Origin: Chlorobiaceae bacterium
GTDB lineage: Bacteria; Bacteroidota; Chlorobiia; Chlorobiales; Chlorobiaceae
DNA: 64,000 bases
Direction of reading: 5' to 3'
Assembly: GCA_013334865.1 (NCBI GenBank)
Contig: JAAXWS010000003.1
Coordinates: 62,001 to 126,000 of the forward strand
The notes under the pieces were generated by a model. It ran no database searches. It was not told the DNA's origin and was given only the letters and a program-made list of their open reading frames with translations. The position numbers were made by a program, and so were the translations under genes. Shown here piece by piece: positions 1-64,000 of this stretch. How positions within the stretch are numbered: position 1 is the stretch's first letter; every line of letters begins with the position of its first letter.

Positions 1-492
1 ACTGGCCGACGCGCAGTTGCCGGTCAGGCTTGCAGAAAGTCCGGCACCGATACCGACACCGGCACCGCCGTCAAGACTTGCCTCTTTGCAGCGCTGGTCT
101 AGCGAGCCAGCCAGTCCGCCGCCAATAGCGCCACCGGCTGCGCCAGCGCCCGAGGCACTGAAGGAGCCAGCCTCAGCGCCACCCTGCGTAGAAGGATTGG
201 TGGCGGTAATGCCCGTCGAAGGATGGAAGTTGAAATCGCCAACATTCATCTGCTGACCAACGGCGTTGTTTCCTGCGGCAACGGCAACCGAGTTTGCTTC
301 TGCAGCAACGGCAACCTGGTTATGCGTCAGGCTAAGGTTCAGGTCAAGCAGCGCCTGGTCGCACTTCGGTGCCGGGTCGCACTTCGGTGCCGGCGGGTTG
401 CACTTCGGATCCTGATGGGTTGTGGCGAACGCGTTTCCGGCGAAGCCCATGGCGGCGATGGCGGCCATCGAAACGATCATCGATTTTTTCAT
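1..492 (-). CDS. Exported low-complexity Gly/Ala-rich protein (C-terminus outside the window)
   Basis: Open on the minus strand from an ATG at 490-492 to the window edge: 164 codons without a stop, so the gene is partial. A strong ribosome binding site (AAAGGAG) lies just upstream. The protein starts with a Sec signal peptide (MKKS..., cleavage likely after AFA), followed by a short repeat of PKCDPAP units encoded by a DNA repeat at about 358-409, then a conserved block with NQVAVA and GNNAVGQQM, then Gly/Ala-rich sequence. It is a paralogue of the protein at 2042-2611: both share the signal peptide style, L(N/D)L...NQVA and a GN.V.Q.M.V segment. The function is unknown; an extracellular or surface structural role is an inference. 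Confidence 0.75.
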   Translation of the reverse strand, partial: MKKSMIVSMAAIAAMGFAGNAFATTHQDPKCNPPAPKCDPAPKCDQALLDLNLSLTHNQVAVAAEANSVAVAAGNNAVGQQMNVGDFNFHPSTGITATNPSTQGGAEAGSFSASGAGAAGGAIGGGLAGSLDQRCKEASLDGGAGVGIGAGLSASLTGNCASAS

Positions 493-646
493 AATAATCT
501 CCTTTGATTGCTTGTTTTGTGTAGTGGACAATACCTGGACGCCGTCATGGATCGCATCATCCCCCGGCTCTGCACTATTGTAGTGGGTGTCTGCACGATG
601 CTTAAGGATTCAGCCTCACAAAACCGTGTCCAGCTGCTCTTCTTTT

Positions 647-664
647 ATCAACAAGCATGCCAAA
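647..664 (-). promoter_or_regulatory. Conserved TTGGCATG-N4-TTGAT motif (-24/-12-like promoter or operator)
   Basis: The minus strand reads TTTGGCATGCTTGTTGAT, about 155 bp before the start of the exported-protein gene. Near-identical motifs lie at 2761-2777 and 10472-10488. The TGGCAYG half and its spacing to TTG match the sigma-54 (RpoN) layout, but the -12 element is TTGAT rather than TTGC. RpoN dependence is therefore only a hypothesis; a regulator site is the alternative. Confidence 0.5.
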
Positions 665-922
665 GGCTCAAGACTCAAGATATTTATCGCTATAATAAAG
701 AGTTACCAAGACACACGCTACAGCATAACGACCGTTTCTCCCAAGCCGCCATAGCGTACGTACCATCTTGAGACGGGATGTCTCAATGTGAATTGCGGGG
801 AAATTATCAGCACCCCTGTTCCCGGGCAATGGAGCTGCGGAATCAGAACCGTGCCGCAGGAAACGGGGTAAAAAGACAATGGGACACCCAATCCCCCGAC
901 AACCGGCACCGGAACGACAAGA

Positions 923-939
923 GCCCCGCATTGCGGGGC
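923..939 (-). terminator. Possible terminator hairpin downstream of the 1012-1899 gene
   Basis: A perfect GCCCCGC/GCGGGGC stem with a three-base loop lies about 70 bp past the stop codon. Only a weak T-rich stretch follows on the minus strand, so termination efficiency is uncertain. Confidence 0.4.
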
Positions 940-1011
940 CCCTGAGCCATAGTTGATTTTCAAATCATTCGTTATCGGAGAACACGGCTAGCCGCATCCC
1001 ACGTCAATGCG

Positions 1012-1899
1012 TCACTTCTGACGTTCAGCCTCGAATTTCTTCTTCCGGATAGTCTGCTTAGAGTTTCTTTTTTCTGTCGTTGGCTGTCCAACCGCAGGAA
1101 CCTGGGATGGGGCGGCAGGCATATAGCTTGGCCGGATGTCCACCCGGCGGCTCCGTTCCCCGTCGACGAGCACCAGGAAGGTGCAGCCGATAACCGCCGT
1201 CGGCACGCTCACCCCTCCGCTCTTCGACACGCTCGGCACGACGCCGACAAGTGCTCCCCCGGGACCATCCACGAAGCCGGAAACATAGGGCGAGGCCGCC
1301 ACCCCGTGGGTTCTGGTATCGACCCCCTGCATGAAGGTGACGGTAGTCGGAATACTCAGCAGCGTGATATCGTACCCCCTCAGTTCCTTGAGTTCCCCGA
1401 CGTACCTGCCGGCGTCGTAGATCAGGGTAGGAATATCGACCTCCTCAGCTGCGTTCTTCCTGCTCTGGATCGTAATCGAGCCGACCACCTCACCCTCCGA
1501 CACGCCATCGAAACTGAACAGTATCTTCCGGTCCTTGCGCTCGGGGCGACTCGAAACTTCAGCACCGTTGTAGATGATCTTCGTCCCGTGGCTGCAGCCG
1601 ATGGCCACGTCGTGTTTGACCGGGCCAAAGAGGTTGCCCAGCATCAGCGGCAACCCCTTCACATATGCCGGAAGACCCTGCGTCGTGAACAGGGTGGGCG
1701 AGGCCACCGGCGCCGTGATGAGACCCGGCGCATACGGTGCCGGATGGTCACCGGCGCCGCCGATATTTGTCGTAAAATACCCGAGTGCGCTTCCCTCGGC
1801 CGTATTGTTCGTAGTGATACCGACCTCTTGGGTAAACGCCGTGTTCGCCCCCACCAGCAGCAGTGCAATGCCGATACCTAGGCACCTGTTTTGTTTCAT
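1012..1899 (-). CDS. Exported protein of unknown function
   Basis: Encodes 295 aa from the ATG at 1899. An in-frame ATG three codons upstream (1908) is possible; neither has a clear Shine-Dalgarno. The N-terminus MKQNRCLGIGIALLLVGA...FTQ is a Sec signal peptide. The mature part starts with a Gly/Pro-rich stretch, followed by a likely beta-rich region, and ends in a basic tail (KQTIRKKKFEAERQK). I do not recognise the family. It lies between two paralogous low-complexity exported proteins and directly downstream of one of them, so an accessory role in their export, folding or anchoring is possible but unproven. Confidence 0.7.
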   Translation of the reverse strand: MKQNRCLGIGIALLLVGANTAFTQEVGITTNNTAEGSALGYFTTNIGGAGDHPAPYAPGLITAPVASPTLFTTQGLPAYVKGLPLMLGNLFGPVKHDVAIGCSHGTKIIYNGAEVSSRPERKDRKILFSFDGVSEGEVVGSITIQSRKNAAEEVDIPTLIYDAGRYVGELKELRGYDITLLSIPTTVTFMQGVDTRTHGVAASPYVSGFVDGPGGALVGVVPSVSKSGGVSVPTAVIGCTFLVLVDGERSRRVDIRPSYMPAAPSQVPAVGQPTTEKRNSKQTIRKKKFEAERQK

Positions 1900-1992
1900 G
1901 ATTGTCATGGTTGTGTCGCGTGCATTGTGTAAAACCGGAAATTTTTTTTCCGTTGATCCATCCGGATGCTTCATGTGTGGAAAATCCCGATA

Positions 1993-2022
1993 GGAGGCTC
2001 GCCGCCCGGGGCGGCGCCTCCC
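1993..2022 (-). promoter_or_regulatory. Strong intercistronic stem-loop
   Basis: GGAGG.CGCCGCC pairs with GGCGGCG.CTCC around a short loop, immediately downstream of the stop of the 2042-2611 gene. No T-run follows on the minus strand. It therefore looks more like an attenuating or mRNA-protecting hairpin than a simple terminator, and could give higher expression of the upstream structural gene. Confidence 0.5.
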
Positions 2023-2041
2023 GCTCATGGCAACGGCCCGG

Positions 2042-2611
2042 TTACTTACCGACGGAACCGGAAACACCGGAAACGCTTCCACCGACGGCACTGTTCGACA
2101 TTGAGGAATAGCTTCCACCCACAGCTATCTGGGTCGGAGAGTTAACCGCGATCATGCTGACGCTGTTGACCGAGGCGCCGACGCCGTTGTTTATGGATGT
2201 CTGGCTCACCGACTGCGAAACCCCGGTCGAAGTTGGCGAAGTGGCTTGCGCACTGCTGGAACCGGAGCCTCCGCCGGAACTCCACGCCATGCCTTCGGAA
2301 CCTCCTGAACTGGCGTTTGCGGAAGCACTTCCCTGGAGCGAGGGCTCCGTAGCCTTAAGTATCGTCATGCCGCCATCGAAGGTGTATGCGACCGACATGA
2401 CCTGGTCGACGACGTTGCCTTGGGCGGCAATCGCAGTCCCGTAGCCGGTGGCGATAGCCACCTGGTTATCGTTCATGGTAAGGTCAAGATTGCGCAAGGA
2501 ATACCCTCTACTGGCGCCCACGGCCTTATTGTTGGTATCTTGGGCGAATGCGTTCCCCGCAAAACCCGTAACCGCAATGGCGGCGATCAAAAGGGTGGCA
2601 GACTTTTTCAT
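2042..2611 (-). CDS. Exported Ser/Gly-rich low-complexity protein
   Basis: 189 aa with a Sec signal peptide (MKKSATLLIAAIAVTGFAG, cleavage after AFA). The mature protein carries NLDLTMNDNQVAIA and a GNVVDQVMSV block, which match the paralogue at 1-492. A long Ser/Gly/Ala/Val-rich tail with quasi-repeats (SVSQTS, SVSMIA, SYSSMS, SVSGVSGS) follows. The composition suggests a secreted fibre, matrix or surface-layer component rather than an enzyme. The upstream leader holds the same -24/-12-like motif as the paralogue. No named family was recognised. Confidence 0.75.
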   Translation of the reverse strand: MKKSATLLIAAIAVTGFAGNAFAQDTNNKAVGASRGYSLRNLDLTMNDNQVAIATGYGTAIAAQGNVVDQVMSVAYTFDGGMTILKATEPSLQGSASANASSGGSEGMAWSSGGGSGSSSAQATSPTSTGVSQSVSQTSINNGVGASVNSVSMIAVNSPTQIAVGGSYSSMSNSAVGGSVSGVSGSVGK

Positions 2612-2760
2612 GATGAACTCAGGTTATTTTTTTGGCATATGGATACGTCGAAATCCGTTCCCTTGTCGCACTCCCAAAGGAGCCTTGCCTCCCGACCTCT
2701 TGACAAGCACGATGCCCGGGATTATTGCGTTATAGGACCGTGCCCGGACACCGATCATTT

Positions 2761-2777
2761 GTCAATAAGCGTGCCAA
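2761..2777 (-). promoter_or_regulatory. Conserved TTGGCACG-N4-TTGAC motif (-24/-12-like)
   Basis: The minus strand reads TTGGCACGCTTATTGAC, 150 bp before the start of the 2042-2611 gene. The sequence GCATCGTGC occurs exactly 62 nt downstream of the motif start, the same offset as in the leader at 593-663. The TGGCACG half is a perfect sigma-54 -24 element; the -12 half is atypical. Confidence 0.5.
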
Positions 2778-2885
2778 TCTAAAACCAAATCAAATAACCA
2801 ATTGGAAATAAAAGAATTAGCGAATCATTGGAACTTTCGATTCATTCCTGTAACGCCTTCGGTACCCTGCGTGAACGCCCCTACT

Positions 2886-2904
2886 CTGAGAAACGGGTTC
2901 TCAG
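2886..2904. promoter_or_regulatory. Palindromic operator-like site upstream of the dehydrogenase
   Basis: CTGAGAA-ACGGG-TTCTCAG is a perfect 7-bp inverted repeat with a 5-bp spacer, about 42 bp before the ATG at 2947. The size and position fit a repressor or activator site. The regulator is unknown. Confidence 0.35.
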
Positions 2905-2946
2905 ATTGAGAAGGAGGGCGCAACCAAGAACCAATCCATTGCACTC

Positions 2947-3648
2947 ATGAACGAACAGAAAGTAATGCTCATTACCGGCGCCTCGACCGGCATCGGGGAG
3001 GCGACGGCCAGGCGCGCCGTCGAGGCGGGATGGGATGTGGTGCTGGCGGCACGCACGATAGACAGGCTCAAGGCGCTTGAAGCCGAACTCGGGACGAACC
3101 GCGCCATCGCGGTCGCCTGCGATGTTTCGGATTGGGGTTCACAGCAGGAGATGGTCAACAGAGCCCTTGAACGCTTCGGCAGGATCGATGCCGCATTCGC
3201 CAATGCCGGCTTCTCGAAAGGTTCAAGTTTTTACGGCGGCGAGGACAAGCCGGATGAATGGCGGGACATGGTGCTCACCAACATCTACGGAGCTGCCGTG
3301 ACGGCCAGGCTCCTCCTGCCGGAACTGGTCAGGACAAAGGGGCACTTCCTGGTCACCGGCTCGGTCGTCGGTCGCACCACCTCGATCCGCAACTTCTACT
3401 CGGCAACCAAATGGGCGGTGACCGGAATGGCTCAGGCGATCCGCAACGAGATGGCAGGTACGGGCATCAGGGTTACCCTTGTAGAACCGGGGGTGGTCGA
3501 CTCGCCATTCTGGGAGCACCTGCAGAAACCCTGCACTGCCGGCCTCCAGTCGGACGACATCGCCCGTGCGGTCATCTTCGCCGTCGGCCAGCCGCCGCAC
3601 GTTGACGTGAACGAACTCCTGATCCGCCCCGTCGGCCAGCCGCTCTGA
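2947..3648 (+). CDS. Short-chain dehydrogenase/reductase (SDR)
   Basis: 233 aa classical SDR. The N-terminal cofactor motif is TGASTGIG (residues about 10-17); NAG follows at about 90, a Ser in the GSVVGR segment, and the catalytic YSATK (Tyr, Lys) at about 150-154. It should be a soluble NAD(P)-dependent oxidoreductase. The substrate cannot be read from the sequence. The arginines after the second strand (AARTIDR) favour NADP(H). There is no close Shine-Dalgarno before the ATG, but no alternative in-frame start. It stands alone between divergent and convergent neighbours. Confidence 0.9.
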   Translation: MNEQKVMLITGASTGIGEATARRAVEAGWDVVLAARTIDRLKALEAELGTNRAIAVACDVSDWGSQQEMVNRALERFGRIDAAFANAGFSKGSSFYGGEDKPDEWRDMVLTNIYGAAVTARLLLPELVRTKGHFLVTGSVVGRTTSIRNFYSATKWAVTGMAQAIRNEMAGTGIRVTLVEPGVVDSPFWEHLQKPCTAGLQSDDIARAVIFAVGQPPHVDVNELLIRPVGQPL

Positions 3649-3731
3649 CAAGGGTTTGACAAGGGGACGCTCATGACCTTCAGCACAAACTGCCATGAGC
3701 GGCCCGGAACTCTTATTTTGATTCCGCCCTG

Positions 3732-4262
3732 TTATTGCCAGCGGCCGCCGTGCGGCATCCCGCGCATCCCGCGGGACTCCTTCATCCTGAGCAGGGTTTC
3801 GACCTGCTTCCGGTCAAGTATGGATGCCACCGCCCTAAGGTGCCGGCTCTGGAGCAAAGCCAGCTTTTCATGCTGCCTGCCGATCATACCCGAGAGCTCG
3901 GAGATATTCTGTTCGTCGGGCTTCCTTTCGACAGATGCCTTTGCAAGGTCGCCCTGCAGACGGAAAAGCTCCTGGCGCATTGCAACGGCCTCCTGGAAAT
4001 GCGTCTGGCGAAGCTCCCTGAGGCGGGCATCCTGCTTGTCGGTGAGGCCGAGAGCCTGCTTCATCGAGAAGCACTGGCGGCCCATGCCGCCACGCGCAGG
4101 GCCCGGACAGGGCATGAAGCCGGGTGCGCCTGCCTGAGGGGCGGGCGGAGGCGGCGGGACAGGTGCGGGTTCACCGGCGAGAGCCGTCACGCTGCCGGCA
4201 CAAAGAATACCTGTAAGGAGCACCGAAGCAATACGTCTGTTCATCGTTTCATCTGTTTTCAT
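3732..4262 (-). CDS. Spy/CpxP/ZraP-like periplasmic LTXXQ-type protein
   Basis: About 176 aa from the ATG at 4262; an alternative ATG lies at 4244. It has a signal peptide (RRIASVLLTGILCAGSVTALAG), a Pro-rich linker and a Gly/Met-rich segment. A helical domain follows with LGLTDKQ..RLRELR and a second repeat-like ISELSGMIGRQHEKL...LLRMKESRGMRGM. Paired LT..Q-type helices with Met-rich ends are typical of the Spy/CpxP/ZraP family of ATP-independent periplasmic chaperones or metal and stress sensors. No two-component genes are adjacent. The longer in-frame extension upstream (to 4403) has no start-site support. Confidence 0.75.
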   Translation of the reverse strand: MKTDETMNRRIASVLLTGILCAGSVTALAGEPAPVPPPPPAPQAGAPGFMPCPGPARGGMGRQCFSMKQALGLTDKQDARLRELRQTHFQEAVAMRQELFRLQGDLAKASVERKPDEQNISELSGMIGRQHEKLALLQSRHLRAVASILDRKQVETLLRMKESRGMRGMPHGGRWQ

Positions 4263-4496
4263 GGTTGATCCACTTTTGCCGCCGCCCTGATTCGGGGTGG
4301 CAGCCACAACAGATACGACGCCATGATGCTTCGAACCATGCACCGGATTAAAGGAAAAAACGTTAAAACAATAGCCATTCAAGAGCAGCCTGCATTTTTC
4401 CATCGGATGAGGCTGGCTGCCAGATGGTTATCGATCAATTCAGGAATCACTCTACTGAAGGGCGCTATTCTTTCTGAGCTGGATACCGATGCTGCT

Positions 4497-5345
4497 TCAG
4501 CGGTTTAAAGCATCAACACCGGGCCCCGTGGAAGCTGCGGAAACCTGGGGGATTGGATGCCCGCAAAGATTCTGCATGACCCTTGCCCCACCTATACGGG
4601 AAAGCATCCTCTGCGTAAGAGACTGGATGGATTGCTCGTTGCGAGGCCATGGGTACTGGTTGCCTGAATCGGGAAATATGATATAGAGTATCTGTCCTAG
4701 CGGATGGGAGGGACCAGTTCTGGCTGATATCTGCTTTCCGCCAAGGCGAGCAGCGAGTGCAATTGAGATCTCACCCAGCGGGTGCTTTCGCGGGCCGATG
4801 TCTGCAACTACAAATCCTGAGGTATAGCCGTTGTCAAGGTTAATGGCTACACCATAATCACCAATTGCCCCAACTCCATGCATACCGGCGAATGTTTCGG
4901 GAAAGACTATGTATGGTATTCGTGACGCATCAACATAACGACGAGGATCTGTTTCGGGCCACCGTAAGTCTTTTAAGGCGGTCATGGAGAGATAGTATCC
5001 GGCATAGGGTCCGGATTTCATGATGTATGGCCTGCTGCTATCGGATGGATCGCTAACCAGAACGGTGTTCCACCATTCTTGGCCGGGATATCCGGCATTG
5101 GCAAGGTCGTCAAGACCTGTATTCTGGGGATGGTAGGCGGTCGGAGCCCCATCTGCGTCTATGGTCATGAATCCGGTAACATAACAATAGGCGCTTTTGT
5201 CCTGCAGGGCATAAATCCTGGTTCCCCGATACTTCTTCCATGCCTGGGGTTTCCGCGCAGCCGCCTGAACATCAGAGATCACCATAGTGAAAAGCAAGAC
5301 CCCGAACAGCAGCATTACCAGCATGAAATGAAGGCTGGACGCCAT
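4497..5345 (-). CDS. Exported GH75-like chitosanase
   Basis: 282 aa from the ATG at 5345, chosen because AGGAAGAG sits just upstream; an ATG at 5378 has no Shine-Dalgarno. An N-terminal hydrophobic segment (residues 8-24) is a signal peptide or anchor. The region YIVFPE...GVGAIGDYGVAIN...FVVADIGP....GEISIALAARLG matches the glycoside hydrolase 75 (fungal-type chitosanase) core, with the expected catalytic Asp (D182, in ADIGP) and Glu (E192, in GEIS). It would cleave deacetylated glucosamine-rich polymer outside the cytoplasm. It is the last gene of the four-gene exopolysaccharide operon, 55 bp after the deacetylase. The family call is by motif only. Confidence 0.75.
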   Translation of the reverse strand: MASSLHFMLVMLLFGVLLFTMVISDVQAAARKPQAWKKYRGTRIYALQDKSAYCYVTGFMTIDADGAPTAYHPQNTGLDDLANAGYPGQEWWNTVLVSDPSDSSRPYIMKSGPYAGYYLSMTALKDLRWPETDPRRYVDASRIPYIVFPETFAGMHGVGAIGDYGVAINLDNGYTSGFVVADIGPRKHPLGEISIALAARLGGKQISARTGPSHPLGQILYIIFPDSGNQYPWPRNEQSIQSLTQRMLSRIGGARVMQNLCGHPIPQVSAASTGPGVDALNR

Positions 5346-5400
5346 ATGATCTCTTCCTGAAATAGGATTATGATACATTGGTACTTACGAAATTTAGGTG

Positions 5401-7872
5401 TTAGACGACATCCACAGTGTCTTTGAAAAGAAGACTTCCTTCCGGGGTGAAGACTGAAACCAGTGCTGACTCGCCAAGGTGCTGTAACTTACCGCACGCT
5501 GAACACTCATAGGAACTCCAGAAAAAGTGGGTGATATTTTCAGCCCCGCATAGCGGGCATTGAACTAACACCGCTTCATGGAGTCGCGATTCAATGAAAG
5601 ACCAGAAGCTTACTTCAAAGCCGTCGGCACGAGCACGTTCAAGAAGCTCCCATCCCTGAGGAGTGAGCGTGACATTGCGGTCGTCTATTTCGGCATAGCC
5701 GAGCAGGCAGACTTCATGGAAATACTTCAAGGCCAGGGATTTCCACTCCCTTGAACCCGAAACGACATCATAAAGGCGAGGCATAGGCGACCCGGGATTG
5801 GAAATGGCATCAAGCACCAAGACAATCCTGTTCTGATGGATACCCCGGGCATCGTAACTGCGAAGCATGCTGCAGATCTGTTCTGATGATGTGCCGTCAA
5901 GCACCCCTGCACGTATTTTCTGCTCGATGTCATTCCAGCGTATCTTTCCCTGATCCTGGACAGCGTCAATACCTTCAAAATGATGCTGGTCAGCCTTGCG
6001 CCCGAAGACGGGAATGGCAACCATATTGAAGATAACAGCCATCAACATGGTAAATCCACCGGGCAGCACAGGTATGTTATGATAGGTGAGGCTGCCTGTC
6101 GAGGGCTTGACAAAGGGCTTTAGTCCTCGGCCGCCAAACACACGGTTGATTGAATTGAGACCTTGTTCATCAAGGAAAGGTGCACCGCTCTGATTCCCGA
6201 AAATCAGATGATAAGATGAAAAGCCAATGCCGTTGCTTCCCTTTGAAAGGAGATCAATGATGGCCGAGAGGGACTCCTGCGAAATATGGCGGCCGTTGTA
6301 TGGCCCAACAAGTCTCATGACAAGGGGCTTTTCTCCTGCTTTGATCCGGAAGGAGGTCATGGTCCTGCCAATCAATTCCCGGTCTTCTGGGGTGCCGGAA
6401 ATCTCGACGCTTGGCACAAGGAAATCAAATACTTGCGCAAGCAGGGGTATCTCCTGGCCTGAGAGTTCGGCATCTTTGAAATTGAAGACGCGTTCTCCCA
6501 GAAGTTCTGCAGAATATTCCACTTTCGACTTCCCTGCCGTCTTGATAGCCTCGCCTAGAGTGGCGGCATAGTCATACATTTTTGTGCTCCGCCAGTTGAC
6601 CCATGGGTTGTAATATTTGGTCAGCAGGTCGGTAAGGGTCGGTTTGGCAGCCAGCCCTTGTGACTTTGCGAATGCTTCAATGCTTTGGCTGCTGAAATCA
6701 TAATCATGGCCAGTGTAGGAGAGGCCGTCAAGATGGATGCCGTCTACTTTATAGTTCCTGACCAGATCGGTAATTGTCGACTTCATGTATGTTGCAACTT
6801 CCGGGTTCGCCGGAGACATCCAGTTTGCTGAAAGACGACCGTTCTGAGCGGTCATGGCCCATGTATGGTGTTTTCTCAGTGCCTGGGTATCCGACAGTGC
6901 CGGCAACCATGCGTGTATCTTTACCGTCGGCACTTGCTGGCGTAGCAATGCGAGGGTTTTTTCAAACATGTTATTGGCGCTTTTGGGACCATAATAAAAG
7001 TTCCCTTGTGCGTCTTTGGCCATGAGAAACACATCGGTAATCGATGTCCTTGCAATGTTGGCGGCAATGTATTCGGGTGAAAGCGCCCCTTTGCTGAAAT
7101 CAACCCAGACGGCATACCGGCTCAGTTTTTTAGCCTGTATTTCAGCAACATATTTATCGGCTGTGACGAATCGGCCTCCTTCTTTTTTCACAAAATCGAT
7201 AAAGTTCCTGATTGCATTAGGATAGAGTGCCGCATTTTTGGGGTGGAGCAGGATGACTGCCGGCTGCCCAAGGATGCTTTTGCTACGGTAGAGCTCCTTG
7301 AGAGCATCCTCAAACTGCTTTTCACTCATATGCTGCTCAACGATAAGGTCATAATCGGAGGCAAGCATATCACCACGGCGAATGTCGGAAATGGGCAGTT
7401 CGGTCAGGACACTCTGCGCCTCCCAATGTTCAGAATCTGAGCTATCGTAGAGAAAGCCTTGCGCTCTTAGTGATTTCATGACCCGCTCGTCATATTCCAT
7501 GTAGGGCGCACGAAACCAGACAACCTTCTTTTTGGTGATCGATTCGAGAAGGGTTTTGGACATTCGGATTTCACTAGCCAGAGAGTCCTGTGAGATTTTG
7601 GGCAGATGCGGGTGAGCATATGAATGAGAACCGATGGTATTGCCTGCCCGGGCGAGCGTGTCGACAATCTCGGGGTAGGCGAGAGCAAATTTCCCGGTAA
7701 AAAAGTAGGTAGCAGGAACAGCAATGTTCAAGGTTTTGAGTGCCGCAATATCGCCATCGAGTTCGGTGTCGAAGGTGAGTATCACCGGTACAGGCACGGG
7801 TTGAGCTACGCAGTTTGTGAACGATGCGAACATTGACATAAACAGGCATGCCAACGCAAATATGCTTTTCAT
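5401..7872 (-). CDS. PgaB-like polysaccharide deacetylase/hydrolase with membrane anchor and cytoplasmic zinc-ribbon tail
   Basis: 823 aa from the ATG at 7872 (GGAG six bases upstream). A signal peptide or TM is followed by a NodB-type deacetylase domain (about 28-245) with TFDTE (33-37), metal-binding HSYAHP (83-88), RAPY (121-124) and LLHP (208-211). A second domain (about 250-590) with VDGIHLDG (377-384) resembles the TIM-barrel glycoside-hydrolase half of PgaB. A TM segment lies at about 604-624. About 195 residues follow that should be cytoplasmic, with a winged-helix-like stretch and a zinc ribbon (CPLC 772-775, CSAC 789-792). The family role is partial N-deacetylation of poly-N-acetylglucosamine during export. 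The cytoplasmic tail is unusual. It starts 31 bp after the glycosyltransferase gene. Confidence 0.85.
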   Translation of the reverse strand: MKSIFALACLFMSMFASFTNCVAQPVPVPVILTFDTELDGDIAALKTLNIAVPATYFFTGKFALAYPEIVDTLARAGNTIGSHSYAHPHLPKISQDSLASEIRMSKTLLESITKKKVVWFRAPYMEYDERVMKSLRAQGFLYDSSDSEHWEAQSVLTELPISDIRRGDMLASDYDLIVEQHMSEKQFEDALKELYRSKSILGQPAVILLHPKNAALYPNAIRNFIDFVKKEGGRFVTADKYVAEIQAKKLSRYAVWVDFSKGALSPEYIAANIARTSITDVFLMAKDAQGNFYYGPKSANNMFEKTLALLRQQVPTVKIHAWLPALSDTQALRKHHTWAMTAQNGRLSANWMSPANPEVATYMKSTITDLVRNYKVDGIHLDGLSYTGHDYDFSSQSIEAFAKSQGLAAKPTLTDLLTKYYNPWVNWRSTKMYDYAATLGEAIKTAGKSKVEYSAELLGERVFNFKDAELSGQEIPLLAQVFDFLVPSVEISGTPEDRELIGRTMTSFRIKAGEKPLVMRLVGPYNGRHISQESLSAIIDLLSKGSNGIGFSSYHLIFGNQSGAPFLDEQGLNSINRVFGGRGLKPFVKPSTGSLTYHNIPVLPGGFTMLMAVIFNMVAIPVFGRKADQHHFEGIDAVQDQGKIRWNDIEQKIRAGVLDGTSSEQICSMLRSYDARGIHQNRIVLVLDAISNPGSPMPRLYDVVSGSREWKSLALKYFHEVCLLGYAEIDDRNVTLTPQGWELLERARADGFEVSFWSFIESRLHEAVLVQCPLCGAENITHFFWSSYECSACGKLQHLGESALVSVFTPEGSLLFKDTVDVV

Positions 7873-7903
7873 GATGGGCTCCATATGAATGATTACAAGA
7901 TGA

Positions 7904-9265
7904 TCACCAGGTTTTTTTGCGATCCTGAATTTCATGCGTATAGGCTACGATGCGCATATAACTCAAGAAAATACGGTATGGCTGTGTTGTGAATGATGCA
8001 AGTACCAGCGATGGTGTAAGCATCCGGGCCTGCATCAAGGGAATAATTCCCTGGAATGCACTGATGCATTCCAAAATCAGCATGTATAAAAGACCTAGCT
8101 GGAGGAAAAGCAGTGGCATCGAGGAAATAATGACGAGGAGCGGATAGATCGCAAGGAAAATCAATTCCAGAAATGCGCTGCCATACCCGATAAAAAGAGA
8201 CCATGGCAGCCAGAATATGGTGATGGGACCGCCAACATCTGAAAACATCATACCCTTGTGCTCCCGGTACACCTGCAAATGCCCCCTTGACCAGCGCAGA
8301 CGTTGTTTCTTCAGCCCTTTCCATTTCGTCATTGCTGACGTATATGACACAGCCCTCGGCTCGTAGATTGCCCGATAACCAAGTTCCATCATCTCAAGTG
8401 TGATATCGAAATCCTCAGCGAGAGTCCGGCTCTTGTATCCTCCGGTTTCAAGCAGCACGTTGCGGCGAAAGGCGGTTGCAGGGCCAGGGCAGATGCTTAC
8501 TGCGCCCCCCGACTTGAACTGGGCAGCTTTTATGATGCTCTGACCATAGATGTACTCTATGGTCTGCATCTTGAGCAGATAGCTGTTGTGTTGTTTTGGT
8601 AGAACCATCCCGGCAACGGCCCCAACGGTAGGATCGGTGAAACCTTCTACAAGGTATCGAAGCACTTTAGGGTCAAGCGATGAATCGGAATCGGTAAAAA
8701 AAATGATTTCACCTTTCGCCTTTTCAATCCCTCGGTTCAGAGCTTCGACTTTCCCTCTGTTGGTACTCAACCGTATTACTGAAACATCATACCGCTCGAT
8801 GATTGGAATAGTAAGATCACGCGAGCCGTCATCAACGATGATGATTTCATAGGCAGGATAGTCGAGCGCCATTGCCGATTCAATGCATTGGGCGATACTT
8901 TCTTCCTCATTGAAAGAGGGGATGATGACAGATACAAACGGCAGTGAACTGTTTCTCTTGCTTTTCTTTTGCGGAAGCATGGTCAGCCCGATAAAAAACA
9001 TGAAAGGAACTAACGAGCCAACAAGGTAAATAAGGAAAAACATGTCGAGGATCTGATGCATCCATTCCGGAAACGAACGGGTGGCTTCGCCCCATAGGCG
9101 AACATTGAGAGAATCGACCCAGGCAGGCATGAAAGACCATATCATGACTGCGAAAATTATGGAAACCAGGGCAGACAGCAGGACGCCTGCAGGATGCCTG
9201 ATCCGAAAGTGGGTATCTGTAGCCTCCGCCGCACGGGAGGTATATATTGATGCAATCTGGTTCAT
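7904..9265 (-). CDS. Processive family-2 glycosyltransferase (PgaC/IcaA/chitin-synthase-like)
   Basis: 453 aa membrane glycosyltransferase. TM segments lie at about 28-45 and 73-95, then the GT2 catalytic domain, then several C-terminal TM helices. Diagnostic residues are VDDGS (144-148), DSD (192-194), the catalytic ED (284-285) and QRLRW (321-325); together these mark processive beta-glycan synthases such as N-acetylglucosaminyltransferases. It should polymerise UDP-GlcNAc (or a related sugar) at the inner membrane and extrude the chain. It sits between the outer-membrane barrel gene (28 bp upstream) and the deacetylase gene, the same functional set as pgaA/pgaC/pgaB. The sugar specificity is inferred from the deacetylase and chitosanase neighbours. 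Confidence 0.9.
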   Translation of the reverse strand: MNQIASIYTSRAAEATDTHFRIRHPAGVLLSALVSIIFAVMIWSFMPAWVDSLNVRLWGEATRSFPEWMHQILDMFFLIYLVGSLVPFMFFIGLTMLPQKKSKRNSSLPFVSVIIPSFNEEESIAQCIESAMALDYPAYEIIIVDDGSRDLTIPIIERYDVSVIRLSTNRGKVEALNRGIEKAKGEIIFFTDSDSSLDPKVLRYLVEGFTDPTVGAVAGMVLPKQHNSYLLKMQTIEYIYGQSIIKAAQFKSGGAVSICPGPATAFRRNVLLETGGYKSRTLAEDFDITLEMMELGYRAIYEPRAVSYTSAMTKWKGLKKQRLRWSRGHLQVYREHKGMMFSDVGGPITIFWLPWSLFIGYGSAFLELIFLAIYPLLVIISSMPLLFLQLGLLYMLILECISAFQGIIPLMQARMLTPSLVLASFTTQPYRIFLSYMRIVAYTHEIQDRKKTW

Positions 9266-9293
9266 TACTTCTCCTTAGGGGTTCACATTTATT

Positions 9294-10268
9294 TCAAAGA
9301 ATTGGAAACCAGCCGGCAAGGCCTGCCTTTACATCATGGATCAGAAAATGCTGAGGCTCAAAGGCGTTGACGAGCAGATACTCTGCATAGAGAGACAGTT
9401 TGCCGGGAATAAAACGGTCAAGAACCACTCTTGCCCCAGGGCCGTACTGAACATAGTTGAACCAGGAAGCTTTGTTCCAATCCTTGGAGAGGAAATCATT
9501 AACCAGATCAACGGCGACATAGGGTTCGAAAGCGACTTTCCCAATATCTACCCCTGTACCAATTTTGGAAGAGAGCGAACCGAGAAGGAAATTATCTTGA
9601 CCTTTGTCACTGAATGCGGAGGTATGCCATGCCAGCTCACCCCAGTTTTCCGTCCAGATGCCGAACGTCTTGTTGAGCGGTCTTTCTTTTGAAAGCCAAA
9701 CGGAAACACCGGTCTTCACATTCTGCCGGTCCACAGTTGCTGGAACCCTGTCTTTCGTATTGTCGAATGATGAGGTCATCACCTCATATTCAGAAAACAG
9801 GGCTGTGCTTATTCCCCCGATATACTCTCCAGATGCGTTCATAAATGAATGCTCGGTGGTAAGCTTCAGTCCTGCCGCAAAGATCTGGTTATTATTCCAG
9901 TACGACTTGTTCCATGATTTCCCTCCAAAATCATAGGTTACACTCGTGCGAGCGTACGGGGTAAGGCAAAATGTTTCACTGAGGTAGTGCCGTGCTTCAA
10001 GAGTCACGGGAAGAGAAAATATGTAATACCCGCTACCGGTTGATATGCTGCTATCATCACGGGTATTATTGAAATTATATTTGGTATAGTATGCGTCAAG
10101 ACCTACATCGAGATGTATGCCGTCAGCAGGCTTCTGATACCGGTCAACTGCGAACGCCGAGCCATAATGTACAAAGGTCGCTGCCCCATCGACCGCTGAT
10201 GCGTTCCCCGGGGCGCAGAGGCTTGCCAGAAGGCAGGCGGTTCCTGTTACTTTTGCTATGATACTCAT
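9294..10268 (-). CDS. Outer-membrane beta-barrel protein of the exopolysaccharide operon
   Basis: 324 aa with a signal peptide (cleavage after GNASA) and a body of alternating aromatic/polar strands (for example LDVGLDAYYTKY, LPVTLEARHYL, KLSLYAEYLLV), ending in a hydrophobic aromatic-containing strand (GLAGWFPIL) as expected for an outer-membrane barrel. As first gene of the operon it is the natural candidate for the polysaccharide export porin, the role PgaA plays in E. coli. It lacks PgaA's long TPR domain, so the equivalence is inferred from context. The upstream region carries the motif at 10472-10488. Confidence 0.75.
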   Translation of the reverse strand: MSIIAKVTGTACLLASLCAPGNASAVDGAATFVHYGSAFAVDRYQKPADGIHLDVGLDAYYTKYNFNNTRDDSSISTGSGYYIFSLPVTLEARHYLSETFCLTPYARTSVTYDFGGKSWNKSYWNNNQIFAAGLKLTTEHSFMNASGEYIGGISTALFSEYEVMTSSFDNTKDRVPATVDRQNVKTGVSVWLSKERPLNKTFGIWTENWGELAWHTSAFSDKGQDNFLLGSLSSKIGTGVDIGKVAFEPYVAVDLVNDFLSKDWNKASWFNYVQYGPGARVVLDRFIPGKLSLYAEYLLVNAFEPQHFLIHDVKAGLAGWFPIL

Positions 10269-10471
10269 GGCTATGTGTACTTTTTGTTACGCTTCAAGAT
10301 TCTGAGTGAGAGCTGCAGAGTTAGTATGGGCACTATGTTTGCTGTTGTCTGGACGATATGCCCGGACTCCATGATGCCCTGGGTTACTGCTGAGCTTTGC
10401 CGGTGAAGCGTGCCTTCCCGCCAAATACCAGAACTCAACCTCAGAAAAAATGGTCCGGCTGTTTATTTTGC

Positions 10472-10488
10472 ATCAACAATCATGCCAA
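10472..10488 (-). promoter_or_regulatory. Conserved TTGGCATG-N4-TTGAT motif upstream of the exopolysaccharide operon
   Basis: The minus strand reads TTGGCATGATTGTTGAT. It differs from the 647-663 copy at one base in 17, and the similarity continues without gaps: I count 43 identical of 59 positions. It lies 204 bp before the start of the outer-membrane barrel gene. The layout is -24/-12-like, with an atypical -12 half. Confidence 0.5.
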
Positions 10489-10663
10489 ATCTACACAAAA
10501 AGCACTAAGTCATTTATAAATAATATCTTATAAAATCACACAAGTCTGTCTTCCATGCACATCTATCCGTTTGAAACCGATAACCAATCGGCATTATGAG
10601 AAAAACATCTCACCATGATAACCAGCAGGCCCAATCGAAAATGACCTTACGCAGAAGAGCTAA

Positions 10664-10697
10664 TGCAAAAAGCCGGGAGATACCCCGGCTTTTTGCA
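10664..10697. terminator. Bidirectional rho-independent terminator
   Basis: TGCAAAAAGCCGGG/CCCGGCTTTTTGCA forms a long stem with a T-run on each strand. It lies directly past the stop of the lipoprotein gene (10734-11159, minus strand). Confidence 0.85.
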
Positions 10698-10733
10698 TGA
10701 TCATTTATATCTATAATGTAATGGCGGTGCCCG

Positions 10734-11159
10734 TCAGATAGCCTGGCGGTGATACTCCAGGGACCAGATGTTACTGGACGGATCGCGCAGGGTGATCTTG
10801 ACACCGTAGCCGTCCCTCAGGAAGCTGATGGTGTCGTGGTCGTCGCGGAACGACACGAAATTCTCCTCGCTTCCAAACTTGCCGGCGTAATGGCTGAACA
10901 CTTCGTCCCTCCGGCCGAGCGTGTGGAAGGTGACCACGACCACGCGGTCCACCGTCGACACGCCGACAATGCTCCGGCTCCGGTAGAGGTCCAGCCACTC
11001 GGGCTTCCCGGAAGCTGCCGCCCGCAAGCTTCCCGATGCCGGGCGCACCGACCCGGGAGCGTCTCCCGGAGGCTCGCCCTGCCTCACGGCACAGCCTCCG
11101 AGACCCGCCAAAATCATGATTACCGCCAACACCGGACCGACGACTATCCTTCCCTCCAT
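10734..11159 (-). CDS. Small lipoprotein of unknown function
   Basis: 141 aa with a hydrophobic N-terminus ending in a lipobox (LGGC, Cys at about 23). A Pro/Ala/Ser-rich linker and a compact 85-residue alpha/beta domain ([14 protein letters not shown]...VVVTFHTLG...) follow. It should be a lipid-anchored envelope protein. I do not recognise the domain. The gene ends 37 bp from a strong terminator and has no same-strand partner. Confidence 0.7.
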
Positions 11160-11388
11160 GCCTCATGCCTCCAGGTTTCAACGTCCAATTGTCGCACGCC
11201 ATTAACTATCAACAGCAAGAGAGCTTACCACATTCACAGCATAAAAACGGGAACGAACTCCGCTGAGTATTCCCAATCGCGGAAATGGCCTGAGGGTTCC
11301 CCGAACAGGCATGAGTTTTTGCCTGTGATTGCGTATTTTGCACAGGCTGCCTGCTGGTGGCTCGTGCACCGCAACAACTTTCCGTCTT

Positions 11389-12255
11389 ATGGCTCCTCAG
11401 GACAAGTATATCTTAGTCGGCGGCCACCGGCATCGTTATCTCGAGGCCGGAAAAGATGGCCCGCCCATGCTGCTCGTGCACGGCATCTCTTCGTCGCTGG
11501 ACTATTTCGGCCCGTCGATCCCGCTGCTGGCAAAATCCTTCCGCCTTCTGGCAATCGACCTCCTGGGCTTCGGTGGCTCCGACAAGCCGAAAGGCAAGGC
11601 CTACTCGCTTCGGCTGTATGCAGACCTCATCCGGGAGTTCATCGAAAAGACCGGCGCCAGTTCGCACGGCCCGGTCTTCGCCACCGGGCATTCGATGGGC
11701 GGCAAGTACCTTCTGGCGACGGAGCTTACCCATCCGGGCACCTTCGGCAAGCTGGTGCTGAGCAACACGGACGGGTTCATCACCCTGCCGTCGTTCGCCC
11801 GGGTCCTGAGCATGCCGGGGGTGCGGCATATCCTGAAACCGATCGTTACCCGCAGGGATATCGCAGAAAAAATGCTCGCCGCCGCGGTCCACCGCCTCGA
11901 CAAGGTCCCCCCCGACACCTGCCGAAGGATACTGGAGGTCGCCCGGGACCACGACGCCTTCGAGACGGTCATGGGCCTGAACCGCAACCTCGTGAACCTC
12001 GACCTGAAACGCACGGGGCTCAGGGCGCGTCTGCACGAGCTCGACATCCCGACACTGATCATCTGGGGCGACCGGGACCGCTACATGTCGCCGAAATTCG
12101 CAGAGATCGCCCGGAGGGAGATCCCCGGGTCGAAACTCGTCATGATCAGGGACTGCGGCCACTCCCCCATGCTCGAACACCCGGAGGAGTTTGCCTCCGC
12201 GATCGTGCAGTTCATTTTTTCCGAACCTCAAAAGGGAAACAACCCATGCTCATAA
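11389..12255 (+). CDS. Alpha/beta-hydrolase fold protein
   Basis: 288 aa from ATG 11389; a TTG-initiated extension to 11329 is open but unsupported. The oxyanion HG appears in LVHGISSS, the nucleophile elbow is GHSMGG (Ser), the acid is in WGDRDRY and the His in [13 protein letters not shown]. These form a complete catalytic triad. It should be a soluble esterase or hydrolase; the substrate is unknown. The 3' end overlaps the tmk start by 10 bp, implying translational coupling. Similar hydrolases act on many esters and C-C bonds, so no narrower function is offered. Confidence 0.85.
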
Positions 12256-12896
12256 CGTTCGAGGGTATCGACGGGGCCGGCAAATCGACCCAGGTCGCCA
12301 GGCTGAAACGGCACCTCCAGGAGCTGGGGCACGAGGTGCTCACGCTCCGTGAACCGGGAGGGACTGAGGTGTGCGAGAACATCCGCGAGCTGCTGCTCCA
12401 GAGCAAGCACGACATCGCACCGGTCACCGAGCTGCTGCTCTTCGCCGCGAGCCGCGCCGAACTGGTGGAGAAGGTCATCCTGCCGGCACTCGAGCAGGGT
12501 AGCATCGTCATCCTGGACCGATTCTCCGATTCAACCACGGCATACCAGGGTTACGGACGCGGCCTCAGCCTCGAACTGCTTGAAAAGGTCAACGGCATCG
12601 CGACCTTCGGCCTGCGACCGGACATCACCTTCTTCCTCGACATCACCCCCGAGGATGCCATGATCCGGAAGTTCTCGGAGAAGTCGCTGCCGCTCGCGTT
12701 CGATTCAGAGGAGCTTGACCGCATGGAAAGCTCCGGCCTCGAATTCTACCGGCGGGTACGCGACGGGTACCTGCGCATCCATGAATCCGAACCGGAACGG
12801 ATGGTGCTTCTCGACGCCAGGCTCTCTCCCCAGATACTGCACGAGAGGATTTCCGGAAAAGTGGAACAATGGAGCGCGGCAGGACGAAACGCTTAA
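12246..12896 (+). CDS. tmk: Thymidylate kinase
   Basis: 216 aa, typical length. [15 protein letters not shown] carries the P-loop; the DRF motif with [11 protein letters not shown] and the LID region follow. It phosphorylates dTMP to dTDP for DNA synthesis. The ATG at 12246 lies inside the end of the hydrolase gene. The frame is also open upstream to 10749, but that stretch only mirrors the other genes and has no tmk homology. Confidence 0.95.
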
Positions 12897-12999
12897 CCGG
12901 GGATTCTGCGTTAAATTGTCGTTCAGCCAACCACCTGAGCCTTTTTTTTCGTAAGTTTATCGATTAAGTACTTCGTTATTTTCCTTCAGCCGGCATTGC

Positions 13000-14262
13000 A
13001 TGCACAACACTATCGTCAAGGAAAGAAGTCTTCGCACCTGCAACTTCCCGATCACCCTGCAGGACATCAGAACGCTCAAGGAGCTCTATCGCCTGAAGGG
13101 CGAAACGAGGGACCTGCGCGAGCCCATCGTGAAGAACATCATGAAGCAGCGGGTGGTCGGCAAGGGATGCCTTGAGTCCCTGAAGAACGCCCTGTACTCG
13201 CTCGAGACCATCTACATCGACGATTATACCGGCCAGCGACTGCTGCGCCTCGACGGCATGAAGCAGATCGAGGTGGACCTGACCTACGAGATCCGTGAGC
13301 TGCAGAAGGACATCTACTACCTCGAGTACGGAGAGGACCGCTTCATCGAATACCTTGCCAAGTTCATACCCGGCTTCACCGACTACGTGAGCCAGGGTGT
13401 GGAGATGCTGCGCGGCAAGCATTTCAGCGCCTTCATCACGGACCGCGACGGCACCACGAACAACTACTGCGGCCGCTACCGCTCGTCGATCCAGCCAATC
13501 TACAACTCGGTCTTCCTGTCGCGCTTCGCGAAAAACTGCTGCGACTATCCGTTGATCATCACCTCGGCGCCGCTGAAGGATTTCGGGATCCTGAACGTCT
13601 CGATCAACCCGGAGCACATCTTCGTGTATGCAGGCTCAAAGGGCCGTGAGTTCATCGACGTCGAGGGGCGATTCAGCTCATTCCCGATCGAGAAGGGCAA
13701 GCAGGAGCTGATCCAGCTGCTGAACGAGCGGATGCAGCTGATCCTGCTCGATCCGTCGTTCGAGAAGTTCAACTTCATCGGCTCGGCGCTGCAGATCAAG
13801 TTCGGCCAGACCACGATCGCCCGCCAGGACATCACCCGTTCGGTCAACGAGGCCGAATCGGCGGAGTTCCTGGAGAAGGTCAAGGGGATCGTCAGGGACA
13901 TCGATCCGGAGGGCAAGAACTTCAGGATCGAGGATACCGGCCTCGACATCGAGATCATCCTCACTATCGACGTGGACCCCATGACCGGCCAGATCCGTGA
14001 CTTCGACAAGGGGGACGGCCTCGAGTTCATCTGTCGCGAGCTCGGCATCGAAAAGGAAAAAGGACCGGTGCTGGTCTGCGGCGACACCTCTTCGGACCTT
14101 CCCATGCTGAAGAAGGCCATGGAGATGTACGACGACGTCTGGGCCGTCTTCGTCACCAGGGACGAGAAACTCATAAGAAACGTCCGGGAGATCTGCCCGA
14201 AGAGCTACATGGTGCCCTATCCGGACATCCTCCTGACCGTGCTGGGCCTGCTCTCGCTCTGA
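13000..14262 (+). CDS. HAD-family phosphatase, trehalose-6-phosphate phosphatase-like
   Basis: 420 aa. The first about 140 residues are a helical, charged extension. The HAD core has ITDRDGT (nucleophile and acid/base Asp, residues about 146-152), a Ser/Thr-containing second motif (IITSAP) and the metal-binding [10 protein letters not shown] near 365. This HAD subclass IIB-type pattern is shared with trehalose- and sucrose-phosphate phosphatases. The next gene is a sugar phosphomutase/GH65 phosphorylase fusion, so a role in trehalose (or related disaccharide) metabolism is likely. The exact substrate is inferred from context. The N-terminal extension is not familiar to me. Confidence 0.7.
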
Positions 14263-14302
14263 ATATTTTTTTTTTCACAAACCAATTCACCGCATCCATT
14301 CG

Positions 14303-17300
14303 ATGAGTATCAACTTCAAAGGCGTCATTTTCGATCTCGACGGGGTCATCACAGGAACTGCCAAGATCCACAGCCTCGCGTGGGAGGCCATGTTCAACTC
14401 CTTCCTGAAAAACTATGCCGAGGTCAACAATGAGCCCTATGTCCCGTTCGACCCTGCGCATGACTACCTGAAGTACGTCGACGGGAAGCCCCGGATGGAG
14501 GGGGTGAAGAGCTTCCTGGCCTCAAGGGACATCGAGCTCCCGTACGGCGAGCTCGACGACATTCCCGAGCAGGAAACCGTCTGCGGCCTCGGCAACCGGA
14601 AGAACAGCCTCTTCACGGAGATCCTGGTGAAGGAGGGACCCGAGGTCTTCCACACCTCGGTCGACTTCATCAAGGCGCTCAAGGCGCGTGGCGTCCGCAT
14701 CGGCATCGCATCGTCGAGCCGCAACTGCAAGCTCATCCTCGAACTCTCCCGGCTCGAGGAGCTCTTCGAGACCAGGGTGGACGGCGAAGTCTCGATCGAG
14801 CTGAAGCTCAAGGGCAAGCCGAACCCCGATATCTTCATCACGGCCGCGGCCAACCTCGGCCTCGAACCGCACGAGTGCGTGGTGGTCGAGGACGCGATCT
14901 CGGGTGTCCAGGCCGGCGCCAGGGGCAATTTCGGCCTCGTGCTCGGCATCGCGCGTGAAATCGAAGGCATCAAGCTCAAGGAGCAGGGTGCGGACATCGT
15001 GGTCAGGGACCTGGGCGAGATCACCATCGAAGAGATCGAGCAGTGGTTCGACCGAGAGCTGGAAAAGGATGGCTGGAACCTTCGCTTCGACTCGTGGGTG
15101 CCGCGCGAAGAGAAGCTTCGCGAAGCGCTCACCTCGACCGGCAACGGCTACATGGGCGTGAGGGGCGCGGTCGAATGCGGCGCCATGTCGAACCACCACT
15201 ACCCCGGCACCTACATCGCGGGCATATTCAACAAGCTGCCCTCCGAGGTCCATGGCCAGACCGTCTGGAACAACGATATGGTCAACTCCCCGAACTGGCT
15301 CTCCATCGAGTTCCGCATCGGCAACGGCGAGTTTATCAATCCGCTCGAGCAGAAGATCCTGAGCTACACGCAGAACCTCGACCTGCGCCGCGCCCTCATG
15401 GAGCGTGAAATCGTCATCCAGGACACCCTCGGCTGGATCACCAAGATCCGGAGCGAGCGCTTCTGCAGCATGGAAAACCCGCACCTCGCCGCCGTCAGGT
15501 TCACCATCGTGCCGATCAACTACAGCGCGGAGGTGGAGATCAGGTCGGCCATCGACGGAAGGGTGCAGAACAAGGGCGTCGCCCGCTACAGCAGCCTCGC
15601 CTCCGACCATCTCGAACACGTCGACCACGGCCAGGCCGGCGAAGCGGTGTTCCTCCATGTCCGCACGAACCACTCGCACTACGACATCGTCACCCACGCC
15701 CGGACGAGCGTGACCTGCAAGTCGGGTAAATCCCTTTCTCCGGAACGCAAGATCGTCAGCTCGCCCCGCTTCATCAGCGAGCGATTCAGGCTGCCGCTCT
15801 CGGCAGACAAAGGCTGCTCCATCGAAAAGGTGGTCTCGATCCACACATCGCTCGACCACGGCCATCCCGACCCGGTCGCGTCAGGACGTCAGAGCCTGGC
15901 CAACGCAGGCGGGTTCGATGAGCTGTTCGCGGCCCACGTCAAGGCGTGGGAGGCCGTCTGGGACCGTGCGGATATGCTGGTCAAGGGCGACCGTTTCTCG
16001 CAGAAGGTGCTCCGCCTCCATATCTACCACCTCATCGCCACCGCCTCGCCGCACAACCGGGCGATCGACGCCGGCATGCCGGCAAGGGGCCTGAACGGCG
16101 AAGCCTACCGCGGGCACATCTTCTGGGACGAGATCTACATCTTCCCGTTCTTCAACCAGCACGCGCCCCAGGTGACGCGAGCCCTCCTGATGTACCGCTA
16201 CCGCAGGCTCGATGCGGCACGGGAGTACGCACGCGAAAACGGCTACAAGGGGGCCATGTTCCCCTGGCAGACCGCCGACGACGGCAGGGAGGAGACCCAG
16301 GTCATCCACTACAACCCGAAGAGCGGCGCCTGGGATCCCGACCTCAGCTGCCGGCAGCGCCACGTCTCGATCGCGGTATTCTACAACACCTGGCGCTACC
16401 TGCACGACACCGGCGACACCGAGTTCCTCAACAGCTGCGGCGCCGAGATGATGTTCGAAGTCGCCCGCTTCTGGTCGAGCATTGCAAACCTGTCGCCAGA
16501 CACCGGACGCTACCATATCGAGGGGGTCATGGGCCCCGACGAGTTCCATGAGGAGCTTCCGGGCTCCGGGAAGCACGGCGTCCGCGACAACTCGTACACC
16601 AACATCATGACGGTGTGGCTGCTCGAGAAGGCGCTCGAAGTCAGCGAGAAGCTGGATCCCGAGGTGATGGACCGACTGATGGAGAAAATCCACATCGGCC
16701 ACGACGAGTTCTCGAGGTGGCGCGACATCGCGAGCCGCATGAACGTGCTGGTCGACCGTGACGGCATCCTCGAGCAGTTCGACGGCTACATGGGGCTCAA
16801 GGAGCTCGACTGGGAGCACTACAAGCACAAGTACGGCAACATCCACCGGATGGACAGGATCCTGAAGGCCGAAGGCGACACCCCGGACAACTACAAGGTC
16901 GCCAAGCAGGCCGACGTGCTGATGACCTTCTATACGCTCACCCCTGCGGAGGTGTGCCGCATCCTCGAACGGCTCGGCTACCACATCGCCGACCCGGCAA
17001 GGTTCGTCCGCCAGAACTATGCCTACTACGAGCCGCGCACGAGCCACGGCTCGACCCTCAGCAAGGTGGTGCACTCGATCATCTCGAGCTACCTGCACGA
17101 CGGGCATGAAACCGCATGGAACTGGTTCGCGGAGGCCCTGAGGAGCGACATCAACGACACGCAGGGAGGCACCACGCAGGAGGGCATCCACTGCGGCGTG
17201 ATGGCCGGCACGATCGATACCGTGACCCGCTATTTCGCCGGCATCTCCTTCGACGACGGCATCCTGAACGTCGCCCCGAACCTGCCCGCACACTGGAAGC

Positions 17301-17470
17301 ACTTCGAAACGAAGCTCTGCTTCAGGAACAGCTGGTACCGCCTCAGCCTTACCCCGGCAGAGATTGCGGTCACGCTGCTCGAGTCGCCTTCCAACGAACT
17401 CAAGGCTCGCCTTGCCGGACGGGAGGTCGCGCTCGTCAAGGGCACAGAAACGAGGGTTCCCCTCGGCTGA
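14303..17470 (+). CDS. Fusion of beta-phosphoglucomutase (HAD) and GH65 disaccharide phosphorylase
   Basis: 1055 aa. Residues 1-250 are a beta-phosphoglucomutase-type HAD domain: [18 protein letters not shown], and [13 protein letters not shown]. From about residue 255 ([19 protein letters not shown]) to the end is a GH65 phosphorylase (trehalose, maltose or kojibiose type), with the [13 protein letters not shown] signature and catalytic acid Glu in MGPDEFHEE. The phosphorylase would release beta-glucose 1-phosphate, which the fused mutase converts to glucose 6-phosphate, so substrate channelling is plausible. The gene lies 40 bp behind the trehalose-phosphatase-like gene. It could equally feed on maltose or kojibiose; trehalose is inferred from the neighbour. 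Confidence 0.9.
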
Positions 17471-17478
17471 CGGATCGA

Positions 17479-17510
17479 AACCGGGAGGGGCGCCCCCTCC
17501 CGGTTTTGTT
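17479..17510 (+). terminator. Rho-independent terminator after the phosphorylase fusion
   Basis: AACCGGGAGGGG/CCCCTCCCGGTT stem followed by TTTGTT, directly past the stop at 17470. Confidence 0.8.
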
Positions 17511-17585
17511 ATTTCGCCACCAAACACTATATACACAGGTTCACCGGTTTTCAGGGGACCTTCATCCATTGACCCTTAACTGCAT

Positions 17586-18626
17586 ATGCGGCTCTCGAAC
17601 TTTCGCTACACCCTTCCCAAGACCAGGATCGCCGACCACCCGGAATCTCCCCGCGACGCCTGCAAGCTGATGGTGCTGAACCGTCGCAAGAAGGACATCG
17701 AGCACAAGGTCTTCACCGACATCGCCTCCTTCTTCAAGAAGGGCGACCTCTTGGTGGTGAACAACAGCAGGGTGTTCCCGGCAAAGATCTTCGGGCAGAA
17801 GGAGAAGACCGACGCAAAGATCGAGGTGTTCCTGCTCAGGGAACTGAACAAGGAGGCCGGTCTGTGGGACGTCCTGGTCGACCCGGCCAGGAAGGTGCGC
17901 GTAGGCAACAAGATCTACTTCGAGGACGACGTGGTGGCCGAAGTGGTGGACAACACCACCTCGCGAGGCCGCACGATCAGGTTCCTCAACCCCGAGATCG
18001 ACGTCTTCGAGATGGTGGGCAAGATCGGCCACGTGCCGCTGCCGCCCTACTTCACCCGTAAGCCGAAGGAGTGCGACCGCGACGACTACCAGACCGTCTA
18101 CGCCAGCCAGACCGGCGCCGTGGTGGCACCGATGGCCGGCCTGCACTTCACCATGCCGCTCCTGCAGCAGATCCAGAAGATCGGGGTCAAGATCCTCCCG
18201 ATCACGCTGCACCCGAGCCTGAGCACCTTCAACGCGATCGAAGTCGAGGATGTATCGAAGCACAAGATGGACTCCGAGTACTTCAACATCCCCTACCAGA
18301 CGGCCATGGAGATCAACGAGACCAAGGTCAACAAGTCGGGCAGGGTGTTCGTGGTGGGGACCACCACCTGCCGCGCCCTGGAGGCCAATGCGACCGTCGA
18401 CGGCAAGATCAAGTTCGGCCAGGGCTGGACCGACAAGTTCATCTACCCACCCTACCACTTCAAGGTCACGGACGCGCTCATCACCAACTTCCAGCAGCCC
18501 GAGACAACCCTCATGATGGTGGTCAGCGCCTTCGCCGAACACCGCCTGCTCATGGAGGCCTACAAGACGGCACTGAAGAACAACTACCGCTTCCTCGCCT
18601 ACGGGGACGCCATGCTCATCCACTGA
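17586..18626 (+). CDS. queA: S-adenosylmethionine:tRNA ribosyltransferase-isomerase
   Basis: 346 aa, the normal QueA length. Characteristic segments include the N-terminal RIADHPE, DLLVVNNSRVFPAKIFG, LPLPPYFTR-like VPLPPYFTRK, MAGLHFT and the C-terminal TNFQQPETTLMMVVSAF. It transfers ribose from SAM to make epoxyqueuosine at tRNA position 34. It is followed 5 bp later by ispD, so the two are probably co-transcribed. The function is not linked to ispD. Confidence 0.95.
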   Translation: MRLSNFRYTLPKTRIADHPESPRDACKLMVLNRRKKDIEHKVFTDIASFFKKGDLLVVNNSRVFPAKIFGQKEKTDAKIEVFLLRELNKEAGLWDVLVDPARKVRVGNKIYFEDDVVAEVVDNTTSRGRTIRFLNPEIDVFEMVGKIGHVPLPPYFTRKPKECDRDDYQTVYASQTGAVVAPMAGLHFTMPLLQQIQKIGVKILPITLHPSLSTFNAIEVEDVSKHKMDSEYFNIPYQTAMEINETKVNKSGRVFVVGTTTCRALEANATVDGKIKFGQGWTDKFIYPPYHFKVTDALITNFQQPETTLMMVVSAFAEHRLLMEAYKTALKNNYRFLAYGDAMLIH

Positions 18627-18631
18627 GGCGC

Positions 18632-19375
18632 ATGAAGACCTTTGTCATCATCGCGGCCAGCGGCGTAGGCAAGCGCATGAACCTGGAGGGCAGCCAGAGC
18701 AAGCAGATGCTCCTGATCGGCGGCCTTCCGGTCATCTGCCATACACTGAAAGCATTCGAGGAGGCTTCGACCGTCGACTCGGTCTACGTCGCCACCAAGG
18801 CCGACAGCATCGTCCAGCTCCAGGAACTGGCCGCCGCCCGTGGATTCAGCAAGGTCCGGGCAGTCATCGAGGGGGGCCGGGAGCGACAGGACTCGATCGG
18901 CAACTGCATGGCCCTCATCGAGCAGGAGGTCGCCCGTTCCGGGGAGATGCCCGACGCCATCCTCGTGCATGACGGGGCCCGCCCGTTCATCCAGCCGGGC
19001 GAGATCGACGACATCTCGAGGCTCTCTGCGCAATATGGCGCCTGCGTGCCCGCCACGAAACCGAAAGACACCATCAAGTTCATCGGCAGCTCGCCCGAGC
19101 TCTTCGGGGAGACCCTCGACCGGAGCCGCCTGCTGCAGGTGCAGACCCCTCAGGGGTTCGCATCGGAAAAGCTGATCGAAGCGCACCGCATGGCGCAGCG
19201 TGAAAATTATTACGCCACCGACGACGCTGCCCTCGTCGAACGATACTTCCCGGAGCAGGGCATCCGCATCTACGAAACTGGCTACCACAACATCAAGATC
19301 ACCACCCCCGAGGATGTCTTCATCGGCGAGGCGATCCTGGCGAGCCTGAGGTCGCGAGGGACAGAAAGGAATTAA
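18632..19375 (+). CDS. ispD: 2-C-methyl-D-erythritol 4-phosphate cytidylyltransferase
   Basis: 247 aa from ATG 18632. The N-terminal IIAASGVGKRM nucleotide-binding loop, KQMLLIGG, VHDGARPF and the QTPQGF motif identify IspD. It makes CDP-methylerythritol in the MEP isoprenoid pathway, which supplies carotenoids, the chlorophyll tail and quinones in a phototroph. The frame is open far upstream through queA, but the start is fixed by homology. Confidence 0.93.
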   Translation: MKTFVIIAASGVGKRMNLEGSQSKQMLLIGGLPVICHTLKAFEEASTVDSVYVATKADSIVQLQELAAARGFSKVRAVIEGGRERQDSIGNCMALIEQEVARSGEMPDAILVHDGARPFIQPGEIDDISRLSAQYGACVPATKPKDTIKFIGSSPELFGETLDRSRLLQVQTPQGFASEKLIEAHRMAQRENYYATDDAALVERYFPEQGIRIYETGYHNIKITTPEDVFIGEAILASLRSRGTERN

Positions 19376-19391
19376 AACAGCCGCGCCCCTG

Positions 19392-19420
19392 TTGCTTATT
19401 GATAAACAGGATCGTATATT
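19392..19420 (+). promoter_or_regulatory. Sigma-70-type promoter of the tRNA genes
   Basis: TTGCTT (19392-19397), a 17-bp spacer and TATATT (19415-19420) lie 10 bp before the first tRNA base. The TATATT -10 form recurs elsewhere in the window. Confidence 0.6.
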
Positions 19421-19430
19421 AGGGGCCTTT

Positions 19431-19504
19431 GGTGAGGTAGCTCAGTTGGTTAGAGCACAGGATTCATAACCCTGAGGTCGAGGGTTCAACTCCCTCCCTC
19501 ACCA
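19431..19504 (+). tRNA. tRNA-Met (anticodon CAT)
   Basis: 74 nt. The acceptor GGTGAGG/CCTCACC, D-arm AGCTCAGTTGGTTAGAGC, anticodon loop TTCATAA and T-arm GAGGGTTCAACTCCCTC all fold. One A-C mismatch closes the anticodon stem. No CCA is encoded. Elongator Met is most likely from the body sequence; a tRNA-Ile with modified C34 cannot be excluded. Confidence 0.9.
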
Positions 19505-19548
19505 CTCCCGGAAGTACCCCGGCAAGCCGGGGCTTCTGTTGGTCAGGT

Positions 19549-19664
19549 ACCATTGAAAAAGCGTTGTGAGCGCGCTGAGTGCAAGGCGGACGGAGAGCAT
19601 AAACCGAAGTCCCGACCTGTCGGGACAACGCAGAAATCGACTCGCGTAACAGCATTTTCAAGGT
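19549..19664. repeat. Imperfect palindromic repeat between two tRNA genes (MITE/REP-like)
   Basis: The 116-bp stretch starts ACCATTGAAAAAGCG and ends in the near-complement CAGCATTTTCAAGGT. The pairing continues inward as GTTGTGAGCGCG against CGCGTAAC. An internal perfect hairpin GTCCCGA/TCGGGAC sits at 19609-19626. It has no open reading frame. The structure resembles a miniature inverted-repeat element or a folded RNA inserted between the tRNAs. Confidence 0.5.
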
Positions 19665-19673
19665 AACTTACAA

Positions 19674-19746
19674 GCGGGTGTAACTCAGTTGGTAGAGTGT
19701 TTGCTTCCCAAGCAAAATGTCGCGAGTTCGAATCTCGTCACCCGCT
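19674..19746 (+). tRNA. tRNA-Gly (anticodon CCC)
   Basis: 73 nt. Acceptor GCGGGTG/CACCCGC, D-arm AACTCAGTTGGTAGAGT, anticodon stem TTTGC/GCAAA around loop TTCCCAA, and T-arm CGAGTTCGAATCTCG. No CCA is encoded. Confidence 0.93.
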
Positions 19747-19797
19747 CTCTCCGGCAGCCCGCGGCTGCCGGCCCCCTCCAGCACAACGCTTCCCGTC

Positions 19798-20250
19798 ATG
19801 ACACAGACATCGATCTTCACCGAACCGGTAACCCCTGAAGAGGTCAATGCCTCCCAGATCGTCGACGGCCAGATGGCACGCCACCTCGGCATGGAGATCA
19901 CCGAGATCGGAGCCGACTACATGACCGCAAGGATGCCGGTCGACTACCGCACCATCCAGCGCATCGGAATCCTGCACGGCGGCGCCTCGCTCGCCCTCGC
20001 CGAAACGGTCGGCAGCATCGCGGCCTCCTACTGCGTGGACCGCAGCCAGTTCTTCATCGTCGGCCAGGAGATCAACGCCAACCACCTCCGCCCCGTCAGG
20101 GACGGCGAAGGGTACGTCTACGCCACCGCGAAACCGGTGCACCTCGGCCGCACCTCCCAGGTCTGGGACATCCGCATCAGGAACGAGGAGGGAAAGATGG
20201 TCTGCATCAGCCGCTTCACGGTAGCCGTGCTCAGGAAACCTGCCGGCTGA
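19798..20250 (+). CDS. menI: Hotdog-fold thioesterase, 1,4-dihydroxy-2-naphthoyl-CoA hydrolase-like
   Basis: 150 aa from ATG 19798, matching the short YdiI/MenI family. Strong resemblance to E. coli YdiI can be followed by eye: MPVDYRTIQ...ILHGGASLALAETVGS, VGQEINANHLRPVRDG, KPVHLGRTSQVW. The catalytic Glu lies in LAET. MenI removes CoA in menaquinone synthesis, which green sulfur bacteria need for their quinones. A broader acyl-CoA thioesterase role is possible. It follows the tRNA-Gly gene by 51 bp. Confidence 0.8.
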   Translation: MTQTSIFTEPVTPEEVNASQIVDGQMARHLGMEITEIGADYMTARMPVDYRTIQRIGILHGGASLALAETVGSIAASYCVDRSQFFIVGQEINANHLRPVRDGEGYVYATAKPVHLGRTSQVWDIRIRNEEGKMVCISRFTVAVLRKPAG

Positions 20251-20340
20251 CCCCGCTTTTTGCCGCTTCACCGGCCATTTTTCAGGAAACTTTTCATACC
20301 TTGAGCTTTCTGAATTCCATTCACCATTGAGTTCAACGGC

Positions 20341-21747
20341 ATGCTGACAGGCGATCATTTCAACGCTGAAAACGGAACCCCATCATCGAACGGCGCTGCA
20401 ATCACCCTCGAACGTCTGGCCAGGGAACAGAGAACCCGCAAGAAGTGGCTGCTGGTCCAGCCGAAGAGCAACACCAGCATGATGGTCGACTCGGGCTCGG
20501 TGAGCATGCCGCTCAACCTGATCATGGTCGCCACCCTGGCAGGGAAACTTTTCGAAGTCACCTTCCTCGATGAACGCACTGGCGACCAGGTACCCGAAGA
20601 CTTCTCGGGCTACGACGTCGTTGCCATCACCTCCAGGAGCCTCAACGCCAGCAAGGCTTACAGGATCGCCGACCGCGCAAAATCCCAGGGCAAGATCGTG
20701 CTGCTCGGCGGCGTCCATCCCACCATGCTGCATGACGAAGCGGGCGCGCATTGCACCAGCGTGGTCTACGGGGAGATCGAATCGGTCTGGGAGGAGCTTG
20801 CCACCGACCTGCTGCGCGGCACCATGAAGCCCATCTACAAGGCGTCCGAGCTCAAGCCGATGACCTCGATGGGCCGCCCCGACTTCAGCTACGCCCTCGC
20901 CACACCGAACGCGAAGAAATACAGCGCCCGCATCCCCATCCTGGCTACCAAGGGATGCCCTGTCGGCTGCAGCTTCTGCACCACGCCGACGGTCTACGGA
21001 AAAAGCTTCCGCTTCCGCGAAATGGACCTGGTGCTCGACGAAATGCGCTCCCATCAGGAACGGCTCGGCAAGAAGGCGGTCACCTTCTCGTTCATGGACG
21101 ACAACATCAGCTTCCGGCCGCAGTACTTCACCGACCTGCTCGAGGGAATGGCAAAGCTCGGCGTCCGCTGGAACGCGAACATCTCGATGAACTTCCTGCA
21201 CAAGCCGGAGGTGGCAGAGATCGCCGGCCGGTCGGGATGCGACCTGATGAGCATCGGCTTCGAGTCGCTCAACCCCGACGTGCTCAAGAGCATGAACAAG
21301 GGCTCAAACCGCCTGCACAACTACGAAACGGCGGTCGGCAACCTGCACCGCAACGGCATCGCCATCCAGGGCTACTTCATGTTCGGGTTCGACGACGACA
21401 ACGAGAAGAGCTTCCAGGCGACCTACGACTTCATCATGCAGAACCGGATCGAGTTCCCGGTCTTCTCGCTGGTCACCCCCTTCCCCGGCACCCCGTTCTT
21501 CGAGGAGATGAAGCCGCGCATCCGGCACTTCGACTGGGACAAGTACGACACCTACCACTACATGTACGAACCGAAGAAGATCTCCGGTGAGAAACTGCTC
21601 GAGAACTTCGTCAAACTGCAGCGCGAGGTCTACAAGGGCAGGGCCATCATGAGTCGCATGCAAGGCAAGCCCCTCAACTGGGTCTGGTTCGCCAACTTCA
21701 TGATGAACCGCTTCACCCGCAAGCTGACACCCGAGATCTACCTGTAA
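20341..21747 (+). CDS. B12-binding-domain radical SAM protein
   Basis: 468 aa. The N-terminal region (about 35-150) has the layout of a cobalamin-binding domain with LLGGVHPTM, and the radical SAM cluster motif is CPVGCSFC (Cys at about 207, 211 and 214). A SAM-binding segment and MFGFDDDNE follow. The BchE/BchQ/BchR/BciD enzymes of bacteriochlorophyll synthesis have this architecture, and bchU lies 6 kb away, so a pigment methylase or oxygenase role is attractive. Many other family members exist and I cannot assign the reaction. It is monocistronic, with a terminator behind it. Confidence 0.8.
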   Translation: MLTGDHFNAENGTPSSNGAAITLERLAREQRTRKKWLLVQPKSNTSMMVDSGSVSMPLNLIMVATLAGKLFEVTFLDERTGDQVPEDFSGYDVVAITSRSLNASKAYRIADRAKSQGKIVLLGGVHPTMLHDEAGAHCTSVVYGEIESVWEELATDLLRGTMKPIYKASELKPMTSMGRPDFSYALATPNAKKYSARIPILATKGCPVGCSFCTTPTVYGKSFRFREMDLVLDEMRSHQERLGKKAVTFSFMDDNISFRPQYFTDLLEGMAKLGVRWNANISMNFLHKPEVAEIAGRSGCDLMSIGFESLNPDVLKSMNKGSNRLHNYETAVGNLHRNGIAIQGYFMFGFDDDNEKSFQATYDFIMQNRIEFPVFSLVTPFPGTPFFEEMKPRIRHFDWDKYDTYHYMYEPKKISGEKLLENFVKLQREVYKGRAIMSRMQGKPLNWVWFANFMMNRFTRKLTPEIYL

Positions 21748-21776
21748 GTCCCGATAGCGATTTCGATTTCGAGGGA

Positions 21777-21820
21777 AAAGCAAAAGCCCCAGATGTCCTC
21801 TGGGGCTTTTGCTTTTTTTC
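21777..21820. terminator. Bidirectional terminator between convergent genes
   Basis: AAAAGCAAAAGCCCCAGA and TCTGGGGCTTTTGCTTTTTTT form a long stem with T-runs in both directions. It serves the radical SAM gene (plus) and aspS (minus). Confidence 0.9.
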
Positions 21821-21838
21821 GAATACCTGGGCCGGCCG

Positions 21839-23650
21839 TTATTTCTCCTCTTCGGGCAGCTCGATCCTTATGCAGAGCTCCTTGAGCTGCTGCATGGTCA
21901 CTTCCGACGGAGCACTCATCATGAGGTCCTGGGCGGACTGGTTCATCGGGAAGGCGATCACCTCGCGGATGTTCTGCTCGTCGCGCAGGATCATGACCAG
22001 GCGGTCGAGGCCCGGGGCGATGCCGCCGTGCGGCGGGGCGCCGAGCTTGAAGGCGTCGATCATGTGGCCGAAACGGGCGTCGACCTCCTCCCGGGAGTAA
22101 CCGGCGATCCCGAACGCCTTGTACATCACATCGGGGCGGTGGTTCCTGATGGCACCGCTGGAGAGCTCGATGCCATTGCAGACGATGTCGTACTGGTAGG
22201 CCAGGATGTCGAGGGGCGACTGGGATTCGAGGGCCTCCATCTCGCCCTGGGGCATCGAGAAGGGGTTGTGCGAGAAGTCGATCTTCTCCGACTCCTCGTT
22301 GAACTCGTACATCGGGAAGTCGACGATCCAGCAGAACGACAGCTCGTCGCGATCGAGCGGAAAGAGCTCACCGAAATAGTTACGCATGCCGCCCATGATC
22401 TTGCAGGTCTTCTCCCACTTGCCGGCGCCGAAGAAGACCACGTCGCCGTTTTCTAAGCCGAGGTTCTCCCTCAGCGCGGCCATCTCCCCTTCGCCCATGA
22501 ACTTGACGACCGGTCCCTTCGGTCCCTCCTCCCTGAACTGGATGTATGCCAGCCCGGCGGAACCGAGCTCCCTGGCGCGCTTCTCGGCCTTGTCGTAGAA
22601 GAGCCGGGACTCGTTGCCCATGCCCTTGAGCACCAGCGCCTTGACGCAGGAGCCCTCCCTGGTGTTGGAGGCGAATACCTTGAAGGAGGAGTCGACGAAG
22701 AGCGGGGTCACGTCCCGGATTTCGAGCGGGATCCTGAGGTCGGGCTTGTCGGAGCCGAAGCGGTTCATCACGTCGCGGTAGCTGATGCGCGGGAACGGGA
22801 ACTGCGTGATGCGCTTGTCCGACATCGTCTCGACGAGGTGCCTGAACATCCCCTCGAGGATGACGAAGAGGTCGTCCTGCTCGATGAAGGACATCTCGAT
22901 ATCGACCTGGTAGAACTCGCCGGGGCTGCGGTCGGCGCGTGCATCCTCGTCACGGAAGCAGGGGGCGATCTGGAAGTAGCGCGGGAAGCCCGCGACCATC
23001 AGCAGCTGCTTGAACTGCTGCGGGGCCTGCGGGAGCGCATAGAACTTGCCGGGATGCAGGCGGCTCGGCACCAGGAAGTCGCGGGCGCCCTCGGGAGAGC
23101 TCGAGGTGAGGATCGGGGTCTGGATCTCGATGAAATCCTGGTCGGTGAGGAATTTCCTGACGGCAGCGGTGAGCTTGCTGCGGAAAATGATATTCTCATG
23201 CAGCTTCTCGCGGCGAAGGTCGATGAAGCGGTACTTGAGTCGGAGCTCCTCGGAGGTCGGCATGTCGTCGGCCACAGGGAACGGGAGCGGTTGGGCATTG
23301 CTCTCGATCTGGAGCGAGGCACCGACAACCTCGATGGCCCCGGATGCGAGCCGCGAATTGATGGTCTCCTGAGAACGCAGCACCACGGTACCCTCGATGC
23401 TGATCACCGATTCCGAATGCAGGGTTTCCGCCTTGCGGAACAGCTCGACATTCTCCGGCTGGATCACGAGCTGGCAGATGCCGGTGTGGTCCCTGAGGTC
23501 GATGAAGATGAGGCCACCGTGGTCCCTCTTGCGATGCACCCATCCGCCGAGCCTGACGTTCGTCCCCTCGAACCCGGGATTCAGAAGGCCGCAATAATGG
23601 GTACGGAAACGGTTCTGCAGACTCACTCCAGGGGTTGGCGCCTTACTCAT
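21839..23650 (-). CDS. aspS: Aspartyl-tRNA synthetase
   Basis: 603 aa from ATG 23650, normal for the bacterial-type enzyme. It has an N-terminal OB-fold ([23 protein letters not shown]) and class II motif segments: [13 protein letters not shown], motif 2 around [10 protein letters not shown], the bacterial GAD insertion domain, and motif 3 [13 protein letters not shown]. It charges tRNA-Asp, and possibly tRNA-Asn where asparagine is made by GatCAB. The open frame runs on to 23749, but no ATG supports a longer form. Confidence 0.97.
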
Positions 23651-23749
23651 ATGATCGATGAATACCTTTGGTTGAAAACGGATTTGAAAACCTGAATATG
23701 CTGATTTTTCGCGACTTGTGAAACCTTCAAAGCCCACTGAGGGCACCAT

Positions 23750-24457
23750 TCAGTAGATGAGTTCGCCGCCGAACTCGCTTATCAGGAACCTGACCACCCC
23801 GTTCGTTTCGGAGAGCTCCTGGAACATGGTGAAAACGGTCTTCTCCTTCGTACACGCATCCCGTTCAGCATCGTACCTGACCTGCAACTTCAGCGGGAGG
23901 CGGTAGAATTCGCCCATCTCCTGTTCGAGGAGCGGCGTGTCGTGCAGGAGCTCCTCGAAGGAGAACTTCCTGCAGCAGCCCAGCACAACGAGGCCCTTGT
24001 GGCTGCAGGAGAGCAGTTCGCTGGCGTGCAGGTGCGAAACGAGCACCTGCATGCCCTTCCTGGTGAGGTGGTCGAGGAAACGGTGCCACTCGAGCTTGAG
24101 CTGGTCGAGGACGGCAACCGGAGGTTCGCCGTCGCCACCCTGCTGCTCGGCCAGGGCTTTGGCCGCAACAGGCATCAGCGGCTCGGGATTGTTGCCGAAC
24201 TTCGAGAAGGCCTGCTTCCATGAACCGAGGTCGAACGAGGAGGTAGCCTCTTCAACCTCCATGACCGCACGCACGGAACCGGATGGAGCCAGGGCTGGAG
24301 CCGACGGCGGAAGCGGAGGCTCAGGCAGCATCGAGGCCTGTGGAGGTGGCGGTGGTGGCAGGGTACTCCCTGCTGCCCCTGAAGTCCTTTGGGATTCCTG
24401 CCGCTTCACCGGGGGTGTCGCAGCACGGGGTGCACCTACAGGCTCAGCTGAGGCTTT
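23750..24457 (-). CDS. dnaX: DnaX tau-specific C-terminal part, reached by a -1 shift at the A10 tract
   Basis: This frame has no ATG start near its beginning and continues upstream, without a stop, to the A10 tract at 24455-24464. There a -1 slip joins it to the ATPase part encoded at 24436-25626. After the junction come a Pro-rich linker and about 150 residues (SFDLGSWKQAFSKF...LDQLKLEWHRFLDHL...) resembling the DnaX tau C-terminal region that binds polymerase. Read alone it would be an orphan; joined, DnaX is about 625 aa. A GTG at 24407-24409 could in principle start it, but has no ribosome binding site. Confidence 0.75.
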   Translation of the reverse strand, partial: KASAEPVGAPRAATPPVKRQESQRTSGAAGSTLPPPPPPQASMLPEPPLPPSAPALAPSGSVRAVMEVEEATSSFDLGSWKQAFSKFGNNPEPLMPVAAKALAEQQGGDGEPPVAVLDQLKLEWHRFLDHLTRKGMQVLVSHLHASELLSCSHKGLVVLGCCRKFSFEELLHDTPLLEQEMGEFYRLPLKLQVRYDAERDACTKEKTVFTMFQELSETNGVVRFLISEFGGELIY

Positions 24458-25626
24458 TTTTTTTCGTCCGCCGGAGCGGAAACGGAGCCCTGCCGGCCAG
24501 CGCCGGAAAGGTCGATCAGCTTGAGCAGGACGAGCTCGAAGCGGAACTGGTGCTCGGAGTAGAACTTCAGTTCGCGCTGCGTCTGCAGGAGCAGGTCGGT
24601 CATCGCCATGATCTCCTGCGGATCGAGGCGGGAAGCGTCGCGCTGGTAGCGCTCCTTGACCGGCTCGGGGCGTTCGATCAGCCGGCTCGATCGCAGGTTG
24701 TGGATGATGAGGAAGTTCCTGAAATGCTCGATGAGCTTTTCGATGAAATCCTGCTCGTCGTAACCGTTGCGGTTCACCATCATCGCCACTTCGAGCATCA
24801 AGGCGGCATCGCCTGAAGCGATGGCGTCGGTCACCATGAAGAAGTGCTCGTCGTCGATGTAGCTCAGCAGCTCGGCGACCTTTTCATAGCGGATCTCCCT
24901 TGCCCCTTCGGCATCGAGGGCGAAGGCGATCACCTGGTCGAGGATGCTCTGGGCGTCGCGCATCGAGCCCTGGGCCTTGCGGGCCACCAGCTGCAGGGCA
25001 TCGGCGTCGGCCCCGATGCCTTCTGCGTCGCAGATGCTCTGGAGCTGCCGCTGGATCTCCCCTATCGGGATCCGCTTGAAGTTGAAACGCTGGCATCGGG
25101 AGGCGATGGTCGCCGGAATCTTGTGCAGTTCTGTGGTCGCGAAGATGAAGATGGCATGCGGCGGCGGTTCCTCGAGCGTCTTGAGGAACGCGTTGAACGC
25201 CGCCGTCGAGAGCATGTGCACCTCGTCGATGATATAGACGCGGTAGCGACCCTTCTGCGGGCCGTACCGGACGTTCTCGCGAAGCAGGCGGATATCGTCG
25301 ACGCTGTTGTTGGAGGCCGCGTCGAACTCGGCGATGTTGAGGCTCGCCCCGGCATCGAAGTCGCGGCAGCTTTCGCACTCTCCGCAGGGTTCGGTCACCT
25401 CCTTCAGGTACACCGGGTCGTCGATCATCCGCTGGCAGTTGACCGCCTTGGCGAACACCCTGGCCGCCGTGGTCTTTCCTACCCCCCTCAATCCCGAAAA
25501 GATATAGCCGTGCCCCACCCTGCCCATCCTGAGGGAGTTCTGGATGGTACCGGTGATATGCTCCTGGGCGGTGATGTCCGCGAAACGGGATGGGCGGTAT
25601 TTTCGTGCTATGACCTGGTAACTCAT
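24436..25626 (-). CDS. dnaX: DNA polymerase III clamp-loader subunit DnaX (gamma form by standard decoding)
   Basis: 396 aa. N-terminal [16 protein letters not shown], Walker [12 protein letters not shown], a four-Cys zinc module containing CGECESC, the Walker B region with DEVH, and the arginine-finger region [11 protein letters not shown]. This is the clamp-loader ATPase core that loads the beta clamp. Standard decoding ends at TAG (24436-24438) eleven codons after ADE, giving the short gamma form. Slipping -1 at the A10 run opens the tau extension. The start overlaps the stop of the YihY-like gene by 4 bp (ATGA type), so the two are coupled. Confidence 0.95.
24455..24464 (-). promoter_or_regulatory. 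A10 slippery tract for programmed frameshift or transcriptional slippage in dnaX
   Basis: Ten consecutive A residues on the coding strand (GACG-A10-GCC). Zero-frame reading gives EKKKPQLSL and stop; the -1 frame stays open for 236 codons. The tract is followed by the palindrome CTCAGCTGAG. Comparable A-rich slippage sites in dnaX genes are known from E. coli and Thermus. Confidence 0.8.
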
Positions 25627-26924
25627 GGAACCCTTGATGTTGAATCTTGCAGGAGCTCGATCAGCGGCACGTGCAGGCCGCTCCTGAGCGCCTCGCCTAC
25701 CGTCTGCCGCACCTCCTGGAAGCGATCTCCAGCCGCACGTTCCGGTGCATCGGCTTCGTCTCGGGCCATTTCGGGCGGAAGCTTCATGTAGAGCTCGTAA
25801 AGGGTGAACGAATGCAGGTCGGCGGTGACCGCGAGGCCGCCGTCCGCCGTCATGTGGATGACGTTGCCCTGCCGCAGAAACTCGACGATACGGGTCAATT
25901 TACTACGGTCGGGGATATTTTCCGCCGCAAAGAGCTTTTTCATGTCCATAAAACGGCCGGCTTCCTGCGCGGACTGGATATGGCCGAGCACGGCGAGAAG
26001 GTCAGGGATTCCCTTGAGGGGATCGAACTCGCTGCCCGACTCGCAAGACGCGCTGAAGTATCCGAGGGAGTAGACGAATTCTGCGGCCGTCAGCACCACG
26101 ACCCATTCGAGGTAGATCCAGAAAAAGAGCATCGGCACGACCGACAGTGCCCCGTAGATCTGCTCGAAGGTCGCGAAGTTCGAAACGTAGAACGCGAACC
26201 ACCGCTTGGCGAGATCGAAAAGCACGGCGGCGAGCACGCCCCCCGCCAGGGCATGGGCGAACCTCACCTTGCGGTTCGGAACGAGCAGGTAAAGGAGGGA
26301 AAAGGCGAGGATCGAATTGATGAACGGAATGAACGAGAGCATGCGGGCCTTCATTTCAAGCAGCGGCCCCTGGGTAAAGATCTCGTACCAGACGAATGAG
26401 CTGGCAACCAGGCTGGTGCCGATGAAGAGCGGTCCGAGCGTAAGCACCGTCCAGTAGAGGGTGAATCCCTGCAGAAACTTGCGGGGGGCGTGTACCTCCC
26501 AGATGCCGTTCAGGGTGTGGTCGATCGTGGAGATCAGGAACAGCGCGATCACGATCAGGAATACGCCCCCGATCGTCGAGACGGACGAGGCTTTGTCGAT
26601 GAACTCCCAGAGATACGACTTGAGGAGCGCCCCCTGGGACGGCGCGAAGTTCTGGAACAGGAAATCGCCGATATAGAGCTTGAACGATGCGAAAAAGGGA
26701 AACAGCTTCAACATCGAGAGGATCACGGCCAGCAGAGGCACCATCGACAGGAGGGTCTGGAACGCCAGCGAACCCGCGCTCAGGAGGATCCTGTCCTGAA
26801 TGAAGCGCTTGCCCATGAACTTCGGCAACGAAGAGAGACTCCCCCACCCCACGTTCAGGTGGCCGGGGAATCCCGATGTCTTGAGGGTATCTTTCATGAA
26901 TTGATCGTCTTCGGATGCCTGCAT
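25623..26924 (-). CDS. YihY/BrkB-family (UPF0761) membrane protein
   Basis: 433 aa from ATG 26924 (GAAGGG upstream); ATG 26897 is an alternative. The N-terminal half holds about six TM helices with the family's features: [58 protein letters not shown] and [18 protein letters not shown]. The C-terminal about 150 residues are soluble, winged-helix-like ([24 protein letters not shown]). The old name ribonuclease BN is considered wrong; the function is not established. It is co-transcribed with dnaX through a 4-bp overlap. Confidence 0.88.
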
Positions 26925-27149
26925 CCGGACCCTTCGGCCCGGCCTGCCGGAAAGCGGCTCGTTCAAGGTAGGGAACCTGCAGCACAAAAAAAAGCCGCAC
27001 CCGGTCCTCGAGGCCGGACTTGAACGTCCGCATACAGGGGCGCGGTTGTTTTCAGCTGAATTGACTATATTCACAGTGACTTCTCATGTGCACGAAATCC
27101 CCCTGCGCCGAAAACCTGGTGCACCGGGTGAGACACTGGACAACCGACC

Positions 27150-27587
27150 ATGGCAACAAGCACGAAGAGCGGAATGGAACGATTCATCGATCGTTGCCGG
27201 CAGGAGGGCCTGAAGGTCACCCCGCAGCGCATCGCGATCTACCAGGTGCTGATGGCCTCGAGGAACCATCCGTCCGCGGATACCGTCTATCGGGAAATGT
27301 CCGCGACACACCCCACGATTTCGTTCGACACCGTGAACCGGACCCTCCTGACATTTGCCGACATCGGGGTGATCAAGACCGTGGAGTCCTACTCAGGATC
27401 GCGGAGGTTCGATACGGAGACCGCGCCCCACCATCATGTGCACTGCGTGAAATGCGGCAGGATCAGCGATTTCAACGACCAGGGCATAGACACCGTCGAG
27501 GTGCCGGATCGGGTCGTCCGGGATTTCAGCGTCATCGGCCAGCGGATGGTCGTCAGCGGCATCTGCCCGGAATGCGGAGGGAAATAG
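27150..27587 (+). CDS. Fur-family metalloregulator (Fur/PerR-like)
   Basis: 145 aa. Winged-helix N-terminal domain (LKVTPQRIAIYQVL, PSADTVYREM, ISFDTVNRTLLTFADIGVI), then a dimerisation domain with an HHHVHCVKCG metal region and a C-terminal CPECGG, the two CxxC pairs of the structural zinc site. It should bind DNA in response to iron, zinc or peroxide; Fur, Zur and PerR cannot be told apart by eye. It is divergent from the YihY-dnaX operon, with a TATATT element at 27066-27071 in between. Confidence 0.92.
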   Translation: MATSTKSGMERFIDRCRQEGLKVTPQRIAIYQVLMASRNHPSADTVYREMSATHPTISFDTVNRTLLTFADIGVIKTVESYSGSRRFDTETAPHHHVHCVKCGRISDFNDQGIDTVEVPDRVVRDFSVIGQRMVVSGICPECGGK

Positions 27588-27611
27588 TGACGTGGTGCGC
27601 GTCACGTCAAA

Positions 27612-27645
27612 CAAAAAAGCCCGCTTTTCGCGGGCTTTTTTGTTG
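27612..27645. terminator. Bidirectional rho-independent terminator
   Basis: CAAAAAAGCCCGC-TTTT-GCGGGCTTTTTTG stem with runs on both sides, between the convergent Fur-family gene and bchU. Confidence 0.92.
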
Positions 27646-27657
27646 ATGTCTTCACGT

Positions 27658-28677
27658 TCACGCAGGCTTCACGGCCTCGCAGAACAGGTGGTCGTACTTC
27701 CTGACGATGCGCACATTGCCGAAACCGATCGACTCGAGGATGCCCTTGTAGGCTTCCTGCGGCTTGAAGCCGAGCACGGAGAACGGCATGCCTGCGCCGA
27801 GGATGTAGTGGCTCAGGTAGTCGTAGTTCGGATTTACCGGATCGTCGATGATCATGTCGAGGATGATCACCTTGCCTCCTGCCGGCAGGGCATCCCATGC
27901 CTTCCGGCACATCATCTCGGTCAGCTGCGCATTCGCCGAATACAGGATCCTGCAGAACATGACCGCGTCGGCCTGCGGGTAGACGTCACGGTAGATGTCG
28001 ACCGGAGCGCCCTGAAGACGGTCGGCCACACCCTTGGCGGCAGCGTTCTCATTGACGAGTTCGACGGCTCCGGGCAGGTTGAGGATGGTGGAACGCAGCC
28101 CGGTAAACTTCTTGAGGATGGCTGCCGAGATATCGCCGATGCCGCCGCCGACGTCGACGAGGGTCTTCGCGGTGTCCAGCTTCGCCTCCTCGAGCAGGAG
28201 CTTGATGGCGAAATGGGCGTTGCTGCGGTGGATCTCCTCGAAATACCAGTTATCCTCCTTCGTTACCGGCGGATAGGGGACCTCGCCCTTGAAGTTCAGG
28301 TTACCCCTGACGGCATCAGCCATATTCAGGTAGAAGTTATCGGCCAGGTGGGTCATCGCCTTGACGACAGGAACCATGCAGAGGTTCTCGTTCTCGGGGT
28401 TGCCCAGGAACATGTTCCTGGTGAAATCGGTAATCCCCCACTTGCCGTCCTCGTGGGTGGTCATGCCGATCTGGCGGAGCGACTCGAGCAGCATGACGAG
28501 GCGCGGCGGAACCGCAGCCACGTCAGAGGCGATCGCCTCAAGGCTCTTCGGTTCGCCGGAGAGGTGCGTGAAGAGATCGAGTTCGAGGGCTGCCTTCAGG
28601 CAGCCGAGTTCGACGACGCCCTGGAAAATAATCTGGTTCGCCCTGTGGCTCTGTCTCAGTAACTCGTTGGAATTCAT
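27658..28677 (-). CDS. bchU: Bacteriochlorophyllide C-20 methyltransferase
   Basis: 339 aa, closely matching the known Chlorobaculum tepidum BchU: RANQIIFQGVVELGC, QVPYPPVT-like EVPYPPVTKEDNWYFEEIH, FAIKLLLEEAKLD, the SAM-binding VDVGGGIGDISAA, FCRILYSANAQL and DYLSHYILGAGMPFSVLG. It methylates the C-20 meso position in bacteriochlorophyll c/e synthesis, which red-shifts chlorosome absorption. No truncation or frameshift is seen (BchU is disrupted in bacteriochlorophyll d strains), so the gene appears intact. It lies 32 bp downstream of the ArsA-family ATPase gene on the same strand. Confidence 0.96.
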   Translation of the reverse strand: MNSNELLRQSHRANQIIFQGVVELGCLKAALELDLFTHLSGEPKSLEAIASDVAAVPPRLVMLLESLRQIGMTTHEDGKWGITDFTRNMFLGNPENENLCMVPVVKAMTHLADNFYLNMADAVRGNLNFKGEVPYPPVTKEDNWYFEEIHRSNAHFAIKLLLEEAKLDTAKTLVDVGGGIGDISAAILKKFTGLRSTILNLPGAVELVNENAAAKGVADRLQGAPVDIYRDVYPQADAVMFCRILYSANAQLTEMMCRKAWDALPAGGKVIILDMIIDDPVNPNYDYLSHYILGAGMPFSVLGFKPQEAYKGILESIGFGNVRIVRKYDHLFCEAVKPA

Positions 28678-28709
28678 GAGGTTGAGTCTCTTGGGTTATA
28701 GGAATGATA

Positions 28710-29933
28710 TCAGTCGACAGCCCGTTCGTAACGAGCTTCCCGCTGGTGCTCCTTATGGTTGTCCAGGTCGAAGGGGATGTGCAGCCACTTGTCCTGGAAG
28801 TAAGCGTCTCCAGGTTCGAGCCCGGTAAGGCTGATCGGAAGGGTGATGATCTTCCGCTGGTTGCCCATGTGCACGAAAAGCTCGTCGCCGGTCACCCAGA
28901 CATCGATATCTTCCGGGTTGGCGAACATGAGCTTCAGCTGGACCTCGTAAAGTTCCTTTTTCCTCACGAACCTGATCGGCGGCTCGTCGTACATCATGTC
29001 GGCGGGATCGGTATCGCCGTAAATGTCGCGGGCGAAGCGGTCGAGCGCAGGGAGACCGACGACCTCCTGATCGTACATCTTCAGCTTCATGACCGGCAGC
29101 GGCGAGAACCCGGCCTCGATCTGCCCGAGGTACTTCTGCTGGATCCCCTTCCACTTCTCGAGGTAGCCGCTCTCCTCGTTGATGTCGAGCAGGCGGTTGA
29201 CCAGCACCATGTCCACCTTGAAGCCGTAGAGGTTCAGGTAGGTCAGGGCCCGCATGGTCTCCTTGATCGACATCTTCTCGGCGTTCATGACCAGCCTGAC
29301 GGTCGACTTGAGGTTGTCGGTCAGGATCTCGCGGATCCCCTCGAGCTCCTCGAAAACGTTGTCGACCGAGTCGATGGCCGCTTCCGGCGGAATGTACTGG
29401 GCGATTTTGTCCGACATTTTCGACAGCGGCTTGCTGAGCGGACGGACGATATACTTGGTGACGTTCTTGACGGCCTTGATGCCCCAGGAGAGGGTATCGG
29501 GAAGGGAGAGCAGGCGGAGGGTCTCGCCGGTCGGCGCCGTGTCGAGGACGAGCGCATCATACTCGCCGGAGTTCTTGTAACGTTTGATCCTCAGCAGGGA
29601 GAAAAGCTCCTCCATGCCGGGGAGGATCGTCATCTCGTCGGTCATGACCCCGGAAGCCCCCTGGGCCATGAAAATCCTGGAATAGAATTTCTGCACCTCG
29701 TGCCAGTTCTCCTTCAGGTCGACATAGGGGTTGACCTCGATAGCGTGGAGGTTCTCCCGGATCTTGGTGGGCTCGGCGCCGAGGGGAATGTTGAAAGAGT
29801 CGGAAAGGCTGTGGGCAGGATCGGTCGAAAGGATCAGGGTGCGGTATCCAAGCTGTGACAGCCGGACGGCAGTCGCGGCCGAAACGCTGGTCTTACCCAC
29901 GCCCCCCTTACCCGTAAATGTTAGAATTCGCAC
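28710..29933 (-). CDS. ArsA/GET3-family ATPase with C-terminal HSP20-like domain
   Basis: 407 aa. N-terminal deviant Walker A FTGKGGVGKTS, the switch STDPAHSLSDSF, VLDTAPTGETLRLL and the nucleotide-binding LVNRLL segment define the ArsA/GET3 group. The last about 90 residues (YEVQLKLMFANPEDIDVWVTGDELFVHMG...) fit the ArsA_HSP20 domain found in photosynthetic bacteria. No arsenite-pump genes are near. The position directly before bchU, in a likely operon, suggests a pigment- or membrane-related role rather than arsenic resistance; that is inference. Confidence 0.9.
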   Translation of the reverse strand: MRILTFTGKGGVGKTSVSAATAVRLSQLGYRTLILSTDPAHSLSDSFNIPLGAEPTKIRENLHAIEVNPYVDLKENWHEVQKFYSRIFMAQGASGVMTDEMTILPGMEELFSLLRIKRYKNSGEYDALVLDTAPTGETLRLLSLPDTLSWGIKAVKNVTKYIVRPLSKPLSKMSDKIAQYIPPEAAIDSVDNVFEELEGIREILTDNLKSTVRLVMNAEKMSIKETMRALTYLNLYGFKVDMVLVNRLLDINEESGYLEKWKGIQQKYLGQIEAGFSPLPVMKLKMYDQEVVGLPALDRFARDIYGDTDPADMMYDEPPIRFVRKKELYEVQLKLMFANPEDIDVWVTGDELFVHMGNQRKIITLPISLTGLEPGDAYFQDKWLHIPFDLDNHKEHQREARYERAVD

Positions 29934-30240
29934 GCTGTTACAGGATTTGACAGGATTTGAAATAGGTGTTCATCCATCCTTCATGCTTTTTCCTCCAGGG
30001 CAGCCTCACCCCCGTCGACGTCCCGGAGGAACCGTCCTCGACCGTAAGGGTATACCGGAAGAAGAAGTCGCAATATATCACGCCATCCGACAAGAACAAA
30101 GGAAGTAACCGGTCAACCCCGTCGAAAGCGGTGTCTGATCAGGCTGGCCGCTTTTCGGCATGGAAACAGTCGGGCGGGCTCCTCGTGATCCTGACGCCGG
30201 CCTGTCGACCTGCCGGTATCGCAGGAAGAGGTGTTGAGGT
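29934..30240. other. Intergenic region of 307 bp
   Basis: Contains a short direct repeat (ACAGGATTTG twice, near 29940-29959) upstream of the ArsA-family gene. Otherwise no convincing gene or terminator was seen. A plus-strand open frame across it lacks start and composition support. Confidence 0.5.
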
Positions 30241-30939
30241 TCAGATATCGATGAACTGCCTGACGATCGACTTGATCTCGAATTCATACAGCGAGCAGAA
30301 TCCGTCGCTGTACGGGTGCAACTGAGCCGACACCTCAAGCGACACCATGCCATGGAGCCTGCTTCTGATCACCATGGCAAGGGTGTGGATGAGCAGGTCT
30401 TCCTTCGACATGGAAGAGGCCCCCAAGAAATAGCCCTCGAAGGCTGACGCGTCGAGCAGGGGCATGGTGTCAACATTCAGCAGCTTTGCGGCCCGGAGCT
30501 CCCTGAGCACACCGACCAGTGGACTGATGGAACGCATCATGAACGGGCGGAGTATCTCCAGGGATTGTTGATAACCGGGCACCGGGGGGCCGAAAAGCAG
30601 GGTGTATGGTTCAGGATAGCGCATCGCCCACTCGCGGTAGGCCATGCCGGTTGCCATGAATCGTTGCAGGAACTGCCCGACACCGGGAAAGGAGTCCCTG
30701 GCACTGATCTGGTAGTCACCGAATGAAGAGTGGGCGTCAATGAGCATTGCCGTCACCAGGTCATTGAGCCCGGGGAAATAGATGCCGATCTCTTCGCTCC
30801 TGATCTTGAGCTCTCTGGCGATGACCTCCAGCGATATCGAAGCGACACCGGATACCGAGACCTGCCGCCATGCGGCATCCTTGACCTCCTGCTGAAGAGT
30901 CGGGAGTTGCCTGGAAATGGAAAACGTAGTCATGGCCAT
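30241..30939 (-). CDS. TetR-family regulator (paralogue of 34445-35176), atypical helix-turn-helix
   Basis: 232 aa. The N-terminal domain ASISLEVIARELKIRSEEIGIYFPGLNDLV aligns with the TetR HTH, but the recognition part reads EEIGIYF where family members have a Y-x-(H/Y)-F pattern. The C-terminal domain contains EPYTLLFGPPVPGY and RLHGMVSLEV, which match the neighbouring TetR protein (RYELLFGNPIPGY, RLHGLVSLEL). The two are clear paralogues. Ligand and targets are unknown. It lies downstream of a 484-bp gap and has no operon partner. Confidence 0.85.
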   Translation of the reverse strand: MAMTTFSISRQLPTLQQEVKDAAWRQVSVSGVASISLEVIARELKIRSEEIGIYFPGLNDLVTAMLIDAHSSFGDYQISARDSFPGVGQFLQRFMATGMAYREWAMRYPEPYTLLFGPPVPGYQQSLEILRPFMMRSISPLVGVLRELRAAKLLNVDTMPLLDASAFEGYFLGASSMSKEDLLIHTLAMVIRSRLHGMVSLEVSAQLHPYSDGFCSLYEFEIKSIVRQFIDI

Positions 30940-31423
30940 TCATGATTAATGCACATGGAACTCATAAATCAAGTATACCAAACAAACCATTAACAATAAA
31001 ATAATATATACACCCCGATACTGCAGGAAGCCCGGTCAATGATCGGCGAGATTGGGGGTTTCAACGAATCTTGAACGAAAGATACGGTAAAATGGCCGGC
31101 CCTCAGCAACCATATCAGCACCTGGGAATCAGCCTCACCGGCCCGGAACTCCCGAGAATTTCATCGTATATCGGCAACCCGACGGAGAGGGGAGCGTGAT
31201 CTCCCGAAAGTGGTTTCGGGCGCGTCCCGCATCGGCGTCGATGATGCCTGCGGGACCGGGGTTCGGGCATCTGCTTCCGGATGATACGGGGCATGTGGTT
31301 GGGTATATGCAATACCATGCCATCACCCTCATCACTCTTCCAGTGGATGACAGGCGCTCTTTCGGAATTCGCCAGGGCGGTGCGTATCTGAGGCAAACAG
31401 GGTTGCCGGTTAATAGGGCCTGC
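30940..31423. other. Intergenic region of 484 bp
   Basis: AT-rich upstream of the TetR gene (30950-31015), then mixed composition. A 93-codon minus-strand frame at 31115-31396 is rich in Arg/Pro/His, as expected from a chance frame, and no gene is called. Confidence 0.5.
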
Positions 31424-31870
31424 CTATCTTATCCGGATATCAAGCGCGATTTCAGGCCGATCGACAACGAATTTCGCATCTTCGAAGGATGGCGGACCGA
31501 ATTTCGGCTTCGGGTTGTTCGAAGCGCCAACGCCCTCCTTCGGGATCCCCAGGAAGTTCGTATCCAGTTTCCCGTTACGGTTCTCGTCCTGGAAAACGGC
31601 AACGGCATAGGTACCATACGGAACCGGCTCCAGAAGATGGACGGAAGTCTCCCCTTCGGCAGAAACAACGGCTCTCGAGAACGCAAGCTCCGTTTTGCCG
31701 GGAAATCCCGTTTTCGAATTGAAAAGGGCGATACGGATTTCACCGTTGCCGCTACGCACGCCGGACAGGGTCAGCTTGATGCGGCCGGCTGGAAACTCAC
31801 GCTCATCGGCATGGAGAACCGCCAGACTGACGGCAAGCATCATGGACAGCAGGACCAAGGTTTTCATCAT
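31424..31870 (-). CDS. Exported DUF2141-family protein
   Basis: 148 aa with a signal peptide (KTLVLLSMMLAVSLAVLHA). The mature domain has ALFNSKTGFPGK, YGTYAVAVFQDENRNGKLDTNFLGIPKEG and FGPPSFEDAKF, the hallmark pattern of DUF2141. The molecular function is not established. It begins 10 bp after the stop of the FAD-dependent desaturase-like gene, so it is almost certainly co-transcribed and may act with a lipid or isoprenoid product. Confidence 0.88.
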   Translation of the reverse strand: MMKTLVLLSMMLAVSLAVLHADEREFPAGRIKLTLSGVRSGNGEIRIALFNSKTGFPGKTELAFSRAVVSAEGETSVHLLEPVPYGTYAVAVFQDENRNGKLDTNFLGIPKEGVGASNNPKPKFGPPSFEDAKFVVDRPEIALDIRIR

Positions 31871-31879
31871 GGAGTTATG

Positions 31880-33388
31880 TCAAGATTTGGAAGCGAGTAT
31901 CCCGGCCGCGCAAGACCATCCGCCGAGTATCGCTCCGGTAAATCCGCCGCCAGGCCTGGACCAGGCCGACGCGAAATAGAGGCCGGGCACAGGAGAACGG
32001 TGTTCGAGCCGATTCATCCCTGCCTGGGAGGGAATCTGGGCATAACCGGTTGCGACACCTCCCGGATTGCCGGTGAATCGCTGCACGGTTTTCGCCGTAC
32101 CGACCTCGGCATATTCGATCTCCCCGGCGATGCCGGGGAGGACGCGGTCAAGACGCCCGATGAGCAGCCCTGCGACCTCATCCTTCTTTCTCCGGTAAGC
32201 CTCGTCGTCGAGCCCCTCCCATTCGTCGATGTAGTCGACGGTCGTGATGACTCCGAAGCTCTTCCCTTCGGCACCTAGCCCGGAATCTATCCGGCTGTAG
32301 TCCACAAACGCAAAACCCCGCTTGTCGAATCCGGGGCGTCTGGACGGCGACTGTGCCTTCAGCGACAAAGCACCGTCGCCAAGGATAAAGGTCGAGTAGG
32401 CCCGGTTGCCAAACGCGGCAAGGTCGCGTCGAAAGCCAAGGTACACCGACAGCCAGGCAACCCCGGGCGTCAACCCGCCTGTCCTTCGTTTCAGAAGGTC
32501 GCGCTCCCGATCGGGAAGCATCGTTTCGACCAGTGGCGGCGCGGCATTGGCCACGACCGTCCCGGACCTTGCGATCTGCTCGTCACCCTCCTTCTTCCTG
32601 AAGGCGACCCCCACGGCCCGGCCCTCTTCCGTCAGGATCCTCGTGACCTTCGAATCGAGCAGCACCAGCCCGCCGTTCTCCCTGATGACCGAGGCGAGGT
32701 AGTCCGACAGGCGCTGGGATCCGCCCTTGATGAAATGGCCACCACCACGGTAATAACTGGACTGGGCCATGCTGTAGTAGAGCAGCGAGAGGGTATAGGG
32801 ATCGTCATGGTAATAGGGATAGTTCGCCAGGAGCGCGACCTTCAGCTCTTCATCGCCGATGATGGTGTCGACGAACTCTCCGAGCGTGCGCTTATGCAGG
32901 ACAGCAAGCTTCGGGTAGAGCAAGGGAAAGGCAGGATAGAGCAGCTTCGTGAGGAACCTGTTCGCCGGCAGGCGGTCGACTTCGTCCCGAAGGGCATGAA
33001 TGGTCGAAAAAAAGGTCCGTATCCCCTTCGCTTCCGACGGAAAGGCCTTGACGAAAACCTCGATGGCCGCGCCGGTTTCGTCAGGCACCACCAGGTCGGT
33101 CCGGGAAGTCACGACCCGGTAGAACTCGGGAAGCCTGATGAAGTCAACCTTGTCAAAGACCCCGAGTTCCCTGAAGATCGTGGTTTTGGTATCGGAGGCA
33201 TCGAGGCCGTCTAGTTCATGCAGCCCAGCCTCGACCAGGAAACCTTTTCGCCTGAAGGTCGTTGCGCAACCACCGGGCACCGAATGCTGTTCGAGAAGCA
33301 GTACCTTCCGCCCCTGCCTGGCAAGCCGGGCTCCGGCGGTCAGTCCGCCGAGCCCGCCACCGATGATGATGACGTCGCTGTTGTCCAT
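31880..33388 (-). CDS. Phytoene desaturase/carotene isomerase-like FAD oxidoreductase
   Basis: 502 aa from ATG 33388. The dinucleotide-binding IIGGGLGGLTAGARLARQG at the N-terminus is followed by the family signature VPGGCATTF, GGSQRLSDYL and a C-terminal ASAWSRPGGGFTGAILGGW, as in CrtI/CrtH (carotene cis-trans isomerase) and retinol-saturase-like enzymes. It would act on a membrane isoprenoid or carotenoid. The exact reaction cannot be assigned, since green sulfur bacteria have several relatives. It is embedded in an operon of regulators (TetR, TfoX-like, Crp/Fnr) and a DUF2141 protein. Confidence 0.85.
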   Translation of the reverse strand: MDNSDVIIIGGGLGGLTAGARLARQGRKVLLLEQHSVPGGCATTFRRKGFLVEAGLHELDGLDASDTKTTIFRELGVFDKVDFIRLPEFYRVVTSRTDLVVPDETGAAIEVFVKAFPSEAKGIRTFFSTIHALRDEVDRLPANRFLTKLLYPAFPLLYPKLAVLHKRTLGEFVDTIIGDEELKVALLANYPYYHDDPYTLSLLYYSMAQSSYYRGGGHFIKGGSQRLSDYLASVIRENGGLVLLDSKVTRILTEEGRAVGVAFRKKEGDEQIARSGTVVANAAPPLVETMLPDRERDLLKRRTGGLTPGVAWLSVYLGFRRDLAAFGNRAYSTFILGDGALSLKAQSPSRRPGFDKRGFAFVDYSRIDSGLGAEGKSFGVITTVDYIDEWEGLDDEAYRRKKDEVAGLLIGRLDRVLPGIAGEIEYAEVGTAKTVQRFTGNPGGVATGYAQIPSQAGMNRLEHRSPVPGLYFASAWSRPGGGFTGAILGGWSCAAGILASKS

Positions 33389-33475
33389 GAGGGTGCCAGT
33401 TTGATTGGAAAATGCCCGAGTTGCTTTCACAAAGGAAAAGCTATGTCATGCAGGCATCGGATCCATTGACCGATG

Positions 33476-34099
33476 TCACATTCGGCCGCCCTTGCTGAGT
33501 CGCTGGCGGATGCGGCTGAGAGTTTCCCTTTCCATGCCGAGATAGGAAGCAAGATGGTAGAGCGGAACACGGTCAAAGATGCCGGGATTTTCCCGCAAGA
33601 GGCAGAGATAGCGCTCCATGCCGTCCATGAAGAGGAACTTCTCAAGCCGGTCGGTGACCATGCAGGCGAACCGCTCGGCCATAAGCCGACCGAGACGTTC
33701 CCAGTTTTTCGACCGGTCATAAGCCTGCGACAGGATGTCGTGGCCGAAACTGACCAGCTGGGCCTTTTCGAGCGCCTGGATGTAATACCTTCCGGGGCTC
33801 TGTGACAGGAAGCACCCGAAATCGGCCATGAACTCGTGCTCGGTGAAAAAATGGATGTTAACCTCCTTGCCGTCCAGGATGCAGAACATCCGGAACACCC
33901 CTGTAGCGATGAACGAAAGCTCGCGGCAACGCTCCCCTGCCTTGAGGACGTAATCATCCCTGTCGATGCCTTTCTCGACAAGGAATGGCCTGAAGAACTC
34001 GATATCGGATTCCTCAAGGAAGGGATGGTTGTGTTCAAGCCACGATTTCAAGTCGAGTATTCCTGCCATCATTGAAGATCGGATAGGTTGATCGGTCAC
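33476..34099 (-). CDS. Crp/Fnr-family transcription regulator
   Basis: 207 aa from GTG 34099, whose first base overlaps the stop of the upstream gene (GTGA, 4 bp). The N-terminal cyclic-nucleotide-binding fold includes FFRPFLVEKG...VLKAGERC..L.FIATGVFRMF. The C-terminal HTH (YHLASYLGMERETLSRIRQRL) is of the Crp type. No Fnr-like cysteine cluster is seen. It probably controls this operon or redox/light genes, but targets are unknown. ATG 34072 is an alternative start. Confidence 0.88.
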   Translation of the reverse strand: MTDQPIRSSMMAGILDLKSWLEHNHPFLEESDIEFFRPFLVEKGIDRDDYVLKAGERCRELSFIATGVFRMFCILDGKEVNIHFFTEHEFMADFGCFLSQSPGRYYIQALEKAQLVSFGHDILSQAYDRSKNWERLGRLMAERFACMVTDRLEKFLFMDGMERYLCLLRENPGIFDRVPLYHLASYLGMERETLSRIRQRLSKGGRM

Positions 34100-34467
34100 A
34101 AAGCTGATCCGTCTTGAGCCATAACGCTACCTGCGCGGCGAAGGGCATAGCTGTATGCGGACTCCCAGATGACGTGATCGGCAAAGGAGGAACCGAACCG
34201 CTCCCTGAAAACCTGCACCCACTCCGCCATGCTGAATTTGCCTCCCAAAGGGGTGAAGGGTTCTACACCAGGCTCACGCAGCCGTTCCCGGGCTATCGGA
34301 CGCTCAAGCCTGAAAGCAACTCCGTTATCGTAAAGGCAGGCGAACAGGGTGTTGTTGACATACCAGGCCGGATAGCCGAGCAGATCACCTGAGGTTACAT
34401 CGGGCATGGAAACGAACAGCTTTCCGAGCGCCTGGCGAAGATTCTCATCGAATCGAGGGCTGAACAT
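34096..34467 (-). CDS. TfoX N-terminal domain-like small protein
   Basis: 123 aa from ATG 34467, chosen for the GGGAGG upstream and because longer forms run into the TetR gene. Segments LFACLYDNGVAFRL, EPFTPLGGKFSMAEWVQV and an N-terminal helix with SMPDVTSG resemble the TfoX N-terminal fold, although no competence function is implied. It overlaps the TetR gene by 23 bp and the Crp/Fnr gene by 4 bp, so all three are translationally coupled. Confidence 0.65.
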   Translation of the reverse strand: MFSPRFDENLRQALGKLFVSMPDVTSGDLLGYPAWYVNNTLFACLYDNGVAFRLERPIARERLREPGVEPFTPLGGKFSMAEWVQVFRERFGSSFADHVIWESAYSYALRRAGSVMAQDGSAL

Positions 34468-35176
34468 CGGATCCTCCCATACGGTTACTGTTGACAAATT
34501 GCCTGACGATAAGCTCGAGCTCGACCTCGTAGAGTGCCTGCGCACTGCCTTGCCTGCCAGCAAACATGCCGGCCAGCTCGAGGGAGACCAAACCGTGCAG
34601 CCGGCTCCAGATCAGGACGGCAACGGCATCTGTCAGGAGTTCCACAGGATTCTGGCCGGCCGGCAGGTCCTGCATCCGATCCGGCGGAGGCAACATCGCC
34701 AGCATCGAATCGGGCACCTGCAGCATCCCGACGGAATGAAGCTCCCCGATGAGCTGCAACAGCGCACAGTTGGACTGGTGCAAGGCCGCATGAAACTCAT
34801 GCTCAGGGAACCGGTAACCGGGAATCGGATTGCCGAACAGGAGCTCATACCGCTGGGGAAAATCCAGGGCCCAATCACGGAAAGCCCTGGCGAGGGCGAA
34901 CATGCGCTCCACCAATCGTTCCGGACCCGGGTATCCCGAGGCCACCTCGTTATGATACTGCCCGTATACGGCGAACGCATCGACCATCAGGGAGGTGACC
35001 AGCGCGTCACGGTCAGCGAAATAGTTGTAGATGGCAGGGGCCGAGATATTCAGCTCCCGGGCGATGCTCCTCAGGGAGAGCGACGCAGCCCCCGTTTCAC
35101 TGATCTGTTTCCAGGCGACCGCCTTGATGGCCTCCTGAAGGTTGGGGATCTGTCTTGATTTGAGTGGGCGAACCAC
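34445..35176 (-). CDS. TetR-family transcription regulator
   Basis: 243 aa from GTG 35176, supported by AAGGAG five bases upstream. Canonical HTH: ASLSLRSIARELNISAPAIYNYFADRDALV. The C-terminal ligand domain holds YELLFGNPIPGYRF and WSRLHGLVSLEL. It is first in a coupled operon with a TfoX-like protein, a Crp/Fnr regulator, a desaturase-like enzyme and DUF2141. Palindromes immediately upstream (35199-35239) suggest autoregulation. The ligand may be a lipid or isoprenoid, judging from the enzyme; that is inference. Confidence 0.92.
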   Translation of the reverse strand: MVRPLKSRQIPNLQEAIKAVAWKQISETGAASLSLRSIARELNISAPAIYNYFADRDALVTSLMVDAFAVYGQYHNEVASGYPGPERLVERMFALARAFRDWALDFPQRYELLFGNPIPGYRFPEHEFHAALHQSNCALLQLIGELHSVGMLQVPDSMLAMLPPPDRMQDLPAGQNPVELLTDAVAVLIWSRLHGLVSLELAGMFAGRQGSAQALYEVELELIVRQFVNSNRMGGSDVQPSIR

Positions 35177-35198
35177 GGGGACTCCTTATCGGTGTTTT

Positions 35199-35239
35199 TT
35201 TACACTATAAATTTACATATGCAATTTACAGCGTAAATT
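35199..35239. promoter_or_regulatory. Twin TTTAC-N3-(G/A)TAAA palindromes, likely TetR operators
   Basis: A perfect site AATTTAC-AGC-GTAAATT at 35223-35239 and a near-perfect TTTAC-ACT-ATAAA at 35199-35211 lie 26 bp apart centre to centre, 23 bp and more upstream of the GTG start of the TetR gene. This is the usual arrangement for autoregulation by a TetR protein. Confidence 0.6.
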
Positions 35240-35330
35240 TTAAAACGACAAACAGAATTTCCGGCTCAGCCAGAGAGCTTGCCGGGAAAATATCGCAACG
35301 GGCAGGGAGGGCGGGTGGAACGGGTCTGGG

Positions 35331-36605
35331 TCAGCGCTCTGCCAGTGTGGTACTGGTGCGAACGCCGGTCATGATGATGAGGCCGATACCGAAAAACACA
35401 AGGAGAGAAGCCAGAGCGGCCTTCTGGCTACCGGCCTGGGAAGAGACGAACCCGAATACCAGTGGACCGACTACCGCAGAGGCTTTGCCGAAGGTCCCGT
35501 CATAGAACCCGAAGAATTCGGTGATGTGCTCCTTAGGGGTAAGGCGGGCCATAAGGGAGCGCGAGGCCGCCTGTGAAGACCCCATGGACATGCCGGCAAG
35601 GAGGCCGGTGACGTAGAAGAGTGTTTTACCCTGTGAAAGGATCGCCATGAAGATCACCCCGAACCAGATGAAGAGGGTGATGACGATGGTGCGCTTGGGG
35701 CCGATGCGGTCGGTCACCAGGCCGAAGACTACCGAACCGATGATCGCCGTGGTCTGGACGGTCATGAAGAAAACGATCAGTTCCCCGGTGGTAAAGCCCA
35801 GGGTGTTCTGGGCATAGATCGATGAGAAGGCGATAACCGTGAGGATGGCATCGTTGTAGAAAAAGAAGGCGAGCAGGAACCTGGCAAGGTCAGGGTAGCT
35901 CATGATATGCCTTACGGTGTGGCCCACCTCGGCAATCGAGCGGGAGATCGATCCGATGGAACCTTCACGCTCACCGCGCGGTGCCGCTTCTGCACGCGCC
36001 CCTTTGGTATCGCGTAGCGTCAGGAAAAGCGGAGTGGCGAAAATGGCGAAAAAGAGGGCCACGATAATGAAGCTCAGCTTCAGGTTGCCGATGTTGGAGA
36101 GCTCGATGCCTTTCGACAGCAAGGGTTGGAGCAGCAGGAGAATGGCGAAGGCGCCGAGGTAGCCCATGGCGAAACCGTACCCCGACACACGGCCGAGGCT
36201 CCTTCGCGATGTTATTTCCGGAAGGTAGGCGTCATAGAATACCAGGCCTCCTTCGAAACCGATGTTGGCTAGCACGAAAAGCACGGCGGCGGAGATCGCA
36301 TAACCGGGTCCCGAGAGGGAGAGCAGCGCCGTGGCAATGACCGACATGAGGGTGAAGAAGAAGAGGAAGCGTTTGCGGCGGCCGGAATAGTCGGCCTGGG
36401 CGCCGAGCACCGGGGAGATCAGCGCCACGAGCAGCATGGAAATGCTGATGCAGGCCCCCCAGATGGCGTCACCCGAAGGATCGCCGCCGCAGATGACGTT
36501 CTTGAAATAGAGAGGAAAGGCGAAGGTGACCATCATGACGCTGAACGACGTGTTGGCGAAGTCGAACAGCAGCCATGAAAATATTCTGCGTTTGCCTGAA
36601 CCCAT
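35331..36605 (-). CDS. MFS transporter of the UMF1 (Atg22-like) family
   Basis: 424 aa with about 12 TM helices. The N-terminal SWLLFDFANTSFSVMMVTFAFPLYF, LGAQADYSGRRKR and the C-terminal AASRSLMARLTPKEHITEFFGFYDGTFGKAS are characteristic of the UMF1/MFS_22 group. The substrate is unknown. It is the last gene of a minus-strand series that begins with purS/purQ; the gap to purQ is only 12 bp. Confidence 0.85.
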   Translation of the reverse strand: MGSGKRRIFSWLLFDFANTSFSVMMVTFAFPLYFKNVICGGDPSGDAIWGACISISMLLVALISPVLGAQADYSGRRKRFLFFFTLMSVIATALLSLSGPGYAISAAVLFVLANIGFEGGLVFYDAYLPEITSRRSLGRVSGYGFAMGYLGAFAILLLLQPLLSKGIELSNIGNLKLSFIIVALFFAIFATPLFLTLRDTKGARAEAAPRGEREGSIGSISRSIAEVGHTVRHIMSYPDLARFLLAFFFYNDAILTVIAFSSIYAQNTLGFTTGELIVFFMTVQTTAIIGSVVFGLVTDRIGPKRTIVITLFIWFGVIFMAILSQGKTLFYVTGLLAGMSMGSSQAASRSLMARLTPKEHITEFFGFYDGTFGKASAVVGPLVFGFVSSQAGSQKAALASLLVFFGIGLIIMTGVRTSTTLAER

Positions 36606-36617
36606 TGCGGAAAAGCC

Positions 36618-37322
36618 TCAGACGCCGGTCACATGGCGGAAAAGGGATTCGAAAAGCCTTCGGCCGTCTTCCGAACCGAGGAGTTTCTCGCTGGCGCGCT
36701 CAGGGTGAGGCATCAGGCCGAGTACGTTGCCCTGGCGATTGACGATGCCGGCAATATTGCCGAGGGAGCCGTTGAAATTGGACTCCTCGCTGGCACGCCC
36801 TTCGCCGTCGACATACCTGAAGACGACCTGGCCATGCTCCTCGAGGCTTTCGATGGTCTCGGGCGAAGCGAAATAGTTGCCTTCCCCGTGCGCCACAGGA
36901 ATCCTGAGCACTTCGCCCTCCTGATAGCCGTCGGTGAAGATGGTGGAGTTGTTGACCACCTTGATGGTCGACTGCCGGCAGATGAACTTCTTGCCGGTGT
37001 TGCGGATGAGGGCGCCCTCGAGAAGCCCGCTCTCGACAAGCACCTGGAAACCGTTGCAGATGCCGAGCACCGGACCTCCCTTGCGGGCAAATTCGATCAC
37101 CTCACGCATGATGGGCGAAAACCTGGCGATCGAACCGCAGCGAAGGTAATCACCGTACGAGAACCCGCCGGGCAGGATGACGGCGTCGCTTCCCTTCAGG
37201 TCATGCCCGTTGTGCCAGAGCATGAGCGGCTTGACGCCGGGAAACGATGCCACGGCATATTCGGTATCATGGTCGCAGTTCGAGCCGGGAAAAACCACGA
37301 TACCAACGGTTACATCAGCCAT
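36618..37322 (-). CDS. purQ: Phosphoribosylformylglycinamidine synthase, glutaminase subunit
   Basis: 234 aa. Class I glutamine amidotransferase: [19 protein letters not shown], catalytic Cys in LGICNGFQ, and the His/Glu pair near GLMPHPERA. It supplies ammonia to PurL for purine synthesis. purS lies 14 bp upstream, the standard PurS/PurQ/PurL arrangement of small-type enzymes; purL is not in the window. Confidence 0.97.
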
Positions 37323-37336
37323 GGGATTCGATGGGT

Positions 37337-37591
37337 TTAATTGACGGGTTCAAGTTCGAAGGTGAAGTCTTCCATGACCGGATTGGAAAGGAGCTTCTGG
37401 CAGATTTCAGTGCAGACCCTGCCCGCCTCGTCGGCCGATTGCTCCTCGATGTTCACCTCCATGTATTTTCCGATCCTCACGGATTCGACGCTGGTGTAGC
37501 CGAGGTTCGCGAGGGCATGCTGGGCAGCTTTGCCCTGGACGTCAAGGATGGAGGGACGCAGGGTAACCCTGATCTTTGCCTTGTATGCCAT
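37337..37591 (-). CDS. purS: Phosphoribosylformylglycinamidine synthase subunit PurS
   Basis: 84 aa, the normal size. [25 protein letters not shown] and the [17 protein letters not shown] segment match PurS, the small bridging subunit between PurQ and PurL. It sits between pssA (30 bp upstream) and purQ. Confidence 0.95.
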
Positions 37592-37621
37592 AAGTGGTTG
37601 AATTGCTTGTTGATATGAGCC

Positions 37622-38422
37622 TCAGACCTGCCACTGCCGGACCAGCATGGTCAGCGACCTGACGATTCCGAGCAGAATATACAATAACATGGCCACAAAA
37701 AAAGCCTTGGCCTGGAAGAGCAGGACGCAGAGGATCGCGATGGCGTAGGCGACCATCTGGAAGGGAATGCGACGGAACGTTTCGAGGGTCGGTTTTGGAA
37801 GCGCGTCGTAGTTGACGGTGCTGACCATCAGCACGGCGAGCACTACCGTCAGCCAGGCAAGCACCTCGTGCAGCGGCTTGCCAGTGAGCAGCGGCTCGGC
37901 CTGCATCCAGAGCACGAACGAAGCGATCGTCATGGCCTGGGCCGGTGTCGGAAGGCCCGAGAACGACTCCTTGTGGTAACCGATCAGGCTGATGTTGAAA
38001 CGGGCGAGCCTGAGGCCGCTGCCGACCATCAGGAGCGAACTGAGAATGAGGCCGAGCGGCATCCCGAGGCTCGAGAGGCCGAACCTGTAGACGAGGAACG
38101 CGGGAGCGGCCCCGAACGAGACGAGGTCCGAAAGCGAATCGAGCTCGACGCCGAACTCGGAGGTGCCGTTGGTCACGCGGGCCGCGAAACCGTCAACCGT
38201 GTCGAAAAAGGCCGCAATGAAGATCAGCCAGCCGGCGATGGCGAAGTTCCCCTCGCCTGACATGACGATTGAACCGTAGCCCGAAACCATGTTCATCACG
38301 GTGAAGGCGGAGGGTACGAAAGAGCGCGACACGAACGGGAATCGGAACGGCTGCCGTCCCTCCCCGTTCTTCAGGGCCGGGGGATACCGTTTCCGGCTGT
38401 TGTTCTTTTCAGAAGTACTCAT
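37622..38422 (-). CDS. pssA: CDP-diacylglycerol--serine O-phosphatidyltransferase
   Basis: 266 aa membrane protein with several TM helices. The CDP-alcohol phosphatidyltransferase motif is seen as DTVDGFAARVTNGTSEFG..LDSLSD, with the four Asp residues (D-G-A-R-G-D-D pattern). It makes phosphatidylserine. A GSGLRLARFN segment downstream is typical of PssA. No psd gene is adjacent in this window. Confidence 0.92.
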   Translation of the reverse strand: MSTSEKNNSRKRYPPALKNGEGRQPFRFPFVSRSFVPSAFTVMNMVSGYGSIVMSGEGNFAIAGWLIFIAAFFDTVDGFAARVTNGTSEFGVELDSLSDLVSFGAAPAFLVYRFGLSSLGMPLGLILSSLLMVGSGLRLARFNISLIGYHKESFSGLPTPAQAMTIASFVLWMQAEPLLTGKPLHEVLAWLTVVLAVLMVSTVNYDALPKPTLETFRRIPFQMVAYAIAILCVLLFQAKAFFVAMLLYILLGIVRSLTMLVRQWQV

Positions 38423-38524
38423 AGAAAATATGCATGGGGCGAAACCTGAATGCGTCGTCCACGTTGGCCTTGAAGTTAAGGCATTCCTTCCGACTTTTAA
38501 AGAAAAGAGTTGCCGGCCCGGCTG

Positions 38525-39358
38525 TCAGTAGCTTTCGTCACGGGACGGAAAGGAGCTGCTCCGGACATCGTCGACATACTGGCGGACCGCCCCTTCGATG
38601 ATCGAGGAAAGGTCCGCATACCGCCTGACGAAACGAGGACGGAACTCCGTGCTGAGGCCGAGCATGTCGTTGACGACAAGCACCTGCCCATCGCACTCGG
38701 GACCGGCACCGATGCCGATGGTCGGAATGGTCAGCGACCGGCTCACCTCACCGGCTAGCGCCGACGGGATCTTTTCGAGCACCACCGCGAATGCACCGGC
38801 CTCCTCGAGGATCTTCGCATCCTCGATCAGCTGCCTCGCTTCGGCATCCTCCTGTGCACGAACCTTGTAACTGCCATATTTATAGATCGACTGCGGCATG
38901 AGACCAAGGTGGCCCATCACCGGGATGCCCACGTCGGTGATGCGTTTGACCGCCTCGGCGATCACCCTGCCACCCTCAAGCTTCAGGGCGTCGCATTCAT
39001 GCTCCTTCATGATCTTGCCGGCGTTGCGGAGCGCCTCCTCCGGGGAGAGCTGGTAGCTCATGAAGGGCATGTCGACCACGATCATCGCCCGGCTCGATTC
39101 GGCCTGAACTCCCCGGACCACCGCCCTGGCGTGGTAGATCATCTCCTCGATGGTGATGGGCAGCGTGGTGTTGTGGCCGGCGAACACGTTGCTGGCCGAG
39201 TCTCCGACAAGGATGGCGTCGACACCTGAACGGTCCAGGATGCGGGCCATCGTGAAGTCGTAAGCCGTAAGCATCGCGATCTTCTCCCCGTTCTGCTTCA
39301 TGTCGAGCATCCTTCGGGTCGTCACATGGGGTAGTTTCTGGATGGTGCCTGGTGTCAT
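38525..39358 (-). CDS. panB: 3-methyl-2-oxobutanoate hydroxymethyltransferase
   Basis: 277 aa from ATG 39358. [45 protein letters not shown] and [11 protein letters not shown] are the standard PanB segments. It makes ketopantoate for coenzyme A. The start codon lies 4 bp after the stop of the lipoate ligase-like gene, implying co-transcription. A longer open frame upstream only overlaps that gene. Confidence 0.97.
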
Positions 39359-39362
39359 GGTG

Positions 39363-40169
39363 CTACAGGTTGGGAATTGTTTCTTCGATGGCTGGCAGGA
39401 ACGACAGCTCTTCAGGCTGCAGCACCGTCGCGGCGCAGCCAGGTCCGGCGGCTTCCTGCACGATAAGCCGCACCAGCTCGTCGTATCCCGCCCGGCTGAA
39501 CTCGTCGAGCGAAGCGGTCTTTTTCTCCATGTCACCGGTTATCACCTCGATCAGCCCCGGTTCGCCGGCACTGATGTATCGGACGATGTCGCGGTGACGG
39601 CCCGAGAGGGGCATCGACCCGTGCTGCAGGATGACGTCGCCCCTGCGGCGCTGGGCGGAACCGACGATTTTGCGGCCGTCAACCTGAAGTTCGTACTTCG
39701 CCGAAGCCGTGAAACAGGGTACGGCCTCCGCAGAAGCGTAGCGTTTCCTGAAATCGGGCTGGGAGCGGCAGAAATCGGGCACCACCCCGGCATGCGCCAG
39801 AGCGCGGCCGATCGCCTCGTGGACCATCCGGTAGATCGTCTCGTTGGGTTCGCCGGTCTCGGCAAAAAACGAATAGGTCAGCTCGTCGGCATGGAAAACG
39901 GCCCGGCCACCGGTCGGCCGGACGACGATATCGACCCCGTCGGCGCGGCAGCGGCCTGCATCGATCTCCGCCGGGTCCTGGTTCCTGCCGAGCGAGACGG
40001 CTGCAGGAGTCCAGGAGTAGAACCTCCAGAGGCAGCTGCCGGATCCGAACCGGCGACTGAACGAACCATCCGCGAACGACTGCATGAGCCGCATGTCGAA
40101 CTCCATGTTGAACCGGCCGCTGCCGGCGCCGGTATCGATGCAGTAGACTGAAGCGAAACGTCCGGACAT
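39363..40169 (-). CDS. Lipoate-protein ligase A/octanoyltransferase LipM-like protein
   Basis: 268 aa. [17 protein letters not shown] and [21 protein letters not shown] are the lipoate/biotin ligase-fold hallmarks, with the conserved Lys in the KIVGSAQ motif. The Cys in [13 protein letters not shown] sits where LipM octanoyltransferases carry their catalytic Cys, which favours octanoyl transfer over ATP-dependent ligation. It would lipoylate dehydrogenase complexes or GcvH. Confidence 0.85.
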
Positions 40170-40297
40170 CCTGTGTCAGATAATGAGGCAACCCCTTGAA
40201 AAACCGCCCGGCGTTCAGCCGGATCGCACAGGAATATAGGAAAAGATGGACGCTCCTGAAGCATCAGTCCCGAAAAACGCACAAGGGGGAAGGGGCG

Positions 40298-40873
40298 TCA
40301 TTTCCGGTGAGGCGGAAACTCCGACAGAAGCTTCCTCACGGCCTCGTCGATCCTTTCCTGCATCCTGTCGGGCGAGTCGTAATCCTCGACCATGCCCCTG
40401 ACGACGCCTCGCCAGGCAAGCTCCTTTCGGGCAGCATCGGTGATGTCGAGCAGCAGGGCCCCCTCTTCGTAATAGACCACGGTGGGCCATGGGGCACCCC
40501 ACCATGAGCGGTACCACATGGGGCGGCCCCGGTAATACCCGACGTTCCAGGTGACCGGATCGGGTTCCATGCGCGCCATCTGCCTGACGGTCGCGACCGC
40601 CGAAAGGGTGAAGTCGACCGGACCGCGTTCAGAGAGTACGTAGCCCCGCGCGGCAAGCTCGCGGTCGACCGCGAGTTTCACCCTGCGGCCGACAAGCGGG
40701 TTGGTTGCCAGCAGGTCCTTTCCGGAAGCCGTGTCGCCTGGCAGCTGCCACCGGTACGTGCGGTAAGAGGTGAAATTGACCGAACTGTCGTAGTCGCTGC
40801 TGACCGACAGGGTCGAACACCCCGCAAGCGACAGCAGGGCCAGAATGATCATCAGAACCGTTCCTTGACGCAT
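40298..40873 (-). CDS. DUF4136-family lipoprotein
   Basis: 191 aa with a lipobox (LSLAGC). The mature start is STLSVSSDYDSSVNFTSYRTYRW, the typical DUF4136 opening. The C-terminal helix VRGMVEDYDSPDRMQERIDEAVRKLLSEFPP is also family-like. The function is not known. It heads a run of minus-strand genes, separated from the next by 128 bp, so co-transcription is uncertain. Confidence 0.9.
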   Translation of the reverse strand: MRQGTVLMIILALLSLAGCSTLSVSSDYDSSVNFTSYRTYRWQLPGDTASGKDLLATNPLVGRRVKLAVDRELAARGYVLSERGPVDFTLSAVATVRQMARMEPDPVTWNVGYYRGRPMWYRSWWGAPWPTVVYYEEGALLLDITDAARKELAWRGVVRGMVEDYDSPDRMQERIDEAVRKLLSEFPPHRK

Positions 40874-41077
40874 GGCGTTGCCTCCTCGTAGTCTTCGTTG
40901 TGCATGTTTATCTCATTATGACCGCAAACTGCCGTATTTCAAACAACAGGGCGTGGCACGACATTAGTTTCCCGGAGAAGGGGCATGCCGGGCGACGCAC
41001 GATTCTTTTTGTGAGTCTCCGGCGATACCGGTATTTTCAGCAGACAGAGCAGACCGCAGAGCCACATACGCACACCG

Positions 41078-41482
41078 ATGGACATCAGATCTATCCTTGC
41101 CACGTACCGGCATATCGCCATCGTCGGCATATCCGACAAGCCGGAACGGCCCAGCCATGGCGTTGCCCGCTACCTCATGCAGGCAGGATACCTGATCTAC
41201 CCCGTGAACCCGATGATCGACGAGGTGTTCGGCATGCACTGCTGGCCGTCGATTTCGGCGATACCGGCGGAGCAGAGGAAGCTTGTGGAGATCGTGGTTG
41301 TGTTCCGAAAGCCGGCAGAGGTGCCGCCGGTCGTGGACGAAGCGATCGCCGCAGGTGCCCGCGTAGTCTGGATGCAGCTCGGCGTCACCAACGCAGGAGC
41401 CGCCGGGAAGGCCCGGCAGGCCGGCCTGGAAGTCGTCGAGAACCGCTGTATCGCGGTTGAACACCAGCGGCTCGGACTCTGA
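41078..41482 (+). CDS. CoA-binding domain protein (YccU-like)
   Basis: 134 aa Rossmann-type CoA-binding domain: IAIVGISDKPERPSHGVARYL, YPVNPMIDEVFG, VVVFRKPAEVPPVVDEAI, VVWMQLGV and a C-terminal ENRCIAVEHQRL. This matches the stand-alone YccU group, whose physiological role is not settled. ddl follows 31 bp later. Confidence 0.9.
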   Translation: MDIRSILATYRHIAIVGISDKPERPSHGVARYLMQAGYLIYPVNPMIDEVFGMHCWPSISAIPAEQRKLVEIVVVFRKPAEVPPVVDEAIAAGARVVWMQLGVTNAGAAGKARQAGLEVVENRCIAVEHQRLGL

Positions 41483-41513
41483 ACCCACTCAGCCATCAAC
41501 CATCCCGCACCCT

Positions 41514-42593
41514 ATGTCCCGCAGTAACGTCGCCCTGATCTTCGGAGGGAAATCCCCCGAACACGAAATTTCGGTCATCTCCGCCCGTGCCGTGGCCGCG
41601 CAGATCGACCCGCAAGAGTACACCCTCACTCCGGTCTACATCGGCCATGACGGCAGGTGGCACAAAGAGGCCTGTTCCAGGGAGGTGATCGGCACCGACC
41701 TGGCCGCCCTGCTGCGGAGCGGCACTCCCGCTTCGGCCCGGGAACGGCTTGAGGAGATTGCCTCGAAGTTCTCCGGCGAGCACTTCGACTTCACGGCGTT
41801 CCAGAAAGCGACCGACGTCGCGTTCCTCGTGCTGCACGGCGCCTACGGTGAGGACGGCCGGATCCAGGGTTGCCTCGAGACCTTCGGGGTCCCCTACACC
41901 GGCTGTGGCGTCACCGCTTCGGCGCTTGCCATGGACAAGGCACTGACCAAGATCTGCGCCATGTCCGCCGGTGTCGAGGTCGCGGACTTCATGACGATCC
42001 TCAGCTCCGACTATTTCCGCGATCCGGCGAAAACCTGCGATGCGGTCGCCGCGAGGTTCGTCTGGCCGGTGTTCGTCAAGCCGGCAAGCCTCGGCTCGTC
42101 GGTAGGCATCTCGAAGGTCCACCATGCCGGCGAGCTCCGGCCCGCGCTCGACGAGGCATGCCGCCTCGACGCCAAGGTGCTCGTCGAGACATCGATCACC
42201 GGACGCGAAATCGAGGTGGCCGTGCTCGGCAACGACGAGCCGCTGGCCTCACTCCCCGGGGAGATCGTCCCTGGCAGCGAGTTCTACGACTTCGAAGACA
42301 AGTACATCAGGAACTCCGCGAAGCTCTTCATCCCCGCCCGTCTCACCGTGGCGGAGAGCGACGCCGTCAGGGCAGCTGCACTGACCGTCTTCCGTGCGCT
42401 CGGATGCAGCGGCCTTTCGAGGATCGACTTCTTCCTTGAGAACGGCACCGGAAAGATCATCCTGAACGAGGTCAACACCATCCCCGGATTCACCGACGTC
42501 AGCATGTACCCCATGATGATGGCCGCCACGGGCATCGACTTCCCCGAGCTTGTCAGGAAGCTCATCCTTCTGGCCCTCGACAGGAAACCCTGA
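41514..42593 (+). CDS. ddl: D-alanine--D-alanine ligase
   Basis: 359 aa from ATG 41514. The N-terminal VALIFGGKSPEHEISVISA is diagnostic. The ATP-grasp core has HGAYGEDGRIQG, VFVKPASLGSSVGISKV, and the metal-binding ILNEVNTIPGFTDVSMYP. It makes D-Ala-D-Ala for peptidoglycan. It is followed 18 bp later by a TPR protein gene. Confidence 0.97.
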   Translation: MSRSNVALIFGGKSPEHEISVISARAVAAQIDPQEYTLTPVYIGHDGRWHKEACSREVIGTDLAALLRSGTPASARERLEEIASKFSGEHFDFTAFQKATDVAFLVLHGAYGEDGRIQGCLETFGVPYTGCGVTASALAMDKALTKICAMSAGVEVADFMTILSSDYFRDPAKTCDAVAARFVWPVFVKPASLGSSVGISKVHHAGELRPALDEACRLDAKVLVETSITGREIEVAVLGNDEPLASLPGEIVPGSEFYDFEDKYIRNSAKLFIPARLTVAESDAVRAAALTVFRALGCSGLSRIDFFLENGTGKIILNEVNTIPGFTDVSMYPMMMAATGIDFPELVRKLILLALDRKP

Positions 42594-42611
42594 AAGGACC
42601 GGTAAGCCACT

Positions 42612-43187
42612 ATGAGTATCGAACCGCACCTCATCTTCGCCGACGTTTCGCTGGACATCTCCCGCGGGGAGTTCCAGTCGGCCCTGGACAAGCTCTCGGA
42701 AGCGGGCCGCAAGCTGCCGGATTCCTACCTCATGCACCTGCTCGAGGCGAGGGCATGGCAGGGGCTCGGCAGACATGGCGAGGCCGTGAGCAACCTCAGG
42801 CAGTGCTGCCGGATCGCGCCTTCCAACCAGGTTGCGTGGCAGGAGCTGGTCGAAGCCACCGTACGGCATGCCCAGCAGGGGCTGGAGGCTCCCGAACCGG
42901 CATTCGACCCGGTGGCGGAAGAGTTCGAACGCCTGTCCATCGCGCTCTCCGGGTTCCAGGCGCCCCGCGCTTCGGAGTCTTCGGATCCGACCCCGATCGC
43001 CGAACAGAAGCAGCCCTTTCCTGACGACGCATCCATCGCCGTGCCGACCGAATCCCTTGCCAACCTCTTCATCTCCCAGGGCGCCTACAAAAAGGCCATC
43101 CGCGTCTACACCTCCCTCATCCAGCTCAAGCCGTCGAAGGCGGACGAGTACCGCCTGCATATCGACCGCCTGCTCGAAAAGCTGTAA
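42612..43187 (+). CDS. TPR-repeat protein
   Basis: 191 aa without a signal peptide. Helical repeats of TPR type are visible: FQSALDKLSEAGRKLPDSYLMHLLEARAWQGLGRHGEAV, and near the C-terminus LFISQGAYKKAIRVYTSLIQLKPSK. A Pro/Glu/Ser linker separates them. It is probably a cytoplasmic scaffold. The partner is unknown; the location behind ddl may reflect an envelope-assembly link. Confidence 0.8.
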   Translation: MSIEPHLIFADVSLDISRGEFQSALDKLSEAGRKLPDSYLMHLLEARAWQGLGRHGEAVSNLRQCCRIAPSNQVAWQELVEATVRHAQQGLEAPEPAFDPVAEEFERLSIALSGFQAPRASESSDPTPIAEQKQPFPDDASIAVPTESLANLFISQGAYKKAIRVYTSLIQLKPSKADEYRLHIDRLLEKL

Positions 43188-43197
43188 GGAGATAAAT

Positions 43198-43356
43198 ATG
43201 GACAGCAGGGACGGGAGTACGGAACAAATTGCCGGCGTCTCCGATTCCCCTGTCTGTCACATTGTCCGTACCATCTACCATATCCATAATTTCTTCGTCC
43301 ATTTCTCCCGAGTGCCAGCCGCTCTCCGACAGTTGGCCGTATGTTGCGTATATTGA
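43198..43356 (+). CDS. Possible small protein, 52 aa
   Basis: An ATG with a good ribosome binding site (AAGGAGATAAAT) directly after the TPR gene opens a 52-codon frame ending TGA at 43354-43356. The product (MDSRDGSTEQIAGVSDSP...) resembles nothing I know. It could be a real micro-ORF or chance. Confidence 0.3.
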   Translation: MDSRDGSTEQIAGVSDSPVCHIVRTIYHIHNFFVHFSRVPAALRQLAVCCVY

Positions 43357-43396
43357 GCCACATGAACACCTCGTTGCCGACCAAAAGCATCAACCC

Positions 43397-44815
43397 ATGC
43401 CATCGACCGTAACGAAAGCTCTCGTCATCATCGTCACCCTGCTCCTGGCAGCGTTGCATGACGGGACCGCGGAACCCGCTCCCCGAAAGCTATCCCTGAA
43501 GGAGTGCATTTCGATCGCCCTGGAGAACGCCACGTCGGTCAAAAAGGCGGGGAACAACCTGAAACTCGAAGGGGCCGATGTCCTGAAAAGCTACGGCAGC
43601 TTCCTCCCGAAGCTCACGGCTACCGGAAGCTACGTGCCCCGCTCGGTATCGCAGACCTACAACGCAGCCACCCTCAGCTCCACACCGGGCAACAAGGTAA
43701 AGACAGAAAGCAGCTCGGCGGGCCTCGGCCTTACCGCTTCGCTCAACCTGTTCAACGGCCTGTCGGACTATGCCTCCCTGCAGTCGGCGCTCGACCTTGA
43801 GGGAGCGGCGGGCTTCTCGCTGAGGCGCGCGAAGGAGAGCGTCGTGTTCGACGTGACGCAGCACTATTACCAGGCGCTGCTCGACCAGGAGCTGCTCGCC
43901 ATCGCCAGGGAGAACCTCCAGTCGTCCAGCGACCTCCTGACCCTTACCGACCGGCAGTACCGGATCGGCATCAAGTCGCTCACCGACCTCTACCAGCAGC
44001 AGGCCGAAGTGGCAGGTAACAGCCTTACTGCCATCAAGGCCGAAAACCAGTCGAGGAAGAGCCGGCTCGAACTGCTCCGTCGCCTGCGGCTCGACCCGCT
44101 CACTGAAATCACGCTCGAACCGGTCGACACCGCCAGCGCGGAGTCCCTCTCCCCCGCCGTCGACATCCCCGGACTTGCTGCCGAGAGCCTGAAGAACCGT
44201 GCCGACCTCGAAGCCGGACGGCTCCAGGCCGACGCGGCACGCTGGCAGGTCAGGAGCGCCGCAGGTTCGCGGCTCCCGAAGCTCGACCTGGTTGCATCTG
44301 GAAACTCGAACGGCATCGACCGTATCAGCTACAACGGCATCGACCAGAGCTATCTGCTCCCCCCGCTCGGCACCCAGCTTTCCAACGGCATCGGCTACTC
44401 GGTCTCCCTGAACCTCAGCTGGGCGATCTTCGACGGATTCCAGAGCAGGTATGCCGTCCAGACGGCAAAAACCAGCTGGCTCAACCGTCGGCTCGACTAC
44501 GAGGAGCTCAGGGACGGCATCGTGCTGGACCTCCAGCAGGCGGCGGGCGACTATCGCGCGGCCTTCACCCAGATATCCGCGTCGAAAGCGAGCCTCCTTG
44601 CCGCCACCTCGGCATTCAACGCCGTGCAGCGGAAATACGAGCTTGGCGCCTCGGGCTTCGTCGAACTGAGCAACGCACGGGCGACACTGTTCAATGCCAA
44701 GTCGAACATGACGCAGGCAACCTACAACCTCGCCCTGCAGAAGGCGCTGCTCGATTACACCTCCGGAAGGAGCGACATCGTCCAGCATGACAACGCATCA
44801 CCATCGACCCCATGA
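43397..44815 (+). CDS. TolC-family outer-membrane efflux protein
   Basis: 472 aa from ATG 43397, with a signal peptide. Two related halves carry the TolC repeat pattern: LSLKECISIALENATSVKKAG and the second-half counterpart with NRADLEAGRLQADAARWQVRSAAGSRLPKLDL. It should form the trimeric outer-membrane channel of a tripartite pump. The stop overlaps the next start by 4 bp (ATGA). It heads a five-gene efflux operon. Confidence 0.92.
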   Translation: MPSTVTKALVIIVTLLLAALHDGTAEPAPRKLSLKECISIALENATSVKKAGNNLKLEGADVLKSYGSFLPKLTATGSYVPRSVSQTYNAATLSSTPGNKVKTESSSAGLGLTASLNLFNGLSDYASLQSALDLEGAAGFSLRRAKESVVFDVTQHYYQALLDQELLAIARENLQSSSDLLTLTDRQYRIGIKSLTDLYQQQAEVAGNSLTAIKAENQSRKSRLELLRRLRLDPLTEITLEPVDTASAESLSPAVDIPGLAAESLKNRADLEAGRLQADAARWQVRSAAGSRLPKLDLVASGNSNGIDRISYNGIDQSYLLPPLGTQLSNGIGYSVSLNLSWAIFDGFQSRYAVQTAKTSWLNRRLDYEELRDGIVLDLQQAAGDYRAAFTQISASKASLLAATSAFNAVQRKYELGASGFVELSNARATLFNAKSNMTQATYNLALQKALLDYTSGRSDIVQHDNASPSTP

Positions 44816-46083
44816 ACAATCAGAAGCGACCCGGCAGACGCACCACCATCATCGCCATCTCCGGCGCAACCATCCTGCTCCTGGGCGCCCTGGCGCTCTG
44901 GATGAAGCTCCGGGAAAAACCGGTCGAAATCACGACCGAAAAGGTGTCCCGCAAGGAGGTGGTGCATGTCGTGACCGCCACCGGCAAGATCCAGCCCGAA
45001 GTCGAGGTGGCCATGTCACCCGACGTGTCGGGCGAAATCATCGCCCTGCCGGTCAGGGAGGGGCAGGCGGTGAATTCCGGCGACCTGCTCTTCCGCATCC
45101 AGCCGGACATCTACGAGAACCAGGTCGAACAGAGCCGCGCCCAGATGAACCTCTCGAAGGCCCAGAGCCTCGATTCGAAGGCGCGAATGCTCAAATCGCA
45201 GGACGATTTCCGCAAGGCAGGGCTGCTCTACAGGGAGCACCTGATCTCGCAGACCGAGTGGCTCACCGCCAAGACAAACGCCGAATCGGCTCAGGCGGCC
45301 TACGAAGCATCCCGGTTCGGGATCGAACAGAACCGCAGCCTGCTGAGCCAGAACGAGGAGCGCTTGAAGAAGACCGTCGTCAGGGCGCCGATGAGCGGCA
45401 CGATCACGCTGCTCAAAAGCAAGCTCGGCGAGCGGGTCGTCGGCACCGGGCAGTTCCCGGGCACCGAGGTGCTCCGGATCGCCAACCTCGACAGCATGCG
45501 GGTCGAGGTGGAGGTCAACGAGAACGACATCGTCAACGTGAGGGTCGGCAACCCGGTGACGGTCACGGTCGACGCCTTCGGCGACCGGAAGTTCACCGGC
45601 ATCGTCCGGGAAATCTCGAACTCGGCCATCACCAAGGCCGCCGGCACCCAGGAGGAGGTGACCAACTTCCTGGTCAAGATCCGGGTGCTGAACCACCAGC
45701 GCCTGCTCAAGCCCGGCATGAGCGCCACGGCCGACATCGAAACCCTCCGGGTTCCGAACGCGCTCGTGGTGCCCATCCAGAGCGTGACGATCCGCGAGGA
45801 GGGCGGCAAGGCGGCCGTGCAGAATAAACCGGAGCAGGCCGAAGAGAAGGTCGTACAGGCCGAGGCGACCGGCAGGCGCAACACCGAAGGCACCGAGGGG
45901 GTTTTCGTGGTGACGGGCGGGCTGGCGCGATTCAGGAAGGTCGCCACCGGCACCACCGACAACACCCACATCATCGTGCTTTCGGGGCTGAAGGAGGGCG
46001 AGACGGTGGTGTCTGGCAGCTTCGGCGCCATCACCCGAGAACTCCGTGACGGCAGCAGGATCAGGCTCCAGGAGAAGCGATGA
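44812..46083 (+). CDS. MacA/HlyD-family periplasmic adaptor
   Basis: 423 aa. A single N-terminal TM ([20 protein letters not shown]), then a barrel-sandwich half ([24 protein letters not shown]), a helical hairpin of about 100 residues, the second lipoyl half (VRAPMSGTI) and beta-barrel domains. It links the ABC permeases to the TolC-like channel. It overlaps both neighbours by 4 bp. Confidence 0.93.
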
Positions 46084-46772
46084 ACCTCGGGCAGCCCATC
46101 ATCGACATCAGGTCGCTCTGCAAGTACTACACCATGGGCGACCAGACGGTCAAGGCGCTGGACCGTATCGACCTGCGCTTCATGAAGAACGACTACGCGG
46201 CCATCATGGGTCCGTCGGGAAGCGGCAAGTCGACCCTGATGAACATCCTCGGCTGCCTCGACACCCCTACCTCCGGCAGCTACGTGCTGAACGGCCGCAA
46301 CGTGGCCGAAATGGACGACGACGAACTGGCCAGGGTGCGCAACCGCGAGATCGGCTTCGTCTTCCAGACCTTCAACCTCCTGCCGAGGCTCAACTGCCTG
46401 AAGAATGTCGAACTGCCACTGATCTATGCGGGCATCGACCCCGATGAACGCATGGAACGCTCGAGGGCCGCCCTTGAGCAGGTAGGCCTCGCCGACAGGA
46501 TGGGCCACAAGCCGTCGGAACTCTCCGGCGGCCAGACCCAGCGGGTGGCCATCGCCCGCGCCCTGGTGAACCGGCCGTCGATCATCCTTGCCGACGAACC
46601 GACCGGCAACCTCGACACGGCGACCAGCCATGACATCATGGCCATGTTCGGCAAGCTCTGGGAGGCCGGCAACACGATCATCCTCATCACCCACGAGGAG
46701 GACATCGCCCGCTTCACCCGCCGGACCATCCGGCTCCGCGACGGCAGGATCGAAAGCGATTCGGCGACATGA
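46080..46772 (+). CDS. MacB/LolD-type ABC transporter ATPase
   Basis: 230 aa. Walker [11 protein letters not shown]-loop [12 protein letters not shown], signature [15 protein letters not shown], Walker [13 protein letters not shown] and the His switch in LITHEED. As in the MacB/LolD group it drives a mechanotransmission-type exporter. The ATPase is a separate protein, unlike E. coli MacB, where it is fused to the permease. Confidence 0.96.
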
Positions 46773-48034
46773 AGGAGGGACTCCGGCAGTTCCGCTACGA
46801 GACGGCAGAAAGCCTGAACATCGCCGTCTACCAGATCAGGGCCAACAAGACCCGATCATTCCTCACGGCGCTCGGCGTGATCATCGGCATCGTGGCCATC
46901 ACCATGATGGGCACGGCGATCAACGGCATCGACATCGGATTCGAAAAGAGCCTGGCCATGATCGGCTACGACGTGGTCTACGTCCAGAAGGCGTCATGGA
47001 GCACCATGGGCCAGTGGTGGAAATACCGCAACCGGCCGGACATCAAGACGGACTACGCCGTGCAGGTCAACCGTGCCATCGCTGAAAACCCCTCCTCCGA
47101 GCTTGTGGTGGCCGTGCCCCAGATGTCGACCTTCGTCGCCTCGGCACGCTACCGGGACCGGTTGCTGCAGCAGGTCTTTTCGATGGGAACCAACCAGGAC
47201 TACCCGATGACCGCCTCGGGCGACCTCTCTGCCGGAAGGTTCTTCACCCCGCAGGAGTCGGCCGCAGGCGACATGGTGTGCGTGGTCGGGGACGACATCG
47301 CCTCGGGGCTCTTCCCCCACGAGCAGCCGATCGGCAAGGCGATCCGCCTGAAGAACAGCAGCGTCCGCGTCATCGGCACCTTCAGGAAGCAGGGCAAGTT
47401 CCTCGGCCTCTTCAGCTTCGACAACCAGGTCGTCATGCCGCTCGGCGCCTTCGAGAAGATCTACGGCAAGACCTCCTTCGTGAGCCTCAGGATCAGGATC
47501 AGGGACGAGAAGCGGGTAGTCCAGGCCAAGGAGGAGATCACCGGACTGATGCGAAGGCTCAGGAGGCTTGCCCCCGCCGAGGAGGAGGATTTCGCGGTCA
47601 ACGAACAGCAGGCCTTCAAGAGCCAGCTCGACCCCATCAAGAACGGCATCGCCGCGGCAGGCATCTTCATCACCGGCATGTCGCTGTTCGTCGGGGCCAT
47701 CGGCATCATGAACATCACCTTCGTCAGTGTCAAGGAGCGGACACGGGAGATCGGCCTGCGCAAGGCCCTCGGCGCCAGACGCCGGACCATCCTCCTGCAG
47801 TTCCTCATCGAATCGGTCATGATCTGCCTGATCGGCGGCCTCGTCGGGCTCTGCACCTCGGTATCGATCACCTTCGCCATCCGGTTCCTCCTGCCCGACT
47901 TCCCCGTCCGCTTCTCTCCGATGCTCGTGCTGGCGAGCCTTGCGGTTTCGGTGGCTACAGGGATCGTGTCCGGCCTCGCCCCCGCAGTGACCGCCTCGAA
48001 GCTCGACCCGGCAGACTCGCTCAGGTACGAATGA
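46769..48034 (+). CDS. MacB-type ABC transporter permease (first of two)
   Basis: 421 aa. One TM near the N-terminus ([21 protein letters not shown]), a large periplasmic MacB_PCD domain, then three C-terminal TM helices ([33 protein letters not shown] is the FtsX hallmark). It overlaps the ATPase gene and the second permease by 4 bp each. Confidence 0.94.
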
Positions 48035-49284
48035 AGATGGAGACAAGGCAGATACGGGAAACGCTGGTGCAGGCAGCGACATCGCTTGCGGCCAACAAGC
48101 TGCGGTCGGCGCTGACCACGCTCGGCGTCGCCGTGGGGGTCTTTTCGATCATCGCCGTCATGACAGCACTCGACGCGGTCGAACGCTCGGTCGCCACGGG
48201 CCTGTCGAGCCTCGGCGCCAACACCTTCCAGATACAGAAGTACCCGGCGACGGTCTTCGGCGGAGGCCACCGTCGCGACCAGTACGCAAACCGGCAGGAC
48301 ATCACCTGGCAAGAGGCCATCCTGTTCCGCAAGTCCATGGGACCGAAAGCTGCGGCCATCGGGTTCGTCATCACCCGGCAGGCAAGCCAGGCGAGGCTCT
48401 CCAACCGGACGACGAACCCCGACGTGATCCTGACGGGGGGCGATGAGAACTTCGCGAAATCCAACGGTTTCGATCTCGTGTCCGGCAGGAACCTGAACAG
48501 CAACGACATCCTCCATGCCGGCGACACCGCAGTGCTCGGCAGCGAGGTGGCCGAATCGCTCTTCGGACCGGGGGAAAACCCGATCAACCGGCAGGTCAAG
48601 GTGGATGGCAAGGCCTATACGGTCGTCGGGGTCTTCAGCAAGAAGGGGGCCGCCTTCGGCCAGAGCCAGGACAATTTCGTGCTCATCCCCATCACCCGAT
48701 TCCTCGGCCACGTCAATGAAAAAAGCAGCCTGTCGATCACGGTGGAAGCCCGCTCACAGAAGGAGTATCCAGGAACCGTCGACCAGGCCATCGGGGCCAT
48801 GCGGCTCGCCAGGGGGCTGACCGTGCGTGAGCCGAACGATTTCGAGATACGCACCAACGAATCCCTCGTCGAATCATTCAGGGAGATCCAGAACACCATC
48901 GGCGTCGGGGCCTTCATCATCAGCTTCATGGCCCTGCTGACCGCCGGCGTGGGCATCATGAACATCATGCTGGTCAGCGTCACCGAGAGGACAAGGGAGA
49001 TCGGCATCCGGATGTCGGTCGGAGCCCCCCGCCGGACGATCCTCCGCCAGTTCCTGCTCGAGGCCCTGCTGCTGTCCATCGGCGGCGGCATCCTGGGCAT
49101 CGCGACGGGCGCGGGGGCGGGCAACCTGGTCGCCGTCAACTTCAACCTGCCGGTCATGTTCCCCTGGGGCTGGATGATTGCCGCGATGCTGGTCTGTTCG
49201 GCCATCGGCATCTCCTTCGGCCTCTTCCCGGCATGGAAAGCGGCCAGCCTCGATCCCGTGGATGCACTCCGATCCACGAAGTGA
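48031..49284 (+). CDS. MacB-type ABC transporter permease (second of two)
   Basis: 417 aa from ATG 48031, overlapping the first permease's stop. Same fold: N-terminal TM (LRSALTTLGVAVGVFSIIAV), periplasmic domain, and C-terminal FtsX region (VGIMNIMLVSVTERTREIGI). With two different permeases and one ATPase, a heterodimeric exporter is likely, coupled to MacA- and TolC-like partners. The substrate is unknown. Confidence 0.94.
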   Translation: MKMETRQIRETLVQAATSLAANKLRSALTTLGVAVGVFSIIAVMTALDAVERSVATGLSSLGANTFQIQKYPATVFGGGHRRDQYANRQDITWQEAILFRKSMGPKAAAIGFVITRQASQARLSNRTTNPDVILTGGDENFAKSNGFDLVSGRNLNSNDILHAGDTAVLGSEVAESLFGPGENPINRQVKVDGKAYTVVGVFSKKGAAFGQSQDNFVLIPITRFLGHVNEKSSLSITVEARSQKEYPGTVDQAIGAMRLARGLTVREPNDFEIRTNESLVESFREIQNTIGVGAFIISFMALLTAGVGIMNIMLVSVTERTREIGIRMSVGAPRRTILRQFLLEALLLSIGGGILGIATGAGAGNLVAVNFNLPVMFPWGWMIAAMLVCSAIGISFGLFPAWKAASLDPVDALRSTK

Positions 49285-49537
49285 GCCCGATCATACGCAG
49301 GTCAGGAACCGGGAAGCAGGCTGACGGTGAATTCCGAAAACCTCTGGAGCAGGCCGGGCAAAGGCAATTGACTTACCTGCCGATGTCTTGCGCTCCGGAT
49401 ACGACTTCACGACAGCAAGAACCATTCATCGCGGGCCGGTGTTTATGAATTCCGTATGTTCAATCATAACCGTTCCATCAGGACATATACACCAAACCAG
49501 GCCCCTCATCGGCGTGAACCATTAACCATCAACGGCA

Positions 49538-50242
49538 ATGAAAACAAACAAAAAACTGGTCAGGCCTGTCGCCCTCGGCCTCGTACTCACGACCGCCTCA
49601 CTCTCCTGGGGATGCCAGTCAGAAATGACCGCCACAGAGGGCAGGGGCACCCGTGGAGCTGCCATAGGCGCCACATCCGGAGCCATCATCGGCGGCATCA
49701 TCGGCAGTTCTTCCGGCAATTTCGGCAAAGGCGCCCTGATCGGCGCAGTCATCGGCGGCGTTGCCGGCTCGGCGATCGGCAACTACATGGACCGGCAGGC
49801 AGCAGACATTCGGCGTGAGGTCGAAGGAGCACAGGTCGAACGCGTCGGCGAGGGAATCCGTGTGGTTTTCGACACCGGCATCCTTTACTCCACCGGATCA
49901 TCAACCCTGAACCCGGCCAGCCGGTACAACATCGAAAAGCTCTCGAGGATCATGAACAGGTACAACGACACCAACATCGTGATCGAAGGACATACGGACA
50001 ACATCGGAGGCGAAGCCTCCAACCAGATGCTGTCGGAGCGCAGGGCCGAGTCGGTCGCATCGCTTCTGCGCACCTATGGCGTGTCCGGAAGACGGATGAG
50101 CACGGTAGGATATGGCCAGACACGCCCGGTCGCGACCAACGAAACCGAATACGGACGACGACAGAACCGCCGGGTCGAGGTGCTCATCTACGCCAGCAAC
50201 GACCTCAAACGTAAAGCCGAAACCGGTGAACTCAGGATGTAA
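49538..50242 (+). CDS. OmpA-family peptidoglycan-associated lipoprotein
   Basis: 234 aa. Lipobox SLSWGC near residue 26, then a Gly-rich membrane-type repeat (AAIGATSGAIIGGIIGSSSG, ALIGAVIGGVAGSAIG; a Gly-zipper) and a C-terminal OmpA domain with VVIEGHTDN-like IVIEGHTDNIGG, LSERRAESV and RRQNRRVEVLI. It anchors the outer membrane to peptidoglycan. It has its own terminator downstream. Confidence 0.93.
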   Translation: MKTNKKLVRPVALGLVLTTASLSWGCQSEMTATEGRGTRGAAIGATSGAIIGGIIGSSSGNFGKGALIGAVIGGVAGSAIGNYMDRQAADIRREVEGAQVERVGEGIRVVFDTGILYSTGSSTLNPASRYNIEKLSRIMNRYNDTNIVIEGHTDNIGGEASNQMLSERRAESVASLLRTYGVSGRRMSTVGYGQTRPVATNETEYGRRQNRRVEVLIYASNDLKRKAETGELRM

Positions 50243-50270
50243 CGGACCCTTAAACACCGAATCGGATTCA

Positions 50271-50302
50271 GGTCCGTGCCGTCTCAGGCACGGACCTTTT
50301 CT
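50271..50302 (+). terminator. Rho-independent terminator after the OmpA-like gene
   Basis: GGTCCGTGCC-GTCTCA-GGCACGGACC followed by TTTTCTT. Confidence 0.85.
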
Positions 50303-50461
50303 TGCTTGCCAGAGACGCTGAAACCCTTGTTCCCGAGTGGGAAAAATTGTTTACCTTCAGACGCCGGGACCCCGGAGCCGCGGCTTCGCCCATCACAACG
50401 CAAACCGGCAGGGGTTCCATGTTCAGTATCAATGATCCTGAAACCATACATCAGTAACGCC

Positions 50462-50854
50462 ATGCACTACCAGAACCCGGAAGATGTCCTCTCGCGCTGG
50501 ATATCGGGAATCTGCAACGGAGCCATCGACGACGTCGAAAACCTCTATGATGAACACGCTGTCCTCGTCCCGACCTTCTCCCCACACACCGTCAACACCA
50601 CCCAGGGAATCCGCCAGTACTTCGAACAGCTTGCCACCAGGGACAACCTGCAGGTTCGCCTCTACGACAAGTCACTCAGGAAGCAGCCACTCGGCGGAAA
50701 CGCCTACGTCCTCAGCGGAATCTACGCCTTCGAATTCGAGGTCGACCAGCTCCTGCTGACATTCCCCTCGAGATTCACCTTCGCGGTCGACCTTTCGCTC
50801 GAAAAGCCGATCATCCACCACCACTCTTCACAGGTCCCGAGAAACCTCTCCTGA
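50462..50854 (+). CDS. SnoaL/NTF2-like (CaMKII-association-domain type) protein
   Basis: 130 aa from ATG 50462 (an upstream in-frame ATG lies at 50432). The pattern PEDVLSRWISGICNGAIDDVENLYDEHAVLVPTF, QYFEQLATRDNLQV and the C-terminal IIHHHSSQVP resembles the small NTF2-fold proteins grouped with SnoaL-like and calcium/calmodulin kinase II association domains. It should be soluble and oligomeric. The function is unknown. Confidence 0.75.
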   Translation: MHYQNPEDVLSRWISGICNGAIDDVENLYDEHAVLVPTFSPHTVNTTQGIRQYFEQLATRDNLQVRLYDKSLRKQPLGGNAYVLSGIYAFEFEVDQLLLTFPSRFTFAVDLSLEKPIIHHHSSQVPRNLS

Positions 50855-50926
50855 ACCTCACGCTTGGCAGGGGGCTTTCAAGCAAGTCCCCTGCTACTCC
50901 CCCACTCAGCCCACTCGCACAAATCA

Positions 50927-50952
50927 CCTTATATGATTAATTTTATATAAGG
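50927..50952. promoter_or_regulatory. AT-rich inverted repeat CCTTATAT-N10-ATATAAGG
   Basis: A perfect 8-bp repeat around a 10-bp centre, upstream of the methyltransferase-kinase operon. Either an operator or a weak hairpin. Confidence 0.4.
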
Positions 50953-51004
50953 AAAGGCACAATCTCCCACAAACAGCGAGTCAGCAGCATGATGCGTTGG
51001 TGAT

Positions 51005-51034
51005 ATCCTGCAAATGCGACTATATTTGCAGGAT
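51005..51034. promoter_or_regulatory. Perfect 11-bp inverted repeat upstream of the signalling operon
   Basis: ATCCTGCAAAT-N8-ATTTGCAGGAT lies 78 bp before the ATG at 51112, with a TATATT at 51021-51026 overlapping its right half. This fits an operator on the promoter of the methyltransferase-kinase operon, possibly for a response regulator. Confidence 0.5.
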
Positions 51035-51111
51035 AAAATGCCAACAGCAGGCATGAATTTCCGGAGCCCGGCTTCAAGTCAACTGTGCTTCCCCCACGAG
51101 CAAACAGTACA

Positions 51112-52152
51112 ATGCCAAACCCAACCCCACGCAAAATGCCGGCAACAGCTGCGCCAGCACATTGCCCGTGCCCTACGACAGGCGGCATCGCCCGGAAAAG
51201 AGATGAAGAGGGACCGTTTGGCCCGGACAAACAGAACACCCTCAAAACTCCCGGCACTGAAACGGCCTGGCTGGATTTCATAACAAGAATGATCACACAA
51301 TATGGCCCCGAGGCAGACGACCACCACAATCTTCGAATTGAAATCGAACGATTGGGGAAACTGCTGGGAGAACAACCGGGGCATACGCGCTATCAGGAAC
51401 TGATGGGCGTCATCGCACCAGCGTTGACACCTGAAACCATGCAGGGATTCGCTTACCACAAACCGCACGGGTATGCTGGCGATTACGAGATCATCGACAG
51501 AATCTATACCCTGCACACAACCGAAAATGAACGCCTGAAGAGATGGGACGAGTTCTTTCATGCCCAGGATGCCCCGCAGGCTGTCAGGAACAGAAAGTTT
51601 TTTTTCATCAACACCCTCAGCCAACTGTCCCGGGACAGAAAAAAACTTCGGGTACTTAACGTCGGAAGCGGCCCCGGAAGAGACATATTCGAATTTTTTG
51701 AAAACAACAGGGCGTCAGATATCCATTTCGACTGCATTGAATTTGACAGGAATGCGATCGCCTATGCCTCCGGACTGTGCGAAAGGCATCTTGACAAGAT
51801 CAGTTTCATCAATGCAAACGTTTTCAAGTTTTCGACAGCCGAGAAATACGACCTCGTCTGGTCCGCAGGACTCTTTGACTATCTGAACGACCGGCGATTC
51901 GTATTTCTGCTGAATAAACTCTATTCGTACCTCAAGCCTCGCGGGGTGCTTTATGTCGGCAACTTTTCCGATCTGAACCCGACAAGGAAGTACATGGAGT
52001 TATTCGGAAACTGGCACCTTTTACACAGGAACAAGCAGGATCTTATTGCGCTCGCCTTGCAGATCGGGATCGAGCATTCCAAAATCGACGTCTCAAGTGA
52101 ACCGCTTGGCATCAACCTGTTCCTCAAGCTTGTCAAATCCGATTTGCCTTAA
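51112..52152 (+). CDS. PhcB-like SAM-dependent methyltransferase
   Basis: 346 aa from ATG 51112; GTG 51085 and ATG 51136 are alternatives, and the conserved part starts near residue 50. KPHGYAGDYEIIDRIY (residues 117-132) followed by RNRKFFFINTL is the signature I associate with PhcB-like methyltransferases (3-hydroxy-fatty-acid methyl ester signal synthesis in Ralstonia). SAM motif I is VLNVGSGPGRD (181-191), with an acidic motif IEFD after it. It precedes a six-TM hybrid sensor kinase by 12 bp. Base composition is lower in GC than the flanks (29 of 60 in the line at 51661). The substrate is unknown. Confidence 0.75.
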   Translation: MPNPTPRKMPATAAPAHCPCPTTGGIARKRDEEGPFGPDKQNTLKTPGTETAWLDFITRMITQYGPEADDHHNLRIEIERLGKLLGEQPGHTRYQELMGVIAPALTPETMQGFAYHKPHGYAGDYEIIDRIYTLHTTENERLKRWDEFFHAQDAPQAVRNRKFFFINTLSQLSRDRKKLRVLNVGSGPGRDIFEFFENNRASDIHFDCIEFDRNAIAYASGLCERHLDKISFINANVFKFSTAEKYDLVWSAGLFDYLNDRRFVFLLNKLYSYLKPRGVLYVGNFSDLNPTRKYMELFGNWHLLHRNKQDLIALALQIGIEHSKIDVSSEPLGINLFLKLVKSDLP

Positions 52153-52164
52153 ACCAATTGAGAT

Positions 52165-54318
52165 ATGTACTTCGAGCAGAGATTCATGAATATCATCAAG
52201 CATATACAGTCATCTTTCGCCAAAGGCACGAAAACATCCCGGCTCAACATCATTTATGCATCCCTGATCGGTGCATCCGGGCATTTCACGCTCTATTTTG
52301 TCTACAGGTACGTTTTCAGCCTGCACTGGGAAAACCTACCGATCCGCCTGGTCGGCGTCTTTCTCTGTTGCGGATCGCTTTACCGTTTGATAAAACCCGA
52401 CTTTTTAGGCAGGCACTTCGGCGTCTACTGGCATCTGATGCTTATTTACGTCCTTCCTTTCATCATCACACTTTTCGCCCTGAAGAACAATTTCGACGAG
52501 CCATGGACTTACTGGGAAATCTTCATGGTGTTCGTTCTCATATCGTTCGTCCCGAACTGGTCGATGTTCCTGTTCGATCTTATCGCAGGAATCGTCGCCG
52601 CATTCGCGGCATACCTGCTTATAACGCCCATCACCGACCGATTTCAGACCGCGGCATTCGATCCGGGCCTGTACGGCATCGTCGTGGGCTTTTCCATTAT
52701 AGCCGGATACCTGTTCAATTACAGTAACCTGCAAGGGTTGCGGGCTGAGGAACAACGCAAAGCCGAGGAAAAATACTCCGCACTCGAAGCGCTGGCCGGA
52801 GGCATCGCCCACGAGATGCGCAATCCTCTCGGGCAGATAAGCCACAACCTCGACGAAATCACGCAGGAGATCCTGACTGAACGATACGATGACAAGAGAG
52901 GACCGCTGGCCACCAAGGACCTCCAGGCCATCCGGCAACGGCTGACCCAAGCCAAGACCGCCGTGAACCGAGGCCTGCATATCATCGACATGACCCTCGA
53001 GAACTTCAGGAGCGAAGAGCTCTTCAGGCATGACTTCGCATCGTTATCGATAGCCGCAGCCACAAGAAAGGCAATAGACGAATACGGCTATGCCTCCGAG
53101 GAAGAGCGGGGCAAGATCGATCTTCAGGAGGGCGAAGACTTTATCTTCAGGGGTGACGAAAGCAGCTATATGTTCGTCATCTACAACCTGTTCCTCAACG
53201 CGTTCCATGTCCTGAGGGACCGGACGGACGGACGGATCCGCCTGCACTTCGAACCTGGCAAGGAGATGAACACCGTGATCGTCAGGGACAATGGCCCCGG
53301 CATTCCGCCTGAGTTCCTGAACAGGATTTTCGACCCGTTTTTTACATCTGGCAAGACGGGCGGGACCGGACTCGGCCTGGCCTTTTGCATTCGGGTGATG
53401 CGTTCATTCGGCGGGGATATCACGTGCAATTCAGAGCCCGGCAGGTTCACTGAATTCGTCCTGAGCTTCCCGGCGCTCGGCAAGGAGCTTATCGATGAGT
53501 TCGAAAAACACCTCTATGGCGCAAACAGGACACTCCTTGAAGGCAAAAAACTGCTGCTGGCCGGCAATGACAAAAGCCATCTTTCGCTCATCCGGCAGCA
53601 GCTCGCCCCCCTCGGCATGATAATCGACGAAGCCACGGACGGGGCTTCGGCCATGAACATCATCGCGACCGGGATGTACGACCTCATACTGGCTGACATC
53701 GAACTACCGATCCTCAACGCGGCAGAGCTCGCCTCAAGGATAACAGCCCGGGGCAAAGAGATTCCGGTCATCGCCTTTGCCGTGGGCAAAGATCCATCCG
53801 TGGGCAGAAAGATAGAGGAAAACCGGGGCATAGAAGCCCACATCTCCATGCCTCCGGTACTGTCGGAACTTCTCCATGTACTCAAGTGCACCCTGGAAAC
53901 CTCGAGGGGAGTCCTCAAGGGTTCGCTTGCGGGCAAAACCGTTCTGGTCGTGGATGACCTCGACTTCAACCGGAAGGTGATCACGTCGATGCTGGGCAGG
54001 CTCGACGTGACGATCCTGGAGGCTTCGAACGGCCAGGAGGCGCTCGAGCTCCTTGAAACCAACAAATGCGACCTGCTGGTCATGGACCTGAAAATGCCCG
54101 TGCTCGACGGGTTCGAGGCCACCAGGCGAGTTCGACGAGGCGACACGCCCTATCGCGACATCCCGATTCTTGGCCTGAGCGGCAACCTCGACAACAACTC
54201 GATGCAGATGGCCCGACTCTGCGGCATCAACGACTGCCTCATCAAGCCGGTAAAGTTGAAACTGTTCCTGCAGAAGGTCGGGTCAATGCTGAAGAGTGAA
54301 AAGCAGCAAGCGGCTTAA
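52165..54318 (+). CDS. Six-TM hybrid sensor histidine kinase (PhcS/CqsS/LqsS-like)
   Basis: 717 aa. Six TM helices without a large periplasmic domain lie at about 28-48, 61-76, 90-106, 115-131, 135-153 and 167-184. HisKA has His216 in GGIAHEMRNPLGQ. The ATPase domain has an N-box (YNLFLNAFHVL), DNGPGIP (375-381) and GTGLGLAF (400-407). A first receiver (about 461-575) keeps D511 but lacks the usual Lys (SMPP at 561-564). A second, canonical receiver (about 592-710) has D641 and K694. This is the layout of CqsS and relatives, which sense membrane-permeable quorum signals. It is coupled to the methyltransferase upstream. No downstream response regulator was seen. Confidence 0.9.
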   Translation: MYFEQRFMNIIKHIQSSFAKGTKTSRLNIIYASLIGASGHFTLYFVYRYVFSLHWENLPIRLVGVFLCCGSLYRLIKPDFLGRHFGVYWHLMLIYVLPFIITLFALKNNFDEPWTYWEIFMVFVLISFVPNWSMFLFDLIAGIVAAFAAYLLITPITDRFQTAAFDPGLYGIVVGFSIIAGYLFNYSNLQGLRAEEQRKAEEKYSALEALAGGIAHEMRNPLGQISHNLDEITQEILTERYDDKRGPLATKDLQAIRQRLTQAKTAVNRGLHIIDMTLENFRSEELFRHDFASLSIAAATRKAIDEYGYASEEERGKIDLQEGEDFIFRGDESSYMFVIYNLFLNAFHVLRDRTDGRIRLHFEPGKEMNTVIVRDNGPGIPPEFLNRIFDPFFTSGKTGGTGLGLAFCIRVMRSFGGDITCNSEPGRFTEFVLSFPALGKELIDEFEKHLYGANRTLLEGKKLLLAGNDKSHLSLIRQQLAPLGMIIDEATDGASAMNIIATGMYDLILADIELPILNAAELASRITARGKEIPVIAFAVGKDPSVGRKIEENRGIEAHISMPPVLSELLHVLKCTLETSRGVLKGSLAGKTVLVVDDLDFNRKVITSMLGRLDVTILEASNGQEALELLETNKCDLLVMDLKMPVLDGFEATRRVRRGDTPYRDIPILGLSGNLDNNSMQMARLCGINDCLIKPVKLKLFLQKVGSMLKSEKQQAA

Positions 54319-54394
54319 GGTGCCGTGGAACCATTCGACAGCCCTGGGATCGCCAGTCATGGACCAAAGGGCCGGATGATACTCTGGAGTCAAT

Positions 54395-55459
54395 TCAGGC
54401 TCCTCGCCCCTCGAGGATGGCCTTGATACGGGCTTCGAGCTCGTCGACTTTCTCCTTCAGGGCCCCAAGCCCGCGAATCTGGGCCTCCTGACGAAGCTGG
54501 TCGCGCATCGGCTGCGCCGGCACGCCCCTGATTGCGAGTCCCGGCTCGGTGAAACTCTTGGAAATTCCCGCCTTTGCGGCAATGGAGGTCCTGTCGGCGA
54601 TCTCGAGATGCCCGGCAAAACCTGCCTGCCCTCCGATGAGGCACTGGCGGCCTATCTTGACGCTGCCCGAGATCCCTGCCTGCGAAGCGATAACCGTGTC
54701 CTCACCGATGCGGCAGTTGTGTGCGATCTGTACGAGGTTGTCGATCTTGGCCCCCTTGCAGACGACGGTCTTCCCCATCGTTGCACGGTCGATGGTGGTG
54801 TTGGCGCCGATCTCGACGTCGTCCTCGATCTGTACGGTGCCCATCTGCGGGATCTTGATGTAGGATCCATCCTTCTGGGGAGCGAAGCCGAAGCCGTCTG
54901 CCCCGATCACCGTGCCGCTATGCACGATGACCCGGTCGCCGATCACGGTGCCGTCGTAGCAGGTAACCTGCGGATAGAGTACGCAGCCGTTGCCGATCTT
55001 GACATCATGCATCAGTACCGTGTTCGGGCCGATCACGGTGTCGTCGCCGATGGTGCAGCGTTCGCCTATGACCGCATGCTCGCCGATGGAGACGTTCCTG
55101 CCGAGCCTGGCCGTCGGAGCCACGGAGGCCGAAGCGGCCACCCCGGGAGCGGCGATCCGGCGTTCGCCGGCGAACTTCTGGAGCACGAACACGAATGCGG
55201 TGTAAGGATCCTTGACCTTGAGGAAGCTCCGCCCGTCAGATCCGTCGCCGACCGGCGCATCGAGATGGACGATCAGCAGCGAAGCCTTGGCATCACCGAG
55301 GAAACGGTAATATTTTTCATTGGCCACGAAGCTGACCTGTCCGGAACCGGCATCCTCGATCTTGGCGGGGCCGGTAATCACGACACCACCGTCTCCCACC
55401 AGTTCGACAGGATGGAAAAATTGCTCGAGAAGGCTTTTGATATCCTGGATAGTCATCAT
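54395..55459 (-). CDS. lpxD: UDP-3-O-acylglucosamine N-acyltransferase
   Basis: 354 aa from ATG 55459. An N-terminal LpxD domain ([21 protein letters not shown]) is followed by a left-handed beta-helix of hexapeptide repeats ([37 protein letters not shown]) with catalytic His in [10 protein letters not shown], and a C-terminal helix. It acts in lipid A synthesis. It is divergent from prs. The open frame continues upstream on the same strand only as antisense of prs. Confidence 0.96.
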
Positions 55460-55507
55460 GTGGAGGGTACCGGAAGAGGCAGAAAATTTACTGATAATTT
55501 TAAAACC

Positions 55508-55527
55508 GATTTCGTATATTCGAAATC
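55508..55527. promoter_or_regulatory. Palindrome GATTTCG-TATATT-CGAAATC between lpxD and prs
   Basis: A perfect 7-bp inverted repeat whose centre is a TATATT -10-like element, between the divergent lpxD and prs. It may be a promoter overlapped by an operator. Confidence 0.4.
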
Positions 55528-55621
55528 CGTAACCGAAGGGAGCAAATCCACGGTTTCCGGCGGTCGGTGACCGAAGATGCAGGCGTAATATAACTCGTTT
55601 CATCAGAAAAAGCAGTGAGCG

Positions 55622-56593
55622 ATGGAAACACCCATTAAAATTTTCGCAGGACGCAGCAACCCGGGACTGGCTGAAAAAATCGCCGATTATCTCGGAATGC
55701 CCCTGTGCGACGCCAAGGTCGAGAACTTCTCCGACGGTGAGATTTCGGTCAACTACTTCGAGTCCATCCGCGGCTCCGACCTCTTCATCATCCAGTCGAC
55801 CAACCCTCCTGCCGACAACCTCATGGAGCTGCTGATCATGATCGACGCCGCAAAGCGTTCGTCGGCAGCAAGGATCACCGCCGTCATGCCCTACTACGGT
55901 TATGCCAGGCAGGACAGGAAGGACAAGCCCCGCGTAGCCATCACCGCCAAGCTCGTCGCCAACCTCCTGACCCAGGCAGGTGCCGACAGGATCCTGACCA
56001 TGGACCTGCACGCGCCCCAGATCCAGGGCTTTTTCGATATTCCGTTCGACCACCTCTATTCGAGCGTGGTCCTCATCGACCATGTCAAGAACATGGACAT
56101 CGCCGACAACCTGGTGGTCGCATCGCCCGACGTGGGCGGCGTGAAGCTGGCCAGGAAGTTCGCCGCTGAACTCGGCACCGACCTGGTGATCGTGGACAAA
56201 CGCCGTCCGAAAGCCAACGTTGCAGAGGTGATGAACATCATCGGCGACGTCAGGGGGCGCAACGTACTGCTCGTCGACGACATGATCGACACTGCTGGTA
56301 CGCTGGTCAATGCCGCGAAGGCCATCAAGGAGGCCGGCGGCCTGAAAATCTACGCCGCCGCAACGCACCCGATCCTTTCGGGCCCTGCGATCGAGCGCAT
56401 CAACAGCTCCGTGCTGGAACGGGTGATCGTCACCGACTCGCTGGTTTCGGACCACGATGACTCCCCCAAACTCGAGATCGTCACCATCAGCAACCTCCTG
56501 GGCGAAGCCATCAAAAGGATCTACGACGGGGAATCGGTCAGCTACCTGTTCGACAGCAAGAACATCACGAAAAAGATTACCAATCATCATTAA
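55622..56593 (+). CDS. prs: Ribose-phosphate pyrophosphokinase
   Basis: 323 aa. [51 protein letters not shown] and the PRPP-binding [19 protein letters not shown] identify PRPP synthetase. It links pentose phosphate to nucleotide, His and Trp synthesis. rplY follows within 40 bp, a common arrangement. Confidence 0.98.
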
Positions 56594-56631
56594 TCATAAG
56601 AGTCAACAGTCAAAGGAGATAGAGGAATAGT

Positions 56632-57234
56632 ATGGAAACACGAGCATTGTCTGTCAACATCCGCGAGGCGAAGAAGAAAGAGGCCGAAAAACTCCGCCGC
56701 GCCGGCAGGGTTCCCGCAGTCGTCTACCATAAAGGCGAAGAGACCGTCTCCATCAGCGTCGACGAGATGGCACTGACCAAGCTGGTCCACTCTGCCGAGT
56801 CGCACCTGATCGACCTTCAGTACCCCGACGGGAAATCCACCCGTTCGTTCATCAAGGACCTGCAGTTCGACCCCGTGTCCGACAGGGTCATCCATGCCGA
56901 TTTCCAGCTCTTCTCCGCCGATGAGGTCGTAGAGATGGAAGTGCCGACCCACTTCGAGGGCGAGTGCCCCGGCATCAAGATCGGCGGTGGAAAGCTCCAG
57001 GTCAACCTGCACGCCGTCACCCTGAAAGGCAAGCCGGAAGATATGCCGGAGCACTTCACGATCGACATCAGCAGCCTTGAGCTCGGCCACACCCTGCACA
57101 TCCGCGACCTGAAACTCGGCGCACTGGAAGGAAAGGTGACCATTCTCGGCGATATCGACGCACCGGTCGTTTCGATCATTGCTCCCAGGAAAGAGGTCGA
57201 AGCCGCTGCTGAAGAGGCTCCTGCACAGGCCTGA
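56632..57234 (+). CDS. rplY: Ribosomal protein L25 (CTC type)
   Basis: 200 aa. N-terminal RNA-binding RRAGRVPAVVYHKGEE and the LQFDPVSDRVIHADFQLF block of the L25 core, plus the longer CTC C-terminal domain. It binds 5S rRNA. It shares an operon with prs and has its own terminator. Confidence 0.96.
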   Translation: METRALSVNIREAKKKEAEKLRRAGRVPAVVYHKGEETVSISVDEMALTKLVHSAESHLIDLQYPDGKSTRSFIKDLQFDPVSDRVIHADFQLFSADEVVEMEVPTHFEGECPGIKIGGGKLQVNLHAVTLKGKPEDMPEHFTIDISSLELGHTLHIRDLKLGALEGKVTILGDIDAPVVSIIAPRKEVEAAAEEAPAQA

Positions 57235-57266
57235 TCATCATCCCGGCAACCATGCCGTGAAATTTC

Positions 57267-57300
57267 AAGCTGCCTTTCCCAGGGAAAGGCAGCTTTTTTT
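57267..57300 (+). terminator. Rho-independent terminator after rplY
   Basis: AAGCTGCCTTTCCC-GGGAAAGGCAGCTT stem followed by a run of T. Confidence 0.9.
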
Positions 57301-57385
57301 ATGTCCGGCCGCTTGTTTTCAACCTGCGACTATCGTTTATATTAAGGGACACTTTCACCACGTACTCCCTATTCGACGAGCCCTT

Positions 57386-58873
57386 GTGAAGCTACCTGAC
57401 GAACAGAAGATCCCGATCCTGTACCGCATCCTGCCCGGAGTCGGCCTGCTCGCCGCAGGGAAGAAAGCCCCCGGACTGTTCTATCTGCTGTCGTTCACGG
57501 CGTTCGCCGTGCTGTTCGCATTCAGATTCGACCTCTTCCTGATCAGCGTCCGTTCACTCGGCACGGGTTCCATCCTGATCGCAGTCTCTCCGGATAATTT
57601 CCGCCAGGTCTTCACTCCTGAGCTTCTGGAGTTCTGGGTCGCCGCCCTGTACATCCTCGCCGTCCCGCTCCTCCTCGCCATCTTCTCCCTGCGCTCGTAC
57701 CGGAGAACGCTGGCTGAAAAGGCCGGATCGCCGTCGGGCGAGCTCAGCCTCTGGCAACTCGGCATGCGATCATTCCGCCGCAACGCCATTCCCGTCGTCG
57801 CCTCGACCGTCATCTTCGTGCTTTATTCGGTCGCGTTCCTCGCCCCGTTCCTTGCCCCGTTCAGCCCGTACGACCAGCAGGACTTCCTCGTCACGGCCTA
57901 CCAGCCGCCGCTCTCGAGGCTCGATGCCCTCATGCTCATGCAGAAGCGTACGGGCATGATCCCTCTGAGGACCGGAAGCGACAACGCATCCCGTCTGACC
58001 AACGCCCTGATCACCGACGTGCAGCGCCTGAAATCCCGAAACCACGACTACAGCCTGAAATTCGTCGACAGCTACCGGGTGGAGAGCGACACCATCCACT
58101 TCCGTCAGGGGATACGTGAGCGCAGCCTCCCGCTGAGCCAGCTCCACAGCCAGACGGGCAGGTACACGGCGGACGGGCGCCCGGGATTCGTCGTATCGAG
58201 AACCTTCCTGCTCGGTACCGACCAGTACGGGCGCGACATTTTCAGCAGGGTCCTTTACGGCTCGAGGATATCCCTCTCCATCGGGTTCCTGGTGGTCCTC
58301 ATCTCGGTCACCCTCGGTACGGTGATCGGCGTGTCTTCCGGTTATTTCGGCGGCTGGGCGGACAACGTCATGATGCGTCTCGTCGACGTCCTGATCGCAT
58401 TTCCAGCCCTCTTCCTCATCCTGATCATCATCGCCACCTTCGGGAACTCGATCTACCTGATCGTCATCACCCTCTCCTTCACCGGCTGGATGGGCGTGGC
58501 ACGTATCGTCAGAGGACAGGTGCTCTCCCTGAAAGAGCAGGAGTTCATCCTTGCGGCCAGGTCGCTGGGCCTGTCGAACCTGCGGATCATCTTCCGACAC
58601 CTTGTGCCCAACGCCCTGACCCCGGTCATCGTCGCGGCAACCCTGAGGATCGGCAGCATCATCCTCACCGAGGCCGGCCTCTCCTTCCTCGGCCTTGGCG
58701 TCCAGCCGCCGACCCCAAGCTGGGGCAACATCATCAACGAAGGCCGCGACAGCCTGTTGAACCACTGGTGGATATCGACATTCCCCGGCATCGCCATCCT
58801 CTCGACGGTGGTCTGCTTCAACCTGATCGGCGACGGCGTACGCGACGCCCTCGACCCGAGAATGCGCAACTGA
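57386..58873 (+). CDS. ABC transporter permease, dipeptide/oligopeptide type, with long N-terminus
   Basis: 495 aa from GTG 57386. The C-terminal half is a DppC/OppC-type permease: FLLGTDQYGRDIFSRVLYGSRISLSIGF, and the EAA loop ILAARSLGLSNLRIIFRHLVPNAL. The N-terminal about 150 residues add extra TM helices, and an insertion at about 170-270 (extracytoplasmic) follows LAPFSPYDQQD. No partner permease, ATPase or binding protein is adjacent, so those must be elsewhere. The substrate is unknown. Confidence 0.88.
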   Translation: MKLPDEQKIPILYRILPGVGLLAAGKKAPGLFYLLSFTAFAVLFAFRFDLFLISVRSLGTGSILIAVSPDNFRQVFTPELLEFWVAALYILAVPLLLAIFSLRSYRRTLAEKAGSPSGELSLWQLGMRSFRRNAIPVVASTVIFVLYSVAFLAPFLAPFSPYDQQDFLVTAYQPPLSRLDALMLMQKRTGMIPLRTGSDNASRLTNALITDVQRLKSRNHDYSLKFVDSYRVESDTIHFRQGIRERSLPLSQLHSQTGRYTADGRPGFVVSRTFLLGTDQYGRDIFSRVLYGSRISLSIGFLVVLISVTLGTVIGVSSGYFGGWADNVMMRLVDVLIAFPALFLILIIIATFGNSIYLIVITLSFTGWMGVARIVRGQVLSLKEQEFILAARSLGLSNLRIIFRHLVPNALTPVIVAATLRIGSIILTEAGLSFLGLGVQPPTPSWGNIINEGRDSLLNHWWISTFPGIAILSTVVCFNLIGDGVRDALDPRMRN

Positions 58874-59026
58874 TGGCTTCAACCATGCACGGAGAACCGG
58901 CCATCCGGCAAACGCCTGGCAGCATCTACCTCCACAGGAGGCCTGCCCCAGTCGCTGCATGTCGGACCGGTACTGAAGTACCCGATGCTGCAGCAGGCCT
59001 GACAAGGTGACACAAAAGAAAAGCGA

Positions 59027-59299
59027 GTGAAAAAACAGAAACAGCTCGACCTGCTCGAGGCCGCCATAGCCGACCTGGGTTTCAGGCTCAGGTACGAAAA
59101 GGGCAGCTTCATCGGCGGCGACTGCCGGGTAAAGGAGAACCGCGTCGTGGTGGTCAACCGGTTCCTGCCCATCGAAGGCAAGATCGCCACCATCGCCTCG
59201 GTGATCCGCAAGATCAACCCGCCAGGGCTCTCCCCCGAAGTTGCAAGGATCATCGACGCCCTCGCCACCGCCGACCTGTTCAACAGCCGCGAGGCTTGA
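59027..59299 (+). CDS. Conserved hypothetical small protein
   Basis: 90 aa from GTG 59027. LDLLEAAIADLGFRLRYEKGSFIGGDCRVKENRVVVVNRFLP and a helical end. No motif that I can name. Length and codon use look like a real gene. It lies convergent to comEC and is probably a small cytoplasmic protein. Confidence 0.65.
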   Translation: MKKQKQLDLLEAAIADLGFRLRYEKGSFIGGDCRVKENRVVVVNRFLPIEGKIATIASVIRKINPPGLSPEVARIIDALATADLFNSREA

Positions 59300-59314
59300 A
59301 CCGTACAAGCCATC

Positions 59315-61513
59315 TCAGAACCGTGCCTGCGCGCTCCTGGAACGAACGGACACGCCTTTATGCGTCGCCGCATACCGTTGCAGCACCTCCCGCTGTGCCG
59401 CCGTCATGAACGGCCCCGGGACCAGAAGCACCCTGCCGGGCCTTGCCGAATCGATCCATGCGTCGAGCTGGCGCCACTGCTTCCCCGTAAACCGGTATAT
59501 CCAGATCATTGCCACGTCAGCCCTCCCGGCAGGAACCTCCATCAGCCTCCCCATGCCGGAAGCCAGCAGCAGGGAGCGACGCCGGCTGTCGATCCTCACC
59601 ACCCTGTCGGCAAGCCTCGTCACGACCACCGACCGAAGCACCAGCACCCGCCCGCCGGACTCGAGACGGCACGGCACAGGCGCAGCATGCACGACGGTAT
59701 CGGGCGAGAACACCCCGACCACTGCACGGGGACGGCCAAATCCCCAGGCATCGGCCTGGCGCAGGATCCTCGGCCAGGCTCGGCCCGTTCGTCCAGCATC
59801 CACCACGATCGTCTCGCTTCCTGACGAGAAGAGGACGGCAAGCTCCCTGCCGAGATTCACCGTCAGGATGCCTGGAGCAACAGGCACGGGCCGTGCCACT
59901 TCCCGCCAGAGGAGAAGGTTCGTCCCGACGAGCAGGGTGAGCAGCGCCCTGCCCCAAGCCCGGCGTCGGAGGAAAATGAGCAGGACTGCGACCGAGGCAT
60001 AGAAGACCGCGACCTCGAACATGTCGGGCCGCAGTTCGATGCTCGACATGGGCATCCGGCTGAACAGTATCGTGAAGAAGAGCGTCAGCTTCGCGAAAGC
60101 CCACGAACTCAGGGCGAAGAGCGAGGCTGGCCATGCGGCAAGGCCGTGGGAAGCGAAGAGCGGAAGGGCCGAGTACATCGCAAGGTTCGAGAAGAAAACC
60201 ACCGGAAGGTTTGCCACGATGCCCGAAATGGAAAACGTGCCGAAGATGAGGGCGATCAGCGGCCCGACCCCGGCCATTGCCGAAACACCGACGCAAAAGG
60301 CGCTCCACACCCCCGACATCACCTGCCGGGCAAGCCCGCCGCCAGCGGGAAGCAGTCGGGACAGTTGCGGGTGGAGGACAAGGATGCCGGCGACCGCGCC
60401 GTTTGTCATCAGAAAACCGGCGTTGAACAGGTCGAACGGATCGAACAGGAGGATCATGAGGTCCGACACCGCCAGGGAGTTCATGGCATAGGTTTTCCTG
60501 CCAAGCACTCCGCCCCCGATCATGACAGCCGACATGATGGCTGCACGCCGAATCGACGGGGCGTTGCCGGTGACAAAGCTGTACGTGGCAAGCGCCGCCA
60601 CCAGCAGCGTGAAAGCGGCCCACCGCCCGGCATACGTCACCCTGAGACGCTGCAGGAACAGGTTCACGGCAAGGGCCAGCAGGGCGACATGCAGCCCGGA
60701 AACGGCGACGACATGCGCGGTACCGGTACGCCTGAACGCATCGTTCAGCTCCTCGGGCAGCAGCTCCTGCTCACCAAGGATCATCCCCTTGACGAACTGC
60801 CGTTCCCGCCCGGGCGGGAACCGGTCGTCAATACTTTCCGCGAGGTAGCGCCTCACCGGGTTGACCACCGCGCCGAAAACTCCTCCTGCCTTGCCGGGGG
60901 CCTCCCTGAGCAGGCACCACGACCCCGGGCAGAACACCTGAACATGGAACTGACGGAAACGGGCATGCCTCCGCTGATCGTACTCCCCAAGGTTCGCGGC
61001 CGGCGCGATCAGCCCAAGGCGCCCCTTGACGCGCACAAACTCCTCCTCTTCGACCGTGAAAGCGCTGCCCGGCGGCAATTTCGCGTAAATCTGCGCCCGA
61101 TCGTCGATGCGCCAGTGCCTGCCGTCCCGGAACACCTCCTGCACCCGAAGCCTGAAAGCGAGGCCTCCGCGGGCGGCCTCCGGCCGGCCGTCTACCACCC
61201 CGGAAAGGATGGCCTCCTTACCGGCCAGCGAAATCAGCGAAGGCGATGGAACGAAAGCGAAGCGGCTTGACGCATGCAGGGCGAATGCCGCGGTGACGGC
61301 GAGAAGGTAGAGCAGGACGAGCGGCGTGGCGACCCTGTCCCCGGTGCGACGAAAGCGGCCCACGAGGAGGGCGACGATGATCGCGAGGGCGGCCGCCAGG
61401 AACAGCGCGAGCCATGCCGAAGGTGCCACCGGCGCGGAGTCGGCGATGAGGATGCCGGCGACGGCGCAGGCGAAGAGGCGCACCGCAGGCAGGAAGGAAA
61501 GGAAATTCCGCAT
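59315..61513 (-). CDS. comEC: ComEC/Rec2-family competence protein, degenerate metallohydrolase end
   Basis: 732 aa. N-terminal TM segments, an OB-fold (EAILSGVVDGRPEAARGG), then the Competence domain with FVKGMILGEQELLPEELNDAFRRTGTAHVVAVSGLHVALLALAV, and many TM helices. The C-terminal region should be a metallo-beta-lactamase domain. A VVDAGRTGRAWP stretch is visible, but I see no HxHxDH motif, so the nuclease part looks degenerate. The family moves single-stranded DNA into the cell. Confidence 0.88.
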   Translation of the reverse strand: MRNFLSFLPAVRLFACAVAGILIADSAPVAPSAWLALFLAAALAIIVALLVGRFRRTGDRVATPLVLLYLLAVTAAFALHASSRFAFVPSPSLISLAGKEAILSGVVDGRPEAARGGLAFRLRVQEVFRDGRHWRIDDRAQIYAKLPPGSAFTVEEEEFVRVKGRLGLIAPAANLGEYDQRRHARFRQFHVQVFCPGSWCLLREAPGKAGGVFGAVVNPVRRYLAESIDDRFPPGRERQFVKGMILGEQELLPEELNDAFRRTGTAHVVAVSGLHVALLALAVNLFLQRLRVTYAGRWAAFTLLVAALATYSFVTGNAPSIRRAAIMSAVMIGGGVLGRKTYAMNSLAVSDLMILLFDPFDLFNAGFLMTNGAVAGILVLHPQLSRLLPAGGGLARQVMSGVWSAFCVGVSAMAGVGPLIALIFGTFSISGIVANLPVVFFSNLAMYSALPLFASHGLAAWPASLFALSSWAFAKLTLFFTILFSRMPMSSIELRPDMFEVAVFYASVAVLLIFLRRRAWGRALLTLLVGTNLLLWREVARPVPVAPGILTVNLGRELAVLFSSGSETIVVDAGRTGRAWPRILRQADAWGFGRPRAVVGVFSPDTVVHAAPVPCRLESGGRVLVLRSVVVTRLADRVVRIDSRRRSLLLASGMGRLMEVPAGRADVAMIWIYRFTGKQWRQLDAWIDSARPGRVLLVPGPFMTAAQREVLQRYAATHKGVSVRSRSAQARF

Positions 61514-61625
61514 GTCGGGGGAACCGCGGTTAGTCCCGTTTTATTCCTTAAATTAGCCAGCACATTGTTTCGGGCACCTTTAGTATATTCATTTTTTTTA
61601 TCAACGCCATTAACCATAGAGACGA

Positions 61626-62498
61626 ATGCTGGTCAAAGAGATTCTCGAATCGAGCAATGAACCGATCTTCAGCTTTGAGTTCTTCCCGCCGAAAAAGCAG
61701 GAGGAGTGGGACAATCTCTTTGCAACCATCACCAACCTCTCCCCCCTCAAGCCATCCTACGTCAGCGTCACCTATGGCGCTGGCGGGTCGACGAGGGAGC
61801 GCACGCACAACCTGGTCACCAGGATCCAGAAGGAGACGGGGCTGACGGTCGTCTCGCACCTGACCTGCATCTGCTCGGGCCAGGAGGAGATCGGCCCGAT
61901 CCTCGAGCTCTATCGCGAACACGGCATCGTCAACGTCCTGGCGCTTCGTGGCGACAAGCCGGCGGATGTCGCCACGATCGAAGAGGCCATCAGGGACTTC
62001 CCGCATGCCATCGACCTGGTCAGGTTCATCAAGGCGAACTTCCCCGAGATGGGCGTCGGCGTGGCCGGCTTCCCCGAAGGCCACCCGGAGACCCCGAACC
62101 GCATGAAGGAGCTCGAGTACCTGAAGGAGAAGGTGGATGCCGGCGCCGACTACATCGTGACCCAGCTCTTCTTCGACAACCGCGACTATTTCGATTACGT
62201 GGAGCGCTGCAGGATCGCGGGCATCAACGTCCCGATCATCCCGGGCATCATGCCGATCACGACCAGGAAAGGGATGATCCGCATGTCCGAGCTGGCGCTC
62301 GGTTCACGCATCCCCGCAAGGCTCCTCAAAAGGGTGCTCGAGGCGAAGGACGACCGTGAGGTCGCGGAGATCGGCATCGAGTGGGCCACCCGGCAGGTCC
62401 AGGAGCTCATCGACAACCACGTCAGGGGCATCCACTTCTACACCCTCAACCTCGCCGAAGCCACCCTGAGGATCTTCAGGAACATCAGGAAGGGTTAA
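61626..62498 (+). CDS. metF: Methylenetetrahydrofolate reductase
   Basis: 290 aa TIM barrel. FSFEFFPPKKQEEWDNLF, SVTYGAGGSTRERT, HLTCICSGQEEI, ALRGDKP and YIVTQLFFDN are hallmark MetF segments. It supplies methyl-THF for methionine. It is divergent from comEC, and a TATATT element lies at 61584-61589. Confidence 0.97.
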   Translation: MLVKEILESSNEPIFSFEFFPPKKQEEWDNLFATITNLSPLKPSYVSVTYGAGGSTRERTHNLVTRIQKETGLTVVSHLTCICSGQEEIGPILELYREHGIVNVLALRGDKPADVATIEEAIRDFPHAIDLVRFIKANFPEMGVGVAGFPEGHPETPNRMKELEYLKEKVDAGADYIVTQLFFDNRDYFDYVERCRIAGINVPIIPGIMPITTRKGMIRMSELALGSRIPARLLKRVLEAKDDREVAEIGIEWATRQVQELIDNHVRGIHFYTLNLAEATLRIFRNIRKG

Positions 62499-62505
62499 GA
62501 AAATC

Positions 62506-62538
62506 GTGGACGTAGTGGACTGAGTGGACGCAGTGGAC
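62506..62538. repeat. Four tandem GTGGAC-N3 units
   Basis: GTGGAC occurs four times at exact 9-bp intervals (with GTA, TGA and GCA as spacers), just after metF. A complementary GTCCAC lies at 62590-62595 beyond the terminator. Confidence 0.7.
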
Positions 62539-62546
62539 CAAATAAT

Positions 62547-62576
62547 AGAAAAGGCAGCTCATCGGCTGCCTTTTCT
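62547..62576. terminator. Bidirectional terminator between metF and lysA
   Basis: AGAAAAGGCAGC-N6-GCTGCCTTTTCT stem with T-rich arms. Confidence 0.85.
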
Positions 62577-62602
62577 GGTAATTCTCTTCGTCCACTCCCA
62601 CA

Positions 62603-63919
62603 TTACATTTCGTTCTGTACAAGCTGTTCGTAGCTCTCCCGCCTGCGCATGAGCGTAGCCTCTCTGCCGTCGACCATTACTTCGGCCGGACGGAGGCGCC
62701 CGTTGTAGTTGCTGCCCATGACCGACGAGTAAGCCCCCGAGGAGAGCACCGCCAGCAGTTCCCCTTCACCCGCATTGTCTATCATGCGGTGGCGGGCGAA
62801 GAAGTCGCTTGACTCGCAGACCGGGCCGACCACATCCGCCACGATGCTCTCGTCATGCTGCCTGACCGAAAGCACCTCGTGGTGCGACTGGTACAGGGCC
62901 GGGCGGATCAGCTCGGTCATGCCGGCATCGACGATGAAAAACTCCTTGCCTGCGTGGTTCCTCTTCCTGTAGAGCACTCTGGTCAGCAGCACAGAAGAGT
63001 TCGCCGTGATGAAACGTCCGGGTTCGAAGATGACCGTCACGCCCAGCCCTTCCAGCATCGGCACCAGCTTCTCGGCGAAGCGCCCGATCGGCGTCGCCGG
63101 CTTCTGGGGATCATAGGTCACCGGGAACCCGCCGCCGATGTCGAACCACCTGATGTCGAAGCCCAGCGACCTCGACGTAGCGAGCACGTCGAGCAGCTTC
63201 TGCGTCGCGGCGACGTAGTATTCGGGATCGAAGATCTGCGAGCCGATATGCATGTCGAGCCCCTGGAGCGACAGGTTAGGCAGGATCCTGAACAGCTCGA
63301 ACACCTCGCCCAGTTCGGCCTCGTCGATGCCGAACTTCTCCTTGCTGTCCCCGGTGGTGATGTAGGGATGGGTTTCGGCCGTCACGTTCGGGTTGATCCT
63401 GATGGCCACGGTTGCGACTTTGCCGAGCCGGCCGGCGACGCGGTCGATGGCCCGGAGTTCGGAAACCGATTCGGCCTTCAGCATCAGCACCCCGGTGGTC
63501 AGCCCGTATTCGATCTCCTGTTCGGACTTGCCGACGCCGGCCATGATGATGCGGTCAGGCGATACCCCGGCTTTAAGGGCACGGTAGAGCTCGCCCCCGG
63601 AATTCACGTCGCAGCCGCACCCTTCGGCGCAGAGGGTCCGGATCACCGAGAGGTTGAAATTGGCCTTGACCGAATAGCAGGTAAAATGAGGCAGGCCTTC
63701 GAACGCGGACTCGAACGCCCGGTACTGGCTGACCAGGCTCTGGCGGCTGGTCACGTAGAGGGGGGTGCCGAACCGTTCGGCAAGACTGTCGAGCGCAAGC
63801 GCCTCACAGCAGAGGGTTCCGTCGACATAAGAGAAGAAATGACTGTCCAGCACTGCGGGTATATTATGGTGTTTGTGGAAAGACTCAATAATAGTGTTTC
63901 TCTGCAAAACAAAAAACAT
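62603..63919 (-). CDS. lysA: Diaminopimelate decarboxylase
   Basis: About 438 aa from ATG 63919; ATG 63931 and 63967 are also in frame, and the conserved part starts near SYVDGTLCCEAL. PLP-binding Lys in YSVKANFNL, GCGCDVNSGGELYRAL, HIGSQI, DIGGGFPV, EPGRFITA and VGPVCESSDFFA are diagnostic. It makes lysine from meso-diaminopimelate. Confidence 0.95.
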   Translation of the reverse strand: MFFVLQRNTIIESFHKHHNIPAVLDSHFFSYVDGTLCCEALALDSLAERFGTPLYVTSRQSLVSQYRAFESAFEGLPHFTCYSVKANFNLSVIRTLCAEGCGCDVNSGGELYRALKAGVSPDRIIMAGVGKSEQEIEYGLTTGVLMLKAESVSELRAIDRVAGRLGKVATVAIRINPNVTAETHPYITTGDSKEKFGIDEAELGEVFELFRILPNLSLQGLDMHIGSQIFDPEYYVAATQKLLDVLATSRSLGFDIRWFDIGGGFPVTYDPQKPATPIGRFAEKLVPMLEGLGVTVIFEPGRFITANSSVLLTRVLYRKRNHAGKEFFIVDAGMTELIRPALYQSHHEVLSVRQHDESIVADVVGPVCESSDFFARHRMIDNAGEGELLAVLSSGAYSSVMGSNYNGRLRPAEVMVDGREATLMRRRESYEQLVQNEM

Positions 63920-63991
63920 CTGCACTTGCATAATCAGGGGGCGGATTGTATATTCGTTGCTCATCAAACCAACAACTGACCGACGTTACAG

Positions 63992-64000
63992 ATGGCAAAG
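63992..64000 (+). CDS. Possible start of the next gene (window edge)
   Basis: ATG GCA AAG at the very end, 38 bp after a TATATT -10-like element (63949-63954). Only three codons are visible, so identity cannot be judged. Confidence 0.3.

Follow-up and report, generated by a model that had tools for sequence, protein, structure and literature searches.

A recently moved four-gene cassette of green sulfur bacteria probably encodes a synthase-dependent exopolysaccharide module of the chitosan type

Four open reading frames lie on the minus strand at 9294-10268, 7904-9265, 5401-7935 and 4497-5378 of a 64-kb stretch of DNA from a Chlorobiaceae bacterium (the whole analysed stretch is called the window throughout). 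They encode, in this order, a predicted 12-stranded outer-membrane barrel, a processive GT2 glycosyltransferase, a fusion of a CE4 (NodB) domain with a GHL10 domain and a GH75-type chitosanase. ORF analysis and domain searches show that these genes are real and stand in the order given in an initial annotation of the sequence. We consider it probable that they form a horizontally spread, self-contained exopolysaccharide module of the synthase-dependent class, whose product would be a partly deacetylated GlcNAc polymer, probably of the chitosan type. Typical components of this class, i.e. a processive GT2, a periplasmic modifying enzyme, a resident hydrolase and a barrel, are all predicted within the one operon. 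The idea of a self-contained synthase, deacetylase, barrel and chitosanase module for an amino-sugar exopolysaccharide was already part of the initial annotation and is supported by the GH75 homology and the GT2 tree described below.

The previously noted gaps of 28, 31 and 55 bp between the genes hold with starts at ATG 7872 for gene 3 and ATG 5345 for gene 4. Longer reading frames begin at 7935 (gene 3, overlapping gene 2) and at 5378 (gene 4); the gene 3 start at ATG 7872 reads MKSIF, and orthologues favour a start at MEPIMKS or MKS. At the edge of the cassette, a terminator-like 15-bp perfect inverted repeat (10663-10698) separates the operon from the lipoprotein-like gene upstream of it. 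An Rfam search yielded no RNA element 5′ of the operon, and promoter-like sites were not in excess over shuffled sequences. As had been claimed, TPR and PgaD are absent: Pfam searches matched no TPR in the barrel gene or in any of the four genes, and no PgaD was found in the operon or, above cut-off, in the eight genomes that carry it. Each of these eight genomes contains one GGDEF match, so that control of the operon by c-di-GMP is possible, yet PgaD is absent.

Gene 4 (4497-5378, minus strand; alternative start at 5345) encodes a predicted exported GH75-type chitosanase of 293 aa. A phmmer search of PDB sequences matched it to V-Csn, a chitosanase of a soil virus with a solved structure (7tvm), with an E-value of 5e-21. 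The acids D34, D36, D148 and E157 of V-Csn are described as common to all of GH75, and V-Csn is less active when D148 or E157 is replaced (PMC9485262). Their counterparts in gene 4 are D74, D76, D193 and E203, and none of the four varies in a broad alignment that covers Chlorobium, viruses and other bacteria. The match to V-Csn and the four invariant acids rule out a chance motif, a concern that the initial annotation had raised. Against the Pfam GH75 model (cut-off 27 bits) gene 4 of the window scores 23.7 bits and an orthologue (L043) 31.1 bits, and some viral GH75-like proteins also remain below the cut-off. By its sequence gene 4 thus belongs to GH75, with chitosan as the presumed substrate. 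The description of this family as best known from fungi had to be corrected, as it is not mainly fungal and bacterial and viral copies are common. A non-exhaustive search with one peptide pattern across public genomes of bacteria and archaea, in which some contigs were short, recovered 43 GH75 loci, and only those of Chlorobiaceae adjoin GT2, CE4 or barrel genes of the operon type; the association is therefore specific to this cassette. At one locus (L138) a single distant GT2 match is found ~6 kb away. A record labelled as a Woesearchaeota archaeon MAG contains a GH75 domain that opens a 783-aa ORF (L125:9959-12310).

The synthase gene (gene 2; 7904-9265, minus strand) encodes a processive membrane GT2 protein of 453 aa (Pfam GT2, E 2e-36) with two transmembrane segments at the N-terminus and at least two at the C-terminus according to hydropathy; the motifs DSD, ED and Q(R)xRW are invariant in the orthologue alignment. 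PgaC_IcaA is the best NCBIfam model with 177.7 bits and misses its equivalog cut-off of 422.3 bits (TIGR03937), the NodC model yields 114.6 bits (cut-off 550, missed as well) and CelA 75. We placed the protein in a maximum-likelihood tree, in which the Chlorobium GT2s form a single clade (support 99/99). A branch of NodC plus cellulose synthases is set off from the remaining GT2s (support 94/88), a reading that long branches limit, notably for the separation of NodC. The Chlorobium clade, PgaC, GH18-CE4-GT2 fusion proteins and Bacteroidota synthases, some of them from loci encoding TPR proteins, share a poorly supported region of the tree, and the best plasmid-borne match of the GT2 is a GH18-CE4-GT2 fusion protein. 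Grouping with cellulose or other non-aminosugar synthases, the possible objection named in the initial annotation, was not observed, and an assignment as BcsA was rejected. NodC was rejected on the basis of its score below the cut-off and its separate branch, the latter with caution because of the long branches.

A second GT2/deacetylase pair is present in the same genome, where a 702-aa GT2 is followed by a 583-aa CE4-GHL10 protein (L055:6511-10426; G000:C16:182510-186425). This shorter protein is ~40% identical to gene 3 and carries no transmembrane segment or cytosolic tail; more than a dozen other Chlorobia also have such short CE4-GHL10 paralogues. A Bacteroidota locus (L184:3224-10018) encodes four proteins in a row: one with TPR, a GT2 of the PgaC-like type, one of 134 aa that matches no family, and a CE4 protein of 632 aa. 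Three further loci (L185, L187 and L196) share this layout, which possibly represents an undescribed exopolysaccharide system.

Gene 3 (5401-7884, minus strand; 827 aa from MEPIMKS, or 844 aa for the ORF reaching to 7935) encodes an exported protein composed of deacetylase, hydrolase-like, transmembrane and cytosolic-domain parts. Its CE4/NodB domain (7150-7794, aa 48-262 of the 844-aa ORF) matches PF01522 (Polysacc_deac_1) with an E-value of 1.1e-22 and CE4 deacetylases of the PDB with E-values down to 4e-13 (phmmer/hmmsearch); among solved structures, deacetylases of peptidoglycan and chitin are its nearest relatives, rather than PgaB. The motifs HSxxH, with the catalytic histidines, RAPY and LLHP are conserved among orthologues, whereas motif 1 reads TFDTE instead of TFDD and the second Asp is missing. 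The GHL10/PgaB-hydrolase-like half (6181-7119, aa 273-585; PF02638, E 3.5e-14) aligns via a local GHL10 profile to the hydrolase half of both Klebsiella and E. coli PgaB, but the PgaB-type HD motif is not evident (GIHLD versus FHDD). The two Pfam domains and the alignment to PgaB agree with the previous description of a NodB deacetylase with a PgaB-like hydrolase half.

The remainder of gene 3 had been overlooked and became apparent from hydropathy and an AlphaFold (AF2) model. A transmembrane segment (6013-6069, aa 623-641; Kyte-Doolittle peak 1.97), followed by the residues GRK, is a helix in the AF2 model and is kept in the eight orthologues; a domain of ~200 aa follows. As gene 3 starts with a signal sequence and GRK stands behind the membrane segment, the N-terminus should be outside and the C-terminus inside, with the tail in the cytosol. 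The AF2 model of the tail (pLDDT 71) comprises a winged-helix-like domain (5575-5853, aa 695-787), for which VIA-align returned topoisomerase domains, CggR, VanR and PadR/MarR proteins (Z 8-10, rmsd 2-3, 70-90 residues). A zinc-ribbon-like domain (5467-5574, aa 788-823) follows it; its cysteines C793, C796, C811 and C814 are invariant in 11 sequences, and the Pfam matches to zinc ribbons are weak. The tail is the most unusual feature of the operon: among 296 sampled Bacteroidota genomes its domain occurs in eight, all of them operon-bearing. Two weak zinc-ribbon matches from other Bacteroidota were discarded as a topoisomerase and a P-type ATPase, and a relationship to PgaD was dismissed for lack of any profile similarity. 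Three of the eight operon-bearing genomes contain a second, stand-alone copy of the tail domain near the operon (L040:12478-13266, L041:4926-5714 and L042:7123-7893; 256-262 aa), and the copy of L040 starts with hydrophobic segments resembling a signal sequence plus a transmembrane helix. Our guess is that the tail probably links the processing of the polymer either to the synthase, in a PgaD-like role, or to gene expression at the level of transcription.

Gene 1 (9294-10268, minus strand) encodes an outer-membrane beta-barrel of 324 aa with a predicted signal sequence, a putative export pore. A Pfam search gave no match, and neither sequence relatives in the PDB nor relatives with known export function were found. 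The structure prediction that had been suggested as a check of this gene resulted in an AF2 model with a 12-stranded barrel (pLDDT 73). The best VIA-align match of the model is the COG4313 channel 4rl8 (Z 13.4, rmsd 4.5, 239 aligned), with ties at Z 11-13 among the COG4313 channel, OmpG, CymA, FapF and autotransporter barrels. Because the matches are tied among unrelated barrels, the modelled fold indicates an outer-membrane barrel and nothing narrower. PgaA was considered as a candidate and rejected: gene 1 shows no similarity to E. coli PgaA, and its 324 aa contain no TPR.

All four genes are found together and in the same order in exactly eight of 98 Chlorobia genomes (G000, which is the genome of the window, G013, G024, G025, G028, G029, G038 and G049); in G025 the operon is split across two contig ends. 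The same eight genomes carry full-length gene 3, the barrel gene is restricted to them, and the operon-type GH75 occurs in them as well, with three additional weak and distant matches in other genomes. Since the four genes share their order in the same eight genomes, their co-occurrence exceeds chance, and the synteny in other Chlorobi proposed earlier for examination is confirmed. Orthologues of gene 3 are between 94% and 45% identical to the copy in the window, those of the GT2 between 96% and 63%. Public records with the operon include Pelodictyon luteolum CIII, Chlorobium phaeovibrioides BrKhr17, Chlorobium sp. N1 and MAGs. A literature search on Chlorobium in connection with chitosan returned nothing relevant.

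The cassette moved recently as one unit, an origin that was missing from the initial annotation. It is flanked on the left by an LTXXQ/Metal_resist gene (3732-4403, minus strand) and on the right by a 141-aa lipoprotein-like gene (lip141; 10734-11159, minus strand), which adjoin each other in cassette-free relatives. The GC content of the cassette is 49.4% compared with 58.7% for the window, which places it among the lowest-GC 5.8-kb stretches of the window. Farther out, an SDR gene (2947-3648) and an alpha/beta-hydrolase gene (11329-12255) are separated by 7.7 kb in the window but by only ~0.8-1.8 kb in members of the genus that lack the cassette and have both genes on one contig; in the cassette-free examples inspected, the LTXXQ gene adjoins the 141-aa lipoprotein-like gene between these two. 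Between the window and G013, dS amounts to 0.10-0.12 for the four cassette genes versus 0.47 and 0.85 for two flanking genes. Taken together, the empty site in relatives, the low GC content and the low dS demonstrate recent acquisition as a unit. The dN/dS ratios of the four cassette genes in the same comparison are 0.17-0.43, hence all four are under purifying selection. In G013 the 141-aa lipoprotein-like gene is present on both sides of the operon (L261:4065-4487 and 11516-11936), with one copy apparently frameshifted; this duplication may have been left behind when the cassette integrated by homologous recombination.

According to the mechanism that we propose, the GT2 would polymerise UDP-GlcNAc and drive the chain through the inner membrane. 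Partial deacetylation would fall to the membrane-anchored CE4-GHL10 protein, whose hydrolase-like half may bind or cut the chain, and exit would occur via the 12-stranded barrel. The exported GH75 enzyme would act as resident hydrolase and cut deacetylated stretches, trimming or clearing the polymer, a role comparable to that of BcsZ, AlgL and the PgaB hydrolase half in the cellulose, alginate and PNAG systems, respectively. A carbohydrate-cleaving enzyme within exopolysaccharide operons is an established, recurring pattern (PMC5933820). As the dedicated hydrolase is a chitosanase, a beta-1,4-linked chitosan-type product appears likelier than beta-1,6-linked PNAG, and we lean slightly towards a polymer of beta-1,4-linked GlcN/GlcNAc. 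Against the mechanism stand the low PgaC score of the GT2, the missing second Asp of CE4 motif 1, the lack of an evident HD motif in the GHL half, a barrel with tied fold matches and no relatives of known export function, and the missing TPR scaffold.

A different interpretation is that the operon makes PNAG in a divergent, beta-1,6-linked system, with a relative of PgaC as synthase, gene 3 as the equivalent of PgaB and the barrel replacing PgaA; the GH75 enzyme would then act on deacetylated PNAG or be incidental. PgaC_IcaA is indeed the best NCBIfam model, ahead of NodC, and gene 3 has the NodB-plus-hydrolase order of PgaB with a hydrolase half that aligns to it. Furthermore, bfpABCD is a pga-type cluster. 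In Citrobacter these genes direct the synthesis of a 'chitin/chitosan-like' polymer (PMC6414854); pga genes are therefore compatible with a chitosan-like chemistry. However, the synthase misses the PgaC cut-off, the NodB half matches peptidoglycan and chitin deacetylases rather than PgaB, and a GH75 chitosanase is present in every copy of the operon; we regard the PNAG interpretation as rather unlikely. The former label of a complete PNAG-like operon in compact form was abandoned for the same missed cut-off, and with neither TPR nor PgaD, and a NodB half unlike that of PgaB, the cassette is not a Pga system.

It is quite unlikely, in our view, that the cassette is a chitooligosaccharide or cell-wall-modifying system, one that synthesises short chains of the chitin type, deacetylates and trims them, and leaves them in the periplasm or on the surface as decoration, with no exopolysaccharide being formed. 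The closest plasmid-borne GT2 match, a GH18-CE4-GT2 fusion from a group that shares the broad, poorly supported tree region with the Chlorobium clade and PgaC, would fit such a system, and chain length could be set by GH75. Yet the outer-membrane barrel is co-inherited in every copy, which argues for export, the cassette contains no acyl- or sulfo-transferase genes, and NodC branches with cellulose synthases, away from the Chlorobium clade. GH75 could also serve to scavenge chitosan from outside or to defend against it, and merely hitch-hike with the synthesis operon, as the other bacterial GH75 genes recovered lack such an operon and viral copies exist. This is very unlikely given that every high-scoring GH75 of Chlorobia is the last gene of the operon, with three weak distant matches elsewhere, and that green sulfur bacteria are photoautotrophs, not chitosan degraders. 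A variant of the chitosan reading assigns gene 3 the role of a membrane-crossing sensor, whose tail would read processing and directly control transcription of the operon or the synthase; its partners would be the stand-alone tail paralogues that three genomes encode close to the operon. We consider this variant unlikely.

The chitosan-type module that we favour resembles several known systems in part. With E. coli pgaABCD it shares a GT2 of the same broad family, a NodB domain with a homologous hydrolase half and an outer-membrane barrel in one operon. It differs in the missing TPR and PgaD, in a 12-stranded barrel unrelated in sequence to PgaA and in another type of NodB half, and adds GH75 and a membrane anchor with a cytosolic domain. 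Like the bcs cellulose operon with its BcsZ, it combines a synthase with an outer-membrane channel and a dedicated endo-hydrolase that acts on the system's own product, but the GT2 falls outside the BcsA group, BcsB and TPR are lacking and the enzymes are directed at amino sugars. The GH18-CE4-GT2 fusions of Bacteroidota and Alphaproteobacteria, among the closest GT2 relatives found, unite the same kinds of activity; they are single polypeptides with GH18 instead of GHL10 plus GH75, and have no winged-helix/zinc-ribbon part. Homology over ~200 residues with four active-site acids links the Chlorobium GH75 to V-Csn and to bacterial and fungal GH75 proteins; V-Csn, in contrast, is a stand-alone viral auxiliary gene, whereas the Chlorobium enzyme is encoded by the last gene of a synthesis operon.

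A TPR protein is encoded by each of the PNAG, alginate, cellulose and Pel operons (PMC9384988), and the Chlorobium operon lacks this common scaffold. An enzyme that is predicted to process polysaccharide in the periplasm and is fused to a cytosolic domain of the DNA-binding-like type was not found elsewhere among the genomes searched. If our proposal is true, the cassette would be a bacterial exopolysaccharide operon with a chitosanase as its built-in hydrolase, and it would become testable whether true chitosan is among the extracellular polymers of bacteria. Since the cassette moves among green sulfur bacteria, it may decide their surface and aggregation traits strain by strain.

Follow-up and report, generated by a model that had tools for sequence, protein, structure and literature searches.

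The window, a 64,000-nucleotide stretch of contig JAAXWS010000003.1 from a Chlorobiaceae bacterium, belongs to a 2.42-Mb draft genome (44 contigs, 98% complete; the contig is G000:C26 in our numbering) whose closest named relatives are Chlorobiaceae MAGs and Chlorobaculum. It carries dnaX on the minus strand (Table 1). From its ATG, the zero frame reads into a run of ten A residues and ends shortly beyond it (GAA AAA AAA AAG CCT CAG CTG AGC CTG TAG), while the -1 frame stays open from the run to a distant TGA. A preliminary description of this DNA had given the same layout, from the ATG side through the run and the zero-frame stop to the far end of the -1 frame, and its coordinates were exact. 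At the other end of the gene, the dnaX ATG overlaps the stop of an upstream membrane-protein ORF as ATGA, and the two genes are probably translationally coupled.

Table 1. Features of the dnaX locus in the window, and other poly-A sites of the same genome and of related loci
Feature	Position	Strand	Description
Upstream membrane-protein ORF	25623..27074	-	stop overlaps dnaX start
ATGA overlap	25623..25626	-	membrane-protein ORF stop and dnaX ATG
dnaX start ATG	25624..25626	-	
dnaX zero-frame ORF	24436..25626	-	gamma-length, 396 aa; AAA+ ATPase, lid, domain III; PF13177, PF22608, PF12169, PRK14955
Putative A10 slippage tract	24455..24464	-	zero frame GAA AAA AAA AAG; kept in 79/79 family loci; stop distances by frame 16/8/702
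Third-frame stop TGA	24444..24446	-	in neither the zero nor the tau frame; 8 nt beyond run end
Zero-frame stop TAG	24436..24438	-	16 nt beyond run end
Tau C-terminal coding region	23750..24454	-	-1 frame; Pro/Ala-rich linker and ~120-aa folded domain; PRK14954 390-620
Tau stop TGA	23750..23752	-	end of the open -1 frame
Prophage portal/MuF junction	G000:C20:154096		L099/L388
Prophage portal/MuF junction	G000:C31:116544		L261/L397
Prophage portal/MuF junction	G000:C43:51302	-	L262/L396
Related portal/MuF loci			L305, L308, L310, L318, L367, L374, L381, L384-L392
ksgA/rsmA	L087:1439-2302 (G000:C16:11848-12711)		further loci L401-L430

Both parts of the gene were recognized by protein family models. 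The zero-frame product matched PF13177 (6e-40), PF22608 (6e-16) and PF12169 (1e-12) in Pfam, and in NCBIfam it matched both the 397-aa gamma model PRK14955 (6e-241) and positions 1-393 of the 620-aa tau model PRK14954 (4e-252). The -1 segment matched positions 390-620 of that same tau model (3e-74); because these are adjoining parts of PRK14954, the two pieces tile a known Chlorobi tau. NCBIfam therefore contains both forms, without an explanation of how both arise. The preliminary description took gamma to be the default product and tau to be reached by a shift, and this was right: the 396-aa zero-frame ORF is of gamma length and the tau tail lies in the -1 frame. Its further claim that tau requires a -1 slip describes just one of the possible routes, as one extra A in the mRNA, or two lost, gives the same frame. 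As far as can be read from its sequence, dnaX of the window is a functional gene of a Chlorobaculum-like green sulfur bacterium.

The tau tail was characterized further by alignment and structure prediction. Pfam, unlike NCBIfam, gave no match to the tail. With 34 homologues aligned, 15 columns of the tau segment are invariant. The predicted structure has a disordered linker followed by a confidently predicted domain of KH-like / DnaA-domain-I-like fold, and a structure search with this domain returned the same type of fold (Z 9.8, rmsd 2.0 over 80 residues). Compared with E. coli tau domain V, the matches were weak: a polymerase complex chain (5fku_E, E 0.26) and the tau domain itself (2aya, E 1.1). 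Homology of the tail to Chlorobi tau is thus strong by sequence, whereas the link in fold to E. coli tau domain V is weak.

A dnaX gene of this type has been reported before. Antonov et al. (2013; PMC3711429) described dnaX genes whose tau arises by recoding, in most cases at an A10 run, and Chlorobi are among their examples (the phaeobacteroides entry has 7 A). Their two-ORF genes and the window share a gamma in the zero frame, a tau tail in the -1 frame and a poly-A junction; the window itself, known here from sequence, shows no difference from them. Drawing on the analogy of Thermus thermophilus, these authors inferred transcriptional slippage for the A10 dnaX genes. The reversed roles of gamma and tau were mentioned by Atkins et al. 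(2016; PMC5009743), who added as an unpublished point that stimulators like those of E. coli may be present in Chlorobium phaeobacteroides. The layout was thus already published in 2013, and what is new here is the set of 79 family and 10 order loci, the interchange of frames and the evidence on mechanism.

The comparison of dnaX junctions covered 79 family loci, counting that of the window, together with 10 loci of other order members and 57 that fall outside the order. Conservation of the tract in other Chlorobi, which the preliminary description had put forward as a check, was confirmed: the run is present at all 79 Chlorobiaceae junctions, as A10 in 76, A9 in 2 and A11 in 1. Locus L024 has A10 at its dnaX junction. 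Of the 79 loci, 64 (62 with A10) encode tau in the -1 frame and the other 15 (14 with A10) encode it in the zero frame. Relatives with an in-frame gene lacking the tract had been envisaged as evidence against the reading, but all 15 zero-frame-tau loci keep the run. Both states occur among the window's near relatives: the -1 frame encodes tau in L005 (97% identical), whereas L006 (97% identical in the gamma region) combines a zero-frame tau with an unchanged A10 run. The reversal of roles relative to E. coli, as originally described, therefore holds for the window without being constant among its relatives. A tree built from gamma-region DNA (88 rows) implies that the frame state switched no fewer than 11 times, and well supported branches force 9 of these switches. 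Most of the switches arose through indels outside the run, which in Chlorobium lie upstream of it (phase-2 runs) and in Chlorobaculum lie between it and the tau domain; in three, the number of A residues differs (two A9, one A11). Across these loci, what is kept is the run and not the frame of tau.

The run exceeds what chance would leave, because AAA makes up only 13% of the Lys codons in the dnaX gamma region of this genus (AAG, 87%), yet the run occurs in every relative examined. Its AAA AAA AAG is always kept, compared with AAA in 14-56% of species at conserved Lys columns elsewhere in dnaX. Genome-wide, A runs of nine or more number about 36 in 2.4 Mb, as counted from a pattern search and 38 inspected loci. 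The stops that flank the run also form a pattern: in 79/79 family loci, each of the two non-tau frames meets a stop no more than 25 nt from the run, against 9.8% (gamma part) and 4.3% (tau part) at random positions of the same genes. The loci come from related species and are not 79 independent trials, but there is considerable variation in the sequence downstream of the run. To a ribosomal -1 shift alone, a third-frame stop is useless; it is expected instead if transcripts come in all three frames.

Outside the family, the run was found in two settings. The other members of the order had A9 or A10 with tau in the -1 frame in 10 of 10 sampled. Outside the order, tau was in the zero frame in 57 of 57 sampled, and 15 of these had A9 or A10 at the junction (L233, L234, L235, L239, L268, L275, L276, L279, L282, L283, L284, L295, L296, L217 and L220), and in most of these 15 both other frames close a short way past the run. 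This is the layout of T. thermophilus dnaX, in which programmed transcriptional slippage at A9 is known and which shares with the window a long A run, nearby other-frame stops and two tRNA-Lys. The window has an A run of at least nine on the sense strand (A10) and stops near the run in both non-tau frames. The two genes differ in that the zero frame of Thermus encodes tau and slipped mRNAs lead to gamma, whereas the zero frame of the window encodes gamma; the zero-frame-tau relatives (15/79) match Thermus in this respect. Judging from the 15 outside-order loci, Thermus-type gamma production probably occurs in widely separated lineages outside the order. The distribution also suggests, though it does not prove, that the long A run came before the split dnaX.

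We consider it likely that gamma and tau are produced from this one gene by RNA polymerase slippage at the A10 run, the best supported of the mechanisms weighed here. RNA polymerase would slip at A10, giving dnaX mRNAs with differing A counts. Transcripts copied faithfully, or whose net change in length does not bring tau into frame, would meet a stop just beyond the run and yield gamma, while transcripts with one extra A (or with +4, or -2) would bring the -1 frame into register and yield tau. That the slipping is done by RNA polymerase rather than by the ribosome, and the ratio of the two products, are both points that we infer. The following points favour transcriptional slippage: the run is kept while the tau frame interchanges, with stops in both other frames; no Shine-Dalgarno (SD) site or hairpin is conserved and tRNA-Lys with UUU and CUU are both present, as detailed below; and A9-A10 with in-frame tau, the Thermus layout, recurs in 15/57 loci outside the order.

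The main rival, which we regard as unlikely, has the ribosome make a programmed -1 shift at A_AAA_AAG; this is the mechanism of E. coli dnaX, except that gamma and tau would exchange roles. The preliminary description had offered ribosomal or transcriptional slippage; its transcriptional option agrees with our reading, and the ribosomal -1 shift is less favoured by the comparison. E. coli dnaX gives two products per gene, as dnaX of the window probably does, and like it contains A_AAA_AAG, but its tau is the zero-frame product and the shift, assisted by SD and hairpin stimulators, leads to gamma, whereas in the window the roles are reversed and in the family the stimulators are not conserved. 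The E. coli ribosomal shift heptamer does stand in frame in the window (GAA AAA AAA AAG), with tau in the -1 frame as such a shift would have it, and ribosomal shifting has been proposed for a few bacteria including C. phaeobacteroides (PMC5009743). The conserved element, however, is the long run and not the heptamer: within the order, the run is followed by T instead of G in L227, L229 and L232, and in zero-frame-tau Chlorobium with a phase-2 run, the heptamer is out of register.

Nor did the search for stimulators point to the ribosome. Conserved anti-Shine-Dalgarno pairing upstream of the run was not found family-wide, with strong sites in 13% of cases versus 11% at control sites. The anti-SD energies overall were slightly lower than at control sites (Mann-Whitney p = 5e-4), a point in favour of ribosomal shifting; the energy was -5.0 kcal/mol in the window versus -7.2 kcal/mol for the E. 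coli control, a locus that ended ~20 nt past the shift site and thus served as a control for SD only and not for the hairpin. Downstream of the run, RNA structure of the kind expected for a stem-loop stimulator was weaker family-wide than at control sites, and the hairpin in the folded downstream 60 nt of the window (z = -1.5) was not above controls. In addition, a ribosomal shift needs no third-frame stop, yet such a stop is conserved, and the flipping of the frame while the run stays also speaks against it. Finally, the genome encodes two tRNA-Lys, one UUU and one CUU; two tRNA-Lys have been linked to RNA-polymerase and not ribosomal slippage in Thermus, and a dedicated AAG-reading tRNA has been suggested to disfavour ribosomal slippage (PMC5009743). 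RNA polymerase slippage is thus the preferred reading, to which some ribosomal shifting may contribute given the A_AAA_AAG in the zero frame.

It is very improbable that the gene is a pseudogene or a phase-variable switch, in which replication slippage would switch tau between on and off states in different cell lineages. An A10 run is prone to mutation, and near relatives do differ in frame state, but the run length is 10 in 76 of 79 species despite frame changes that came mostly from indels outside the run. Moreover, both reading frames are conserved and open, and a replisome subunit is an unlikely candidate for phase variation. Less probable still is a sequencing or assembly error hiding a true run of A9 or A11 that restores one frame, a possibility raised in the preliminary description: homopolymers are error-prone, the genome is a 44-contig draft, and the two A9 loci and one A11 locus of relatives could be such errors, but an error at the A10 was ruled out by the same split in 64 of 79 independent species assemblies (several of them complete, 62 with A10), by the -1 arrangement in 10/10 other order members sampled and by its presence in finished genomes (PMC3711429).

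The dnaX genes of the family amount to a clean natural experiment for telling slippage by RNA polymerase apart from a ribosomal frameshift: tau moved to another frame at least 11 times, and neither the A run nor either flanking stop was lost. For annotation, the consequence is that gene callers will list these species with gamma only.

Long A runs were also seen at a phage gene junction. Three prophage portal genes of this genome (Pfam Portal_Mu or Phage_portal) end 1-16 codons after an A9 or A10 run, and a MuF-like head gene (PF04233) is open in the -1 frame through the run at those three junctions. We collected 68 non-redundant portal/MuF loci from IMG/VR and Chlorobiaceae genomes, this genome's three included: A9 or A10 lies at the junction in 32 of them, with MuF in the -1 frame in 18 and portal and MuF in one frame in 14, counts in which some bias is possible because KKK occurred in one of the six peptides used for the search. 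Across these loci, the background density of A>=9 runs was 0.008 per kb. No run of seven or more A was seen in characterised phage isolates with MuF relatives (L398-L400), and a literature search for slippage at portal/MuF junctions found no report. In its arrangement of run and reading frames, the logic of dnaX is repeated at these junctions, and the pattern suggests that portal-MuF fusions are made by slippage. We are evenly divided on a broader reading, that in this lineage long A runs serve as a frame-agnostic stoichiometry device: the polymerase would scramble the frame, the run and its stops would be selected, and the frame of the long product would drift, giving a short and a fused long form in dnaX and, independently, in the portal/MuF genes of its prophages and of many other phages. 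If the phage lead is true, poly-A slippage sets subunit ratios more widely than dnaX and IS elements suggest.

A further A run was noted in ksgA/rsmA. Among 30 Chlorobiaceae, the first ~20 codons of this gene are nearly invariant at the DNA level, synonymous sites included; the whole protein is about 63-90% identical. The start region has an A9-A11 run, encoding Lys-Lys-Lys before LGQNFL, and may represent an RNA element or a slippage site.

Follow-up and report, generated by a model that had tools for sequence, protein, structure and literature searches.

A methyltransferase and six-TM kinase pair in a green sulfur bacterium suggests cassette exchange of quorum-signal synthase and membrane sensor

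We have found that a methyltransferase (MT) gene and a hybrid histidine kinase gene, which lie side by side in a 64,000-nucleotide stretch of a Chlorobiaceae genome (the window), probably form a quorum-sensing module, located where the synthase is exchangeable and where a sensor appears to have been grafted onto a resident kinase with a switch in signal chemistry. Taking the family as a whole, we lean towards the broader view that green sulfur bacteria change the chemical class of their quorum signals by recombining a cassette of synthase and membrane sensor onto a resident kinase, that at least four enzyme families serve one six-TM receptor type, and that some species maintain up to four parallel pairs and some have orphan receptors that would listen to others.

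Both open reading frames were found where the preliminary description had placed a coupled pair, on the same strand and separated by 12 bp (Table 1). Among 86 Chlorobiaceae genomes, seven of the eight MT genes adjoin a kinase of the window family, the remaining one being truncated where its contig stops, so that the adjacency, which had been singled out earlier as worth following across Chlorobiaceae, is seen wherever it is visible and the pairing is not a matter of chance. The gene downstream of the kinase is on the opposite strand, and no output regulator was found near the pair. The 12-bp inverted repeat that precedes the MT gene was not found at the corresponding place in relatives, and promoter and terminator scans returned matches at chance level only.

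Table 1. Features of the MT-kinase locus, in window coordinates
Feature	Position	Strand	Description
Left flank of exchange slot	50276..50854	+	CaMKII_AD/SnoaL-like gene, genus-conserved
Inverted repeat upstream of MT	51004..51035	.	Perfect, 12-bp; possible operator
MT gene	51112..52152	+	Class I SAM methyltransferase, PhcB-like; proposed to synthesise the signal; 346 aa
Signature KPHGYAGDYEIID	51460..51498	+	MT residues 117-129; common to MT of phcBSR-like operon
SAM-binding motif I NVGSGPGRD	51658..51684	+	MT residues 183-191
Kinase gene	52165..54318	+	Six-TM hybrid histidine kinase, CqsS/LqsS type, proposed receptor, 717 aa
Putatively transferred sensor segment	52165..52503	+	Kinase residues 1-113; groups with MT-paired sensors from another genus
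W114-x-x-W117	52504..52515	+	Matches CqsS W104/S107 by spacing and TM4 location; second residue tracks synthase type
Junction zone	52504..52734	+	Kinase residues 114-190, TM4 to TM6; similarity turns to resident kinase
Resident cytoplasmic half	52735..54318	+	Kinase residues 191-717: HisKA, HATPase, two receivers; apparently inherited with species
Phospho-acceptor His216	52810..52812	+	Within AHEMRNP
HATPase_c	53152..53475	+	Kinase residues 330-437
First receiver	53545..53895	+	Acidic pair apparently incomplete (AGND), by eye
Second receiver	53941..54276	+	VDD...D, kinase residues 593-704

The layout first described for the kinase, namely six TM helices, His216, an ATPase and two receivers with no other large sensor domain, is borne out by Pfam, which returned HATPase_c, a weak HisKA match and two Response_reg domains, and by AlphaFold. 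The predicted structure of residues 1-230 (44 homologues, pLDDT 91.7) has an N-terminal helix followed by six long helices (26-50, 58-76, 82-107, 112-128, 132-153 and 167-219), and the six-TM bundle directly precedes HisKA, as it does in CqsS/LqsS-type kinases. For the sensor, Foldseek found nothing significant in the PDB; a second look at the fold brought up the six-TM anchors of AC9, ImcA and AC8 with Z scores of 10.7, 10.2 and 8.2, which are only suggestive for a helical bundle. No meaningful NCBIfam match was obtained with the TM part of the kinase alone, and LuxN, the best NCBIfam model, was set aside as the kinase family since it matches the kinase part only and falls far under the cutoff.

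The neighbouring enzyme has the fold of a class I SAM methyltransferase (Pfam Methyltransf_31, 46 bits), and the core of KPHGYAGDYEIID is invariant across the aligned members of its family. Among solved structures, the best match over the full length is 3ocj, an uncharacterised protein. Conservation is lacking in residues 1-52, most of which have a pLDDT <50; the start codon is uncertain because of this lack of conservation, and the conserved portion of the protein starts near 51268. Two of the eight genomes, G018 and G046, have a frame-broken MT gene, which implies either that it is dispensable in some or that these are assembly errors. Proteins related to the MT and encoded on plasmids (Rhizobium and others, 25-33%) were rejected as further kinase-linked cases, both loci that we opened having no adjoining sensor kinase, and other close gammaproteobacterial MTs (G113 and G241, the latter with its copy near a contig end) were not seen beside such kinases.

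Orthologues of the kinase occur in most of the genus at one conserved locus, between a CaMKII_AD-like gene and an lpxD / prs / L25 block (names read off translations), and it is the gene or genes upstream of the kinase that vary between species; the kinase is a long-standing occupant of the locus in this genus, its neighbour a more recent one. An MT stands there in the window genome, in G010 (listed as the same genus) and in G018. A pair encoding an AfsA hotdog protein (128 bits) and an FAD-dependent oxidase-like protein of amine-oxidase type, whose start and stop codons often overlap, occupies the locus in G002, G003, G006, G007, G008, G012-G015, G017 and G019, and a divergent gene does so in G001, G011, G016 and G020. 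The divergent gene of G001 encodes CqsA, matching NCBIfam NF005526 (alpha-hydroxyketone-type quorum-sensing autoinducer synthase) with 576 bits against a cutoff of 428. In the family's second genus, the partner of a longer, paralogous kinase is a fusion of thioesterase-like and leucine-carboxyl-methyltransferase-like (LCM methyltransferase) parts. CqsA homologues are known autoinducer synthases and AfsA-type proteins are a family of gamma-butyrolactone synthases. Comparison of these loci shows both the linkage and the exchange of synthases at a single locus. The 86 genomes hold 8 MT, 28 AfsA, 34 CqsA and 14 fusion genes, and 76 of these 84 synthase genes have a six-TM kinase as neighbour (one AfsA case, in G087, was checked separately for this count), the other 8 being at contig ends. 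All four kinds are present together in G022, G046 and G057, the MT of G046 being the frame-broken copy mentioned above. Outside the family, a gammaproteobacterial genome with a close relative of the MT has sensors of the window kind: one follows a ketoacyl-ACP-synthase-III-like gene at a distance of 27 bp, and another adjoins a gene that we take to resemble LqsR, and a further synthase class may therefore exist.

The same slot can be occupied by a curated CqsA, related to known autoinducer synthases, or by AfsA-type proteins, and for this reason we consider it unlikely that the MT modifies a non-diffusible target (a membrane lipid, a pigment or the kinase itself) and that the kinase senses the product, or the state of the membrane, within its own cell. 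Such a role would nevertheless fit with the facts that a secreted product is only proposed so far and that six-TM anchors answering lipophilic ligands are also known on cyclases, in chimeras (PMC4821796).

The kinase belongs with CqsS/LqsS-like sensors and not with PhcS, a placement made via CqsA-paired orthologues. Of the PhcS/CqsS/LqsS layout originally ascribed to it, the PhcS part does not stand. The window sensor is 38-42% identical to the sensors of CqsA-paired orthologues from the same genus, so that its TM region aligns with signal receptors, these orthologues being partners of a curated CqsA. It also aligns, with an E value of 1.9e-36, to a sensor of a gammaproteobacterial genome in which an LqsR-like regulator occurs as well. 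Like CqsA/CqsS of Vibrio and LqsA/LqsS of Legionella, the module has a six-TM sensor kinase with no large sensor domain, and in sister species a curated CqsA is the partner of the orthologous kinase at this locus. Unlike CqsA/CqsS, its enzyme is a methyltransferase, and a search for cqsA in the window genome (G000) gave no match.

A true Phc system, with the MT as the orthologue of PhcB and the kinase as the orthologue of PhcS sensing a 3-hydroxy fatty acid methyl ester, is distinctly unlikely on these comparisons. The case for it comes from a gammaproteobacterial operon (L182) encoding an MT, a six-TM kinase with His230 and a receiver-kinase, which looks like phcBSR by its layout and by His230, not by name; His230 has been published for PhcS (PMC11960443). 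The MT of this operon is 30% identical to the window MT over 245 aa and shares KPxGYAGDYE with it, the kind of signature first proposed as common to PhcB-like methyltransferases. The PhcS-like sensor of L182, however, has no detectable homology to the window sensor (the hhalign probability of 0.1% equals that of shuffles), and PhcS was rejected as the kinase family; the sensor that does align is the one from the genome with the LqsR-like regulator. PhcR and PhcQ do not adjoin the pair, in agreement with the earlier remark that other Phc genes are lacking, and the window kinase is a hybrid with two receivers. The likeness to PhcB/PhcS of Ralstonia is therefore that of an MT of the PhcB-like group beside a six-TM kinase gene, and a Phc identity for the kinase is already disfavoured. 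Taken as a whole, the preliminary description holds for the PhcB-like MT, the six-TM kinase, the conserved adjacency and the quorum-sensing logic, and fails in the analogy to PhcS.

In Vibrio CqsS, residues W104 and S107 of TM4 tell a hydroxyl from an amino group at C3 of CAI-1 (review, PMC5007282). The TM4 Trp, W114 in the window, is invariant across Chlorobiaceae sensors and corresponds to W104, a match made by spacing and TM4 location in an alignment that does not include the Vibrio sequence. The third residue after this Trp is Ser in 6/6 CqsA-paired sensors in the alignment and in five more inspected by eye, Trp in 25/25 AfsA-paired and 7/7 MT-paired sensors, and Ala or Cys in all 11 fusion-paired sensors, counts that include related kinases and are thus not independent. 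Synthase type accordingly goes with a W-x-x-S, W-x-x-W or W-x-x-A/C pattern, with no exception among the paired sensors, and this single position in TM4 looks like a code for the class of ligand. The window kinase keeps the Trp and has Trp117 in place of the Ser of the CqsS pair; it would work like CqsS, yet because of this substitution we do not claim it as a CAI-1 receptor. Second kinases that have no synthase in G010, G014 and G019 carry Ser at the S107 position in genomes that lack CqsA, and would for that reason suit receivers of signals made by others.

By sequence comparison, the window kinase is itself a mosaic. In a tree of the cytoplasmic half it groups with the AfsA/FAD-paired kinases of sister species (L029 and L030; 65-69% identity), which matches what the flanking marker genes show in a concatenated tree, and in a tree of the sensor half it groups with the MT-paired sensors of the other genus, sensors grouping by synthase. 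Against three MT-paired kinases of the other genus, identity is 60-62% in the sensor and only 38-40% in the cytoplasmic half. At informative sites, those at which the window sides with just one of the two groups, the ratio of MT-like to sister-like residues is 24:2 in residues 1-113 and 9:126 in the remainder (Fisher 4.5e-19; 0/5000 permutations reach the statistic). AU tests, some groups of which were named after a tree had been seen, reject a single clade of MT-type kinases when applied to the cytoplasmic half (dlnL 508, p 1.8e-5) and a species clade when applied to the sensor half (dlnL 120), and so reject one history for both halves. G010, with 68% identity to the window in the sensor and 54% in the cytoplasmic half, reaches 74% identity to CqsA-type kinases in its cytoplasmic half and 35% in its sensor, and looks to be an independent graft of the same kind on a different chassis. 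Across all pairs of short-type kinases, those with the same synthase have a higher sensor identity at equal kinase identity (0/2000 label permutations), and the MT tree, like the sensor tree, unites the three Chlorobaculum copies, the support in the MT tree being modest. Convergent adaptation of the sensor half to the same ligand, in place of recombination, is very improbable: ligand-binding residues would be expected to change with the ligand, as position 117 does, but the likeness spans residues 1-113 as a block (24/26 informative sites) and ends in the junction zone, the grouping in the sensor tree is supported 100/100, and the linked MT copies group compatibly.

We note separately that strong selection on the sensor could mimic part of the mosaic signal.

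We propose that the MT converts a fatty-acyl precursor into a small lipophilic signal, possibly a fatty-acid methyl ester, which would partition into membranes and bind within the six-TM bundle of the adjoining kinase. Binding would alter kinase or phosphatase activity, and with it the flow of phosphate via His216 and the receivers to an output. The synthase and at least TM1-3 of the sensor may have arrived as one cassette that recombined into the resident kinase near TM4-TM6 and displaced an AfsA-type or other synthase/sensor pair. Replacement of an older pair in this way would have changed the signal chemistry of the lineage and kept its output machinery, and suggests that species change their chemical language through cassette swapping.

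The presence of cqsA and cqsS in green sulfur bacteria, including Prosthecochloris, has been published (PMC5289986, PMC10158934), the latter study naming the CAI-1 system as the only one detected. The published pairs share the kind of locus, the conserved position and the adjacency described here, but those studies concern the CAI-1 type only and do not describe the MT, AfsA/FAD and thioesterase-methyltransferase types or the grafting of sensors. Chlorobia are among the organisms listed with CqsS-like six-TM sensors in an eLife study, in which a CqsS bundle moved onto a cyclase still answers CAI-1 (PMC4821796); the sensor family is thus known, and is modular in the laboratory. In the literature we searched, which covered few subscription papers, we found no earlier description of synthase replacement at this locus or of sensor-half grafting.

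The arrangement recalls agr of staphylococci and the comQXP and comC pherotypes, in which a variable signal-plus-sensor part is likewise set on a constant kinase output. Pherotype switching is known for Gram-positive peptide signals, where one peptide varies, whereas in Chlorobiaceae the enzyme family itself, and so probably the chemical class too, appears to be exchanged, with the front end of the receptor following. With dozens of natural sensor variants and the TM4 position at hand, the evolution of signal-receptor specificity becomes directly testable. The ligands of adenylyl cyclase membrane anchors are a long-standing question; the six-TM bundle is similar to these anchors in its predicted fold, and the cassette model predicts that it has natural ligands. 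It also predicts several lipophilic signals, not yet known, in bacteria that live in dense stratified layers.

In a second-look structural alignment, the predicted six-TM bundle of the window kinase (model of residues 1-230) matched the anchors that hold AC9, ImcA and AC8 in the membrane (Z of 10.7, 10.2 and 8.2, respectively) better than it did unrelated folds. Upstream of the adjacent PhcB-like methyltransferase gene lies a perfect 12-bp inverted repeat, TATCCTGCAAAT/ATTTGCAGGATA, that was not seen at the upstream side in relatives. Two methyltransferase copies, in G018 and G046, are disrupted by frame shifts that reflect either decay or assembly error.

Loci in the window and the compared genomes
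Feature	Locus	Coordinates	Genome
Modelled sensor	window	52165-52854	
Inverted repeat	window	51004-51035	
Frame-shifted methyltransferase	L028	5363-6308	G018
Frame-shifted methyltransferase	L171	101-941	G046
phcBSR-like operon	L182	6452-10484	G210
Ketoacyl-ACP-synthase-III-like gene and six-TM kinase	L167	5002-7392	G102
Family kinase, incomplete at contig end	L170	2-1895	G102
Three tandem family kinases	L053	5592-13662	G007
Three tandem family kinases	L056	3-7413	G008
Second six-TM kinase without synthase	L033	1590-3752	G010
Second six-TM kinase without synthase	L031	8876-11092	G014
Second six-TM kinase without synthase	L032	10496-12652	G019

The G210 operon comprises a methyltransferase with an N-terminal extension, a six-TM kinase with His230 and a receiver-kinase; an HSP90-like gene lies immediately upstream. 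In G102, a gammaproteobacterial MAG, 27 bp separate a ketoacyl-ACP-synthase-III-like gene, a possible fifth synthase class, from a downstream kinase of the window's sensor family. Next after the other G102 kinase comes a protein of 345 aa that matches a receiver domain weakly and is similar to LqsR in length.

No synthase was found beside the longer kinases of one clade (L052, L104, L105, L107, L109), which share the motif W-[VTA]-M-S; an O6-methylguanine-DNA-methyltransferase-like gene adjoins the three checked. The tandem triplets, with divergent TM4 motifs, likewise accompany no recognised synthase; a response-regulator gene lies near each. The second kinases of G010, G014 and G019 have the CqsS-like W-x-x-S pair even though CqsA is absent from all three genomes, and it is possible that they act as eavesdropping receptors.
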